Assembly (NCBI GenBank): GCA_946902875.1
Contig: OX336345.1
Span: forward strand, 11,563,395 to 11,627,394
Source of the DNA: Nematopogon swammerdamellus
Lineage: Eukaryota > Arthropoda > Insecta > Lepidoptera > Adelidae
DNA: 64,000 nucleotides
Direction of reading: 5' to 3'
The position numbers and the translations under genes were made by a program. Positions 1 through 64,000 of the stretch are shown here, one piece after another; the stretch's first letter is position 1, and each line of letters starts with the position of its first letter. The notes under the pieces are model-generated. The model was not told the origin of the DNA, ran no database searches, and saw only the letters and a program-made list of their open reading frames with translations.

Positions 1-1021
1 TGCACTATTTAATCATTCAGTGATTCAGTTACGTCAGTCGATCAGTGGTGTCACGCTGAACAGCTGAGCTCCGAAAATTTGTTTTAATCTTAAATATTTT
101 GTTTACTTAATTTCACATTTTCATATTTTCAGCACAACATATAAACATTTACGTACATTTTACCAGGGATAGTCATTTCATTGGGGGTTTTTTTTTTGTT
201 AGGCTGCTACTCAGCATGCTCCAGACTCTTGACGTCACATAGCACACTGCGCAATGCCTCCGAATATGGCAATGATGGTTGGTTGTACATTGGGGTCGCA
301 AGTCGTCCATAAATATTCCTCAGAAAAAAATTATACATCTGCCCATTACGTTCTAATTTATCAAAGAATTAATGAAATAATAAATGTGAAAGATGTCCGA
401 GCACGCAGGCCACGTCTCAGTGAAATTGTTTTCCATCCGCTTATAAGCCCATACACGTCACGGCGACCCATCTCAACGCCGCCGCCGCGCTGGTCGGCGA
501 GCCGCAGTTTCAACCGCTCTGTCGTTTCATGTTTGAGCGCGCACAAAAATTGGCCAGTCCGTCCGCGGCCGCCCACCAAATCGCCGCATCCAATGATTAA
601 TGAACGTTAACGGACAATATAAATAGATTAATTTTCGGAAAAGGATGCTTCTGAAAAGGGCAAACGGGTAATTTCTCATGTAAAAGGTTGTTTAGTCGAA
701 AAATAAAAATGTTCGCCCGCCCCATGAATTGAATTTCTTACAGTTGTTAAGTAGTTTGAATATTACCTAATTTCTGCGTCCGAGGATCTTCAGTACTGCG
801 ATGTTAATAGTACACCGTTTAGTTTCGACAGGAACACAGTGGGTGTAATGGGCGACATTAATAAATTATTACGAAGGTATTAGGAAGCGATTTATTTTTG
901 GTTTATATAAATGAAATAATATGAGAGTTAGTTTTATTAATTTATGTGTTTGTAAAAGGCGATAAATAATTTACATAATAGTAACGTTGTTCGCGTTCGT
1001 GACACCTGAAGATCCTCAAGT

Positions 1022-1215
1022 GACACGCGCCTCATAGGTGGTGCCAAATAAAGAGCAAATGGTCTGCAGCCGCCCTGGTCATCTTGTGGTCTTCATGGAG
1101 GACATAGACTGGCTGGAGTGGCTGGGGATCAAGGAGTTTTGAAAAAAAGGTCCCCGACCAAGAGGGACTAGTTTGCAGGCTTAGAGCTAAGCCATACAAC
1201 AATAACAACCAGCAA
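1022..1215 (-). repeat. Dispersed repeat F, minus orientation
   Basis: Read on the minus strand this matches, with many differences, the plus-strand stretch at 47340-47500. Both share the 'CCTGCAAACTA' start, a 'GGGGACCT' block and the 'CTATGTC(T/C)TCCATGA' block. The short open frames in the two copies look alike only because of that relationship. I cannot assign a transposon class. Confidence 0.5.
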
Positions 1216-1632
1216 GTAGTATCCACAAACATTGCAATTGAAAAGAGTAAATTCACATTTTTAATTTGACATAACGCAAATAATTCACACAGGAAAATAG
1301 CTATATTTTTTCTACCTCAGATATACTCGAATTTGGATTACAATCTTCCTAAAAAAGCTAAAGAGAGAATAGCGGGAGGGGTTAGGAAGAAACAGAAAAT
1401 AATTTCCTCTTCGCCTCTTTTCATCAATTGATCGGGGCCAGATGGCGCCACAATTATTCTTTTTTTTTTTGCGTTAGACTCGTCAAGCCGATTTTGGGTC
1501 ATCCTTTCAACTATTTATTTAAAATCTCTGAGAGAGGAAATTCAAAGATTCGTTCTTCATCATCACTTATAAAATTGCGGCGTTCAAATTTAGATTTGAG
1601 ATTAGTTGGGGCTTATGTTAGATTGCCTTTTT

Positions 1633-2020
1633 AGGGTTCCGTGTCCGTACGAAAACCTATTACTAAGCCTACGCCGGCGCCGTTAGTCTGTCTGTCTGTC
1701 TGTTCGTCCTTTCGTCCGTACTAGGGCTGTGTATCTTTTGAACCTTAACCGCGGTTGAAATTTTCACAGAATATGTGTTATTATGGCGGATGTGCCAACA
1801 AATAATAAAAAAATATTTTTTTTAACTATGGGTCCCTATACAATAAATGGGCTAAGAATCGATTAGTACATATTCACGCTACCAAATCATAGTTGGCGAC
1901 ACAGGTAGTTTTCATTGCAGACAGAAAAAAGATAGGCGGATATGGTTTTTTGACACGTATGGTATAGCTCATCTACGGAACCTTCCGTGCGCGCATAAAA
2001 CTCGCACTTGACCAATTGTT
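1633..2020 (+). repeat. Dispersed repeat E, plus orientation
   Basis: It begins at 'AGGGTTCCGT' and has a (TCTG)n/(TCCG)n microsatellite, a 'TTTTCACAGAATATGTGT' block, 'AACAAATAATAAA', a 'GGTCCCTATAC' block and a terminal 'AAACTCGCACTTGACC'. The same order of blocks occurs at 37290-37735 and, reversed, at 12656-12852, 45563-45807, 46212-46565 and 51170-51385. It looks like a non-autonomous element abundant in Lepidoptera. No coding capacity was seen. Confidence 0.65.
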
Positions 2021-2148
2021 TATATTTTACAAGTAAGTATTAAGCTGACGTAGAATTTACAATTAACATAAATCATAATTATAGTAAAATATCCCACTCT
2101 TTGTACAATTTTTATTACTGAACCCTAAAACATTTTATTTTTATTTTT

Positions 2149-2426
2149 ATGGAAACTGACACGGTTGGCTACATCACCTACAACATCCGTGATATCAACC
2201 CATAACACCGGGTGAACTTAGTACCACGTCAGTGCTACCCTTCGGTCGTGCCGGCTACACTGAACTGGACGGAAAACACAAACTATTTATGTACATAGCC
2301 GTTTGGACCGACCTTTCATTCAGTGCGGTGGTACCAGCACGGGCGGGTTAAACCCTACCACATAGTAATATAAGAAGGGAGTCATATCCCTTACTCACCT
2401 TTTACGAAATACACGGGGAGAGATGC
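2149..2426 (-). mobile_element. SINE A, minus orientation, variant lacking the tRNA/5S head
   Basis: It reads in reverse from the poly(A) end (TTTTTAT at 2142-2149) through 'ACTGACACGGTTGGCTAC', 'CATAACACCGGGTGAAC' and 'GAACTGGACGGAAAACAC' to 'CCCTACCACATAGTA'. It ends in the alternative block 'ACACGGGGAGAGATGCAG' instead of the head seen at 25444-25792. The copy at 63455-63770 has the same alternative end. Confidence 0.75.
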
Positions 2427-4970
2427 AGTTTCAAAAGTCTAATAAGGTTTTAAGGAAATAAATTAATTTATCGTTGCAATAAAACACTTGAAATGCTGTC
2501 CTACTCTAGACATATTATTTTTTTGGACATTTATTTACAAAACCTTTTCAAAATAGTAAACATGCTAACTCAAGCTAATTTTGAAAGTTATAGACCACAG
2601 TTATAGACTAATGCATAACATATATTTTTCACTGAGAACCTACTCATATTTACCAATAGCTCAACAATATCTCTCAAGGTCAAGGTTTTTTGTTTGAGTG
2701 TTATTTCCACCCATCACAAAAACGCGGCAAAAACCGCAAGTTAATGCGATCGAGCGATTAAATTGATTCTCCAATGACGGCCAGCCAAAATATAGGGTGT
2801 GTAATAATCACTTGACAGCTGCTATGACGTCACATCGTCCGCTCATTGTCTGATGATGAGAGTGCGGACACAATGCTTGGCGAAATATTATATTTGAGGG
2901 AAAACTTGAATCACTTTGCAGGAATACAACTATACATATTATCGTGCTGTACAAAACATAAGAAAATAAAATACAATGTTACACGCATCTTCAAACTTTG
3001 TCCAACCGGCTTATTGGAGGTGGAAGCTAGTGGTGTGACAAATGTCCATCATCATAATGTATCCTATATGGAACATCAGCTACCCTCATAGACAATTTCA
3101 GAAAACACGATGTTTTAAGACTGCGGTAAAATTAATAGAAGTGCGTTCTCATACAAAATAGTTCACAAATTCTGACACAAATAATTGGCACCAGCCGCAT
3201 ACAAAACTGATGTCTGACATTATGATAATCATGGTAATACTTATGTGCAACAAATTTGATACCCTACCCTATCCTTTATTATTTTTTTTTTCCTCCATGT
3301 TTAAAGTGAATAAATAGATGGCCAACATATAGAAACAGATGGATAGGTACCGGGGTGTATGTATAAAGCCGTACCGTGGAACTTTCTCAGGTCTCTTCCC
3401 ACACCCAGGTTATAGAATAGAATAGAATAGAAATGCTTTATTGCACACAAAAACACAGAGATACACAAGGCAGAAGACAACATACAGAAGAGTAATTATA
3501 AACTAACAATACTATCTGAATCTGAATACTATATCGTTATCTGAAGTAAATAAATGTATAGCATTTTTCTTTCATCTTTTGTGTCTGTTCTTCTTTTGAA
3601 CTTTTAGGCACAGAAACCCGTGCTGGTTGTCCATAAAAAAATGCTCAAAAAGTTATAATTTAAAAAATACATACAAAATGTGTAATTTTTTATACAAAAT
3701 AAAAAACTCAAAACAATTTATATATCAATAAGTAGGTGTTTATAAAAAAATAATTTATTATTTGTCGATTATTTTTCGTCTCCTAATAGGCTCGGCTACA
3801 TGCTGGTGAAAGGTACACGGTACATCTTTACATCCTTTATTATTAGACATTTCCAATCTTAGTGCCGAATACAATGTGTACATCGACCCTCACCTAACTG
3901 CATAGAGACAACATTCCTATCAAAATAAAAAGGCAGCACTTTTCAGTCATTATAACATAAAGGGATGACCAGATCGAGCAAACACGTTTCGCACTCAAGG
4001 GAGGCGAGCTTGCACAATAGCGTCAATTTGGCCCGATTGTCCCTCACTCAATCACTAAAACCGAACATATCACCCACACGGGAATACGTAGTCGACACCT
4101 AACCTAGTGTCAGTAACGGACGAGATAAATTTCATTCCAAAACGCAACCGACTAGTTTGTAGCAGAGTTTGGCCTATTGTCGTCACTATGAACCTGTTCC
4201 GTGACGCTAGACACGGCCGCCGGGCGGCGCGCGTGGCGTTAGGCCAAGCAATAAAGGTCTTGCCAAGAACACGCATAAATTTTGCGGTTGGCACCACGGC
4301 CGACAACGTGCTCGTATGCAGATTGTGCACTTCGAACTGCGCCGTTGGAATGTATGTTCGAAATTCGATTGGCCCAGCACATTGTTTAAAAAGTTTGTTG
4401 ATCTTGTGGCTCTGCCATAGCCTACTATTATTATAGAGAGAAATAAATAGATGACTCTACTGTTTTGCGAAACGTATAGCATAACATACCTAATTATAAA
4501 AATGTTGAAAAAGTTCAGTTTCACCGGCAATTTCTTACAAAATCAATAAATAAAGTACACTGTTGAAAGAACAACGAATGAGGGATAAAGGCTTGCCCTG
4601 AAAATGTATAAAAAGTAAAATCTAAATAAATAAATAGCAGCGAAGCCAAAAGCTTCATGAAGAGACTTGGCCCTCTGCTGGTGGACACAACTGGCGTCCC
4701 GCAATTAAGGGCCTACTTTATTCAAAGGCTTGTCATCCAGCGGTGTAATGACGCAAGTGTTTTGGGAACTATTGAAAACGTCCCTTTTTATTATCATTGG
4801 ATAATATTTGTTAGGTGGGTTTTTATTATTTAGTCTTTTTTATATTTTCTTCTATTTCAAATAAATAAAATCAATATTCCAAATATGTGGTTGTACAAAA
4901 ATACGCTAAATAGTGATAATTAAAATGAGCCAGCACTTTTGTGACGACATTGCCGGGTAAAATTTAAGCA

Positions 4971-5234
4971 TGCAAATCGAAAATCATTGGAAAAAATACA
5001 TCCCGACCAGGATTTGAACCGGGTCTCTGGTTTGAGCCGCCGACGCGATAACCAACTACACCACCGGGCCGTTACGTATTATGCCCAAATTTTCGTTCTA
5101 TTGCACTTCATGATGTCGCATAATTTGTAACGGCCCGGTGGTGTAGTTGGTTATTGCGTAGGCGGCTCAAGCCAGAGACCCAGGTTCAAATCCTGGTCGA
5201 GATGTATTTTTTCCAATGATTTTCGATTTGCATT
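4971..5234. mobile_element. Head-to-head pair of tRNA-like SINE copies forming an inverted repeat
   Basis: Left arm about 4971-5074 (minus) and right arm about 5127-5234 (plus) are near-identical reverse complements separated by roughly 50 bp. Each carries a tRNA-like head (about 5001-5071 and 5131-5202) with A-box 'GGTGTAGTTGG' and B-box 'GGTTCAAATCC'. Each ends in the same 3' block, 'TTTCCAATGATTTTCGATTT'. I could not fold a clean anticodon arm, so these are SINE heads rather than functional tRNA genes. Confidence 0.65.
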
Positions 5235-7271
5235 TTTCTAATTAAAAATATATATAAAGCGAGTACGTGCTTAAAATTTAAGCAATAATTCCTCTTTCAC
5301 TAATTTCATTCTAAATGCACACTGACCGACAAAATACACATTACAAACACAGCCACAATTGTTTGACGATTTTCAATTTATCGACGGACATGAACTACGA
5401 GTATTTCACTGGACAATTTTCATTTGAAATCGAGTTTACATTGCAATTTCATTTGCGTTATTAGGTCATTAATTTACTGTGCTATTGACATTCTATCTCA
5501 ATTAAATTAGCTAATTTAAAGTGAGCCCATAACATTTTTTTCTACCAGCTCTAGTTGACGTCTATTGTCAAAATTGAGTAACATCAATTGGCTGAACGAA
5601 ACAATACATTGCGAATAATTGTATAATAATGTAGAGAAGAAGTAATTGGGGATTGACGTACTATTTTTGTATTTTTTGTAATAATATCATTGCAACCAAC
5701 GAGCACACACAGTTTTTTTTATTTTTCCACGAAACTATTACTTCCTGCTTTCAAGGAACTCTTACATGGAAACTTAGCGCGTAGCTAAGGGTTCAATAAA
5801 TGATCACAATAAATCCAACTTTACTCCACAACCCAAAAGAAAAGTGGCAAAATAAAACCATCTCTTTAGCAATAGTTGTGTCCTCCGCTTAATAGTGAGT
5901 TATGGTCGAAGAATAAGTGTCTTCGGACACTTGAGGGTCATTAAATGGCATTTTAGGGACGAATAAAAACCTTCTTCGTTGAGACAAAGAATGTTTTGTC
6001 TGTCCAAAAGTCTCCTTTAAGCTACATATTTATACTATAATGGATTTTGTGTGAAAGAGATCTTGACTGAAAGAAATAAAGCCGTATACGGTAAAATAAA
6101 TAACACAAACTTCAAAATAACTTTTTATACTTTTACACGATATGTTATTATAGCAATCATTGTGAAAATATATTCATTATAACGCTGAAAATTAAAATTA
6201 AAGTCCGCCTTCGGTACATACATATGTTAATTTTAAACGCGTCACATATTACCTGAAGAAAATGTGTAGTAGTTTTTTTTTTCAAACCAAATTCCGTGAA
6301 AACAGTTAATCAATTCTCGAGTCTCATTATTTTTATTATATAAAAATTAGGAAGACAGCGCTCCTGAAAGCTGCAATAAACTTTTCTGCTAATCACTTTG
6401 CTGAAACCGGGAAAATTTCTCAACATTTTCTTACAACTCTAAGTGATGTCACAGAACGTTTTAGCAAAACACATAAATCACAAACTAGGTCATAGCAATC
6501 ACTGGTCACATAAGTGGTGCGATGCTTGATAGAGATTTAGTATCAGTTGGATTGTGACAACAAGGTTACGCCTATTGCGCGGGCCTTATTATACTTGGTA
6601 AAACCTCTGTCTATGTCATAGATGGCCCGTGTACTGGCAATCTAGCTTGGAGTACTTATGTAGTTGAATAAAATACTTTTTCTTTTTACTTCACTATTGT
6701 GTGTGTATTATACTTTGTCGAAGCTGAAAATGTCCCATTTGATTGAAGTCATTTCATGTTTTCCAATCAAAGTTTAAAGCGAAATAAAATTCGAATAATT
6801 TTCACACTTTAATATTTAGTTATATGTATGTAGGCAATCAAATGTATTTATTTATTTTTCAACAATGAGAGGAGAAAGATTAAATATGAATTTACTATCG
6901 AATATTCTACGGAAAAAAATTTGCTGGTTGCCGAATTTTCTCTACGACCTTTTAAAAGTAAACAGCTGATAGTGGCGCCCTCTAGTGCAAACTCCTTGAC
7001 AACCGCCGAACTCTTCAACCGCGACACAGCCGCAGACCCACGCCGCGCCGAGCTTGAAATTCTAAACTTTATATCTGACTACAACTTGCATTTCCTTCTG
7101 CGTTACCTAATGCATATAACTTTAGTTTCAACATGCAACTTCAAAGCATTGATGTTAGCGGAGTAAATGTTGAAATTGCAATGCATCTCCGCGAAATGAA
7201 CACAGTCGATGCCTTGTAACGTTCGAATAGCTTAGAAGTACGGGTTTATGTGAAAGAATTTATTATAGTAA

Positions 7272-7456
7272 GGGGGGTTACAGTCACACGCTCCGACCAG
7301 CCAATATCACCCCCGAGAAGGTGCCATAATTTTTGTTTATGGCAACTGACACGGTTGGCTACGTCACCTTCAACATCCGTGATGTCAGCCCATAACACCG
7401 GGTGAACTTGGTGCCACGTCAGTGCTTCCACTCGGTCGTGCCATACCGGAGACTTC
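7272..7456 (-). mobile_element. SINE A fragment inserted in a SINE B fragment
   Basis: Bases 7272-7320 and 7446-7456 match adjacent parts of SINE B in minus orientation (compare the body of 61352-61760). They are interrupted by a 5'-truncated SINE A whose reverse tail begins near 7329 and ends near 7437. The 8-bp word GTGCCATA flanks the insert (7321-7328 and 7438-7445), as expected for a target-site duplication, although SINE A itself supplies a GTGCC at that point. The outer SINE B stops exactly where the exon array begins. Confidence 0.6.
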
Positions 7457-8377
7457 GTCGGTCTTCGCGATGCTGGTGCTGCCCCGAAGTGCCTACCACT
7501 TGAGACCCAGATCATCATTGTTGTCCATATTGTGTCCGCAGGGCTGTGTGCTAGTGATTAGTGTGACGTGGATTCTGTCTGTGTCGCTCTTCGCGATGCT
7601 GGTGCTGCCCGGAAGTGCCTACCACTTGAGACCCAGATCATCATTGTTGTCCTTATTGTGTCCGCAGGGCTGTGTGCTAGTGATTAGTGTGACGTGGATT
7701 CTGTCTGTGTCGCTCTTCGCGATGCTGGTGCTGTCCGGAAGTGCCTACCACTTGAGACCCAGATCATCATTGTTGTCCTTATTGTGTCCGCAGGGCTGTG
7801 TGCTAGTGATTAGTGTGACGTGGATTCTGTCTGTGTCGCTCTTCGCAATACTGGTGCTGCCCGGAAGTGCCTACCACTTGAGACACAGATCATCATTGTT
7901 GTACTTATTGTGTCGGCAGGGCTGTGTGCTAGTGATTAGTGTGACGTGGATTCTGTCTGTGTCGCTCTTCGCGATGCTGGTGCTGCCCGGAAGTGCCTAC
8001 CACTTGAGACCCAGATCATCATTGTTGTCCTTATTGTGTCCGCAGGGCTGTGTGCTAGTGATTAGTGTGACGTGGATTCTGTCTGTGTCGCTCTTCGCGA
8101 TGCTGGTGCTGCCCGGAAGTGCCTACCACTTGAGACCCAGATCATCATTGTTGTCCTTATTGTGTCCGCAGGGCTGTGTGCTAGTGATTAGTGTGACGTG
8201 GATTCTGTCTGTGTCACTCTTCGCGATGCTGGTGCTGCCCCGAAGTGACTACCACTTGAGACCCAGATCATCATTGTTGTCCTTATTGTGTCCGCAGGGC
8301 TGTGTGCTAGTGATTAGTGTGACGTGGATTCTGTCTGTGTCGCTCTTCGCGATGCTGGTGCTGCCCCGAAGTGGCTA
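7457..8377 (+). repeat. 126-bp tandem array duplicating the 5' part and acceptor of the GPCR TM4 exon
   Basis: The landmark CTTCGCGATGCTGG starts at 7463 and recurs every 126 bp (7589, 7715, a variant at 7841, 7967, 8093, 8219, 8345), giving about seven full units plus partial ends. Each unit holds about 45 bp of intron-like pyrimidine-rich sequence ending in a CAG acceptor, then about 80 bp coding TM4 of the receptor. Acceptors fall at 7541, 7667, 7793, 7919, 8045, 8171 and 8297. The unit is 42 codons with no stop, so the frame stays open from 7422 through the true exon. Only the last copy continues into extracellular loop 2. The fourth unit is the most diverged; the others are nearly identical, which implies recent expansion. 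Confidence 0.9.
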
Positions 8378-8437
8378 CTACTTCAACTCTACCGGACTCA
8401 TGGCTTGCGATGTCTTCCACAGCCGAATAGCTTATCG
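8298..8437 (+). CDS. Orphan class A GPCR, exon with TM4 and extracellular loop 2
   Basis: First receptor exon in the window. It starts after the last array acceptor (CAG at 8295-8297) in phase 0 and ends at the consensus donor GTAAGA in phase 2. It encodes 46 full codons. TM4 contains 'VISVTWILSVSLF' with the conserved TM4 tryptophan (W4.50), and a proline ends the helix (VLPRSG). The extracellular loop 2 segment 'FNSTGLMACDVFHSR' has an N-glycosylation sequon (NST) and the cysteine expected to bond to the top of TM3. The split last codon (CG|G, Arg) is completed by the next exon at 10596. Upstream acceptors in the array could lengthen this exon by multiples of 42 codons. That it is a class A GPCR follows from all five exons together; the ligand is unknown. 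Confidence 0.85.
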
Positions 8438-10595
8438 GTAAGAAATCTCATTTAGAAATTATTTGTTATTATATTTTAATAAATTGTTATATAGTTTATT
8501 TTATATTATTCACATTAAAACATAATTTATAAAAACTTCAATGATTAAAATTAAACGCTAAGCACAAGGGACTTGTTTGTTCTTAAGGCAATTTGCAAGC
8601 TATAGAGCGGGAACAGAGGAAAACAGACACCCACACTGGATGGCGGGTACTTTGCTTGCTCAAACGACAACAATCAGTTTACATAAAGATATAATTGTGA
8701 AAGATGCGTCTTCATATTCCCGCAGCTTCTCCATTTGTCTTAGTTTTCCGGGACCCCGTACCACGCCTCTTTCTCGTTGCCTCTGATTGTAGATCTAAAC
8801 GCGAGTCGTGGTCGCTTCTAGAAATACCTACTTAAATGTCTTTGACACGATACCTATAATTACGTAATTTTTTTGAAACGAATATCTAATAATTATGAAG
8901 TACATACTTTTGGTAATGTGCACATTAAAGTGCTGAAGCAGTTTATAATGCAGGTGTATTTCTCAAAAATAATATTGAATGTTATTTTACCTTTTAACAA
9001 CATTAAAATTAATTTCGATTTTTCCATAGTAAATTTGAATAATTCTCATAAATAAATATGAATAATTTCATTGCAAATTTACAACACGCTCGTATGCATT
9101 CCAGTCATCCGTTACTATCGAGGCGTAAAATGTATTTTTAATTAACATCTCTGTCCCATCCCATAACACTGTTCCTGTCATAAACGTTGTCTTTCAGTTT
9201 ACTTAGTTTTTTTGAAATTCTGATCATTACTAGTAGGTACCGAATATTTTAAAAATAATGTAAGCAGGTAAGTGTCATTTAGAAAAGCAAAAGAAATGAC
9301 GAATTGCGAATTTTAAAGTCCTTGTAGGTCTTACAATATTTTTATTTTATTTCATTCTAATAACTCTCTCCTCAATAATATCCTCTCAAAACTCTGAAAT
9401 TTAAGACAGACCAAAGCCTTACAATATGTCAACTGCAAAATATAGGACAAACTCTTTCCACAAGACAGTTTAAGCTGTTAAAATGCCCACTCTAGCCATA
9501 CTAAAGCCGCGAGGGGCGTTCAAAAAGTTCTCTCACGTCTCCGTGCAGAGAATTTCTCTGGCTCTGTGCGTAGTGAGCACACCCGGGCAGGATGTCGTTT
9601 CATAACTTCGTTGACTAACTAGGACGGACTTCTAGAATTTGTCCTTCGGTTTACATGTGTAAGCAAAACTTTATTATAATGTGTGAGCAATTCAACTTCT
9701 AAACAACGATACGCTCATGTAACAAACATCGTCATCACCCATTTAAATTACTATTGCTGTGTACATGCGTCTCTCATTGCTATTGCTATGAGGGATACTA
9801 ATCGAACACCAAGGTAGTTACATACTAAAGTAAGAGAAACCGAAAGAGAGGCGTTATAATCTACTTTGTCACTTTCTAATAGGGTGACCATGGTGCACAT
9901 ATACTTATAATTCTGCAATTTATATGATTGATTTATTCTGTTCACAGATTTGAAAAAAAAAGTGGCCGCCACTTTGAAATTTTTCGAAAATTTGAAATTT
10001 CGACATCTGAGAGTACATGTGGACCCCGAACGCAAATCTGTTGTCAAAATGGAAAAATGTGACCGCCATTTTGAACTTTTCAATTACTGAACCTCCAAAT
10101 TCGATTTAATATGAGTTCACGTTGACCCCGAACAATAGTCTGTTATCAAAATTGAAAGTTATGGAAAGAAATCCCTCTAGTATGTCATACAAATGTTGCA
10201 ACGAAAATCATAATTTAGTTTTTCCTAGTTTTGAAGAAGCCACGGTATTAATACTGCCATGCATCTATGCTGTACATAATTATATGTGCTAAAGAGACGC
10301 AGTAGATTTACGGAGGTCTGTCTCGGATCGTTTTATCTTTATTATTTCGTTAGAACCAAATGAATCTTATACCATAAACAATAGGGTTAAATTATTTTCG
10401 CTACTTTAAGAGAGTAAGCCTTCCGGTTAGTACCTGCCTACTGGTAATAAGGAAATATCTTTTCTAACACACAACTAAGCCTCGGCGCGCATGGACAACA
10501 CCTTGTATTCGGTGACAAAACAGAACTTCGCTACGATTATTCTTTATTTTTCATACCAGTTAGCACTGCATATGGTATTGGCTTCTTTGTGCCAG
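8438..10595 (+). other. GPCR intron between the TM4 and TM5 exons
   Basis: A 2.16-kb AT-rich intron with GTAAGA donor at 8438 and TTTGTGCCAG acceptor ending at 10595. About 9950-10160 has a degenerate two-unit repeat built on 'GACCCCGAAC' and 'GCC(G/A)CCATTTTGAA'-like words. I see no exon in the rest. A second AG at 10559 would place an in-frame TAG at 10561, so it is not the acceptor used for this frame. Confidence 0.6.
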
Positions 10596-10755
10596 GATCT
10601 TGTCGTGCTGCGCCTACTACTTCCCGACTACGATGGCGCTCATGTATTGCTACGGCTCCGGCTTCCATGTGAACAAGATGAGGGCCAAGTGCGCGGACGC
10701 CAGCCGGCCTGACCACCCGCCGTGCAAGGTAGCGCACAGGGACCATGAGATTGTT
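10596..10755 (+). CDS. Orphan class A GPCR, exon with TM5 and start of intracellular loop 3
   Basis: The exon begins in phase 2, completing the Arg codon of the TM4 exon, and ends in phase 0 before GTGAGT (10756). TM5 reads 'ILSCCAYYFPTTMALMYCYG', with the TM5 proline (P5.50) in 'YYFP' and the tyrosine expected near the cytoplasmic end. It continues into a basic, cysteine-containing loop 3 ('FHVNKMRAKCADASRP'). The joined reading '..HSRIAYR|ILSCCAYYFP..' is seamless, which supports both splice sites. TM5 lacks the serine cluster seen in catecholamine-type receptors, so an aminergic ligand is not implied. Small additional exons within loop 3 cannot be excluded, because the next recognised exon is 29 kb away. 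Confidence 0.85.
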
Positions 10756-12655
10756 GTGAGTACATATTTTTCATATAACTTTCGTATAAAGGAGATAACG
10801 GGAATAACTTTGTGTAAAGAATGATGTGAAATGGAATAGAATGATCGTTTATTTAACTTTTTTTGGTACACTTACATACTAAATTTAAAAAATATTAATA
10901 CATTAGATATTAAGTGAAATGGATCTAGGCGCAGCTTACAGGTCAGTCCATTGTGCACACCTTGCTGATTTTCATTAAGCCTATCCTTTTCCTAGTAATT
11001 AATAAGTAACTCTTACGCTAGGTGTTAACGCTTGAAAACACACTTACATACAATGTACGCTTACAGTCTACTTATACAATTTATTAGGTACTTCAACAAC
11101 CTACACAAAAAACAAACTAAAGTAAACTTTTTTATGGAAATAGTTTAGGTTTAACGGAAATACGTTTTGTTGAATGAATATACATTTTCTTTGATTGAAC
11201 TAACTTACTTATCTAAAAATTTTGTTCAACGCAAATAACGTTTGTTTCACTTGTGAGTAACGGTGATAACTTTTTAATATACCACTGTGTTTAATGCGAA
11301 TAGAGTTTTTTAACGGAAATACCATTAGTGTAGTAATGGGAGAACCCAGCCAGAAATCCGGTTCAGACCGCTAAAACCAACGAAAGCTATTATTTCAGGA
11401 AGGGGAACACACGCTCTCTCCAGCCATCCTTGAGGTGGGAGATGAATTAATCAAACGGTTTCCATGTCGACCCAATATAGGAGTATTAGGATAGACAGGA
11501 ACACGGTTGTTCGATGAAGCATTCATGAGCACAAGGTTGAAGTTAGGTGTATGCGATTGTGGATGTAGATAATAATATTCTTCAAATTAAGCAATCAGGT
11601 GCTGGTTGATGTAGGACAATTAAAATTATTTGCAAGCGATATATTTTCCTACAAAAGAACGGAACGCGTTTCGAATTTTAAAACGAGGAAGTAGGTACTC
11701 CTTAATGTTTGTATTTTATTTTCCGTACTATTTTAAGTGGTTATTGATACGGATGGGGCATATCAGAGAACTTTTGGAAGCAAAAAAATTGATTTTTTTT
11801 TTACTAAAGAATAATACAATTTAAAGAAGTTATAGTTTCATTTATTTGGATAATGGTCACTCCGCAAATTTTTGTATTATGTTCTGATCTACTGAATGAA
11901 CTACACGCATTGTTCGTAACGACAAGTTGAATATTCCTATTTACCTAACCATTCAATCCTTTAGCTTAATTAATTATTAGCGCAGATGCCTCCTTCCTCG
12001 CTACATAACTAAACAGGTGTCTTCATATTATCTTCCCTAGGTAGTAGTAGTAGTAGGTGCAAATACCGAGGGAATTTCTCTAAAATCTACTCCATTAGGG
12101 AAAACACAACTCGTAAAATTCGTTTAAATGGGAAAGCAAAACGCAACAGAGCGGTCTCTCCAGCGACTTAACTCCTATTAAATATAATTTGCATACACAA
12201 ATCTCGAGTATGGCGAACTGTGGCGGAAAGCATATTTACGTAAGTCTCCGAGCAGCACCGCCTTAAATGCAATTGCATTTTGATTTGAACATTTCTGTAC
12301 TTGATTCGCACATGCTCGCAATCAACCGCTAGTCACGTTGCTTTCTGAAGTCATTCGTTACGAAAACCGTGAGAGAGCTTAATTTTACAGCTACATTTGG
12401 CGTATTTTCGCTGATATAGAAGACAGAGCAACGAATATTGTGAACTCTACCAGAAGTGGCAAAATTGTCTCGTTTTCATTTGGAAAAACCCGACCTGGCA
12501 TTTTTGATTATATATTGTATATAATAAAATATTCTTATATATGTACGATAGATACAAATATTCCCAAAGAAAATGTAATGCCTTAAGTGTACTGGGGAGA
12601 ATTCAGCCTGGGCTGAATTAGAGTAGATGAAATGTTAATTTCTAAAATTGAATAA

Positions 12656-12852
12656 AAAAACACGTTTCTTGTATGGGAACCCCCTTAATTTTAAACGTTT
12701 TTCTTGTTTTACAATTTTTAGGATATCCACCTTATCATCACTTCAACCGGCTACGTATTACAGTTCAAAAGATACAGCCCTTTAAAAGTAGGACAGTCGA
12801 ACAGACGGCATTGGCTTAATAATAGGCTTCCGGACCCGTAGGGTACGAAAAA
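12656..12852 (-). repeat. Dispersed repeat E, minus, diverged
   Basis: It shows the block order of repeat E reversed: 'TTTCTTGTATGGGAACCCCC', a 'TTCAACCGGCTAC' block, 'AAGATACAGCCC', an abbreviated 'ACAGTCGAACAGACGG' in place of the microsatellite, then 'TAATAGGCTTCCG' and 'GTAGGGTACG'. Confidence 0.5.
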
Positions 12853-13048
12853 ATAAAAAGAATATTCCCATATTCTTGGATAACCGTAAGTTAACACAAT
12901 CTACGTCGAGTAAACTCACCGACTACAGCACTCAAGCGGATAAAACCCGGCAAGCTCAAATAGCTTAGAACTAAGGCGGCAGCAATGAAGGTGAACGAAA
13001 CGTGAACAAAGTGTTAGATGTTCCAGCGTAAATATAAAAGCATGGAAA

Positions 13049-13437
13049 GGGCATTTTATCTAACTTAATATATCAGTTGCCTCGCTATTTTCTGAACGCT
13101 ACGTTCAAATATTACGTAAGTTTTGTCAAAATTATATGTGCGTATATGCGGGAGTGTACATTCATATTATGAATGTACACTCCCGCAACGTAATCCTATA
13201 CTTACGAAATAAAGTAAATAACGATTTTTCGTCTTCCACCGTTCCAACGCACAAAGCATTGACCATGGGCATTTTATCTAACTTAATATATCAGTTGCCT
13301 CGCTATTTTCTGAACGCTACGTTCAAATATTACGTAAGTTTTGTCAAAATTATATGAATTTACACTCCCGTAACGTAATTCTACTCACGAAATAAAGTAA
13401 ATAACGATTTTTCGTGTTCCACCGTTCTAACGCCATT
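13049..13437 (+). repeat. Local tandem duplication of about 218 bp
   Basis: The sequence from 'GGGCATTTTATCTAAC' at 13049 through 'AACGATTTTTCGT' recurs from 13267 with few changes. The first copy contains the 39-bp palindrome at 13148-13186 where the second has only a short related stretch ('GAATTTACACTCCCGTAACG'). Confidence 0.85.
13148..13186. repeat. Perfect palindrome, 18-bp arms, 3-bp loop
   Basis: GCGGGAGTGTACATTCAT is followed by ATT and then its exact reverse complement. It is present only in the first unit of the 13049-13437 duplication. Confidence 0.95.
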
Positions 13438-14451
13438 GACACCTTAACAAATCAGTAACACGACATAGATAGTGTAGTGGTGAGAAATATTACTGAACGG
13501 TACATTATTTCGATTCATACAAACGGTACGAGTGAAGGTGGGTCATCGTACTCTGGGCCTTATAAATGTGTGATAAAATGTGTGTGTTAAAATTGCTCTG
13601 ATTTGTGTCTAAAAGTCCCCAAATGGGTTAGACAGAGACAACAAAATGTCACGTGCTTCGTTGGAATTTACATGGTCTATTTCACTTCACAGTTCGTCGT
13701 AGCATTACGTAATATTCGAACTTCGAACGATCTTAACTGTCTAACTAAACTATCTTCTACTCAGTCTGTGCTTCTAGTATGACTTGGTATATCAATTTAC
13801 TCCTACGTGTAACTAAGGTATGTTTCACGTTATCGTGTTTTAGTGTAGCACTCGAGTCAGTTCAAGTTCAAGGTGAGAGTAAATTCTGAGTTTCGTATTT
13901 GACTTGGCAGCTCAGTTGAGCAATCATTTGAGCGATCATTTATTCCCAAGTATGTACGTACAGTACAGTACATTCTCAAGTATTTATTGTATTGTATTGT
14001 TGTATTGCTTATTGATAATTCATATGGCAGTTAGACTGCACTCGAACTTGTCACAATTTGTTCTATCCAGTACATTTGTTCTATACAGTACAGTACGAGT
14101 ATGTACAGTATACATAAATATGACTAATATAATAACATTAAATAAGTAGAACTACGAGCATTTCCTGTTGAAATTAATGTTGTAACAGTTGAAACATCCT
14201 GTGCTTGTGAAATAAATAAATCTATATAATAATATTATAAAGGCCTGATTAACTATTGTTTTTATTAATTAAATAAATAAGAAATATACTTAGCTTAGAA
14301 ATTGTTAAGAAATTAAAAGCTTTCTTCCTCCACTCTTTCCGGCGCTTTCTGCGATAAGGAACCACTGTCTACCGGCGACGACGTCCACGATGTTTTATTG
14401 GGCATTCCCAAACTCAGTTTCTCTGTCCACGGCCGCCAGTGCACGACGTAA

Positions 14452-14863
14452 AACGAGACGGAAGTTAACGTTCTCCATACAAAATCGTCTTTCGGGGTTA
14501 TGTTTTATACCCCCCTAAACCTTATCCGATTTTTACAATAATTTTGATATTTTAATAAGGATAGTGAAATCTACGTTCCTGTCTTTTTATTTTTTTATAT
14601 CTAAAGTGATGACTCAATAAAGCATAATGAACTTCATGAGAGCAAAAAATAAAAAATAAAGTATTTTTTTCGGTCGAAATACAAATTTTTAGCTCCGGTG
14701 TTGTATATTTCATCTAAACAAAACCGACGATGACAGAAACGTAGATTGGACTGTCCTGAAGACAAGAAAATCGGATAAGGTTTAGGGGGCTAAAAACATA
14801 AATTCCGAAAGTCGATTTTGTATGGAGAAATAGAATAGAATAGAATAACTTCCGTCTCGTCTT
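14452..14863. mobile_element. Foldback (MITE-like) element
   Basis: The left arm (about 14452-14540) includes 'GACGGAAGTTAACG', 'CTCCATACAAAATCG' and 'CCTAAACCTTATCCGATTTT'. The right arm (about 14768-14863) carries these blocks as reverse complements in reverse order. The right arm has an inserted (TAGAA)n run. The interior is AT-rich and non-coding. Confidence 0.7.
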
Positions 14864-14894
14864 AATACTATTAGATTTGGATAATATATAATAT

Positions 14895-15222
14895 CCTACC
14901 GTGTGGGGCCGGTACTTAAAAATAATAGCCTCACTGCATCTCTCCCCGTGCATGTTGTAAAAGGCGACTAAGGGATAAGGACAAGATGCCGTGCTAAAGG
15001 GCGACAGGCTCGCCACCTCTCACCTTGGCACTGTACTTCCACCGAGTCATGCAGCAGGTGGGTCTTCGTGCCTTACTTGCTGCTTGATCGATTGAATCTT
15101 GTTCGAATAATTTGCGAAACGTGGTGGTCGGTGTTGTGCTGTAATTTACCAGAGTTCTTGCAGCACAACACCGATTACTCTGCTTACCCCGATTGTCGGG
15201 ATTCAGCGTGTGTTATAACATT
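14895..15222 (+). repeat. Dispersed repeat C, plus
   Basis: It starts near 'GTGTGGGGCCGGTACTT' and continues through 'GCATCTCTCCCCGTGCATG', 'AAGGCGACTAAGGGATAAGG' and 'CACCGAGTCATGCAGCAGG'. It includes an internal inverted repeat, CGGTGTTGTGCTG/CAGCACAACACCG (15130-15175 region), and ends near 'CTTACCCCGATTGTCGGGAT'. A second long copy is at 54925-55170; reversed fragments are at 27957-28030 and 40838-40890. Confidence 0.75.
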
Positions 15223-15289
15223 ATATATCAATAATATCCTGCAAGAAAACTTTCGTTCACGCGAAAATAGTACGCTCGAAAACAAACCA

Positions 15290-15500
15290 AGCATGCCCTG
15301 TGCATCGACCCTTACTTTGTCACGTCGGATAGCATGGGGCGGGGCGGGGCGGGGTGGAGAAAGAGTGCAGTATAGCCGGGTAGTCCTCGCCGCCGCCGCC
15401 GAGAGTAATACAACTTCCGGCGTGTCGCGACAGTTTCGAGTTACTGGCAAAAACGAGTTTACAACGATTTTAGCGCTTGTGAAGCCATCAGGGAATTTTA
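15290..15500. other. GC-rich, CpG-containing patch in the large intron
   Basis: A sharp rise in G+C against AT-rich surroundings, with a (GGGGC)n run at about 15335-15355, (GCC)n at about 15388-15400 and 'GTGTCGCGACAG'. Open frames exist on both strands but neither translation shows a recognisable domain. It could be an enhancer, an alternative promoter or an old gene fragment; nothing in the sequence decides. Confidence 0.35.
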
Positions 15501-15859
15501 ACGAAAGCTCGGGCACATGATGTGAACCAAAGAATTGAAAGTATAGAAGGGTGTCAAGTTGTCGAGCGTTTTAATGCGGTTAGAAAGTTATTTTTAATAT
15601 TTGAAACTACTCAATTGCCCCTCAGTGAGAAAAATATTATTGCTAAGGTTGTAATTTACGTCAAATGATTTCAAACATTTACTATTCTAATTGTTACTGT
15701 AAGGCCGAGCGCTACCACATCCCTTTGAAGTCTTGAGCACTACTTACTCTGGTACTGTCCTGATATATGTCTATCAATACGAAGAACGCAAGGGTAGGCC
15801 TTCGATAGGGCATTATCCATGAATAATTGCTGCTTTAATTTGAACGAGCTGAAATATTA

Positions 15860-16110
15860 CTGGAATCCTACATCACCTGGTGACGACTCCTTACAACGAC
15901 ACTCGTGACGTTAGCCAGGGGGAACTAGGTGCTAAATCAGTGCTTACCTCAAGTTCGTGCTGGCTACACTCAACTGACCCGAAAACACGAACAATAACCG
16001 TTCCGACTGGTCGTCATTCAGTGTGATTGTACCAATCCGGCGGGGTACAATCATTTAGTAAGATACCTAAGGGAAGGGACCTAAACATTTTTCATGGAAT
16101 CCAAAACCAT
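15860..16110 (-). mobile_element. Old degenerate SINE A copy, minus
   Basis: Blocks matching SINE A in reverse ('CATCACCTGGTGACGA', 'GGCTACACTCAACTGACCCG', 'GAAGGGACCTA') survive with many substitutions and small gaps. This is far more diverged than the other copies. Confidence 0.6.
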
Positions 16111-16343
16111 GCAGACACTCGTGCTGGAACCGCTAGGCACATTTGGCCAACGTGTTCCGGCTGTCAACATGCTCCGGCAGTCTAAGCTGGAATCTCAAGC
16201 GACTTCGGCATTTGCATAGAAATCAAAACCCAGAAACAGCATTGAGATACGTTGCATACATTTTATGCGCCTTGCCTCATGCACTCCATTTGTAGCAGCA
16301 GAAGAAATGCGAGTAGGCAAGCGTGACAGAACTAACAATTTGT

Positions 16344-16592
16344 ACACCGGGTGATTGATGAGCATAGGTCATAAAGCAAACCAGGTACTCCTGAGCCTAT
16401 TTGGAGCAAAAAATTGAGCATGACATTTTGTTCTACGGTGAACTTTATTTTTTCCATACCTACTAAACTAAATAAATTTTATTAATTTAGTATGGAAAAA
16501 AAGTTCACCGTAGAACAAAATGTAATTTGCTCCAAATAGGCTCCAGGAGTACCTGGTTTGTTTTATGACCTATGGCCATCAAACACCCGTAT
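16344..16592. mobile_element. Foldback element with about 110-bp arms
   Basis: The left arm begins 'CCGGGTGATTGATGAGCATA' and the right arm ends in the approximate reverse complement at about 16588. The arms share 'AGGTCATAA', 'CAAACCAGGTACTCCTG', 'GCCTATTTGGAGCAAA', 'CATTTTGTTCTACGGTGAAC' and 'TTTTTTCCATAC'. The loop between the arms is only about 30 bp. There is no coding content. Confidence 0.8.
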
Positions 16593-17789
16593 AACAGCCG
16601 CTCACAGAGGCACCAAGGACAAATAGATCGTCGACTAATTTATTGACACGCCTTTTGAAGATCCCCAGGTTATAGGTAGGTAGCAATACACTCACCCGAA
16701 GATCATTCCACATTTCCGCAGAAGGAACCATTTCGAAAATCGATACCTTCTCAGAAGTAGGGTGTCAACAACATATTATGGATGTTCCGAGCAATTCCGA
16801 CGAGTACGTAGCGTATATGGATGTTGGCAGGAGGGATGAGGGAAGCTAATTAATTAGAGCACCGACCATGGTAGTACCTATAAAACCGTGCAAGGCATTA
16901 ACCGATTGCTGTAGCGCAATTACTAAAGTCACTCCGTGAAAAAGACACAGTGTAAAATTTCGTCTTTGTGGAATTTTCTTTCAATACCTCACCAAGTTGC
17001 TCCTACTATGTAGTGATTACCTACCTAAGTGTCTGTATCTACAAATCAGAGTCAAGAAGCTGTCTTGCTGTACGCACGCTGGCTCTAGACTTGCGAGCCC
17101 ATGCCAAATGTTTTAGTGCCATCTTGGTTCGATCGCTTTAGTTAAAGTGAGATGAATGAATTGCGAATGTTCAGGGCAAATAACGCAAGTGTAGGCGGTG
17201 TGATGTACCTACTCAAGGGTCGAGGTGTCGAATTTTTATCCGGTTTAAATCGAGTCTATATTTTTTTATTGGACTGACAAACCACTAAGCATAGTTTTTG
17301 CGCTTCTACGGAATGCGAATACAACCCCATTAAACTTAATATTAAAAAAATATATATATATAATTTCATCGAACCTAGATATCGCTCTGGGTTCAAATTT
17401 GGAAAAGTTAATAGGTAGACTGGAAGAAATAATTCCACCTTCACGCGTATAATAAAACATTCACTAACATGCAACTTTTTCTATTTTAATGAATTTGCAA
17501 TAAGAATATTTCGGTTTTGCACCTATCTAACAGCGATAATATGCTAAAATATAAGCACAGTTCAACAAAATGTAATATTATAAAGTAAATTAACCAATTA
17601 CCTATAAACAAAAATATTCATCCATCATGGGGATGAACACATTTTAATTTAAAATTATTTGTAATGTATTCCTATAATGTCTTTTTATATTGTTTGACTT
17701 CCAAAGTGTGTGTAAAGGAAGAAGAGTATATTATAATTTTCTATAATTAATAGGTTTCCCGTTATACATTACATTACGTTTTACCTGTG

Positions 17790-17895
17790 CATAACATCAC
17801 TCCGATTTCCCAACAGAGTAGGCAGAGACAACGGATTGCCTGGTGTCACGCTCCTACCTGACACACCTATAACGCCTCTTCCACACTCACAATGT
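17790..17895 (+). repeat. Dispersed repeat D
   Basis: Shares 'GTAGGCAGAGACAACGGAT', the 'CCTGACACACCT' block and 'CTTCCACACTCAC' with 57560-57860 and the short fragment at 21218-21290. It is non-coding. Confidence 0.6.
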
Positions 17896-17989
17896 TATTT
17901 TACCAAAATAAAAATTTAATTTCACTAATGACCTGTCATATTGTGTTCGTGTTGGTGTTTGGCGAGTGCTCGATGCGGTAATCGGTCGA

Positions 17990-18090
17990 TGAAGATGTAA
18001 ACGGACACCGCACTCGCCCCCAACAAGGGGGTGGAGGGGCGGAGGGGCGCAGGCGGGAGCGGCGGCAGAATGCGAAGGAGGGGAGGGGTA
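17990..18090. other. GC-rich patch in the large intron
   Basis: A short block of G-rich plus-strand sequence ('GGGGGTGGAGGGGCGGAGG') inside AT-rich intron. I recognise nothing else in it. Confidence 0.3.
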
Positions 18091-19193
18091 AGAGCCCCGC
18101 TTCACCCTAATTTTCACTTTACAATGGATCGGATTATCCTAGACTAACAAACCGCATTCAGCAATTAGTAGCTTAGAGATCTGGGACAATAAATTAATAT
18201 AACAACTAGAATGTTACATTAATATAGGTAAACACTGAAGATATTGTAAGTCCAAGGCTCAGAGTACAGAGCTCTGAGGTCCAAGGTTAGCACAAGCATG
18301 TCACCTGAATTCGGCAGGAAGTATGTCCTGACATGGTCAGGTGTACTGTGCGATGTAACTGACCATGTCGGGTTCCATAAAAAAAAATGTGTAATAAATT
18401 AACGCCAGGTTAGCACAACATCGGAATACAGCAGTTTTGGAACTCAGTATGTGTTTCTGTAAAGCGAATGGTAGACTGTAAAAAAAGTTTTAGGCATTAA
18501 GCTCATTGTAAATTGTTTTCTTTGTTTTCTTTTACTTAGTTACTAGTACTATATACTTGGGTTTCGCAATAACAGCTATCATAAAAAGAAGTCTGTATGA
18601 AATATAACTTTGTTAAGATATTTAGAAACGAGGTAAATAAAACAATAATAAATCAAAATGTTTAGGGCCACCTTATAAATACATTTTCAAGAGATACAGC
18701 ACGAATTCCACGACAAAGTTACCAAACACATCCACTACTTGTGCCTAAACGAATAAAAACTTCCTACATAATTCACGCGCTAGCGTATGTCCAACAAGAC
18801 GTAAATATACAGACATCTCGCGCGGAAAGAAAATAAAAATAAATAGGCAGTAAGTTTGCTCCGGGCTCTGTGACTTAAAAAAAAATACTGCCACCGCAAC
18901 ACGACCACGACAGTTGGTTGGCTAAATGGCATCTAAATGGTACATAATTTTGTGGTAAATTTGAAAAAGTGCTAGGAAATTCAATATAGTATGTACAATT
19001 TGTTTTGTTACGAAAATTAATTGAAAAGTATTCAATTTATTTTTCTGATTATAATGTATTCCTTTCTTTTTAGGTTAATTTATTTATTTATTTCGATTGG
19101 TTCCTACCACTGAAGTAACGACAGCTTTAAAAATGTCATTCAATGTTAATAAATTATGTAAGTAGTAAGGTATTTACTTCTGACGTACTACTG

Positions 19194-19537
19194 TTTTTTT
19201 TTTATTAAATTGACACGGGGTTGGCCCATAGCGATGTCAGCCCATAACAACGGGTGAACTAGGTGCCATGTCAGTGCTTCATTTCATGTCGGCTAAACTG
19301 AACTGGACGGAAAACACGAACTATTTACATATCCGTTTCAACCGACGACGTTTCATTCAGTGCGGTGCTACCAACCCAGACAAGATATACCCTACCACCT
19401 AGTAAGGTAAGAAGGGAAGGGACCTACAGTTTTACGTGGAATCCGAACCACCACGGTGAGCTTCCAACGGTTGAGCGGTCACCCATCCAAGTACTGACCG
19501 CGCGCAGGTCTCGCACCACTGAGCTACCGAGGCTGAC
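19194..19537 (-). mobile_element. SINE A, minus, nearly full length with head
   Basis: In reverse: T-run at 19194, 'GATGTCAGCCCATAACA', 'GAACTGGACGGAAAACACGA', 'CCACCTAGTAAGGTAAG', then the 5S-like block reversed ('GTCACCCATCCAAGTACTG', about 19478-19496) and the tRNA-like start reversed ('CCACTGAGCTACCGAGGCTG', ending at 19535). Confidence 0.85.
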
Positions 19538-21217
19538 AATACTGTTATTTATACTACTAGTTTTTTACTACATACATTCAGCAATGCTCTGATATTTTAC
19601 GACATTGTCGCTGAGGGGTCATGTGAAGTACCTACTTATAAAATGTATTCTCCACATTGACTTCTCTTAGACATTTTCGATCAGGGAAGACGAAATAAAC
19701 GAACGAACAGAAACGAAAAATGTTGGCATTTGGAGCGATTCCAAGGTATTATCACCCTGCATGAAATAAATTTAATAATTTATGCCTTTATCGTATCCCA
19801 AGCTGCTATGAACTCGACTTAAAAGCGGGATGTATTCTTCATGTCGAAAATATTTTCTTATTTTGGAAAAAAAAAACATGATGAATTATATATTTTCTTT
19901 CTTATAAAAAATGTGGCTCACATACAAACCATTCTACTGTTTAGAAGTAAGGAAACGTATATGTACGTATACGTATAATTGAAAAAGTATCAAAATATGG
20001 GTCAAGTATGCATAGGCAACAAATTAGGTACCATGCGAGCATTTTCGAACATCGAACATTCGCTATTGTGTGCAGTTTCATCCGAAATGAATGTTATCTT
20101 GCATACATATCAATAATATACTTTTTTTTATTTGTTAGATGATACTCGTTAATATCTATTTATAACCAGTGAATCATATCCATTAGTTAGACAACCTGAC
20201 GGAAACTGTTACAGTTACAAACAGTTCGCTCAAACTTTGATTTCCCACAAGGCCGGATTGTTCAACAAATATCACGACTCCCGTATTCTCTAGAATGCCC
20301 ATGTTCTTTGCTATGAACATACGAATTTCATTGAAAGTTCGACCTATCGCAGCGAACCCATCCGAGCTGAGTATACCGTGTAACGAGGCGCAATGAGCCG
20401 ATAGCTGAATGCATCTGCACATTTGTTCAACTGATAGTCGCAGTAAATGCGGAGGCCAACGTTTTATATGAACGCCACGAGAAATGTGGGGAAACAGGCA
20501 GAATGAGGTTATTTTTTTTACACAATATGCCTACGAGTATTTAGAAGCCAAAGGCGTGTTGTGAAACGAAACTCGTACAATTGGCACAAATATAAAGAGC
20601 TTTAGAAAGGAAACCTAATGAAATGTTGAAAAAGCCAAAATTACATGGTTGACAACTTAAATATTTTGTGATGTGATCTACTTAATGTTATTTTATATGT
20701 AGGTATTATCGGAAGTATTGGTCCTCAATTCTCATTCAAACGTTATCTTTCAAGTTTCACCTTTCTGTGCGCATAATTTAGGAAGTATACCTCGTAGATA
20801 GTACAACTTAGGAAATCAATATGAAAGACCAAATGCGCGGTTGATTTTCTGAAGCGAATGTACTGCTAAGGCATCAAGACACATTGAACAAGGACAATGG
20901 GACACTGTGACGGACATTCTCTTGTATTCTCTCAGCACTCGGCTTCCATCGTTCAGACTGTTTGCTCAGGCGTTCCTACCAACACTAGCGGACCCTAGCA
21001 TGTCGACATTGGACAACTTTGTTCTAGCGATTGTGGTAAATTATGCGTGATTGCACACTTGCTTGTGCACTCAGTAATTTTAATCAATAGAGACTGTGCG
21101 CGACGGTTTATTTTAGGATTTTTTTATGGTTGAAGAAAGTGGGAAAGACGATTTTAAGAGAAGTCATAATAAAACTCCAACATATAGATAAATGAAAAGA
21201 TACATACTTTATAACCT

Positions 21218-21290
21218 CACACCTGTTTCCCATAGGGTAGGCAGAGATCACTGATCTCGAAGGCGCAGCCACACAGAAAGTATGTCTGGC
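21218..21290 (+). repeat. Fragment of dispersed repeat D
   Basis: 'ACCTGTTTCCCATAGGGTAG' followed by 'GCAGAGATCACTGATCTCG' corresponds to the start of the repeat D copy at 57560. Confidence 0.45.
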
Positions 21291-21811
21291 GGGGGCGTCC
21301 TTGCCGTTTCATTCAAATTTCATTGAAAACATATGGAAATAAGGTGCAATGTAAAAACACACCGTGGCGCGCCAGGCCACCCGATGACGTCATTCAACTT
21401 CATTCGTTATAGAATTGAAAATAGAATAATTTAAAATTTGATTCCGCTGCGCATACATACATTGTACATTGTTAAGAAAACTTATTAAAATCAACAAATG
21501 CACTAAATCTATAAATATCCAATCCATAAAAAATGGACATTTAATTATGAATCAATCGATATTCAGCTAAATTGAACAAATGCATCTATTCAAATAGTCG
21601 AACATTTCCCTTCTCTGATGGTGCATAGAATCTAATAAACAAGAAAACACAATTTTCATTTTCTCAATTCTCGATCCATCCCTGCCGGAAGTGGCGCATC
21701 AGCGTTGGAAACAGATGTGAACTTTTCGCAGCCTCCGCCATGAAATTCATTACCCAGAAATGGCATTATCGTACATTGCATACATTTTTACTTGCTATCG
21801 TCAGCTATTTG

Positions 21812-21943
21812 CTTGCTATCAACATTTCGCCGGTTTTTTGCTTGCTATCAACATTTCGTCGGTTTTTTGCTTGATATCAACATTTCGTCGGTTTTTTGTT
21901 TGCTATCAACATTTCGTTGGTATTTTGCTTGCTATCAACATAA
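21812..21943 (+). repeat. 29-bp minisatellite, about 4.5 units
   Basis: The unit begins CTTGCTATCAACATTTCG at 21812 and recurs at 21841, 21870, 21899 and 21928 with 1-3 changes per unit. A (GAT)n microsatellite follows at about 21970-22005. The period is not a multiple of three, so open frames across it are incidental. Confidence 0.9.
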
Positions 21944-22020
21944 CAGATCTACAGGTACAGATGATACAGGCTGATGATACAGGCTGATGATGATGATGAT
22001 GATGATCAACATAAATCTAA

Positions 22021-22057
22021 TTTCTGCTGCAAATGCTGTCCACATTTGCAGCAGAAA
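22021..22057. repeat. Palindrome, 15-bp arms, 7-bp loop
   Basis: TTTCTGCTGCAAATG is followed by seven bases and then its exact reverse complement. Confidence 0.95.
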
Positions 22058-23411
22058 GAAGATATGTTCGTACACAAGCGTGAGAGAGATATACATTTAA
22101 TTGTTATTTCGTCTTTGTGCATTTGCAATTTTCCTACGTCGGCGACGACTAGATGTCTCTTCTAGATATTATTGGCCGCCTCTGCGGAATCGATAACTTT
22201 TTGTAGCGAATAAATGGGAAGAATCTGCCGTGAAATATGCCCCGGGTCTGGATTTATTGGATGAGCTGTCGCCGGTCGGAGAACCGCGGCTCAAATAACA
22301 CACGAGGATGGAGGGAAAGAAATATTTTATGTTTTAATGTAAGCAAACTAGTGGCTTTGTACGAAGTTATGTTAAACGATATAAAGTCTTTCTGAGTTTT
22401 CGTTTAAGTTCTTTTTTTTATCGAAATGAAAACAACACGCAATGTTCGCAATTATGACACGTCCATTTGATTTAAGTAAATCGAAATTAGTAATGATATA
22501 AAAATATTATCGACTTTTGGAACTTCCTAACGCTAATATTTTCAAGTTGTATATTTTTACCAGAATGCCCCAGAATGGGGGTAATATGGGTGATTTTAAC
22601 ATAAGAGGTGTCGATAAATTTGATTTTACTCATACGAATATCACAGCGTAGTACATGTTTTTAAAATTTCAAAATAACGGACGTTAGAGGTCATATTGTC
22701 TAACTTTGAAAATAGTTTTTCTTTAAATTCCATCGAGTGGGGCATCATTGAAAAGGCTATTTCAAATATATGCGACACATAATGGCTTAGAACTAAAACG
22801 AATTAAGTAACAAATAAAATGAAAATTCTGTAAAACTCGACTACGAAAAATTAAGAAAATAACAAGGAAATTTGAGCGAAAATGCTGTAGTTAGCATATG
22901 TAATGATTCGAATAGATATAGCCCGAATTTCTCGAAACAAGCATTTCTAATAATATTTTGGATGTATTTTTACGAAAATCAAACATTTTAAGAAAATCAA
23001 GTCAAAAGTGCGGCAGGTTCTATAAAGTATTTTTACTTGTTTCATCTGCCCATTTTTGTTGAGAGATTCCTTAGTTTGACTGATAAAGAGTGTTTACCCA
23101 AAAAAATACCTTGGCACTTACAACTGCGCGTTAAATGCGAGCCTGACTTGTTGTAGGCAATACGTAATACTTTCGGTTTATTTTACCTACGAGTAAGTCA
23201 ACGTATATGCGATTAAGTACCTTTTCATCTACAACATTTAAGAATTGCTCCATAGTTCTCTCTGGTATTGCCTGAGGAACGTTTAGAAATTAGCAAAATT
23301 GTTAATAAACAAATTCCGACATGACAGGACTTATTTGAGCGGGGTAGGTAGCGTCTGACGCAAATAGAGTTTTGGTGGTTGGTAGATTCGGAAACAATTC
23401 AGTTTGTTTAT

Positions 23412-23580
23412 TGACGGCTATGTAAATAGTTCGTGTTTTCCGTCCAGTTCAGTGTAGCCGGCGCGAAATGAAGGTAAGCACTGACATGGCACCTAGTTCA
23501 CCTGGTGTTATGGGCTGACATCACGGATGTTGTAGGTGATGTAGCCAACCGTGTCAAGATTCCATAAAAAAAAAAAAAAT
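23412..23580 (+). mobile_element. SINE A, plus, 5' truncated
   Basis: Starts mid-body at 'GACGGCTATGTAAATAGTTC' and runs through 'CCGTCCAGTTCAGTGTAGCC', 'CTGACATCACGGATGTTG' and 'GTAGCCAACCGTGTCA' to a poly(A) run of about 14. Confidence 0.85.
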
Positions 23581-23934
23581 GATTCAGTCTGAATTTAATC
23601 TAGGCTGTGGAAGTTGCGAGCCCGAAACCCCTTTAGGATTTTCAGGATGCTAATTCTCAATCGTTTTTTTTATTCACTCGTACCATTTTCAATGTTAATA
23701 ATAATTTTTGATGTTAAATTCTATTATTATGTAGTTGTTTCTTTGTTTCAAAACGCGTTTTGCCTTTGTCATAAACTTGCAAGTGGCCTGGCATAAGAAA
23801 TAAGTTATTTTTAAACTGACAACAAGCCTCAGTTTATATTTCATATATCACTCACATAATCCTCCTATAGCAGAAGAAAATAAGTCATAATAGGTTCATG
23901 CAATTCGCAAACCCCGCATACGACTGATTGTCCA

Positions 23935-24000
23935 TGGGCGTCACTAGACACCTAACGGGTGGCTCGGCGCCGCATGTGGCGCTTACTATAAAAAATCACC
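23935..24000 (-). mobile_element. LINE 3' end fragment, minus
   Basis: 'TCCATGGGCGTCACTAGACA' and 'GGTGGCTCGGCGCC' match the minus-strand LINE end at 42075-42125, which is better preserved. Confidence 0.6.
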
Positions 24001-24119
24001 GTAATATTAATTCTATGATGCTACAAATAAGCACTTTCAGGATAAACTTACTACATAAATAGTCTAGCAAATGAGTGAGGTTTGTAGGAATGAGAGTCAA
24101 TTTTCTCTAACGTACTTTT

Positions 24120-24240
24120 CTAGTACAGATATCAGTCGAGCGAGTCCCGGTGCGGTGGCGGCGGCGGCCGCGGCGCCGTGGTCCCGCGTGTCATTTCCGG
24201 CGAAATGTCATATTTCCGGTCCCACAGTACCGTATTTGTA
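24120..24240. other. GC-rich patch in the large intron
   Basis: A (GGC)n-rich block ('GGTGGCGGCGGCGGCC') with flanking CpGs. No open frame that I recognise. Confidence 0.3.
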
Positions 24241-24352
24241 GGACTTTACCCTCAACCAGTGTTGTCTAGCAGTAGGTATCCGGACATTGGAATGATGAAA
24301 TAAAAATATTTACCTACCTGGGTAATCTCTAATTCACATTAAATGGGAATTA

Positions 24353-24393
24353 TTGTCAGCCTCTTTCAAAAAATTTTTGAAAGAGGCTGACAA
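24353..24393. repeat. Perfect palindrome, 20-bp arms, 1-bp centre
   Basis: TTGTCAGCCTCTTTCAAAAA is followed by a single A and then its exact reverse complement. Confidence 0.97.
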
Positions 24394-25443
24394 ATATACT
24401 CGCCAACGTACTCGCTTTATGCTTCTTTCTGGTCGGGACGTATTTTTCCGTCGTTGTATTCTCTATTTTCGGCATTGTAAACTACTTAAGAAATGAAATC
24501 CTTTATTATTATCCTCCATTTATTATTTTACTTTTAAATGTGTGTATAATAAAGATACTAATCTATTATATTATTTTACTCACAGAGCATCAAATACCGA
24601 CCGCCGGCGCCCCTCCTAGAGGCGCCCTGAGCGCGATTTCTCTACAACGCCGTTGAAGCCTGTGGGCGTGGCCTATGACTTACATATGTGTGTTGTGCGT
24701 GTGCATTTGTTTTGTGCGTGTGCCTAACTTGCTCCTCTTTGTGTGTAGTATCGATACTAGCACACACACACACATACGAAGCGCTAGCAGCACTGCGTGT
24801 AGTTTTTGGGTTTCAAATATTATCGCTTAGGGCGTCTCTAGTAGATGCTCTGTGATTTTACTAAAATAATAAATTTAACAATTCTTGGTTGGGAACATAA
24901 AATCACCACTAACAGAACTCTTCTTCTGGTCTGAATTATCTGGTTAGTCCAGCTAGGCCAACAATGACAAGCTGATTTCTACCTAGCATCCTCCATAAAG
25001 TTATTGAAAGTGTGACGGACAAGGGTCCATTCATTGTTGTCAATTTTTAGGTTTTGAATACCAACATATCTAATTATAACCGTTACACATATATTGCCAT
25101 TCTAAGTTGTAAAGCTGTCGCGGAAAGACGAAAATATATTTAAATTGAAACATAATGTTGGGAAATTCTGAATAAAAATGATAAAGACTGCGGAAGGTGT
25201 ACACGCAGAGATAGATATTTCGCCCCCCAAAAAATTTCAGTTTGTAAGTGAAACCTGTTTTAAGATCCGTTAATCAACCGACTTCCCCAGATACTTTTGT
25301 CCGCCTATTGTCGAACTGTCATGTCCTTGGCGGTGAAATTGGCTGCGCATAAGGCCGGACGCGCACGTGCAGCGTTTCCGTCGACTGTACTTTGTTTCGT
25401 AATTATTAATCATCTAACCATAATATGTCACGAAGAGTTTTGT

Positions 25444-25792
25444 CAGCCTCGGTAGCTCAGTGGTGCGGTCGGTCGACTGTTATTAAGCAAACCCTGGGTG
25501 CGGTCAATACTTGTATGGGTGACCGCTCGACCGTTGGAGGCTGACCGTGGTTCGGATTCCACGTTAAACTGTAGGTCCCTTCCCTTCTTACCTTACTAAG
25601 TGGTAGGGTTTATCACGGCCGGGTTGGTACCACCGCACTGAATGAAACGTCGGTCGACACGGCTATGTAAAAAGTTCGCGTTTTCCGTCCAGTTCAGTGT
25701 TTAGCCGAAATGACATGAAGGGAAGCACTGACATGGTGCCTAGTTCACCCGGAGGTAATGTAGCCAACCGTGTCAGTTTACATAAAAAAAAA
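25444..25792 (+). mobile_element. SINE A, full length, tRNA/5S chimeric head
   Basis: The head starts 'CAGCCTCGGTAGCTCAGTGG', which contains a pol III A-box-like TAGCTCAGTGG. Next comes a 5S rRNA-like stretch ('TTAAGCAAACCCTGGG' and 'TGTATGGGTGACCGC', about 25483-25526) and a B-box-like GGTTCGGATTCC (about 25549). The body has 'CTGTAGGTCCCTTCCC', 'GGTTGGTACCACCGCACTG', 'TTTTCCGTCCAGTTCAGTG' and 'GTAGCCAACCGTGTCAG'. It ends in poly(A). Confidence 0.85.
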
Positions 25793-26327
25793 GAGTCAGT
25801 ATGAAAATAATTATAGCGAAAGAATAGGCGCGCTGGAGACAAAAGTTGCTCGTGCGCGCCGGGCCCTTTACAATCTAACCTTGAGCATAGTCAATAAATT
25901 ATGCTACAATAAAAAATACAAAATTCGATAACTCAACGTCATAATGGTTCCCCAGCCCAATGGTGCGTGACTTGGCAAGCGTTCACTAGCAAGCTCGCAG
26001 AGCGTCGAATGTCAGCTCACTTTATGACAGTTCGGTGTCGCAACCTCTAAGCGTTGTGTTTATGCTAAAAACTTCCCTCCCAGTCTCCCGTCACAGCAAC
26101 CGGCCTCCCGTATCGAGTAAATGTAGGTTCACATCAAACGAACGACATGCAATCTTTGCCATCATATGTATTGTTCGAAAAGTGAATATTTTGTTTATAT
26201 GTAGGAAGTACACCCTCTCTCACCTTTACGTAAGTCACTCCTCAAGATCCCGTAATGGTAACTTTTTGAAATTTTGCGACGGGATCCTAAACACATTCAT
26301 GATTCACAGCGATCACGCGATTCACAG

Positions 26328-26712
26328 GCAGCCTCGATAGCTCAGTGGTGCAGACAGTCAACTGCCGCTATTGAATATTATGCAACGCTGGGTGCGGTCA
26401 GTACTTGGATGGGTGACCACTGACCGTTGGAGGCTGACCGAGGTTCGGATTCCTCGTAAAACTGTAGGTCCCTTCCCTCCTAATCTTACTTGGTGGTAGG
26501 GTTTAACCCGCCCGGGTTGGTACCACCGCACTGAATGAAACGTCGGTCTAAACGGCTATGTAAATAGTTTGTGTTTTCCGACCAGTTCAGTGTAGCCGGC
26601 ACGATCAAAGGCGGAAGCACTGACATGGCACCTAGTTCACCCGGTGTTATGGGCTGGCATCACGGACGTTGTAGGTGATGTAGCCAACCGTGTCAGTTTC
26701 CATAAAAAAAAA
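26328..26712 (+). mobile_element. SINE A, full length, best 5S-like match
   Basis: Same architecture as 25444-25792. At 26398-26419 the block 'TCAGTACTTGGATGGGTGAC' matches, as far as I recall it, the conserved 3' half of animal 5S rRNA, and it is preceded by 'GCAACGCTGGG'. It ends in a poly(A) of nine. Confidence 0.87.
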
Positions 26713-27195
26713 GCCTCAGGTGCACTCCGGGAGTGCCGGCAGAAGTGAAAACAACACCGTAACATTGCTTAAAAAAAATAATAATTTAAATTTTAAGTTT
26801 ATTTACTTTTGATCTTTTATTACTTATTATTACATATGATTACTTATTTACTTTGACATCGCGACATCGCGACATCGCGTCAGCGTCATTTTTAAAATGA
26901 AACCTTAAGTCATTGCATTAAGGGTTAAGTTAGAGTGGCAAGGGATCTGCCGGCACTCCCGGAGTGCAACTGTTAAGTAGGGTTCGGTAACACGTTTATG
27001 TCTGTCCATTCTAATAAGTTCTGCAAAATGAATGCATGTCTGTCCGTTCTACTAAATTTAACATTTATTTCAAAATGAATGTAGGGTTCCGTAACAAATG
27101 CATGTCTGTCCGTTCCACTAAATTTAACATTTTTTTTTTAGCAATGTTACGGTGTTTTCACTTCTGCCGGCACTCCCGGAGTGCAACTGTGGCTT
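26713..27195. mobile_element. DNA element with about 48-bp terminal inverted repeats
   Basis: The left TIR 'TGCACTCCGGGAGTGCCGGC', continuing 'AGAAGTGAAAACA' and 'CACCGTAACATTGCT', recurs inverted at about 27141-27190. A third, partial inverted copy lies at about 26948-26971. Each TIR tip itself contains a small palindrome (CACTCCGGGAGTG). The interior has two direct copies of 'GCATGTCTGTCCGTTC' near 27035 and 27100 and a 9-bp triplet repeat (GACATCGC) near 26860. Confidence 0.7.
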
Positions 27196-27956
27196 TTTTT
27201 AAAGGTGTTTCACGAGAGTTTTCCAATCGTTTTGGATTGCGTCCGTTCGCTGGCGTTCGTTCACTATCCTCTTAGCTCTCCTAGATGTGAACCTACCCTG
27301 TGGGAATATTGGCACAGATTCCGATGATTTATAGCCGCGGCTTGCTCAAACATTCCCCCTTCCCCTCCTCTCCACCTCCCGCAGACACTTCGGCGGTATT
27401 AATCAACTTTCACTCATCAGCGCTGATCAATCTTCCGTGGTAATTGCGAACGTTTTGGGGTTGAGGGCGGGCAAGTGGCGGGTCGCGCATTGGATTGGAT
27501 GTAGGTGTTATAAACCATGTATGTAAATGTTTAAACATAGGACAATTTGATGTATTTCATCAAATTTTCAACCATTTTTTTTAATTATCTAATAAATATA
27601 TGATACAAAATTTAAATTCTAATCTATCAATGAAATTATATGTTATATTTTAAAATATTCCATGCATACTATAAGAATACTTTGCTATAACAAAAAACAA
27701 AACAAAAATTTTAATCGGTTTCAGAATTATACCGCGAACATTATTTATGTAGTTAAGAAAATATCTGATAATCGATATTTCTCTAACTAGCGTAGCCTAC
27801 GGTAAACATATAAATGATGTATTTTTTCCTTTATTATTTACTCTAATCATTGCTGAGTAGAGTAAATATGCTGCCATTTGTCATCCTATAACAACAGTGC
27901 ACGTCGTACATACATATATTACATACATCCCACCATGCCACACGCTGTATCCCAAC

Positions 27957-28030
27957 AATCGGGTAAGCAGAGTAATCGGTGTTGTGCTGCAAGTACTCTC
28001 GTAAATTACAGCACAACACCGACCACCACG
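27957..28030 (-). repeat. Dispersed repeat C fragment, minus
   Basis: 'GGGTAAGCAGAGTAATCGG' is followed by the inverted repeat TGTTGTGCTG/CAGCACAACA, matching the centre of 14895-15222 in reverse. Confidence 0.75.
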
Positions 28031-28879
28031 TTTAGCAATGTATTATGACAAGATAACATTATGTACGTCTAACAATGTTAAATGCCAATCATGTCTTTCG
28101 AATATGTTATGTTCCTCGAACGCCTCCATTCAGCCTTTAAATCCAGGGAAGGGACACCCTTCCCTTATCTCTACCACTTAAATCCCGCAAAATGGAGGTC
28201 CGCCGCCGTTATGGTTTTGTTGGGTTTGTACATCACTTGGCAAGATCAAAAATGTGGGGCCTTCCCCATATTTTTAGGGTTTGTGAGTCTGATTTAGTTT
28301 GGCGAACTTCGCACGCAACTAAAACTTTAAAAACAAAAGTTCTATTTTTTAACCTACATCAACTAGTCGGGAAAAGAGGAAAAGATTTCACAGTTATCAC
28401 GTCATATATGTACTAAATTAATTGTTTTTATTAAATCCCTAAATGTTGAACAGGTTCGTCCCAAATATAGGTCTTCACTGGTGCATTCGAGATGATTGGT
28501 AGGTGTATAATGTAGCCTCTGCAAATTCTAAACCATCGTCCATCTCCATATGATCCTAAATATGGCATTAAACAAAAACATGACACTTATATATATCTCC
28601 GGGACTATTACCATAGTAAAATGAGACTTTCTGTTTGAACTATGCTATTACGATGGGAACTGGTCTAGCTTAGGCTAAAAATTCAGACGAAGCAAATTTC
28701 ATACAAAAAATTTACCCAGTAAAATTTGGAAGGTTTTCAGCTCACGCCTAGAATTTACAGTCGGGTAGTACGTCTACGCAATCTTCACGAAAACATATTT
28801 CAATTAAGGTTCCGCTAAAATTTAAGTCAACAGAGTGGCGGTATCCAAATTGAGGTTAAGACGAAATTCCCTGCGTTCT

Positions 28880-29180
28880 GCCTACGGAGGACTTCCGCTA
28901 TCGGGATTCCTCGAACACGCGCGAAGTAGGCCAATCGTCGGTCGGGCGCGGCGAGGCTGCGAGGCGGGAAGAGCGAATGAATCCGGAAACGAGCTTCCGT
29001 GAGCGCTGCGAAAATCTAAATAGTAGGCCATTTCCGCACTCATAACCTGGGGCTTTAGCAATATGCTGCCTTATTGCAACTCTCTACACACGCCGATACA
29101 ATGGCACGGGAAGTGTTCGGGATCACACGTGCCCGGAGCCAAGAGCTGCGGTCGCCGCGTCTGATAAAAGCATTACCGAT
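28880..29180. other. GC-rich region in the large intron
   Basis: About 300 bp of CpG-rich sequence in AT-rich intron, including 'GGTCGGGCGCGGCGAGG'. There is no recognisable frame. Together with the patches at 15.3, 18.0 and 24.1 kb it is a candidate regulatory segment or old insertion. Confidence 0.3.
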
Positions 29181-29794
29181 GCTCTTCGCGATTTTTCACA
29201 AAATGTAGGTGACTATGTCCGCGGTATGCACGGAGAATATTGAAAATAGCGATTCCCTTTATTGCGAAAGCTATGTGGATCTTAGCTTGTTTCTCTGAAG
29301 TTAGTTTTGTGAATTTAGTAGATTTTAATTAGTAACCACTATTTTTACCTGCATTTACTTAAACTGCCGGGCCCGGGCGTACCTGCTGCAACGAATCATC
29401 TTGGCGGTGCAGCGAGGTAACGCCGCTAGTGTCATGGGAACTTTCCCCTCGTCGGCCTCTTTGGATGAAATTTTTTATCTAGCAAACTGAGGCCGTTGAG
29501 GGAATTGCTCTATGACTCTGGCGGTAGGTCAACCCGGATCGTGGTAGTCTCTCGTGTGGCTAATTATTTTCAAAGTTTGTTTATTTTGTTTTAGTTTAGG
29601 TAATTTTAATTTCATAGGTAGTTTTAGTTTCTATTTTAATTTAATTACAGTTAAGACAATTTGTATTTTATTAGATATAATATAGAATGTTTTAAATATT
29701 GCAAAGCTAATTATTGCTAAATGATATTTTGTTAAAATCTGTAGAATTTGTTAATTAGTGCACAATTTAGTAGTCATTATTTTTTATAAATATT

Positions 29795-30030
29795 TAGCTC
29801 GTGTACGCACTGAATGAAACGTCGGTCGAACGAAACGGCTATGTAAATAGTTTGTGTTTGCTGTCCAGTTCAGTGTCAGTCAATCAGTCAGCGTGTAAGT
29901 GTCCACTGTTCAGTGTAGCCGACATGAAATGAAGGGAAGCACTGACAGGGCACCTAGTTCACCCGGTATTATGGGCTGACATCACGGATGTTGTAGGTGA
30001 TGTAGCCAACCGTGTCAGTTTCCATAATAT
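29795..30030 (+). mobile_element. SINE A, plus, 5' truncated
   Basis: Begins near 'GCACTGAATGAAACGTCGG' and runs to 'GTAGCCAACCGTGTCAG' plus an A-rich tail. An internal short insertion or duplication at about 29865-29915 repeats the 'TTCAGTGTAGCC' region. Confidence 0.8.
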
Positions 30031-30394
30031 AAAAAAAATATTCAGCTTTACTGATTTGGGTTATATATATAAATAAAATATTAATACATTGATGACAACG
30101 CGTGCAACCAAGCCCGCATAGCTCGAACGACTTTCCACATGCAAACATATCTAAATACTGTTAGTAATAATAGAAAAGGATATCTTAATGGCATCTCTCA
30201 TAAATCGTAAAGGGACCCGACCATCCCATGGCGTAACGTGCGCCTCGAGCCATTCGCGAATGGTATTGCTCCCTTAGGTACGATGTGTGCGACAGGGGAA
30301 GGGAGTCTTCCTTGGGGAGGACTCCCTTGTCTTTGGGTTTCCTTGGAATTGTGCTTCGTTTTTATACCTTCGCCACCACTATGTGCAAAATTAT

Positions 30395-30618
30395 GTTACT
30401 AGGTGGTAGGGTTTAACCCGCCCGGTTTGGTACCACCACACTGAATAAAGGGTCGGTCGAAACGGCTATTCAAATAGTTTGTTTTCCGTTCAGTTCAGTG
30501 TAGCCGGCACGACCGAAGGGAAGCACTGACGTGGCACCAAGTTCACCCGGTGTTATGGGCTGACATCACGGATGTTGTAGGTGATGTAGCCAACCGTGTC
30601 AGTTTCCATAAAAAAAAA
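30395..30618 (+). mobile_element. SINE A, plus, 5' truncated
   Basis: Begins at 'TACTAGGTGGTAGGGTTTAA' and ends in 'GTGTCAGTTTCCATA' followed by poly(A). Confidence 0.85.
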
Positions 30619-32009
30619 CCTTAAAGTTGTATTTTTATATTTGAATGCTAAAACATGCGACATTTTGCTAAAACATGCTTTGTGTTTGGATATACAGAAG
30701 GTATGTAAGTATACAAGCCACACTACAGCGATCACCGGCCGTCTCTCCCCAGCAGCCCGCGCGCGCTATGTTTCTTGCTCTTTCATGCAAACGAACTTAC
30801 GCACACAAATGCTTCAGATTGTATACAATAATATATTAGAAGTTTAGATTTTCTAAAATGTTTTTATTTTCCCACAAAAAATGCTTTATGACACCTAATT
30901 AAATAAAATAAAATCAAAATATGGTTATTGCCTTTTAAAGCTTTGCAAAAGGTACCTACAATTTAACGCCGTAGGCGTTCTCCTCCAGTCAAGGGTTTAA
31001 TATATTTAAACGTTAAGAATAATTTCCTTACAGCTATTTTATGAGCAGCAGAATTCTGCAAGTTAATATATAAAAACTCCGCGCATTAATTGTTTTAATT
31101 ATTGATTTAGATCTGTGGCAACCACGGAAACTTACCATTTAGGTATCATATAGCAGTTTAGGCTGCACACACAATATTTGTATGATACATCATAACATAA
31201 CGATAACCGAACCTACTTGCTCCAACGAAGTGGCCCAGTAAGGGGAAACTCTAAATGAGTTACCCAACCTAAAAGCCTCTACGAGTATGCAAAAGGCAGC
31301 GGAAGACATTTTAGGCAGGCTGCCCTCTTAAGTGGGGCGATTTTTTATTAATTCATACTTTAATGGTGCATGCATAGCCACCCAATAATTTCCTTATTTT
31401 GTGCAAGAAAACTCTACATTTACAAGCAATAAAAGCAACAAAAATAAATATAAAAAAAAAACGCGCTGAAAAATGTTTATTTGTTACCAAAATTTGGTTG
31501 GTAACAAGAACAGATTTGCAGCACAGACTTATGTGAACAAGTCAAGTGTGAAAATAATATATTCGTATCTTCGACTTTGTGAACTTTTCACCACGTTTCA
31601 CGTTTTCACCTGCTCATTTTTTTATGTAAAGCGCGACATGTTGCATCGTTACACCTACAAGTCAGGGTCAAACGATTCGATTCGATACAGGTTAATGCTC
31701 CGTATAGGTATTTATTTTCACAATAAAAGCTGTTGCAAATACTAAAATTCTGTCAAAGAGCCCATACTCACATTTCACTAGGCCAAGCCAATAAGCCTTT
31801 GAATATGTAAAATCTTGCTCCAAAACTATTTTTTTATGACCGGGAGCTTAGTGTCAATAAAAAGTTAATAGTTTTTTAAGGGTTTCAGGGGAAATGGTCT
31901 TATCGAACATCGCCCTTATTATTTCTTCTGTCCGCCTGTGCTAGAAAACTGAAAAATCAAAAAGGTATACTTTTTCGAACGACGCAGTGTAGTTCGAAAT
32001 TATCTATAC

Positions 32010-32125
32010 TTATAAAATAGTTTGTCCTGACTTACTGACTGATATATCAACGTACAGCCAAAACTACTAAGTCTAGTACAATATATATACTTTCGAACTA
32101 CACTGCGTCATTCGACATTTGAAGT
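32010..32125. repeat. Imperfect inverted repeat, about 25-bp arms
   Basis: 'CGAACGACGCAGTGTAGTTC' near 31977-31998 and its near reverse complement 'GAACTACACTGCGTCATTCG' near 32094-32115 flank about 95 bp. Both arms are adjacent to AT-rich 'TATACTTTT(T)CGAA' words. Confidence 0.6.
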
Positions 32126-33654
32126 TCGAAAAGTCTATAAAAACATCGGATATTCATAATTTTTGAGGTTTGTATTATTTAAAAAAATTTAACAGTTTTA
32201 ACCGCGGTCGTATTTTGAGCTAGGCGGCCCAACGTTTCGGGCCAAACGTATGGCTTGGAAATTGAACTTGTGTAGAGCTGTTTCATTTTCAAGTCATTAC
32301 TCCAAAGGACAAGTTAATTGTAGAACACGATTAAATTATTAAAAACATACAATTTACGTAAAGCTGCGTTAGTTTACGAAGTAAGGTCCGACTTAGTACT
32401 AAAGATTATACGAGAATCATCTTTAGGATTAACCCTGTCCCCACAGCAAGTTGAACGCAGCGTGACAAAAATCACAACTATGGGGCCTGAATTTTTTTAA
32501 CCATCCAAATCATGGATTGTTAGGAAGCTAAATGTCAACGATAATACAAACTGTGATTCAGAATATTATTAATAATGAATCGTTTCATAAAATACCTTTA
32601 TTAATTTTACAACTAATGGCTTGTCTTATAAAAACGTATCTAAATCTCTACACATCGTGCTTTCTACATAGCTTCATCTCCAGATCGGCTGAGTTGAGTG
32701 AGAATACTGAATAGAATTCTGAAAACGTTCCCGAAAGATAGCGTGCTACCACTGAAATACTTTCCATATCCCGCTACAATATCTGCTATGTGACTCGGCA
32801 AATGCAATAATGTCTATGCACGTGTGGCCTTAGCCTTGCGATTTCGACTACATGGTGGAATTTGAAATTATGGTATCAGCCCATTCAAAGAACCTAATTA
32901 TGATAAAATGTGGTCTTACGACTTTAGTGTTCATTATTTGTTTGTAATGGAAAATATTGTACAAAATTAATGCAGATTGAAATATTAAAAAATATTTGTA
33001 TCACAAATGTTTCAGTCTTTAATTAAACCATCACCTTCATTAGCCAACTTATTGTCCAAGGGCTGCTGATCTTACAGGTTTACGACGCAACCCTAAGTAC
33101 AGTTTTACGAAAATGCAGTTGTCACTGCAATTTCGTCGCGTTCGGGATTGTTTCCTAGACACTTTATTTACTATTGTTATTGTGCCGGAGTCGGTTGCCG
33201 AAATGCTCGGGGTCGTTAAGGTAATGTTTATCTTGGCTGTAAAGTTTGTCGTTGCGCTCGCAGTGATCGTCGTCGTTCAGAGGAATTTGATTTATATGTT
33301 TAGCAGTTCTCGAGGTGGGTGACGTTTAATGGAGTGGAGAGAAGAAATTGCTTAAGAATTTTGATAAACTCAGATTCCAAACTAAAAGCTTCTCTAATAA
33401 AGGATCGGTGGTTAATCAATTAGGTAATTGCCATTTTAAATGCAAAAGCACCATAATGTCATATCACCATAATTAACTACCTACCTTAAGCAAAGAGTTG
33501 GCAAAGACATGAAAGTTCGTTCAGAAAATGGCGGTATCTTTCGGTTAACTCCTGTCAACTGGAAATGTCACTTTAACTTACAGACAAAATGCTAACCGAG
33601 GCTTAAGCGGAGGTGGTGCAATAGGCCGCAAAAGAGTCGTATTCTTATCGCAGT

Positions 33655-33990
33655 ACTATAGCTGTGCCCGCGGCTTTGCTCGCGTTAAAGTTGGACTTAG
33701 CAGTTCTCTCACTTCTCTCACTTCAAGCACTTCCGATTTTACTGCTCTAACTTTATTCAAGGTTGTGTAGTAGCTTTTGGAGATACTATCGGATTGTATA
33801 GATGAAACGACATGTCAATCGGTCGATCTGTTATAGAGATAAAAGCGAACATATTCAAGAAAATAGACTTGTTTTGAAATAATTAAATAATAAATAATTA
33901 TATAATAAATATTTAAATAATTTTCTTTTCTTCAAGTTTATCTAGATAGGTGTAGACACCGAGCGAAGCTCGGGCGCCCAGGTACTAAGG
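33655..33990 (+). repeat. Degenerate dispersed repeat G
   Basis: It contains 'CTGTGCCCGCGGCTTTGCTC' and, about 290 bp later, 'GACACCGAGCGAAGCTCGGG'. Words of this kind are common at LINE/SINE insertions in lepidopteran genomes. No coding content survives. Confidence 0.45.
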
Positions 33991-35934
33991 ATAAAACGCA
34001 AACCTCATATTACTTCTTGAAGTGCACCGCGTATACAATGTAATAGTCCATTAAGCCCGAGCTCTACTTCTCTATTCAAGCAAAAGGGTGACCCCTATAT
34101 ATACATATTTATAAATTTAGTTCTAAGTGCGGTGACCTAAAGTAGAAACTGAACTTACCACGCCGGTCACGGACGAGTGGGCTTAACACTTGCCCGAACT
34201 ACGGACACGATGGGAAATATGGATTTAGAAGATTATATTTATACTGAGCCCTAGACAGAGTTCTTTAAAAAAAATAATATTAGAACAATATGTCAAAAGA
34301 CCTTTTGAAAACAGCGGACAGGAACGAAACTTTCGTATTTTTTATTTATATTATCTATACTAGACTTAACGACTAATTCATTATTATCAATACACGGTGT
34401 TAGGTGACACGTGAAAGGGACGGATAAAACACTTAAAAAAAATTTCATTTCCAAAAACAACCTTACGTGTCAAAAATGTGTCTTGTTTCACAGTTGGTAG
34501 AATCATTTATTTGTGAAATATAAAAAAAATCCATTTGAATTCTACAAAATGTAATACCGTGTATATCCGGTAAAACTAGATTCAATAAACATCACGAGAT
34601 CACGAGGCTTGACAAGCATCTATTATTTGTGTAGTAGGTACGAGTATCTACTGGTCATATTACTGACATTCATTTGAATAAATATACCCACCAGTATTAT
34701 CTTTATTAAATCGGGTTACTATTGTAAGAGCAAGACGCTATATCGAACAGCCTAGCACAGTTCACACTAGAGCTGAATCCCTGATCTGAAAGATAACATT
34801 TAAGTAAACGTGTAAATTTATTCTGGCTACCACCAAAATAAATTTACAATAACAATTTCAACCTAGTGTGCGAGTTGGCCAATGTATAATTTCCACTTCT
34901 ATATCTACGAAGCAGCGGAAGTGCCAGCTCTTCACACCTCGCACTTCCGGTGTCCAAGGACGGGCGCGCCAGCCTTCGGCCCTCTCCAGGGATTTGAGGA
35001 AATTTATTTTCTGTCAATATGACCAGTTTGAGAACCCTCTGTTGCAGAATTTGATAAATGATAAAAGTTATATTTTAGTGATGGTTTCGTTAAATTTTTT
35101 TTTGTTTTCGGTTACGCTGTACACTAAAGACGACTTACTTTTATCGACGTTTCGCTGCCCGCTCTGGAGACATCTTCAAAACTCGCTGTAAAACCTCACT
35201 CGATGTAAAACGTGGTTTCATGTCAGGGGAATAATTTTGACAATAATGTGAAGGAAAAACACTACTTAGACCCGAATTATCTAGATAAATGTCCAAAAAT
35301 AAAAACGATGCCTGACTTGTATGGTTTATTAGGCAATATTTAGAAACTGTATGCTTAAGGGTTTTCGAAAACAAAACAAAATAATTTTAATAAATGTGAT
35401 ATCTCATACCTTTGTTTTGCCTTGGAAATCCTCTAGTCTAAAATATTATTGGAAAAACAAACCGATAATATAGTTAGTGACAGACGGACAAATATAATCC
35501 GACAGACAGCGGATACCCCTGCTGGTGACAGAAAGGAAATTGTCGGTTGAGGGGACCGGAATTTGGCAAAGGGCACACTCTTCCTGTTGAAATTATTGAA
35601 GATAAATTTCTAAGCACCAACAGATAATTTCCGAATTTTTAACTTCATCCCACATTTGTCATTTCGCCACCAACTTATTGAATTTGATTATTGATAAAAT
35701 GTTAAAGTTATATTTTTAAGTAGTGACGTTTAAGTAAGTGTGTGGCTTAATTAGTCTGATTTTAGAGTCACTTTGACCAATCGGCGCTGATCGATGTTCC
35801 TTATTTATTACACTGACCAGTCAGCGCTGAGCGGCTACGCGTCGTAATCAGCGCCGGACCAGCGTGACTATAGATCAGCTTTAGAAGATCAATAAAATAT
35901 AAGAAAACTTGAAAATAGTATAATAATATGATTT

Positions 35935-36085
35935 TATTATGTTATATTATATACCCCAAGTACAGCTTGGTGTTTTTCAAAAGGGGCTTAAAAAGCTCCT
36001 CTGAGGCCGGCATGGCATTCACAATGCCCGTGCATCACAGAATGTCCATGGGCATCATCACAACTACTCATAGTTTTAATGAAGC
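35935..36085 (+). mobile_element. LINE 3' end fragment, plus
   Basis: The translation 'YPKYSLVFFKRGLKSS' followed by 'AGMAFTMPVHHRMSMG' matches the C-terminal end of the LINE fragment read on the minus strand at 42006-42240 ('PPKYSLGSFKRGVN'). Confidence 0.7.
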
Positions 36086-37289
36086 CACATGCCGCGCTTT
36101 CGATAAAAAAATGTCCTTATTCTTGATTTGATACATTTTGCGCATCCGTCATCCCGTATCTAAATTCTCCTTCACCATTTGAGCAGCAGTCATCTTCACG
36201 TTTATATAAAAACCTTTTTTTTCATCGGACGTTTTCCGTTCATTTTCTTAGAAAACACCAGGAAGAACTGGTAAGGACACTTTCATCGAGACATAATGGA
36301 TTGGCTGAAAATGGTAGGTAGTTCGTTTTTGGTCAGTTTCTTTTTTTTTTTTTTTTTTGAGTGGAAAACCTGATTTATTCGGAATTTCTCATGTCAGAAC
36401 ATGACTATTATATTTATAGTTTCTTATATTTTTTACATATACAATATTTCACCTAGTGTTAGTAAGTATGTATTTGTTCTCGTACTTAATTTTTAAGGCA
36501 CAATACTTAATATTTTTTTTTGTCGCAAACGTTTCGTCTTCTTTGGCAATTACATAAATTTAATATATTTTTTACGAAATTTTAAAGGTCGCAACGTCCC
36601 AATCACACTTCTACCTATGTGTGTGAATTTTAAACATTAACATTATTTACTATCTACAAATAGTTAACGCCGAGATGACAGTTCTTCGTTGTCAAATTGA
36701 AATAAAAACTGTAATTAAATTAAAATAGAAACTAAAACTACCTATCAAATTAAAATTCTATTTACTTTAATATCGAATCTGAAACTTATTTAAGTAGGTA
36801 CCTATGCATATTATTCTTCTATTAATCCATGCAAATATCTTTTTTCAATTTCTTACACGCTATTAAAATTTGTCGATATTTAGGACAGCCACAGTAATCC
36901 AAGTATCCACAGAAGACAAAATTTTATGAAGCGTTCCTTGGAGTAACATTTTGAATAATAAACTCAAAGCTTACATTAAATAATTTAAATCTAGCTGCCA
37001 GAGGTCTTTGGTTCGTTTAAATTTTCGTTGATCAAATCATAAAGCATTGTACACAAATTATGTATTCTGCACACTTCGTCATTTTCTTCTGTGTTTTATA
37101 TCGAGCTTGTGTCACCAAATTGCTTCTTAAGTTTCTCTATCGAAGACTTGTGAAGTTTCAATTTAATTCAAGGCGATGAAAAATCCAATACTATTCTAGC
37201 ACCAGCTCGGATACTATCCACGCTGGCCCTAGAATATTATTGGATTATTTTTCTTTCTTCAAGCTTACCGTTAATTCTACTCCGGACTT

Positions 37290-37405
37290 ATTTTTAGGGT
37301 GCAGTATCCGTCGTACGGGATCCTATTACCAAGCCTACGCTGTCTGTCTGTCTGTCTGACCGTCCGTCCGTCCGTCCGTCCGTCAGTCCGTCCTTCCGTC
37401 CGTCC

Positions 37406-37443
<38 letters not shown>

Positions 37444-37735
37444 CTGTGCGAGGCCTGTATATCTTTAACCATAATAGGTAGCCCTTTAAAATTTTCACAG
37501 AATATGTGTATGGCCGATATAACAACAAATAATAAAAATAAGAAAAAGTAAAAAATTCGCGGGGGTCCCCATACAAGAAACTAAAAAATGTATGCGTGAC
37601 ATCTACCGAAAACAGTATGAAGCATTTGAAATAATCATGAATTTTAACTAATATGAATCATTTCATAAAACACGCCATAGATGACGTGAGTGGCGCTGAC
37701 CATGACATGGCGATACGGAACCCTCGGTGCGCTTA
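37290..37735 (+). repeat. Dispersed repeat E, plus, with (CTGT)n/(CCGT)n microsatellite
   Basis: Begins near 'TAGGGTGCAGTATCCG' and contains a long CTGT/CCGT tract (37340-37446), 'TTTTCACAGAATATGTGT', 'GGGGGTCCCCATACAAGAAA' and a final 'ACGGAACCCTCGGTGCGC'. Long open frames over the microsatellite on both strands are artefacts. Confidence 0.8.
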
Positions 37736-37754
37736 AATATAAAATTATGAGTTA

Positions 37755-37806
37755 TCTACTAAATTACACTTTTTTGGAGCAATAAAGTATTTCTGTCTAT
37801 CTATCC
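37755..37806 (+). mobile_element. LINE 3' terminus like that of the 51.7-kb element
   Basis: 'TTGGAGCAATAAAGTATTTC' followed by a CTAT-type tail closely matches the terminus at 53916-53955, so it is probably the extreme 3' end of a second copy of the same LINE family. Confidence 0.6.
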
Positions 37807-39043
37807 GTCTGCCTCTAAACAGGGGCAGTTGCATAATATACATGGTGCACAACTCTGCAAGGTCTGAGATCACAATCTTTGCCAGAGGCTACAACATTAT
37901 CGGAAAGAGTACGACTAACAAGCACGATAAACAAACAAAGTTTATTTGTTTCGCACCAGAGTTGTTTTATTTCATTACGTTCAGCCAATGATTGGCTGAA
38001 TTAAAATTATTTTCGTGAAACATTTTAAATTGTCGATTTGCAATGCAAAGGATTTTGAGCGGGGACGGCAAATTAATTAAGTTTAAAACTCGGTCAGGTC
38101 ACCAACGAGTATGACTTGTCACACTATTTTATCCCCATGCCATTATTTGCGTTAACAATTTGTTACGAATTCGCTCCGATGCACGTTCATCCCAATGTAA
38201 ATTATTATTAGTAACGTTGGATCTGTCATCAATATAAATAAAACAGTGATGTCGTGTTTTTGTTTGACTTTTGCATACATGTGATTGTGAACATGCACAT
38301 TTTTTTTTCTAGCTAAATTGTCCAAAAATATTGGGAAACAAAAACTTCTTACGATTTACTCACGATTATAAAACTAATCACAACCGCCCCGAATGGCAGC
38401 TAGATACGTCGTTACGGTTGAAAATTTTAAACCAGCATTATTTTAATTCAAGCGCAACGAACCCAATTGGCTTTTTTTCTGACCAAGCAAGTTATCGAGC
38501 TTTTTCCTATAAACACAATCACTTTCAGCTTTAAATACTATGGGTGGTGGGACAAAGAACATAAGTCAAAAAAAGGTCGTTTTTGACTTAAGTATACAGA
38601 AAAAATCAGAAAAAAAACTATCGAACGGTATTACAGGCATAAGTCTACTGCATCAGAATAGGAAGCTATGAATGTGGCTGCCGCGGTACAAAGAGCCTAT
38701 TTAACTTATGCTTTTGTACCAGCCACTATTTCTATTTGAATTTAATACTTTCGCTGGCTCTAAAGACTTATCTGTATTTATGCTCTTACTACCGCTACAA
38801 TAAATAAATATATAATCATATTTTGTGGAGAAAAGCATGTGGTCAAAAAAGCATAAGTCACGGAAAACCAGGAAAAACAGGCAATAACCAAATTTGTAAT
38901 AATGTATTTTAGAAAGGTATTATAAAATTATATTCATATAAATATTTTGAGCTTAAAACAGTAAAGGACTGAATTTTAAAACGAAATAAACGCTCTCCTG
39001 TAAAATCACTTTTTTTGACTTATGTCCTTTGTACCACCACCAA

Positions 39044-39094
39044 GAATAAATTAATGGATTACAATTATTATAATTGTAATCCATTAATTTATTC
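39044..39094. repeat. Palindrome, 24-bp arms, 3-bp loop
   Basis: The left arm starts GAATAAATTAATGGATTAC and the right arm ends in its exact reverse complement. Confidence 0.95.
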
Positions 39095-39329
39095 TTTATT
39101 CTTTATTAATTATTCGTGTGTTAGTACCTACACTACACTTGAATTTGTCATATTTTGTTTTGACAATTACACCCACAAAGAAAGGAAACCTTGGCAGAGG
39201 CTTCTTTAACGTTTTTATTAGAATATGTTGTGACTAACTACTTATTAGACACCGCTTAAAGTGTTAAAATACAGTTTAGAGTAAGAATAACTATAGTTTA
39301 AGCTTGATTGATTATCTAAACTTATTTTT

Positions 39330-39690
39330 AACCCCCGACAAAAAAGAGGGGTGCTATAAGTTTAACGTGTGAAACGTACAACGGACCGTCTTGAGGTCTC
39401 AGTGCGGGGAATGGCCCACCCGTCTTCCCAAGAGGCTGGGCAGCAAACAACAACAACAAGTTTAACGTGTGTGTGTATGTGTGTATGTGTGTGTGTGTCT
39501 GTCTGTGGCATCGTAGCTCCCAAACGAATGGACGGATTTGGATTTGGTTTTTTTTTATTAGAAAGCTGGTTTAATCGGGATGGTTGTTAGTTATGTTTGT
39601 GATCAAGTAATCAAGTAATTAAGTAATCAATTAATTAATTATTATAAAGTGGGCCGATTTTCGTGCGGTTTTTTTAAGAAGCTTAAAAAA
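39330..39690 (+). mobile_element. RTE-like LINE 3' end with (GT)n
   Basis: Runs 'ACCCCCGACAAAAAAGAGGG', 'GCTATAAGTTTAACGTGTG', a (GT)n/(CTGT)n tract, 'GGCATCGTAGCTCCCAAACG', 'GATTTGGATTTGG' and a 'GATTTTCGTGCGGTTTTTTT' end. The reverse complement occurs at 48130-48435. I assign it to an RTE-type 3' UTR from general familiarity only. Confidence 0.6.
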
Positions 39691-39976
39691 CCCCGACCCT
39701 TAAAAAGTCAAACATAATTTCCGTTTACTTATTTAAAAGAATCTGAGGACTGCCAAGTAAATACCTGCTCAGCTTGAGTTTTTATATTTTATTTACTGAT
39801 AATGATGATGACGATTTTATTTATTAAGTTTTTAAGGGTCGGGATTTTTTTAAATTTCTAATTTAACTTTTTAAAAATTTATAATATACCTACTTTGATA
39901 CCTAGCATTTTCAAAACGAGTCTTATGTCATCCTTCCAAGTGGGAAAACATTAACATGCATCTTGTTTGTTCTCAG

Positions 39977-40105
39977 GTGAGCACAACAACACGCGTTCAC
40001 AGCGTCAGTACTTCCAGAACAATGGCCGCCATGTCACTTGGCTTCATCGTGATGGTGACCCCGGCTACCATCCAGGAAGTAGTCGCCGCATGCACTGGTT
40101 GTAAG
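39977..40105 (+). CDS. Orphan class A GPCR, exon with end of loop 3 and TM6
   Basis: Phase 0 at both ends: acceptor TTGTTCTCAG (39967-39976), donor GTACTA after 'TGTAAG' (40106). A more consensus-like donor at 40101 (GTAAGG) would break the frame with the next exon, so the later one is used here. The exon encodes 43 residues: 'VSTTTRVHSVSTSRTMAAMS', then TM6 'LGFIVMVTPATIQEVVAAC'. F6.44 and P6.50 are present, but the usual CWxP toggle motif is replaced by 'MVTP', so the tryptophan switch is missing. Such departures are known in divergent orphan receptors. Confidence 0.85.
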
Positions 40106-40837
40106 GTACTATTACAGTGATGTGAGGAGATAGATCAAATAAATTCAAATATTGTCAGTGTTGCTAGACAATAACGTGAAAACCATGTGAAAACAGACAC
40201 AATTACCTACATATTTTCGTAAACTATAGCTTGATACGTGCGACATAATATGTGAGAGTGGCTCGAACGAGGGCTCGAATAATTCTAATTAAAATTAAAT
40301 CGCTGTTTCTTTTGTTTAATTTCATTAGTCTCCAGTTCTATTATTACCTTATCAGCTACATTTTCAAAACACTCAGACACATTAATTTCGATTTTGTCAA
40401 TATTATGGTAATTGAATATCCACTATTCGAGCCACTCTGGCATCTGTCACGCGTATGAAGCTAAACTGGTATTTTAGGAACTGTAGGTTATTTTACCAGT
40501 TCTAGGTTCCGAGACCTGACATCGTCGAAGCCTGACATTTATACTTAGGCAAGGAATGTTGATAAGCGCGCCAGGTTGCATAAATCATTAGAAAGGAGAG
40601 ATACAACTTGCCCAAGGGATTTACTTATTAATAAGAAGAAAAGTGACTTGACAGGTTTACGTACGAGTAATTCTCTGTGGAACACACAGCTACATTTCAA
40701 TGTATCAATTACGTCAAGGTTTGTTTGAGACATGTTAGGGAAATACCTGTGGAATTTCAGGGAATTTATGTTGAAGAATTTTCACTCAAGTTGTAAATCT
40801 CTACATTATACATAAATACCACACGCTCTATCACGGC

Positions 40838-40890
40838 AATCAGGGTAAGCAGAGTAATCGGTGTTGTTCTGCAGAACTCTGGTAAATTGC
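40838..40890 (-). repeat. Dispersed repeat C fragment, minus
   Basis: 'CAGGGTAAGCAGAGTAATCG' and 'GGTGTTGTTCTGCAGAACTC' match the centre of 14895-15222 reversed, slightly diverged; the inner inverted repeat is partly lost. Confidence 0.6.
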
Positions 40891-41001
40891 AAATCAATAG
40901 AACTTTAAAATACACTTAGAAGCATATAATATAAATATATTGTGTTATATTACTGCGAAACAGAGAAAACCTTCTTCAGGACCTTTTTAAACAGGACGTC
41001 T

Positions 41002-41031
41002 GTTGATGTTTGCAGGAGTGCAAACATCAAC
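41002..41031. repeat. Perfect hairpin, 13-bp arms, 4-bp loop, just before the TM7 acceptor
   Basis: GTTGATGTTTGCA, GGAG, then TGCAAACATCAAC. It ends 33 bp before the 3' splice site at 41064, in the region expected to hold the branch point. Confidence 0.95.
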
Positions 41032-41064
41032 TTATATTTATTTTTAAATTATTTTCTCTTCCAG

Positions 41065-41190
41065 GTGCCGGCATCTCTGGATTTCATAGTAACCTGGTTG
41101 GCGCTCAGCAATAGCTTCTGGAATCCATTTCTCTACTGGCTCCTCAACAGTCACTTCAGAAGGATCAGTAACGAGCTCACACAGTTTTAC
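41065..41190 (+). CDS. Orphan class A GPCR, exon with TM7 and helix 8
   Basis: Phase 0 at both ends; acceptor TTCTCTTCCAG, donor GTAACT. It encodes 42 residues. TM7 includes 'IVTWLALSNSFWNPFLYWLL' with an intact NPxxY motif (NPFLY), followed by helix 8 'NSHFRRISNEL'. This motif is the firmest evidence that the gene is a rhodopsin-family GPCR. The 'NSFWNPFLYWLLN' signature reminds me of a group of insect orphan receptors, but I cannot name the orthologue with confidence. Confidence 0.92.
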
Positions 41191-41934
41191 GTAACTACTT
41201 TCACTTATTCACTATCACATCACTTACATAGATGTCATGTTCGACCATAAACTGATAAATATCATGGACCAAGCATGTTATGACACGTTTTAGAGTGTAT
41301 TGCTCTACTCGCAAATATTTCAGCCCATAAGTATGACGTTCAATGTGCGGTGCTTCCTAAAATTTCCAATCTGTTAGCATTGACGATAAAAAAACTCTTG
41401 ACAAACAACACTGATGAATAATTATTAAGGCCGGTAGAGTTAAATTTAAATGATTTTACATCCAATGTCTCGTCTTTCAATAATTATTTTCAATTACTTT
41501 CAATATTTAATTTGTTTTAATAATTATTCTAAAAACCTCAAAAAATAGAAGCGCTAAAGATAATCTACAGACCGCAGACGAAATTGGCTCAAGACTGGTG
41601 TTACTTACGCCGTTATCTGTTTCTACTACCACAAGGCGGAACACGAGCGTAATCTAACACTAACCACATGATGTCTGGTGTCTGCATACATTAAAACTAT
41701 TAAGGCCATGTGGTACTGCTAACGAACCGTCAATATTGCTGGCAGCCGCCAGGTCGCGGCGAGGGTGCAATGCAATGTTAATGCGCTCTGGATAACGGTA
41801 GTTCAATACAATGGTCTAGCTAAGTGATAGACAGCGCAAGGTTTAGAATGGGCTGCCTTCTATACTTTACGTTATCTGATCGCCCGGATAATGTGGTGTA
41901 CGTTCTTAGTTTGATGTAAAGAAAACTTTGATTA

Positions 41935-42056
41935 CAGCTCTCCCTGCCCATATTTTTCCCCCAAGTACCTCATCGGATCGGATCCTTCAAGAGATACGTG
42001 AATAGGCATCTGTCAGGCCGGCGTGGCATTCGCAACCCCCACGTACGACCGGACGT
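41935..42056 (+). mobile_element. LINE 3' end fragment, plus
   Basis: 'CTCTCCCTGCCCATATTTTT' through 'GGCATTCGCAACCCCCACG' and 'GTACGACCGG' is the plus-strand counterpart of the C-terminal LINE coding end found reversed from 42070 to 42240. Confidence 0.75.
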
Positions 42057-42727
42057 TTTTTTTTTTTTTGATAGCGCGACATATGGCGCCGAGCCACCCA
42101 TAAGGTGTCTAGCGACGCCCATGGACTTTCGGTCGTACGCGGGGGTTGCGAATGCCATGCTGGCCTGACAGTGCCCATTCACGCCCCTCTTGAAGGACCC
42201 GAGACTGTACTTGGGGGGAAATATATGGGCAGGGAGAGCGTTCCAGAGTTTACCGGTTCTGTAGAGGAAAGATCTGCAGAATCGATTTTTACGCATCCGC
42301 GGTAAATCCAGCGTGTAGGGATGCAATCCCTGCCCAGTGCGCGTGGTGCGGAGGTGGAAAGGGGACGGCGGGATCGCATAAAACAAACATCCGAGCACTC
42401 CCCATGGAATAAGCGATAGAACACACTTAGGGAGCCGACATCCCTACGGTGTTGCAGTGGTTCTAAATCGCGGGACACTTCGGGGTCACCCACTAGTCGC
42501 ACGGCTCGACGCTGGATCGAGTCCAGAGGCGCAAGCTGGTATTTAGCAGAGCCATCCCACAGGTGCGAGTAGTACTCCAAGCAGGACCTGATCTGCGATT
42601 TATACAGAAGCAGCTTTTGGTCCGGCGTGAAGTACCGTCGCACCTTATTGAGTACGTCCATGAGCGTTGTTAAACACCTTATGGCTGGCTCGGCGCCCGC
42701 CACATGTCGCAGTTTCAATAAAAACAC
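42057..42727 (-). pseudogene. LINE reverse transcriptase C-terminal fragment, frameshifted
   Basis: Read on the minus strand from 42727, the frame gives 'VLNKVRRYFTPDQKLLLYKS', then 'CLEYYSHLWDGSAKYQLAPL', 'DSIQRRAVRLVGDP' and 'LSVFYRLFHGECSD'. These are hallmarks of the C-terminal region of Jockey/CR1-type LINE ORF2, after the polymerase core. Around 42300-42400 the frame shifts, and the end continues in another frame ('LWNALPAHIFPPKYSLGSF'). A T-run at 42059-42070 is the reversed poly(A) tail. No catalytic residues remain, so it is dead. It is a different family from the LINE at 51.7 kb. Confidence 0.85.
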
Positions 42728-43146
42728 TTTGGAAACGTAATATCAGTTTTATTGATTCATGTTTATTATAGTAGGCATAAGGAGTTATATTTTTCAAAAT
42801 TTAAGTGCTTTGAATCTGGGACATGCTTAATTTAATCAAGAAACATAATAATTTCGGACACATCCACTATTATATTCCCGCATGACATCTTCTAAACTCC
42901 TGATTATGCAGATCGTAGCATTCCAAGCGTAGAAGCGAGGAGGTCGGGGCGGCAGCATCTCCTGCCGCCGCCACTCGTTAGTCGGCGCTCCCACCCCCTC
43001 CCTCCCTACACCCGGTCTGGCTTTACATTTCTCACATTCAATTTACAAACTGCTACCCGATTGAATACCCTGAACGGTTCGACTGACACTATATTTAATG
43101 ATGTGTCCCCTGTCCGGATATGAATCGAACTACTTTTCCGTTGCAG

Positions 43147-43608
43147 GTCTGCTGCAGACGAAAGGATCCACTAGCAGGCTTCGAAAAAAATAAAGGCTGC
43201 TGCGGGTCTTCCACGCCATCTGACGCTCCACCACAGCTCAAGGGGGAGATTGAGGGCCTAGGAGAAAAGTACTGGGGAGAGATCCTCGAGCGCACCGTCT
43301 CTTCCTCGTCTCTACACGCCCTTCAGAAGGCTTGTCATCGAGATCCGCTTCATTGGAACGGGTCCCTGAAGAACTGCTCGGCCAAGACCACCTGCAAGTA
43401 CGATCCGAGATACTTTGACTGTGCACAGGAATACAGGCACTTCGACCGTGGCTCAGCTTTCCGCATCGACGTGTGTGGACAGCCGTGCAGGAGTAAGAAC
43501 TCTGATTTCTGCCTGTTCCGGCCGCCGCCGCTAGAGTACTCGCGTTCTAACCTAAGCCTCGACGAGAACAACTTCAGCAAATGCAACGGCCGCCTGCCGG
43601 ATTTGTGA
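43147..43608 (+). CDS. Orphan class A GPCR, last exon up to the first in-frame stop
   Basis: Acceptor CCGTTGCAG at 43146, phase 0, joining '..SNELTQFY|VCCRRKDPLAG'. This adds a cysteine pair after helix 8, a plausible palmitoylation site. The tail is cytoplasmic: 153 residues, rich in Cys and charged residues, with segments such as 'IEGLGEKYWGEILERTVSSS' and 'KYDPRYFDCAQEYRHFDRGS'. The frame meets TGA at 43606-43608, but it stays open afterwards for 146 codons (next entry). G+C is much higher than in the introns, as for a genuine exon. If the TGA is real, the window's part of the receptor is 338 residues; if it is read through or removed, 485. Confidence 0.85.
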   Translation, partial: VCCRRKDPLAGFEKNKGCCGSSTPSDAPPQLKGEIEGLGEKYWGEILERTVSSSSLHALQKACHRDPLHWNGSLKNCSAKTTCKYDPRYFDCAQEYRHFDRGSAFRIDVCGQPCRSKNSDFCLFRPPPLEYSRSNLSLDENNFSKCNGRLPDL

Positions 43609-44049
43609 GAGTTTCGGGCTTGCCCGGTCTTCGGGCATCGCAGTAACAGCGGCGGCATATACCCCATAGAGAGGTTCAACACAAATATTCACTGGCGATT
43701 TGACGACGTCGCCGGGTTCGAGGAGGATCTGCACGCACTCGAGCAGAACCTCGACAGGATAAGAAGCCTCAGCTTCGAGAACAAGAACTTCGGTCGCGAC
43801 GACGACAATCTGCTCGAGGTGGAGATGAACGACGTGGCCGCCGGCGGTGCAGACGAAAACTCGGAAGAGGAAGATGAGTACGAGGCGGGTTCCAGGGAGG
43901 TCGGCGATGGTGGCCGCGTCCCGGACGAGCGGAGCGAGTGCGCCGCGCACAAGTTCTCGCGACACTCGTCGCTTTCCAACAGGGAGTTGGACGTTATCAA
44001 GGAAAGTTCGCGCAGCTCGAGCGACACAGAAGTGACGCTAACTCGATGA
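43609..44049 (+). CDS. In-frame extension of the GPCR tail after the TGA
   Basis: The reading frame continues for 146 sense codons to TGA at 44047-44049. It has clear coding character: 'SNSGGIYPIERFNTNIHWRF', 'DLHALEQNLDRIRSLSFENK', an acidic stretch 'ENSEEEDEYEAGS' and a serine-rich end 'SSRSSSDTEVTLTR'. Serines next to acidic residues would suit GPCR-kinase or casein-kinase sites. Three explanations fit. One is stop-codon readthrough. Another is removal of the TGA in a small in-frame intron starting at GTGAGA (43605), with lengths of 39 or 69 nt to AG at 43643 or 43673. The third is a nonsense allele or sequence error. The first and third need no unusual splicing. Confidence 0.7.
   Translation, partial: EFRACPVFGHRSNSGGIYPIERFNTNIHWRFDDVAGFEEDLHALEQNLDRIRSLSFENKNFGRDDDNLLEVEMNDVAAGGADENSEEEDEYEAGSREVGDGGRVPDERSECAAHKFSRHSSLSNRELDVIKESSRSSSDTEVTLTR
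43621..43637 (+). promoter_or_regulatory. Stem-loop 12 nt after the TGA, candidate readthrough element
   Basis: TGCCCG, loop GTCTT, CGGGCA: six perfect pairs, five of them G-C. A competing stem, CGGGC (43615-43619) with GCCCG (43622-43626), has only a 2-nt loop. Stable RNA structures shortly after leaky stops promote readthrough in several animal genes; here it is only a candidate. Confidence 0.4.
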
Positions 44050-44260
44050 TTCCACAGGCCGTGCGGGCCGAAGAGACGCTTGCGACGTACCGTGACGTTT
44101 GAGGACTCGGTGAATGTTATGAAGTGAAGTTGTGCTACGAACATGACGCCCCTTACTGGATCGCTAGTGATCTGTGAGGAGCCGCGGTGCGGGCGCACCA
44201 CGTATGCAACTCGAAGCTCATTCGACTGAGTCAATAAATGTGTTAGAAGTGTGTTCAAAA
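44050..44260 (+). terminator. GPCR 3' UTR and poly(A) signal
   Basis: The AATAAA at 44233-44238 lies 184 bp after the second stop and is followed by a GT-rich stretch (TGTGTTAGAAGTGTGTTC). This is a normal cleavage and polyadenylation arrangement for the receptor transcript. Confidence 0.75.
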
Positions 44261-45562
44261 ATTTAATCGTGGAAATATACTAGTGGATACTGATTTCCGA
44301 AGTGTATCTAGTTTAAGTTACGAGTATGTACTCGTATGTGTCTGTGTACAAATTTACATGCCGAGGTTAATATGATGCGGGGTGGCGGCAAGTCACCTGC
44401 ACTCCGAGCAGTCTACCCAGCGTACCAGTTTCTTACTGTTAGTCCTCCGCCTGTATGAGCATTTATCTCGGTGGATCCATATCGTGGCGGCCACACGTGT
44501 GCCTATATGTATATCAACAGGCTGCCACGTCGTTTCGCAAATCGTGTTTATCGTGTGCCCCGGACTGGGCCCGTGTTGACTCTAGCCAGTAGTATTGGTT
44601 TAGTGTTGTAGGCGGCGCCTCCACTGTGGACCACAATGATAGAGTGTCCCCATCGATAACCTCTGTAGTATCAATCGATGTATGTACCGAAAATACAATT
44701 TTAAGTAGGCAATGCCTAAGCTTATAGTTTGAGAGTTGTGGTTTTAAATTTTCAGGCCAATTATAAATAGGTTTACCATTTTCTGTAACCTTTTGAAATA
44801 ATTATCGTTGTATTCATTGAACTCACTCCTCAGAATAGACCAGTGGAGGCGCATGCTGAATTCTTATGACATTTATACACGTAAGATCCTAGTTAGAAAA
44901 CTGAAAATTTTTGCTAGAGATGTGACAAGTTTTCTTAATCAGAGTGGCTCCGATGTTTGTATGTAATTAATTAATACCCAATCGCACAATATTTTAATGT
45001 ATTTAAAATCAATGTATTATTTCCTAGTGATATTCGAATAACAGTCGTTTTCCGAATATCATCTATACGTACCAACTTGCAATAATTGTAACATGTAATA
45101 TTTGGCGACGACTGAATAAATGAGATAGTAAGGTGACAAGGTTTTACTTTAACCCAATAAAATTACATCCATTTTTTTCCTCCCGTTTTTAATGAATTTA
45201 TCTACACTGCACGCAATAATTTCATTAAACCGGAACAATTTGTTCCACTACAACCTGAAATTACAAACGAGGCTATAGGTAACTACCCATATGTAGTGTA
45301 TCTACATACCTCTTGCACACAGCAATAATAATTTTAAACAGACTGAAAAGCTATCGGAAAACGCTGCTGTGGAAAGCCACGAAGAAGATCAAACGACCAG
45401 CCATTCATCCTCCAGTCCATTTCTAATCTGCAAGTGATGCAAACCAACCGTTTGCAGTTAAGAAATGGAGCAGAAACAACTGAAAAGGCAGGACACCCTG
45501 GACATTCATTAGAGGAATTGTAGCAGTGGTCACAAACCGTTCTATATCTCAAAAATCGATCA
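44261..45562. other. Intergenic sequence, nothing recognised
   Basis: Moderately AT-rich sequence after the GPCR poly(A) site. Short open frames exist, but none has a recognisable domain or splice context. Confidence 0.5.
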
Positions 45563-45807
45563 AGTGCGAGTTTTACTCACGCACGGAGGGTTCCGTAGAT
45601 CCGCTATACCATACCTGTCAAAAAACCATATCCGAATATATCTTTAGTCTGTCTGCAAGCAAAGGGGACCCCTTAATTTTTTACTTTTTTCTTTTTTTAT
45701 TATTTGTTGGCATTGCCGTCGAGACGGACGGACGGGCAGACAGACAGACAGACAGACGGCGTAGGCTTAGTAATAGGCCTCCGTAAGGATACGGAACCCT
45801 AAAAAAA
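45563..45807 (-). repeat. Dispersed repeat E, minus
   Basis: Starts 'CAAGTGCGAGTTTTACTC', then 'GGAGGGTTCCGTAGATCCGC', 'AAAAAACCATATCCG', 'TTTTTATTATTTGTTGGCAT', a (GACA)n/(GACG)n tract and 'GGATACGGAACCCTA'. Confidence 0.8.
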
Positions 45808-46211
45808 GGTATAGGAATGAAATAAAATAAGTTTAAAAAAGGATAGGTTAGCAACTCTAATAGTAATATGATACTCGCACGTTAAAATAATCCCATTGTC
45901 ACACATTAATCCCCCCACCACCGAATCGGGACGGAACATCAAATCCACCCCAAGAAAAGATATCAAATCAGTCACACAAAACCTATTCACTATTGTGACT
46001 TGTCGACACCCGTTAGAGCAAGGACGCCCTCTCGTGAGCGGAAATGACGTGAGGCAACCGAAGCGAGATAATACATTCATATGTGACAAAGGGAATACAA
46101 AAAATAAGGATATACTGTAGAAAGTGATGGATGTGTCGGTATTGTCTATGACTCGGAGATGGGAAGGGTTAGTACTATTACACAAGTGCCGGGTGGATTT
46201 GCCCGGCGGCG

Positions 46212-46565
46212 CGAGTTTTACTCGCGAACGGAGGGTTCCGTAGATCGGCTATACCACCCACACCTGTCAAAAAACCATATCAGTCTATCTTTTGTCTTTC
46301 TACAATGCAAAATGTAAAAGCGTGTGGCGCTATCTATTATTCAGTAGCGTGACTAATCGATTCTTAGCACGTTTATTGTATTGGGACTCAACATTTTTTT
46401 TCCTTTTCGCTTTTTTTTATTATTTGTTGGCATGTCCGCCATAATAACATATTCTTTTAAAAAATTTCAACCGGCTACCCATTATGATTCAAACTCAGAC
46501 GGACGGACGGATGGACAGACAGACAGATAGACGACGTAGGCTTCCGTATGGATACGGAATCCTAA
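46212..46565 (-). repeat. Dispersed repeat E, minus
   Basis: Same block order as 45563-45807, longer: 'GCGAGTTTTACTCGCGAACG', 'AAAAAACCATATCAGTC', 'TTATTATTTGTTGGCATGTC', 'GACGGACGGACGGATGGACA' and 'GATACGGAATCCTA'. Confidence 0.8.
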
Positions 46566-46616
46566 AAATACGCCTAAATGCAATATTTTATTTAAGCCGG
46601 TATGAGTGTCTTAGAG

Positions 46617-47130
46617 TGGCCACAGCACATGCTCTGCCAGCAATATGACCAATGGTGCCATACTGGAGACTTCCCTTTGGATTGCTTGCTATAGTGGACT
46701 AGCGGAGAACACCGCCGAGGCTGCTATGGCTTGTGCCTTTACTTCGGTATGATGGTGTAAAACTTAGTCTGCACAGTACAATTTGAGCCTACCACCGATT
46801 AAGTAGGTAAGTACATCGGCAGAAAGCAGTGGTACCGCTAAAGGCCGAGAGGACTGGAGTAAAAATTGTAGAGGCGTATGTCCAGCAGTGGACATACACC
46901 TAAAGCAGTGGACATACGGCTAATACTCCATAATGCGCTGACGCATGACAAGGTAAGGGAAGGGACCTACAGTTTTGCACTGGTTACGAACAGGGAATCA
47001 TTCGGTGTAGGTTAGTTTACATATATAAATATTTCACTCAGAAAAAAAACTTATTGGTGCACATTGGCCAGATTCGAACCTCAGACTCTGAGATCAAGAG
47101 TCCGACACCAAAAACGCTATTAGAGTGCCG
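46617..47130 (-). mobile_element. SINE H: third tRNA-like head on a SINE B-like body, minus
   Basis: Reading the minus strand, a tRNA-like head (about 47130-47062) contains the B-box 'GAGGTTCGAATCTGG' and an anticodon-arm-like GACTCT/AGAGTC stem. It is followed by an A/T-rich stretch, 'CTAACCTACACCGAATGATT' and 'AACTGTAGGTCCC', then a diverged SINE B body (46617-46820). About 46850-46950 holds an extra stretch with two direct copies of 'CAGTGGACATAC'. Confidence 0.6.
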
Positions 47131-47339
47131 GATTGGTGAGGAATGATTTTTCTCTTTATCTATCTGAACTGGGCACAAAATATCTGCAGAGATAACGACT
47201 GCTGTTTGCCGGCCGCGGAAAAACTATTTGAATCAGTCTGCTGGGCGTCCCCCGTTTCGTCAAGCCGAAGACAGAAGATCCTGAAAGTCTATATTCATCA
47301 ATTGACATCAACAGGTCATTCAAGATGATAATGTTGTTG

Positions 47340-47500
47340 TTGTTGTTTGGTTTGGGGTTGGCTTTAGGCCTGCAAACTAATCCCGCTTGGTTGGGGACCT
47401 GCGTGCAAAACCCCGCAATCTCCAGCTACCCCAGCCAGCCTATGTCTTCCATGAAAGCGACAAATCGACCGGGGTGTCTGCAGACCGCTGCAACGGAAGA
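47340..47500 (+). repeat. Dispersed repeat F, plus
   Basis: Counterpart of 1022-1215 in the opposite orientation, sharing 'CCTGCAAACTA', 'GGGGACCT', 'CCAGCCAGCCTATGTC' and 'TCTGCAGACCGC'-like blocks. Confidence 0.5.
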
Positions 47501-48129
47501 TGGAGAACGGAGTATGTCCCTTCGAAGATGATAATGACGATAATATGTAACATCGACAGGAAATAAATAGGTAGTGACTAAGTATTGAATGAACCATATC
47601 GCGACTATAGCGATACAAGAAAAAATACTCTAATTTGGTTTATGCATCGCACGGAAAACATTATAATATTACGGAATAGGGAAAAAGGAGTCCTCAAAGA
47701 GCTCGCTTCTCTTAGTTTGACTTCTTTTACATATCTGGTACAAGCTGTTTCGTAAACTATGAAGGATAGGGACTAAGTAGCGCTAATACGACTGTGTCTT
47801 AAATACTTTAATGTTCTACCTGAACTGTAGAGTAATAAATTCAGTAAATTGGTAATGGCATCTTAGTCAGGATAAGACCATCCCCTATCGTATTGAGTTA
47901 TCAAACACTCATCAAGTTTACCTAAAGGTTTTCACAATTTTAAGCTTGTTCCAGCAAAGAAATTAAATGAGTAACCCAACAGAACAGCGATCGGCGGGTG
48001 TCATCTCCCGGCCGGCCACCGCGTCTTCCTTACTCTGTGGGTACCTCCAATTCAATTCTACCTGATAAAGCAGTTCAACATTTTTGCCAGAAAAAATAGA
48101 ATATATCTAAATTATTTATTGCACACAAT

Positions 48130-48341
48130 TATAACTTTTATTTCAAGCTTTTTTAAAAAAAACCGCATGAAAATCGGTCCACTTTTTAAGATAATTAATT
48201 TTTTTATTACTAATTACTTGATTACTTGATTACAAACATAGCTAAGAACCATCCCGATTAAACAAGCTTCCTAATAAAAAAAACCGCATCCAAATCGGTC
48301 CATCCCTTTGGGAGCTACGATGCCACAGACAGACACACACA

Positions 48342-48384
<43 letters not shown>

Positions 48385-48435
48385 ACACACACGTCAAACT
48401 TATAACACCCCTCCGTTTTTTTCGTCGGGGGTTAA
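48130..48435 (-). mobile_element. RTE-like LINE 3' end, minus, with (CA)n
   Basis: Reverse complement of the 39330-39690 element: 'AACCGCATGAAAATCGGTCC', 'GGGAGCTACGATGCCACAGA', a (CA)n tract at about 48332-48391, and 'TTTTTTCGTCGGGGGTTAAA'. Confidence 0.65.
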
Positions 48436-48879
48436 AAAGTACACGTACAGTGAATAGTATTTTTACGAAAAGAAACAAGAAATACAAGGCGGACTTATCA
48501 CTGTAGGTGATTTCTTCTAGTCAAACTTTGTTGTTGATTGGAAGAATCAAAATTAAGTAGGTATAACTTAATGTATAGGTATTTTACAGATCATCCAATG
48601 AGTTGAGTATAATCCGTGATATTTACGTTTCCACAAATTATTAAACTTTCCATCATTTTCCCATAGAAACCTAGATATGGGATGATAGTTCAAGCTGATA
48701 ATATACGTTTTATCTGACTGGAAGTATTCTATTTTGCTCAAGGCTTATTATAGTATCTGTAATCTCGCGCATTTGATCTAACGACAAAACTGCCAGCAAA
48801 AAAAAAACAGTAGGTCCTCGTACCTGAGGAATCTTCATACTTTTTAAGTAGCATGCCTTAAAAAGCTTTACACCACGGA

Positions 48880-49250
48880 CTTACCTTACTTTAATACAGC
48901 CTTTGTCCGCGGTCCTGTTTTTGTGCAGTTGACGGATGGCGTTTTGACGGAGAAAGATGACGGATGACGAAGACGGATCTCGTTTGTCCACTGCGTACAT
49001 CCGATCCCGGACGAAACAAATGCTCAAGCGTGCAACAACGCGCACCGGACGTCGTCGTCGTGGATAAGTCCACATGCGTTTTGTATTTCCACTACTCCGG
49101 ACAGAGTTTTTGACGGACCGATGATGTAGTTGTTCACTCGTTCAAGCCGAATTCGGTGTCGGTCATGACGGGTCTCAGATGCCAGAAGCCTAGTGGATGA
49201 TTGACGGATCATCCACTAGGCTTCTGGCCGAACGACGGACGAATGTCGAA
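48880..49250. other. Unclassified segment rich in GACGGA words
   Basis: About ten copies of GACGGA or its close variants on the plus strand, in no fixed register, surround the palindrome at 49181-49228. It looks like a decayed mobile element, but no terminal repeats were found. Confidence 0.3.
49181..49228. repeat. Perfect palindrome, 21-bp arms, 6-bp loop
   Basis: GCCAGAAGCCTAGTGGATGA plus T, loop TGACGG, then the exact reverse complement. Confidence 0.97.
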
Positions 49251-49609
49251 TGACGGCCGTGACTATTGGACAAACGGTGTTACTGCTCAAGTTAAGAGAC
49301 ACAAGAGTATACTTACCAGCTACACATTTGAGAAATTTGCTTACGTACGTACGAGATACCTTACGACTTGTTGAGCCGTAGCTAATTAATAACGCCTCAC
49401 ATAATATAGACCGAGACGGAGAAGATCGCAAAATTATAGATACATCAGTATTAACAGGCGTTGACCATCAATGGTACTGACTAATAATGGTACAAGTGGT
49501 CCGGAAGCGTTTAAAAGTGAGGAAAAGATTAAAATAAAAAAGAGCCGTTTCAAGAAACCCTATGCATATTATTTTCGATTTATCATAAAGAACCAATTAA
49601 TCGGGTTTA

Positions 49610-49850
49610 CTCCTATTTCTTGGCACCGCTAGGGTGTGGAACTGTCTCCCAGCGAGTATTTCCCGAATCCTCTAACCTGGGTGTCTTCAAACGTATCATC
49701 GGGCTAGACAGCCTAGCAACAGTCCGCAAATCTGCTGACATAGCGCCTCACTGAGCGTGGTTTCGCGAGGAGAGGGGTTTTTGGCTCTGTCGACAGTACC
49801 ATTAGTTCCTCGACACAGCCACCCATGTTGGTTTACATTAAAAAAATATA
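49610..49850 (+). mobile_element. LINE 3' end remnant
   Basis: A degraded C-terminal LINE reading is visible at 49632-49700 ('WNCLP'-type wording, then a frame with 'LGVFKRIIG'). It is followed by 'CCTCGACACAGCCACCCATG' and an A-rich tail at 49838-49850. Confidence 0.45.
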
Positions 49851-49859
49851 TAAATAAGT

Positions 49860-51165
49860 AGGTACACCACAAAATGTATTTATTTTACCCTAAAAAAGTA
49901 TTCTAACCTCATTCCAAGCCATTTGTTATTAACGATATGTAAATACAATTTGTCATAGTTAGGTGAGTATACATAATTTAGCAATGTACTTATATATAAA
50001 TTTATATTCTAATTTATGTACACATTGCTAATCCGTTAACTTTACATTTCGATATTTCAAACAGATATATCTAAGGTTTTTATGAATTGATCACACACAG
50101 GCACTACTGCCACTGATCATTGAAATAAGACTATAAAAAAGTGTTGCCAATAAAGCGAATTTTCCGCAGGATTATCATGTAATATTGACGCGATCAACTG
50201 TAAAACATCAAGTAGCAACTGGTTACTGTCAAAGCTCATAAAAATACACTGTTTTAACTTGTTTACTCTAGCAGAATATAAATGAATCAAATGAGTCGTT
50301 TAACCTCACAGTCAACAATGTTAAAACCGCTCACACACGAAATGGCTGTTAAAATGCTCAGATTTCTTTCACTTCTGACCGTACTACTCGTCCCTATTTA
50401 CGTTAGCCTGTACGTTTACGTATATAAGCTAGTCTATTCATGAACACATTGGTACACACCGGATACAAATTAGTTGAGTCGTTCTCAAGTTATAAGTTAA
50501 CATACAAATATATAATGTGCGTACATAGACGTACGTACGGCAGACGCTTCATTTTTAAACTACGTAGAGAAGAGATAGAGAAACTAAGTTTGATTTATCA
50601 TCGTTAAATCATAAAATCTTTTGTATGACATTTTACAGACCGGTGCTGGTGAAATTTATAATATACCACTCTTTACAAATCGCGCGCCCAGATTTTACTC
50701 AGCACAATACTGTAATTAACCCCGGCGCCAGCGGCACAATCGGGGCAACTTTTTACTTTTTTAACCATCAAAGCTTGAGGTGAAACTGAGCCGCGCTACG
50801 CTTCGCTGTCTCAACGTTTTTACGGCTTATAATGAGTTTTTGGATTTTGCTCTGCCGCTGTGGAACTTTCGAGAGCCACCGCGTTGCTTGCTAGCGAATG
50901 CGCCAACTCAGGTATATGGAAAACAGTTTGACAATACTAAATGTTATCACTTTTATCAAAATTGGTTGTCATTATTTTTCAAAAGCGCAATATCACTTTT
51001 GTGTGCTTTTCTACAAAGCTGTATAGAAAATACATAGTTCAACAGATAATTTTTAAAATGGTTACAAGCACCCAGACGGCGCTAAGCACGTTTGCGCACC
51101 ACAAAAACTAAAAACGTTGAAAAAATTAATTTCTTCAAATACAATACAATAATACAGTATAATAA
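49860..51165. other. Intergenic sequence, nothing recognised
   Basis: AT-rich with occasional microsatellite-like words. 50720-50900 is somewhat richer in G+C, with an open frame that I do not recognise as any protein. Confidence 0.45.
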
Positions 51166-51169
51166 ATAC

Positions 51170-51385
51170 AATACATTTCTTGTATGGGGGCATACATGCC
51201 CCCATACAAGAAATTTATTTTTTTCCCAAAAAATTTTTCTTTTCCTTTTTTCATTATTTGTTGTTATATTCGCCATAATATCACAATATATTCTGTGAAC
51301 ATTTCAACCAGCTAGATTTCACGGTCCCAAAGATACAGCAGTAGGACAGACATACAGACAGAGTAGGCTTACTAAAAATTAGACG
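51170..51385 (-). repeat. Dispersed repeat E, minus, with palindrome at its edge
   Basis: 'CCCCATACAAGAAATTTATT', 'TTCATTATTTGTTGTTATAT', 'ATTCTGTGAACATTTCAACC', 'AAAGATACAGCAG' and 'GTAGGCTTACTA' follow repeat E order. Its 'TTCTTGTATGGGGG' word is mirrored to give the perfect 40-bp palindrome at 51175-51214 (19-bp arms, 2-bp loop). Confidence 0.75.
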
Positions 51386-51669
51386 AAACCAGAGATGTAA
51401 AAAAATTTACTTATGAAATTGAATGCATGCTACCATTAAATGGTAATTTTCTATCTAACTTACGAATGAGTGTGGTTGTGTGTTTCCATTCCCGTAGTTA
51501 AGTTACGTATGTCACAACGCAACACACCCACGATGACGCGACGACGTCGTCTGAAAATTATGAGTTTTTTTGGCGTTGAAGACTTGTTTGAGAGTAAAGC
51601 GAGGCTGAATGGAAAATAACAAGGGAACACGAGGATAACGCGGGAACGCGGGGGAGTTTCGAGTAAAAC

Positions 51670-53955
51670 TAACACAGAGTTCTTTATGTACATCTTTATC
51701 TGGGAGGGGCGGCAGTGCCCCCGCCAAGTGGAGCAAACACGGCCGTACCATCCTTTTCTCGAAGCAACTCAGTACTTTTCCAATGTTCCAATGTCGTAAA
51801 TAGCACTCCGGCAAAATGCTGGAAATTTCTTAACACACTCGGGATCGGCAAGCAGGCTACTCCAACGAAACCTAATATCAATATAAATGCATTGAATGCC
51901 CATTTCACAACCCCACCAGTCATCATTGATGCTATGCTTAAATCGAACACTCTCCTTCAGCTTTCACAGCTGCCGATACCCCAGTATAACCCCTTTGTTT
52001 TCAACCCAGTTACCGAACGTGAAGTTAAGAAGATCTTTCTCTCCATTACCACCAAGGCAGTTGGAGCAGACGATTTAAGCCTTGATATGCTGACACCAGT
52101 GTTAGATGAGCTGTTACCCATTATCACTTATATCCTCAATCAGTCTCTGGTAACAAGTTCGTTTCCTAGCATCTGGAAAAAGGCTTTTGTCATCCCTCTG
52201 CCTAAAACGTCCAATCCTGTTTCCTTTAGTCAGTACCGTCCCATCTCAATATTACCTGTCCTATCAAAAATCCTGGAACGCATTGCACACCAGCAACTGT
52301 CTGGATTTCTTTCTCATAACAACCTTTTGAACCCAATGCAATCTGGGTTTCGACCTTCTCACAGTACTGTTACTGCACTTGTCAAAGTCACTGACGATAT
52401 CCGTCTAAGTATGGAAAACAAAGATCTCACTGTTATCGTGTTGCTTGATTTCAGTAACGCCTTCAATGCAGTTGACTTTGATATCATGGTGGAAATGCTG
52501 AGGTCTCTTAACTTATCTCCGCAGGTAATAGATTGGTTTGACTCATACCTTCGTGGTCGCCAGCAACGTGTTAGAAATGACAATGACTTCTCTGATTGGT
52601 ACGATCTAACTGCTGGTGTTCCACAAGGTGGCGTGTTGTCTCCACTACTCTTCGCAATTTTTATAAATTTTGTCTCCAAACTCTTAGTTTCTTTCTACCA
52701 CTTGTATGCCGATGACTTACAGCTATATCTGGGAGGTAGTATTGACGACATAGCTGGAATCATTGATGTGATCAATGCTGATCTGGCCACCATTTTTGGC
52801 TGGACCAGATCCTTTGGACTCATCGTGAATCCGAATAAGTCTCAGGTAATGATTGCCGGAAGTCCTCGACTACTATCGAGGATTGACCGCGCTTCGTTGC
52901 CTGAGATTATGTACAACGGTACTGCCATACCATACGCTAGGGTTGTCAAAAACCTGGGAATCCTTATGGATGACACGCTATCTTGGCAGGCTCAGGTCAA
53001 CGAGGTCAGTCGAAAAGTCTATGCTGCGGCGCACTCCCTGAGACGGCTTCAGAACCTTCTTCCGACCACTACAAAGACAATTTTAGCACAATCGTTGCTT
53101 CTGCCCATTCTTGATTATGCAGATGTATGTTACCTGGACGTTACTGAGGAACTCCTGGATAAGCTTGAGCGTCTGCAAAACATGTGTATACGATTCATTT
53201 TCGGACTACGCAAGTACGACCATGTTTCAGAATATCGCAGACGTCTCAAATGGCTCCCAATCCGTTACCGCAGGAATTCCCACATTCTTAGTCTTCTTTA
53301 CTCATGTCTTAACAACCCCTCTGCTCCCGAGTATCTATCTTCCCGTTTTCAGAACCTATCTTCTCACGGTGTCCCACTTCGGTCTAGTCATGACAATATT
53401 TTAGTTATCTCCTCTCATAAAACTGGTTTTTATACCAACTCATTTTCTGTTCACGCAGCTCGACTGTGGACTTCACTACCACACTTTATCCGACATTGTA
53501 AATCGCTTCCCTTATTCAAAAAACACCTAAAACTGTATTACCTCCGTCAATGTGAAGTAAAAACCTAAAAAACAAAAACCACTTTTGTTCCATACTTACC
53601 TGGATGGACAAGTATGTATGTATGTATATTTATTTGTATATAATATTGTATATATTTAGTAATTTATATGTATTAAACATGTATGGCTTATATTTTACTA
53701 GCATGTACTTATATGTATGTATTAATAAGTATTCTTATTATTAAATTTATCTCCAATTGTCACGCAACTCTTTTGCTACTACCTACTTACATTCCACTAT
53801 ATTATCGAATCTCAAACATCCAAAGGTTGACTGTAAGAAATCTCTGTAAGGGATAAGTCCGCCTTTGCACCTTATGTAAATTTTCCAATGTATTTGTTAC
53901 TGTTTAATGTTTACTGGAGCAATAAAGAATTTTCTATCTATCTATCTATCTACTT
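51670..53955 (+). mobile_element. 5'-truncated Jockey-like non-LTR retrotransposon
   Basis: It contains the reverse transcriptase frame (next entry), a 3' UTR of about 350 bp with (TATG)n, the terminus 'GGAGCAATAAAGAATTTTC' and a (TCTA)n tail (53933-53952). The endonuclease half is absent. The left edge is uncertain: recognisable LINE coding begins by about 51780, and the frame opens after a stop at 51670. A second 3' end of the same type is at 37755-37806. Confidence 0.85.
51715..53568 (+). CDS. Reverse transcriptase ORF of a Jockey-like LINE, 5' incomplete
   Basis: It makes cDNA from the element's RNA at a nicked target. There are 617 open codons from the first usable start to TAA, without a break. 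RT landmarks by residue: 'FSQYRPISILPVLSKILERI' (about 171-190), finger-palm 'QSGFRPSHSTVTAL' (209-222), motif A 'VLLDFSNAFNAVDF' (242-255, catalytic Asp 245), motif B 'AGVPQGGVLSPLLF' (300-313) and motif C 'YADD' (331-334). Motif A reads AFNAVD where many elements have AFDxVD; the catalytic aspartates are intact. The post-polymerase region follows ('RLKWLPIRYRRNSHILSLLY'). The N-terminal endonuclease domain is missing, so the copy should not move by itself. The lack of stops suggests a fairly recent insertion. Confidence 0.93.
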   Translation: MPPPSGANTAVPSFSRSNSVLFQCSNVVNSTPAKCWKFLNTLGIGKQATPTKPNININALNAHFTTPPVIIDAMLKSNTLLQLSQLPIPQYNPFVFNPVTEREVKKIFLSITTKAVGADDLSLDMLTPVLDELLPIITYILNQSLVTSSFPSIWKKAFVIPLPKTSNPVSFSQYRPISILPVLSKILERIAHQQLSGFLSHNNLLNPMQSGFRPSHSTVTALVKVTDDIRLSMENKDLTVIVLLDFSNAFNAVDFDIMVEMLRSLNLSPQVIDWFDSYLRGRQQRVRNDNDFSDWYDLTAGVPQGGVLSPLLFAIFINFVSKLLVSFYHLYADDLQLYLGGSIDDIAGIIDVINADLATIFGWTRSFGLIVNPNKSQVMIAGSPRLLSRIDRASLPEIMYNGTAIPYARVVKNLGILMDDTLSWQAQVNEVSRKVYAAAHSLRRLQNLLPTTTKTILAQSLLLPILDYADVCYLDVTEELLDKLERLQNMCIRFIFGLRKYDHVSEYRRRLKWLPIRYRRNSHILSLLYSCLNNPSAPEYLSSRFQNLSSHGVPLRSSHDNILVISSHKTGFYTNSFSVHAARLWTSLPHFIRHCKSLPLFKKHLKLYYLRQCEVKT

Positions 53956-54411
53956 TTGGCCCCTGTGTCTTTGTTTTTACATATTTATGTTAACTTTAGT
54001 TTTATATCCTTCGCATGAATGCGTAGAACGGAACTTAATTTTTAGATTATATTCTTTTCGATTTCCGTATGGTATCTTTTCTTTGAACATAATATGTTGC
54101 TCCGTTGATATAGCCTTTAGAAGATAACAATTTTTAGTTAAAAACTGACTCTAACCCTTGAAAGTAACTTCCAACATATTTTATGCAAATTTAAAAGTTT
54201 GATGATTGTCTGATGGATCCTATCATCAGAACTTGACCAAACTTATATGGGACGACCCCTAAAGTAACCCCTTTCTAACAAGAATAATCAACCCATGTGG
54301 TAAATAATTATCGATTAACCAAAATAAAAAATAAAAGATTCAGACGAACTGAGAACCTTCTCTTCTTTTAAGTCGGCTAAAAATATTAAAATAACAAATT
54401 GAAATGCGAAT
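53956..54411. other. Intergenic sequence between the LINE and the defensin
   Basis: AT-rich sequence with no recognisable gene or repeat. Confidence 0.4.
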
Positions 54412-54417
54412 TTTATT
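54412..54417 (-). terminator. Poly(A) signal of the defensin-type gene
   Basis: AATAAA on the minus strand, about 120 bp beyond the TAA at 54540-54542. It is the first such signal downstream of the gene. Confidence 0.6.
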
Positions 54418-54539
54418 GAATTAAAAAAAATCTTCTCTAATATACAGCTGTTTGTTTTGACATGAGAGATGACAAGACATACATACATATCATTCAAGCA
54501 AATATTTAGAATAGATAAAACAATACCTCTCGATTTGTA

Positions 54540-54715
54540 TTATACGTGATTATAAGTATAATCATTTTTGAGTTTTTTATAATTTTCTTGGCTAAAAAAT
54601 GCACAGACGCAGATTTTTCCCACGCACTCCCCGTTCATAGATCCCATCTTCTTGCAGTACTCGTCGCACTCAGAATCAGATGTACAGGGGAATGGCGGCG
54701 ACTGATCTTGCAGTC
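54540..54715 (-). CDS. Defensin-type peptide, exon 2 (mature six-cysteine domain)
   Basis: Predicted secreted antimicrobial peptide of innate immunity. Read on the minus strand, the exon follows the acceptor CTGTTCACAG and is phase 1; its first two bases complete a Gly codon with exon 1. The cysteine pattern is C-x5-C-x3-C-x9-C-x4-C-x-C, starting at 'FPCTSDSECDEYCKK' and ending 'GKICVC'. That is the CxxxC...CxC signature of cysteine-stabilised alpha-beta (defensin) peptides. It ends at TAA (54540-54542) after an unusually long tail of about 20 residues, 'AFFSQENYKKLKNDYTYNHV', where insect defensins normally stop within a few residues of the last cysteine. Whole precursor: 83 residues. The family call is from cysteine spacing and gene layout; activity is inferred. 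Confidence 0.82.
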
Positions 54716-54924
54716 CTGTGAACAGTATCAGTCAGATAGGGTCAAATTTTACTAAAAATTATGAAAAAATGGCTTCTGAAAAACTAGATGGCTATAAATA
54801 AATTAGTCAAACGTTTAAAATATTTATGTTAGGGAATATTTTCTGTAAATTGTAAACGTTTATGATTTTTGCAAAATGGCTCCGGCACTTATCGTTTCAC
54901 GCATAGGTACAATTTACGAAAGGA

Positions 54925-55170
54925 CAAGGTGCCGTTCTAGCAAGCCTGTCGCCCTTTAAGGGCGACAGGCTAGCCAGCCACTTCTTACTTTGGCGCTGTC
55001 CTTCCACCGAGTCATGCAGCAGGTGGGTCTTCCGTGCCTTACTTTCTGCTTGATAGTTACATTATTTACTTTGCTAAATGTGGTGGTCGGTGTTGTGCTG
55101 TAATTTACCAGAGTTCTTGCAGCACAACACCAGTTACTATGCTTACCCCGATTGTCGGGATACAACATCT
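54925..55170 (+). repeat. Dispersed repeat C, plus
   Basis: Shares with 14895-15222 'CCACCGAGTCATGCAGCAGG', 'GTCTTCCGTGCCTTACTT', the inverted repeat CGGTGTTGTGCTG/CAGCACAACACC and 'CTTACCCCGATTGTCGGGAT'. A local 'CCTGTCGCCCTTTAAGGGCG' palindrome sits near its start. Confidence 0.8.
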
Positions 55171-55189
55171 AGTATGAATTTTTTTGTTT

Positions 55190-55372
55190 TGTTTTATATG
55201 GAAACTGACACGGTTGGCTACATCACCTCCAACATCCGTGATGTCAGCCCATAACACCGAATAACTAGATGCCATGTCAGTACTTCCCTTCATTTCATAT
55301 CGGCTACACTGAACTGGAACGGAAAACACGAACTATTTACATAGCCGTTTCGTTCAGTGCGGTGGTACCAAC
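55190..55372 (-). mobile_element. SINE A, minus, 5' truncated
   Basis: In reverse: 'TTATATGGAAACTGACACGG', 'CATCCGTGATGTCAGCCCAT', 'CTACACTGAACTGGAACGG' and 'GTGCGGTGGTACCAACATG'. Confidence 0.85.
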
Positions 55373-55515
55373 ATGTAATTGACGAATAGCCTATATAGCA
55401 AGCAAATAACTTATTTCTTTTATTCACATTTGCATAACGTACCAACTCGTGGTCCATGACAGACACTATTGATGCACTTGCGAATTATAAAAACGAAATG
55501 TAATAATAGACAAAC

Positions 55516-55591
55516 CTTGGCCCCCATAATGTTGATTTTTTGCTTCCAGCACACCACAGAACAAAACACAAAAAACTAAAATAACAAACAT
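55516..55591 (-). CDS. Defensin-type peptide, exon 1 (signal peptide)
   Basis: Minus strand ATG at 55591-55589, then 25 codons and one base (phase 1). The protein starts 'MFVILVFCVLFCGVLEA', a typical short hydrophobic signal peptide with likely cleavage after VLEA, followed by 'KNQHYGGQ'. The split Gly codon (G|GA) joins exon 2 to read 'GGQGLQDQSPPFPC'. The match of phase, signal peptide and cysteine domain is what makes the gene credible. The upstream region (55592-55740) shows no convincing TATA box or kappaB site on the minus strand. Confidence 0.82.
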
Positions 55592-56579
55592 TGTCTTCTC
55601 TGCTCTACGCTTCTTAGGACATCCGAGACGAAATAATTCTAGGTCACACTGTCAACGCACGTCAGTTACTGATTTGACAAAGCTATCAACATTTACTTGA
55701 TCCCTGACCTTTCATTTGTACCTAACATGGAATAAAAAGTAGCTGGAAGGTCCATGGACAGGCCGTACTTCTGAATTTGTACTGAAACTACGATGACCAT
55801 TTTTCTTACGACAATTTTTAGTCCGTACTATAAAAGTAGTCTCCTCAGACATGTCTCTACACTGCTGCGTCGTCTGCACTGAGTCATGCGATCTCGTGCC
55901 TAGAATAAAGTAGCCAAGCCATCCAGTCTTTATTTATGGAGCGCCGACCACGCCTCATTTTCCCCTCTAACCACCTCAAACGCTCTGTTGTACCTTCCTA
56001 ATTACTTATTTCAACTTATTTAATTACTAATGCATAATGTTATTTTTCTTCCCTTTATCTACAACATCAACTACGAAACCAGAACAATGTTTTGCCGGTT
56101 AGGGATGTTTTGTTTGTCACATGTTTTATTGTTTGAATTATGTTCAAAAAGTGAAGTTATATAGCAGAAATAAGTCGTTGTGTAACAATACACCAGTTGT
56201 GTCACCCGCTCATTCATTAATTATCATGTGGCATACTTAGTCGGTCTTTTAATTATCCCGGCCTACTACTACAAACTACCTTAAATATATGTACAGCCAG
56301 ACAAACACTATCACGACATCGTTCTAACTGAAGTCCTGTCCAAACACACTTACCAAGTCGGCGAACAATTAAAAAATCCGGTCAAGTGCGAGTTTTGAAA
56401 GATCTAAAACTACTTCACATACAACAAAAACTAAAAATACTATTAAAAATATAAATTAAAATGAATAAGTATTTATTAAGAAAATAACAAAACAAATCTT
56501 AAAACTATAAATTCTAATCTTAATAAAACAATTAATAAATGTTTATATTTAGAGATATAAATTAAATTACCAATTATAA
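55592..56579. other. Intergenic sequence upstream of the defensin-type gene
   Basis: Presumed promoter side of the minus-strand gene. One GATA-like word (CTATC at 55683-55687) is present. I recognise nothing else. Confidence 0.4.
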
Positions 56580-57562
56580 ATATACAGGGTGTTCGGCACA
56601 TGGACCGACAAAATTTTTTTGTAGGTAAGTGGGGTCATTTTCAAGGTTTTGACCTATGACACCTTTTGTCTGCTGTCTCGTGGTATTGAGATACGATTTT
56701 TTTTCTTTATTTTTGAAAATTACCAAAATCTCAGCTTTAACCCCTTGTAACTTTTTTGTTTATGATTATATCTGCACGAAATAAAATGTATTTGGTTTTG
56801 CGATGTATCCTTGTTCTAGGAAAAATATCATTTGATGAAGTTAATACCATGAAAAGGACTTATGACCTCCCAAAGTCCCAAAGACGAGTAAAAATATGAC
56901 AGAATCTTAATTTCTTAATTCATTAAAAAAAAAACTGACAGCAATCGAAAGCTTCATTTTCTTTTAAAAAGTTTGCTAGTTTACGCCCTTTCCAACGGTA
57001 TACCACATGCCATACAAATCTTTCACTATGTGGCCAAAATTAGGGACAGACACCAGAACAGAACGACAATAACTTTGTAACAGGGCCACCTTATCGACTT
57101 ATTGAGAGCGTTTTCAGGAGCATTTTCAAATTTAGAACATGTAACGGTCGCGCAAGTACTGTTCAATTCCAATTCTAACTACTACTGCTGCCATTGTTAA
57201 TGTTTAGACTCTTGCAAATTATCCCTAATTTTGGCCACACAGTGAATGATTTGTATGGCATGTGGTATATCGTTGGAAAGATTCTGTCATATCTTTACTC
57301 GTCTTTGGGACTTTGGGAGGTCATAAGTCCTTTTCATGTTATTAACTTCATCAAATGATATTTTTCTTAGAAAAAGGATACATCGCAAAACCAAATACAT
57401 ATTATTTCGTGCAGATATAATCATAAACAAAAAAGTTACAAGGGGTTAAAGCTGAGATTTTGGTAATTTTCAAAAATAAAGAAAAAAAATCGTATCTCGA
57501 TACCACGTGACACCAGACAAAAGGTGTCATAGGTCAAAACCTTGCAAACTACCCCACTTACC
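56580..57562. mobile_element. Large foldback element, near-1-kb hairpin
   Basis: The left arm (about 56588-57055) is matched by the inverted right arm (about 57215-57555). Shared blocks include 'GGTTTTGACCTATGACACC', 'AACCCCTTGTAACTTTTTTG', 'TTGGTTTTGCGATGTATCC', 'ATCATTTGATGAAGTTAATA', 'TTATGACCTCCCAAAGTCCC' and the inner 'CCACATGCCATACAAATC'. The left tip reads 'ACAGGGTGTTCGGCACATGG'; the corresponding right tip is lost where repeat D begins. There is no ORF. Arm identity is high but not perfect. Confidence 0.8.
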
Positions 57563-57860
57563 TGTTTCCCAGTGGGTAGACAGAGACAACGGATCTCCAC
57601 TTGCCACAATCCTGACACAACTCTGCAGCCTCTTCCACTCTCACTATGTCAAACGTGATCGTCCGTTACAGGTAGTACGCACTTGATCCTTTTGGAGCAC
57701 ATGCCCGATCTGGTCTAGGGCGACCCTTCCCAACTCTTCTACTCACATTCGCTCCATAAATTTCTTTCGTTAATCTCCATCCATTCTTCCAATATGACCG
57801 AACCACTGATGCATTCCTTTCTCCATTCTTGTCACTATAATATCTGCTTTCAGACCACAA
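57560..57860 (+). repeat. Dispersed repeat D, long copy
   Basis: Runs 'ACCTGTTTCCCAGTGGGTAG', 'ACAGAGACAACGGATCTCC', 'CTCTTCCACTCTCACTATG' and 'TTTCTTTCGTTAATCTCC'-like wording to about 57860. It truncates the right arm of the foldback element. Confidence 0.65.
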
Positions 57861-57869
57861 AACGAGTAA

Positions 57870-59300
57870 AAAATAACTCATTTAAAAATTAGTTATAAAT
57901 TATTTTTGATACGATTATTGCGAAATAAAAAAATAACACTAAATTAATAAATACATTTACTAGAGCAGATTTTATAAGTCACCTATAAGTTCCTAAAATA
58001 TGGCTTGATACGCGCGACAGACTCGCTCGAATAATGATAAATTGAAAATTAATCTCTATTTCTTCTGTTTAATTTCATTAGCCTTCAGTCCTATTAAGAA
58101 TATAAGTGAAATGATAGTGAATTTCATTTCACTTGATATGAGAGCTTGTTTATTTTTGCGTTGCGCATATGCGAGTAAACGCCGTATGTAAAGGGAGGGA
58201 CTAATAATTATTAATTTTGTCGGCCTGGTTATTTCATAATTCTCTGCGAATTCGGTCCGCCAGTGTAGGATGGCCAAAGAGCGTTGAAAACAAAACAATT
58301 TCGCTGGCGTATCGCACGTACAGTAAAAAGTAGTGTTCGTATTACGTAAGTACGGAGGTGGAACAGTAAGCGGTCACCTTTGCTATTAAAACGGCCTGTA
58401 ATTATCTCTTTGTGCCACATAGCATTGGAATCTTTCAGTACCTATGTACCTACTTTATGTGATTTTGTTTCTACGTGAAAGCGCGCCAAATTAGTGTTTT
58501 CTCAAATCAATCGTGGACGCACATTTAAAAAAAATTATATTATATCTCATTTATCTTACTCAACCACTCCTAATGCATATTAATTTAATGTGAGAAAAGG
58601 TGTGCTTAAATTGTGTTTCTTGTTACTTTACTTTTAAGTTCTCGTATTTAGCAACGAATACCTACTTGTCTTGTCGCTTATCTCTTGTACAAGAGGTTGA
58701 CAATAGAAGAAAAAAATAGTTTTAACTGGCGTTCACTAATGAGAGTGATTATGGTAATTGTCGACAGCCGGCAATATAGTTTTAATTAAACTATATGAAT
58801 GTGCTTCTTCAGGGGAGACTGAATAGTCGTCATTATGAGAATAATTACTAGAATAATAATTTATCATTTAAAATAGTTAAATAGCTCCTGTTACATGAGG
58901 AGTGAATGACAATGGGGATGCGTAAGTGCATGCACCCCCCTCAAGACGAGATTCAAAAGTCAAAAATTTACATTGAATGCCTCAACTCAACAGAGACAGA
59001 TGAGTCAGCAAGAAAAGAGTAGATAAAAAAATTGTTAAATAACGTAGATGACGCTAAGATTATCAGAGTTGGGAAGAGTTCGCGATGCTTGAGAAAATAA
59101 TACTTTTTTCTTTCAATTCAATCGTAAATGACGAAAAGGTGATCAGGAACTCATTAGAGAAAGGCTCGCTCGTAAAAAAAGATTCACTTTGCCATCTGGA
59201 CGAGAGAAATCTGTTACAGACTGTTGGGGGTGTATATCTTTGTTTCGTCAAGGTCGTCAGGATTTAAGAGTAATGGATTTTATCCAGCAATTATCGGTAT
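57870..59300. other. Intergenic sequence, nothing recognised
   Basis: AT-rich. 57990-58180 shares wording with 40230-40440 ('CTCGAATAATNNTAATT' and 'TTTCATTAG' blocks), pointing to another dispersed repeat. No gene seen. Confidence 0.4.
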
Positions 59301-59306
59301 AATAAG

Positions 59307-59712
59307 CGACCGGTGGCCGAGTGGTTTCGGCATCGGCTTCTTATGCGAGAGGTCCCAGGTGCGAATCCGGTTTGACGTGTACGAATGAGTTTTTTCTGAC
59401 AAAAGAATTTAAATGCATACCTACACCCGCTGCTTCACCGTTCGGAACCGGTGTAAAACTGTAGGTCCATTCCCGTGCCCCTTACTAGGTGGCAGGCTCA
59501 AATTGTAGCCGACTGGGTTGGTACCACCGTACTGGATGTAAGATGGCCGCATAGCAGCCTCGGTTGTGTTCTCATCTAGTCCAGTATAGCCAGCAATCCA
59601 GGGAAGTCTCCGGTATGGCACCTACCTTCTCGGAGGTGATATTGGCTGGTCGGAGCATGTGCCTTGGCCCCACCGACTACGCCTGCCACACCGGATTACA
59701 TAAAGAAAAATA
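59307..59712 (+). mobile_element. SINE B, full length
   Basis: tRNA-like head with A-box 'GGTGGCCGAGTGG' and a weakened B-box 'GGTGCGAATCC', then 'TACACCCGCTGCTTCACCG', 'AACTGTAGGTCCATTCCC', 'GACTGGGTTGGTACCACCG', 'CAATCCAGGGAAGTCTCCGG' and an A-rich end. The middle of the body resembles SINE A. Confidence 0.85.
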
Positions 59713-61350
59713 ATATAATGGTAAATATTGATTGGTGGTATACATAAGTATATAATATCTTCAATCATGAACATTCTAATCCTCCTAATAAATAAAACTA
59801 CTCGTGCGTCGTCGTTATTCTATGCTCGCATAAATATAAGTCGAGAACTACTTAACACTTTCGCCGCCACAATACAATACATTTTTCAATGACTCAAACT
59901 ACAGCAGATCTCTATACAATTTAACCATGTAACAGCATATGTTACACGGAAGTTTAGTGAATGCGACGATACACATACACTGCTATGCAACAGCATATGT
60001 CACCTAGAAGCAATAGTTTTTTAAAAATATTTAAGCGAAAAAACATCAAATCTTTGAAGTGGTAACTTACTAATAGTCCACAGACGCTAATAGATAGATT
60101 TTTGAGGATTTTAAGACATTTTGGCCAGTGTCATCTAAGTGAGGATACGAGGAAAAAAAATCTAATTGAACACAGATTCTTGACAACACACAAAAACATA
60201 TACATATACATATCTGGGATATTTCAGGACCGGGATATCATAATTAGTTCATATAATTGGGTTTGAAGTTAGTCAAATTATATTTTTTTTGCCATATGCA
60301 TTATGCATGGTATTGCCAGTACAATCAAACTAATACATTTTTAAATTTAGACGGCATTCCCCTACACCACCATACAATATTAAAATCGTTCCTGTGCACC
60401 AATAGCAAAATTTGGCAATATAAAGTCTAAGAAGTCGTGTAACAACAGGTGCTACGCGTAGTCGTGTCTAGTAGGTAGTGTCCTGGAAAAATTATCGCGC
60501 AACATATTTTATGCTGTTACGCGTAGCGGCGAAAGTGTTAAACAATTCACGTGGGGTTTTCACTGACGAGCTTTTTATTATATTTCATAGAACGCGTATC
60601 AAATCTGAGCATGCGGTCATATAAGTACGTATAACTTCCTTATTTAAAAACATCCTGAAAATAAAAAAATATTATAAAATGTATATCTCCAATACTTTTT
60701 GTTTTATAATTTTTTTTAAATAAGGAAATTCCCGCGCCCCAACATTTACCTTCTTCAAAAAAGACTGAGGGTGTTATTTTTTGTTTGTTAGTTTCTGCCT
60801 CCCGATTGGCTCATAATTATTTTCAGAACTATTTATAACCCAGAAGGTTAGTTTTACCTAAAGAAAATACTTATAAGTCCATCATCCCACGAAACACAAG
60901 TCAAAAGCTATAAAGTTCAATTTTGAAATGGTTCTCTCCAAATACTCATCTCACATAACATATTTTTCCTCATATTCCACTCAGTACACACACACACCTA
61001 CGTAGCAATTGTGCGAATTAGTGAAAATACAAAAGTATCCATTCGTCATATTTTCATATCTCGGCTAGGAAATCTGCATGAAATGTTTTCATAATTTCAT
61101 TGTAATGGTAGCCAGACAGCAGGCAGGCGGAGGCGGCGCGCGGCGGCGACGTATGAAGCCCTACCGACGAAGATTTATTATTTTTAGGTTCTGCGAACTG
61201 TACGTACCCGCTTCTGTTGCAGACGAATGTCCTAAATTTATGGAGTCTACTTTGTATGTACACATGTTAATTTGACATTAGATGTTTATTTTTAAGTAAA
61301 AGTTTTATTATGTAAATTGTGTTGAGAAATTATTTATATTTTAAGGCGGG
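59713..61350. other. Intergenic sequence between two SINE B copies
   Basis: AT-rich. Near 59925-60010 two copies of 'AACAGCATATGT(C/T)AC' lie about 60 bp apart, and a related 'GCGTAGCGGCGAAAGTGTTA' word at 60524 mirrors 'AACACTTTCGCCGCCAC' at 59854, suggesting the ends of an inverted-repeat element of about 690 bp. A GC-rich spot at 61110-61170 has an open frame I do not recognise. Confidence 0.35.
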
Positions 61351-61351
61351 C

Positions 61352-61760
61352 TACAAGCGGCGGGTGGCCGAGTGGTTTGGGCATCGGCTTCTCATGCGAG
61401 AGGTCCGCGGTTCGAATCCGGTCGGCTTGTACCAATGAGTTTCTTCTGACGAAAAAATTTACGTGCATACCTACACCTGCTGCTTCACCGTTCGGAACCG
61501 GTGTAAAACTGTAGGTCCCTTCCCTTGCCCCTTACTAGGTGGTAGGCTCAAATTGTAGCCGACTGGGTTGGTACCACCTTACTGGATGTAAGATGGCCGC
61601 ATAGCAGCCTCGGTTGTGTTCTCCTCTAGTCCAATATAGCCAGCAATCCAGGGAAGTCTCCGGTATGGCACCTACCTTCTCGGAGGTGATATTGGCTGGT
61701 CGGAGCATGCGCTTTGGCCCCTCCGACTCAGCCACCCATACCGGATAAAATAAAAAAAAA
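61352..61760 (+). mobile_element. SINE B, full length, intact pol III boxes
   Basis: Head from about 61352: 'ACAAGC' pairs with 'GCTTGT' at about 61425-61430 like an acceptor stem. A-box 'GGTGGCCGAGTGG', B-box 'GGTTCGAATCC'. Body as in 59307-59712 with few differences, then an A-rich tail. The A and B boxes are closer to consensus than in the first copy. Confidence 0.87.
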
Positions 61761-62309
61761 GAGGTTTATAATTTTAGCAGTCTAGTATGTAATTTTCGCT
61801 TTCCTTTGAATATTTACACTTGAACTAATACTTAATTGAAAATATTAAATTAATCCAAAATTAAGAATTTATTTACTGACTTTAACTTAAAGCTTGGTTA
61901 ATGGGTATTGGATGTGTTACAAATTATATTATGATGTGCAGGATCTGAATAAGGGATTAATTCTGACGTCTGTGTGTGTAATCAGCAATTACATATTATG
62001 GAGCATTATTAACACATACGATTATAGAGCGTACGACTAAAATCGCTACCTTGTGTATTACCAGCTGTTCCCGCGATTCCGCGTTTCAGTGGCACCTTTG
62101 GCACGACACCATTGCTATCCTTGAATGTGCCAGAAAATGTAGTGAAAACCCCATGCGAGGTTAATTTAGTAATTCTTGAGTTATAAGCTACTCGTAACAT
62201 ATAATCGACGACTGCGCGTCGGACCTTTCATATATTTTAATTTATTAGCTAGGATTAGGTTAGCATTGATGGCACACATGTGAATCCGAGCCAACCTTAT
62301 GGTTTCTAA

Positions 62310-62440
62310 CGACACCTATGGATGACATGATCGCATGCGGGGGTTATGAATGCCATGCCGGTCTGATAGGTGACAAATTTACGGAATAAGGAGGAAACCT
62401 CTCGAAGAACCACATTCTGTACTTGGGAGAAAATCATCTA
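62310..62440 (-). mobile_element. LINE 3' end fragment, minus
   Basis: 'CGCATGCGGGGGTTATGAAT' followed by 'GCCATGCCGGTCTGATAG' matches, in diverged form, the minus-strand LINE end at 42125-42180. Confidence 0.6.
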
Positions 62441-62587
62441 AATAACTAAATGTACCTACAATTCTATCTTAAAAATAAATAAATAAATTACTTACCTTAA
62501 ACTATAATAAAACGAATCTAGTAAATAAATATCGTCTAAGCGCTTTGACCTCGGGATAGTCCCGGGTTAGGTTAGTAGAATATATAT

Positions 62588-62894
62588 CAGTGATGCCCAA
62601 ACGGTCGATCACGATCGACCGGTCGATCGCAAGAGGCTTTTAGGTCGATCGCTGAAAACATGTAGAGCAAGAAGAATTCATAATATATGATGTGACAAAC
62701 ATTTTCCGGGTGGTGTCGTCTAACACAAGGACCGCAATATTAACCAATATAAAGGATGTAATGAACATAGCTTTCAATTCAAACAAAAATTACTAAAAAT
62801 TATTGGACAACGAAAACTTTTGGTACAAATGTCGATCTCACAACCTTGAATTTTTGTAGGTAGATCGTCATAGAAAAAAGTATGGGCACCACTG
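62588..62894. mobile_element. Non-autonomous hAT-type DNA transposon, 307 bp
   Basis: The ends are imperfect inverted repeats: CAGTGATGCCCAAAC on the left; CAGTGGTGCCCATAC when the right end is reversed. Both sides are flanked by the 8-bp direct repeat ATATATAT (62580-62587 and 62895-62902), the target-site length typical of hAT elements. The interior has many GATCGACC words and no ORF. Confidence 0.75.
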
Positions 62895-63153
62895 ATATAT
62901 ATCCACCAAATTTTAGTTCACACTATAAGCCACATAGATAATATATGTAGACGACATATTACTCGCACATACCATTACCACAATACAATGATTGAAGGTT
63001 TCGTGTGTAGATTGTCAACAGCGATTAAACAAGCTTAATAGGCTTAAGCATGTGGTAATTTTCTAAGATGATTTACGCTTCTTACAGAGTTATGAGTGTA
63101 ATGAATGAGGTAACGCACACCTTGTCATTATAACAAGTACCCATCCCCTGGTT

Positions 63154-63190
63154 CATAAATGCACATTCTGTATTGTACATTCCTTCAGTG
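63154..63190 (+). promoter_or_regulatory. Candidate core promoter of the takeout/JHBP-like gene
   Basis: TATA-like CATAAAT at 63154-63160, and an arthropod initiator-like TTCAGTG with the A at 63187, 33 bp downstream, followed by a second TCAGT at 63195-63199. The start codon at 63284 would then have a 5' UTR of about 97 nt, which contains a 4-codon upstream ORF at 63252. Spacing is right for TATA plus Inr; nothing else supports it. Confidence 0.45.
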
Positions 63191-63283
63191 TCGTTCAGTC
63201 AGAGTCGTTTAGACAACGTTATTCTCCTCGCATATCAAAATTTTGCAATAAATGTTAAGGCCGTAAATAATTTCTTATTAGAA

Positions 63284-63359
63284 ATGTATATACATATTGT
63301 AAGATTTATTTTGTTTGTAGGAATGTGTCTTATGGAAACGGCTCACTCGCTTGGATTAC
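63284..63359 (+). CDS. Takeout/JHBP-like secreted protein, exon 1
   Basis: ATG at 63284 opens 25 codons plus one base, ending at donor GTAAGT (63360). The peptide 'MYIHIVRFILFVGMCLMETA' followed by 'HSLGL' is a signal peptide for secretion. The frame extends upstream without another ATG, so this is the first in-frame start. The last base (phase 1) joins exon 2 at 63927 to give a proline, reading 'LGLPDYMPVCSRSDP'. Takeout/JHBP proteins carry small hydrophobic ligands such as juvenile hormone in insect haemolymph or sensory and fat tissue. The subgroup cannot be told from this fragment. Confidence 0.82.
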
Positions 63360-63926
63360 GTAAGTACACTTATCTTTCACTTTGAAAATGCAATGCAACC
63401 CTTACTCAAGCATTAATCATCCCTTATTAATTTTTTTTTATTTTTATTTTTTTTATTGATGCTGACACGGTTGGCTTCATCACCTACAACATCCGTGATG
63501 TCAGCCCATAACACCGGATGAACTTGGTGCCACGTCAGTGATTCCCTTCGGTCGTGCCGGTTACACTGAACTGGACGGAAAACACAAACTATTTACATAG
63601 CCGTTTCGACCGACCTTTCATTCAGTGCGGTGGTACCAACCCGGGCGGGTTGAACCCTACCACCTAGTAATATAAGAAGGGAGTCATATCCCTTAGTCGC
63701 CTTTTACGACATACACGGGGAGAGATGCAGTGGGGCTATTCTTTTAAAGTACCGGCCCCACACGGTACGGTACGGTATTTATCAGTTTCTTTGTTTATTT
63801 GTTTTGCTTTTGTCAGTAGATTTCAAAAAATATATTCTTTTACATAAAATTTTATAATAGTAAACATTTCCAAAGTAAATAAAATCTTGCTTTCTGGCAC
63901 TTTTTTACTCTCCTTAAAAATTGCAG
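63360..63926 (+). other. Takeout/JHBP-like intron 1 with SINE
   Basis: 567-bp intron, GTAAGT donor and AAAAATTGCAG acceptor. It contains a SINE A copy in antisense orientation (63455-63770). Confidence 0.8.
63455..63770 (-). mobile_element. SINE A, minus, variant 5' end
   Basis: In reverse: 'CTGACACGGTTGGCTTCATC', 'CATCCGTGATGTCAGCCCAT', 'GGTACCAACCCGGGCGGG' and 'CGCCTTTTACGACATACACG', ending in 'AAGTACCGGCCCCACACGG'. The last block also opens repeat C at 14895, so SINE A and repeat C share an end block. Confidence 0.85.
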
Positions 63927-64000
63927 CTGACTACATGCCAGTATGCTCCCGCAGTGATCCGAAGCTAGACGTGTGTGCGCTGGAAGCGGCGAAAGCTTCC
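63927..64000 (+). CDS. Takeout/JHBP-like secreted protein, exon 2 (cut by window end)
   Basis: It begins after TTGCAG with two bases that complete the split Pro codon, then 24 codons to the last base of the window: 'DYMPVCSRSDPKLDVCALEA' and 'AKAS'. The 'C-x-R-x-D-P-x-L-x-x-C' motif is the N-terminal hallmark of the takeout/JHBP family, with two cysteines expected to form the conserved disulphide. The rest of the protein (the family is normally about 240-250 residues) lies to the right. Confidence 0.85.

Follow-up and report, generated by a model that had tools for sequence, protein, structure and literature searches.

The TM4 exon of a moth GPCR gene begins inside a tandem array that carries seven splice acceptors, 126 bp apart, in one open frame. 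We propose that the array probably arose by a minisatellite-type duplication across the TM4 intron-exon border, that a decayed upstream copy was amplified, and that the last acceptor makes the receptor. Since the last copy alone still looks like working receptor code, a recent and mostly silent repeat is more likely than a set of new receptor forms. All positions given here are numbered within the window, the whole 64,000-nt stretch of DNA that was analysed. A first-pass annotation of this DNA had described seven acceptors at 126-bp spacing in a single open frame, and Tandem Repeats Finder (TRF), a register alignment and the AG positions all confirm this. It was also right that the exon is a GPCR TM4 exon, that its in-frame acceptors are comparable and that the expansion is recent.

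The array is beyond chance. It is the top-scoring tandem repeat of the window (TRF score 1749 against 233 for the second-best), with a period of 126, 97% matches and 0% indels, and its head-to-tail, near-identical units of tens of bases are those of a minisatellite or VNTR. Each unit is made up of about 40 nt of the 3' end of the intron, including the acceptor, and the first 86 nt of the TM4 exon, while the last 54 nt of the exon (8384-8437) and the donor are single copy. TM4-coding sequence does follow each acceptor, as first described, but only those 86 nt are repeated. The AGs end at the last base of each acceptor row in Table 1, with GGC TGT GTG, the start of GCVLVISVTWILSVSLF, next in every case; the acceptors read CAG/GGC, and GGCTGTGTG follows each AG. 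The acceptor positions in the first-pass annotation (7541 and onwards) stand, but they are the last bases of the intron, so that the exons start one base further on. Compared with the unit at 7961 as reference, the seven units differ at 3, 0, 1, 5, 0, 0 and 3 of 126 bases.

Table 1. Positions of the array, its acceptors, the adjoining repeats and the exons of the receptor gene
Feature	Position	Strand	Remarks
Mosaic of dispersed-repeat fragments adjoining the 5' edge of the array	7282..7456	+	
126-bp tandem array, 7.4 copies	7457..8383	+	TRF, register alignment
Acceptor 1 and intron-derived stretch	7502..7541	+	exon start 7542, giving an 896-nt exon if used; tract slightly weaker
Acceptor 2 and intron-derived stretch	7628..7667	+	exon start 7668
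Acceptor 3 and intron-derived stretch	7754..7793	+	exon start 7794
Acceptor 4 and intron-derived stretch	7880..7919	+	exon start 7920; five private changes in unit, weaker site
Acceptor 5 and intron-derived stretch	8006..8045	+	exon start 8046
Acceptor 6 and intron-derived stretch	8132..8171	+	exon start 8172, exon would be 266 nt
Acceptor 7 and intron-derived stretch	8258..8297	+	exon start 8298; matches the orthologous exon exactly
TM4 exon, 140 nt	8298..8437	+	donor GT at 8438; conserved LPRSGYYF kept
TM5 exon	10596..10728	+	
TM6 exon	39977..40105	+	
TM7 exon	41065..41190	+	
C-terminal tail exon, to TGA stop	43147..43608	+	

How surprising is it that the array can be read through? Its frame is open from 7383 to a stop ending at 8441, and the exon's own frame, with 42 codons and no stop, is the sole open one among the six of the tandem consensus unit. 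The frame had been correctly described as open to 8437, but its supposed start at 7422 does not hold, as it is open from 7383 and the part from 7383 to 7456 consists of dispersed-repeat fragments. These fragments have copies elsewhere in the window, and we rejected them as receptor or first-exon code. The frame neutrality of the unit is itself hardly beyond chance, at roughly 1 in 4 to 1 in 6. The exon part of the unit is open by descent, so only the ~40-nt intron end must be stop-free, and a length divisible by three (1/3) combined with an open intron end (roughly 1/2 to 3/4) is cheap to obtain. At three of the four other acceptors of the receptor gene, the 45 nt upstream are likewise open in the exon's frame.

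Judged by its protein sequence, this lepidopteran gene encodes an amine-type class A GPCR and is homologous to Drosophila CG13579. The exons from TM4 to the C-terminus are intact within the window; those for TM5, TM6, TM7 and the tail have GT/AG borders and continue the frame of the 140-nt TM4 exon. The joined TM4-TM7 product scores above the Pfam 7tm_1 cut-off (33.9 vs 30.5 bits). Protein searches returned 89, 133 (best 120 listed) and 124 homologs (best 120 listed), the last with an all-unit query for which proteins of roughly 320-1017 aa were eligible and only the candidates sharing most words were scored. The named homologs among the matches listed are insects and, lower down, crustaceans, and include D. 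melanogaster CG13579; in the best 120 of 133, the leading whole-length matches are Lepidoptera at about 60-70% identity. From TM4 to the tail, identity to the nearest Lepidoptera proteins is about 70%. Matches among sequences of solved structures are muscarinic, serotonin, dopamine, trace-amine, histamine H2 and GPR52/GPR21 receptors. In a tree of 23 rows, the window falls into a clade with 17 Lepidoptera rows at 100/100 support, with no finer placement within the clade.

We did not find a TM1-3 exon in the window: residues 1-153 of the Chilo ortholog P0092 gave a best tblastn E-value of 1.5 once alignments that run into the array itself were set aside, and in 1-7400 there was none in the list of open segments or among the tblastn matches listed for six Lepidoptera orthologs. 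In a whole gene, the intron ahead of the array would therefore span at least ~7.5 kb; the intron after the TM4 exon is 2158 bp. The upstream phase-0 exon from which splicing had been supposed to start was thus not found in the window, and its predicted phase comes from the orthologs, which have an HSSKK/GCVLVIS junction (HSSKK stands directly before the exon in 20/29 sequences matching a strict motif). Because the orthologs join HSSKK to GCVLVIS, acceptor 8297 yields exactly the orthologous exon. In several annotated lepidopteran orthologs (P0005, P0011, P0102, P0103, P0104), exons immediately before TM4, or else the TM6 or TM7 exon, are missing. These are probably annotation gaps, though they recur around the TM4 exon.

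At the other end of the gene, the frame stays open for 146 residues beyond the TGA of the tail exon (43606-43608), over the region 43606-44046. The end of this extension, VIKESSRSSSDTEVT, is present in 5/220 fetched proteins, all from Lepidoptera (P0102-P0106), and the annotations of these proteins bypass the stop in differing ways. The tail is a candidate for stop-codon readthrough or for a 39-nt mini-intron, GTGAGAG...CGCAG (43605-43643), whose splicing would take out the TGA and keep the frame. Further downstream, 51673-53568 is a long open frame of 631 aa, in which Pfam RVT_1, a reverse transcriptase domain, matches at E = 4.4e-34. Rfam at gathering thresholds gave no match in the window.

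Do the sites themselves favor one of the seven acceptors? On a crude matrix, acceptors 2, 3, 5, 6 and 7 all score 4.37, acceptor 1 scores 3.13 and acceptor 4 scores 3.37, which places all seven at the 97th-99th percentile of the 3213 AGs in the window. The other acceptors of the receptor gene score 3.73 (TM5), 6.49, 8.2 and 5.79 on the same matrix. Site strength does not decide between the acceptors, and this counts against a reading in which only the last is used, since 2, 3, 5 and 6 score like 7 and the sites single out none. It speaks for a leaky competition, in which several acceptors would be used appreciably, the products would be mostly non-functional, and the array would lower or tune receptor output, possibly by its copy number. 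We regard such competition as unlikely, though by no means negligible. The similar scores, close to that of the TM5 acceptor, are in its favor, as are a general preference for upstream 3' sites in a published data set (PMC9225289) and the case of human UBC, where a splice-site array gives an isoform ladder, with regulation not detected (PMC10809524). It is harder to reconcile with the long introns on both sides and with a receptor about 70% conserved with Lepidoptera, for which a heavy loss of correct mRNA should be costly. Moreover, such isoforms occur in no annotated homolog, yet no homolog is known to have the array.

Whichever acceptors are used, the isoforms to expect would lengthen the TM4 exon at its 5' end in steps of one unit; the exon would then measure 140, 266, 392, 518, 644, 770 or 896 nt, and the protein would have 0-6 x 42 additional residues. 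Cassette exons, with a donor of their own in each unit, are unlikely. On a crude donor matrix, no GT scores above 0 in 7420-8436, and the best GT of the two units scanned reaches -0.22 (at 8244), but the real donors of the gene score 3.4, 0.77, -0.12 and -1.61. Two of these four are also below 0, so that a weak donor within the array may yet exist. Dual-specific splice sites of the UBC type were rejected, there being no AGGT anywhere in 7457-8383. Unit 7 has a private change at 8248 (GCC to GAC) that creates GTGAC 50 nt before the last acceptor only. This is a weak branch-point-like word, scoring 2.33 in a crude branch-point scan, and in that scan the array's branch-point candidates beyond -13 are all below the best of the other four exons (3.38-5.91).

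What, then, would select the last acceptor? Carranza et al. (PMC9225289) report a preference for the sites nearest across the exon where the introns on both sides are long. Both introns flanking the TM4 exon are long, so exon definition should apply, and the predicted choice is 8297. Pairing across the exon would favor the shortest exon, and 8297 is also the sole acceptor whose product is a 7TM receptor. The receptor mRNA would accordingly be made with acceptor 8297, donor 8438 and the 140-nt exon. Upstream acceptors may perhaps be used at a low level, chiefly 8171 with its 266-nt exon, which is the likeliest leak predicted, and would then give non-functional long products. Two further points count against the last-acceptor reading. 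For 3' sites, the cited text goes no further than a significant reduction of the upstream preference in long introns, and it is based on human data. In addition, the units are still open and near-identical, as functional repeats would be.

We therefore looked at the array copies as receptor code. The last exon reads LPRSGYYF, like the orthologs, and keeps the G and the second Y of SGYYF. The seven array copies, namely six that follow an acceptor and a partial one ahead of the first acceptor, read LP(G/R)S(A/D)YH, one of them LSGSAYH; the G has become A or D and the second Y has become H in 7/7. Among aligned homolog TM4 rows, the G is kept in 137/145 and the second Y in 141/144, and the R position of LPRSGYYF is K or R in 116/139. 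The F after YY (F in 137/144 homolog rows) is L in the array copies. That change reflects the breakpoint and not decay, because the base sits at the junction with the intron-derived part. The changes among units comprise 10 nonsynonymous, 2 synonymous and 0 stops, whereas about 8.2, 3.1 and 0.7 are expected of 12 random changes, and three of the 10 nonsynonymous changes fall before the first acceptor. With 12 changes and about 0.7 stops expected, the lack of stops so far reflects the recency of the array. Are the copies under constraint as receptor code? As read from these substitutions, the evidence says no: none is visible.

Extra units are also missing from the relatives. A second TM4 copy occurs in 0/143 homologs with a recognisable TM4 exon (of 220 fetched, many of them fragments). 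The TM4 sequence matches once in 141/143 of these and twice in 2/143, the odonate proteins P0197 and P0210, which we rejected as two-unit homologs because each has a single exon split by an insertion. Three peptide words derived from the intron part are absent from all 220 fetched homologs. However, fragments make up many of the homologs and the array is not known from any relative, so that their silence would seem to say more about how old the array is than about whether it is used.

These observations weigh against the proposal, raised in the first-pass annotation, that the units are functional receptor variants. Under it, 0-6 in-frame units would give receptors of differing topology that are maintained by selection. 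A 42-codon unit without a stop fits this proposal, and so does hydropathy, as every unit added brings a single strong hydrophobic peak (KD19 about 2.5), after which come H, R and R. The strong hydrophobicity had been correctly anticipated, yet the same is expected of any copy of a TM4 exon. Frame neutrality is cheap, the conserved G and Y are gone from all copies, the units show no visible constraint and homologs lack an extra unit. One helix repeated with identical flanking charges would, moreover, leave every second copy in the wrong orientation, and we would expect misfolding of the long products rather than useful new topologies. Functional isoforms are thus scarcely credible. The other reading offered at the time, in which selection confines use to the last acceptor, has the better support. 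A combined picture, in which seven-way acceptor competition gives a ladder of in-frame mRNAs, perhaps also of proteins, carrying 0-6 additional membrane segments, and in which a copy number that varies between individuals sets the amount of working receptor, also appears distinctly improbable.

How did the array come about? The last exon differs from an inner copy at 3/86 bases, whereas the inner copies differ mutually at 0-1, unit 4 excepted. As every copy has A (or D) and H and the inner copies are near-identical, the founder probably diverged first and was amplified later. A 126-bp segment joining the intron end and the exon start would have been duplicated first. The upstream copy would then have decayed as intronic sequence, with loss of the conserved G and Y, and its recent amplification would have produced the seven acceptors. 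That conserved residues could be lost from the founder suggests little use of its acceptor even then. The inner five units share the G-for-R change, and the ancestral base is found at both ends, a distribution that would be expected of an array growing from the middle. Could the unit number be an assembly artefact, the real one being different and perhaps much smaller? Near-identical arrays of short period are easily mis-sized, but units 1, 3, 4 and 7 have private changes or combinations that simple doubling does not give, and we consider an artefact very improbable.

The 5' edge of the array adjoins other repeats. In the mosaic there, an outer repeat (7282-7322 and 7438-7456) is interrupted by a 113-bp piece of another repeat (7330-7442), which GTGCCAT flanks on both sides and which recurs elsewhere in the window, seven times nearly in full and twice in part. 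The outer repeat matches 59664-59603 on the minus strand and also, from 7287 on, 61709-61653. Both of these copies run past the point at which the array starts, so the edge of the array is not the end of an element. Two minus-strand copies of a repeat, at approximately 59304-59710 and 61354-61760, are 91% identical over 407 bases and lie about 2 kb apart. The 113-bp piece beside the array is part of a ~300-bp dispersed repeat with many copies (2133-2429, 63436-63731, 30618-30391, 26712-26474 and others).

Why would such an array matter if it is silent? Even then, it is a natural experiment, in which a native gene with long introns sets seven near-identical 3' splice sites, 126 nt apart, before a single donor. 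The proportions in which transcripts use the acceptors would gauge how exon definition, through distance across the exon, decides among sites of near-constant strength. If upstream acceptors are used, the array would show how a minisatellite can burden a conserved receptor gene with transmembrane insertions that stay in frame.

In the open-access texts available on minisatellites, VNTRs, tandem duplications and splice acceptors, we recognised no multiplied acceptor of this kind. Drosophila CG13579 (P0202) and its lepidopteran orthologs (P0090-P0107) belong to the same receptor family as the moth gene, but the start of the TM4 exon is repeated in no fetched relative. Other systems share single features with the array, as far as the available parts of the respective reports describe them. 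Tandem-duplication intron gain (PMC4974935) likewise multiplies splice-site sequence within a gene; there, duplication creates a new intron, whereas in the moth an existing acceptor is multiplied and faces one donor. The 48-bp VNTR in exon 3 of DRD4 (PMC3164202) is also an in-frame tandem repeat in an aminergic GPCR gene. However, the DRD4 repeats lie wholly inside the exon and in the third intracellular loop, while the moth repeat runs across an intron-exon border and would add copies of a membrane helix. Human UBC (PMC10809524) resembles the array in its frame-neutral tandem units, each with a splice site, whose number can vary via splicing. Its sites are AGGT, able to serve as donor or acceptor, and its units are complete functional monomers, whereas the units of the moth array have no AGGT and are partial exons with decayed residues.
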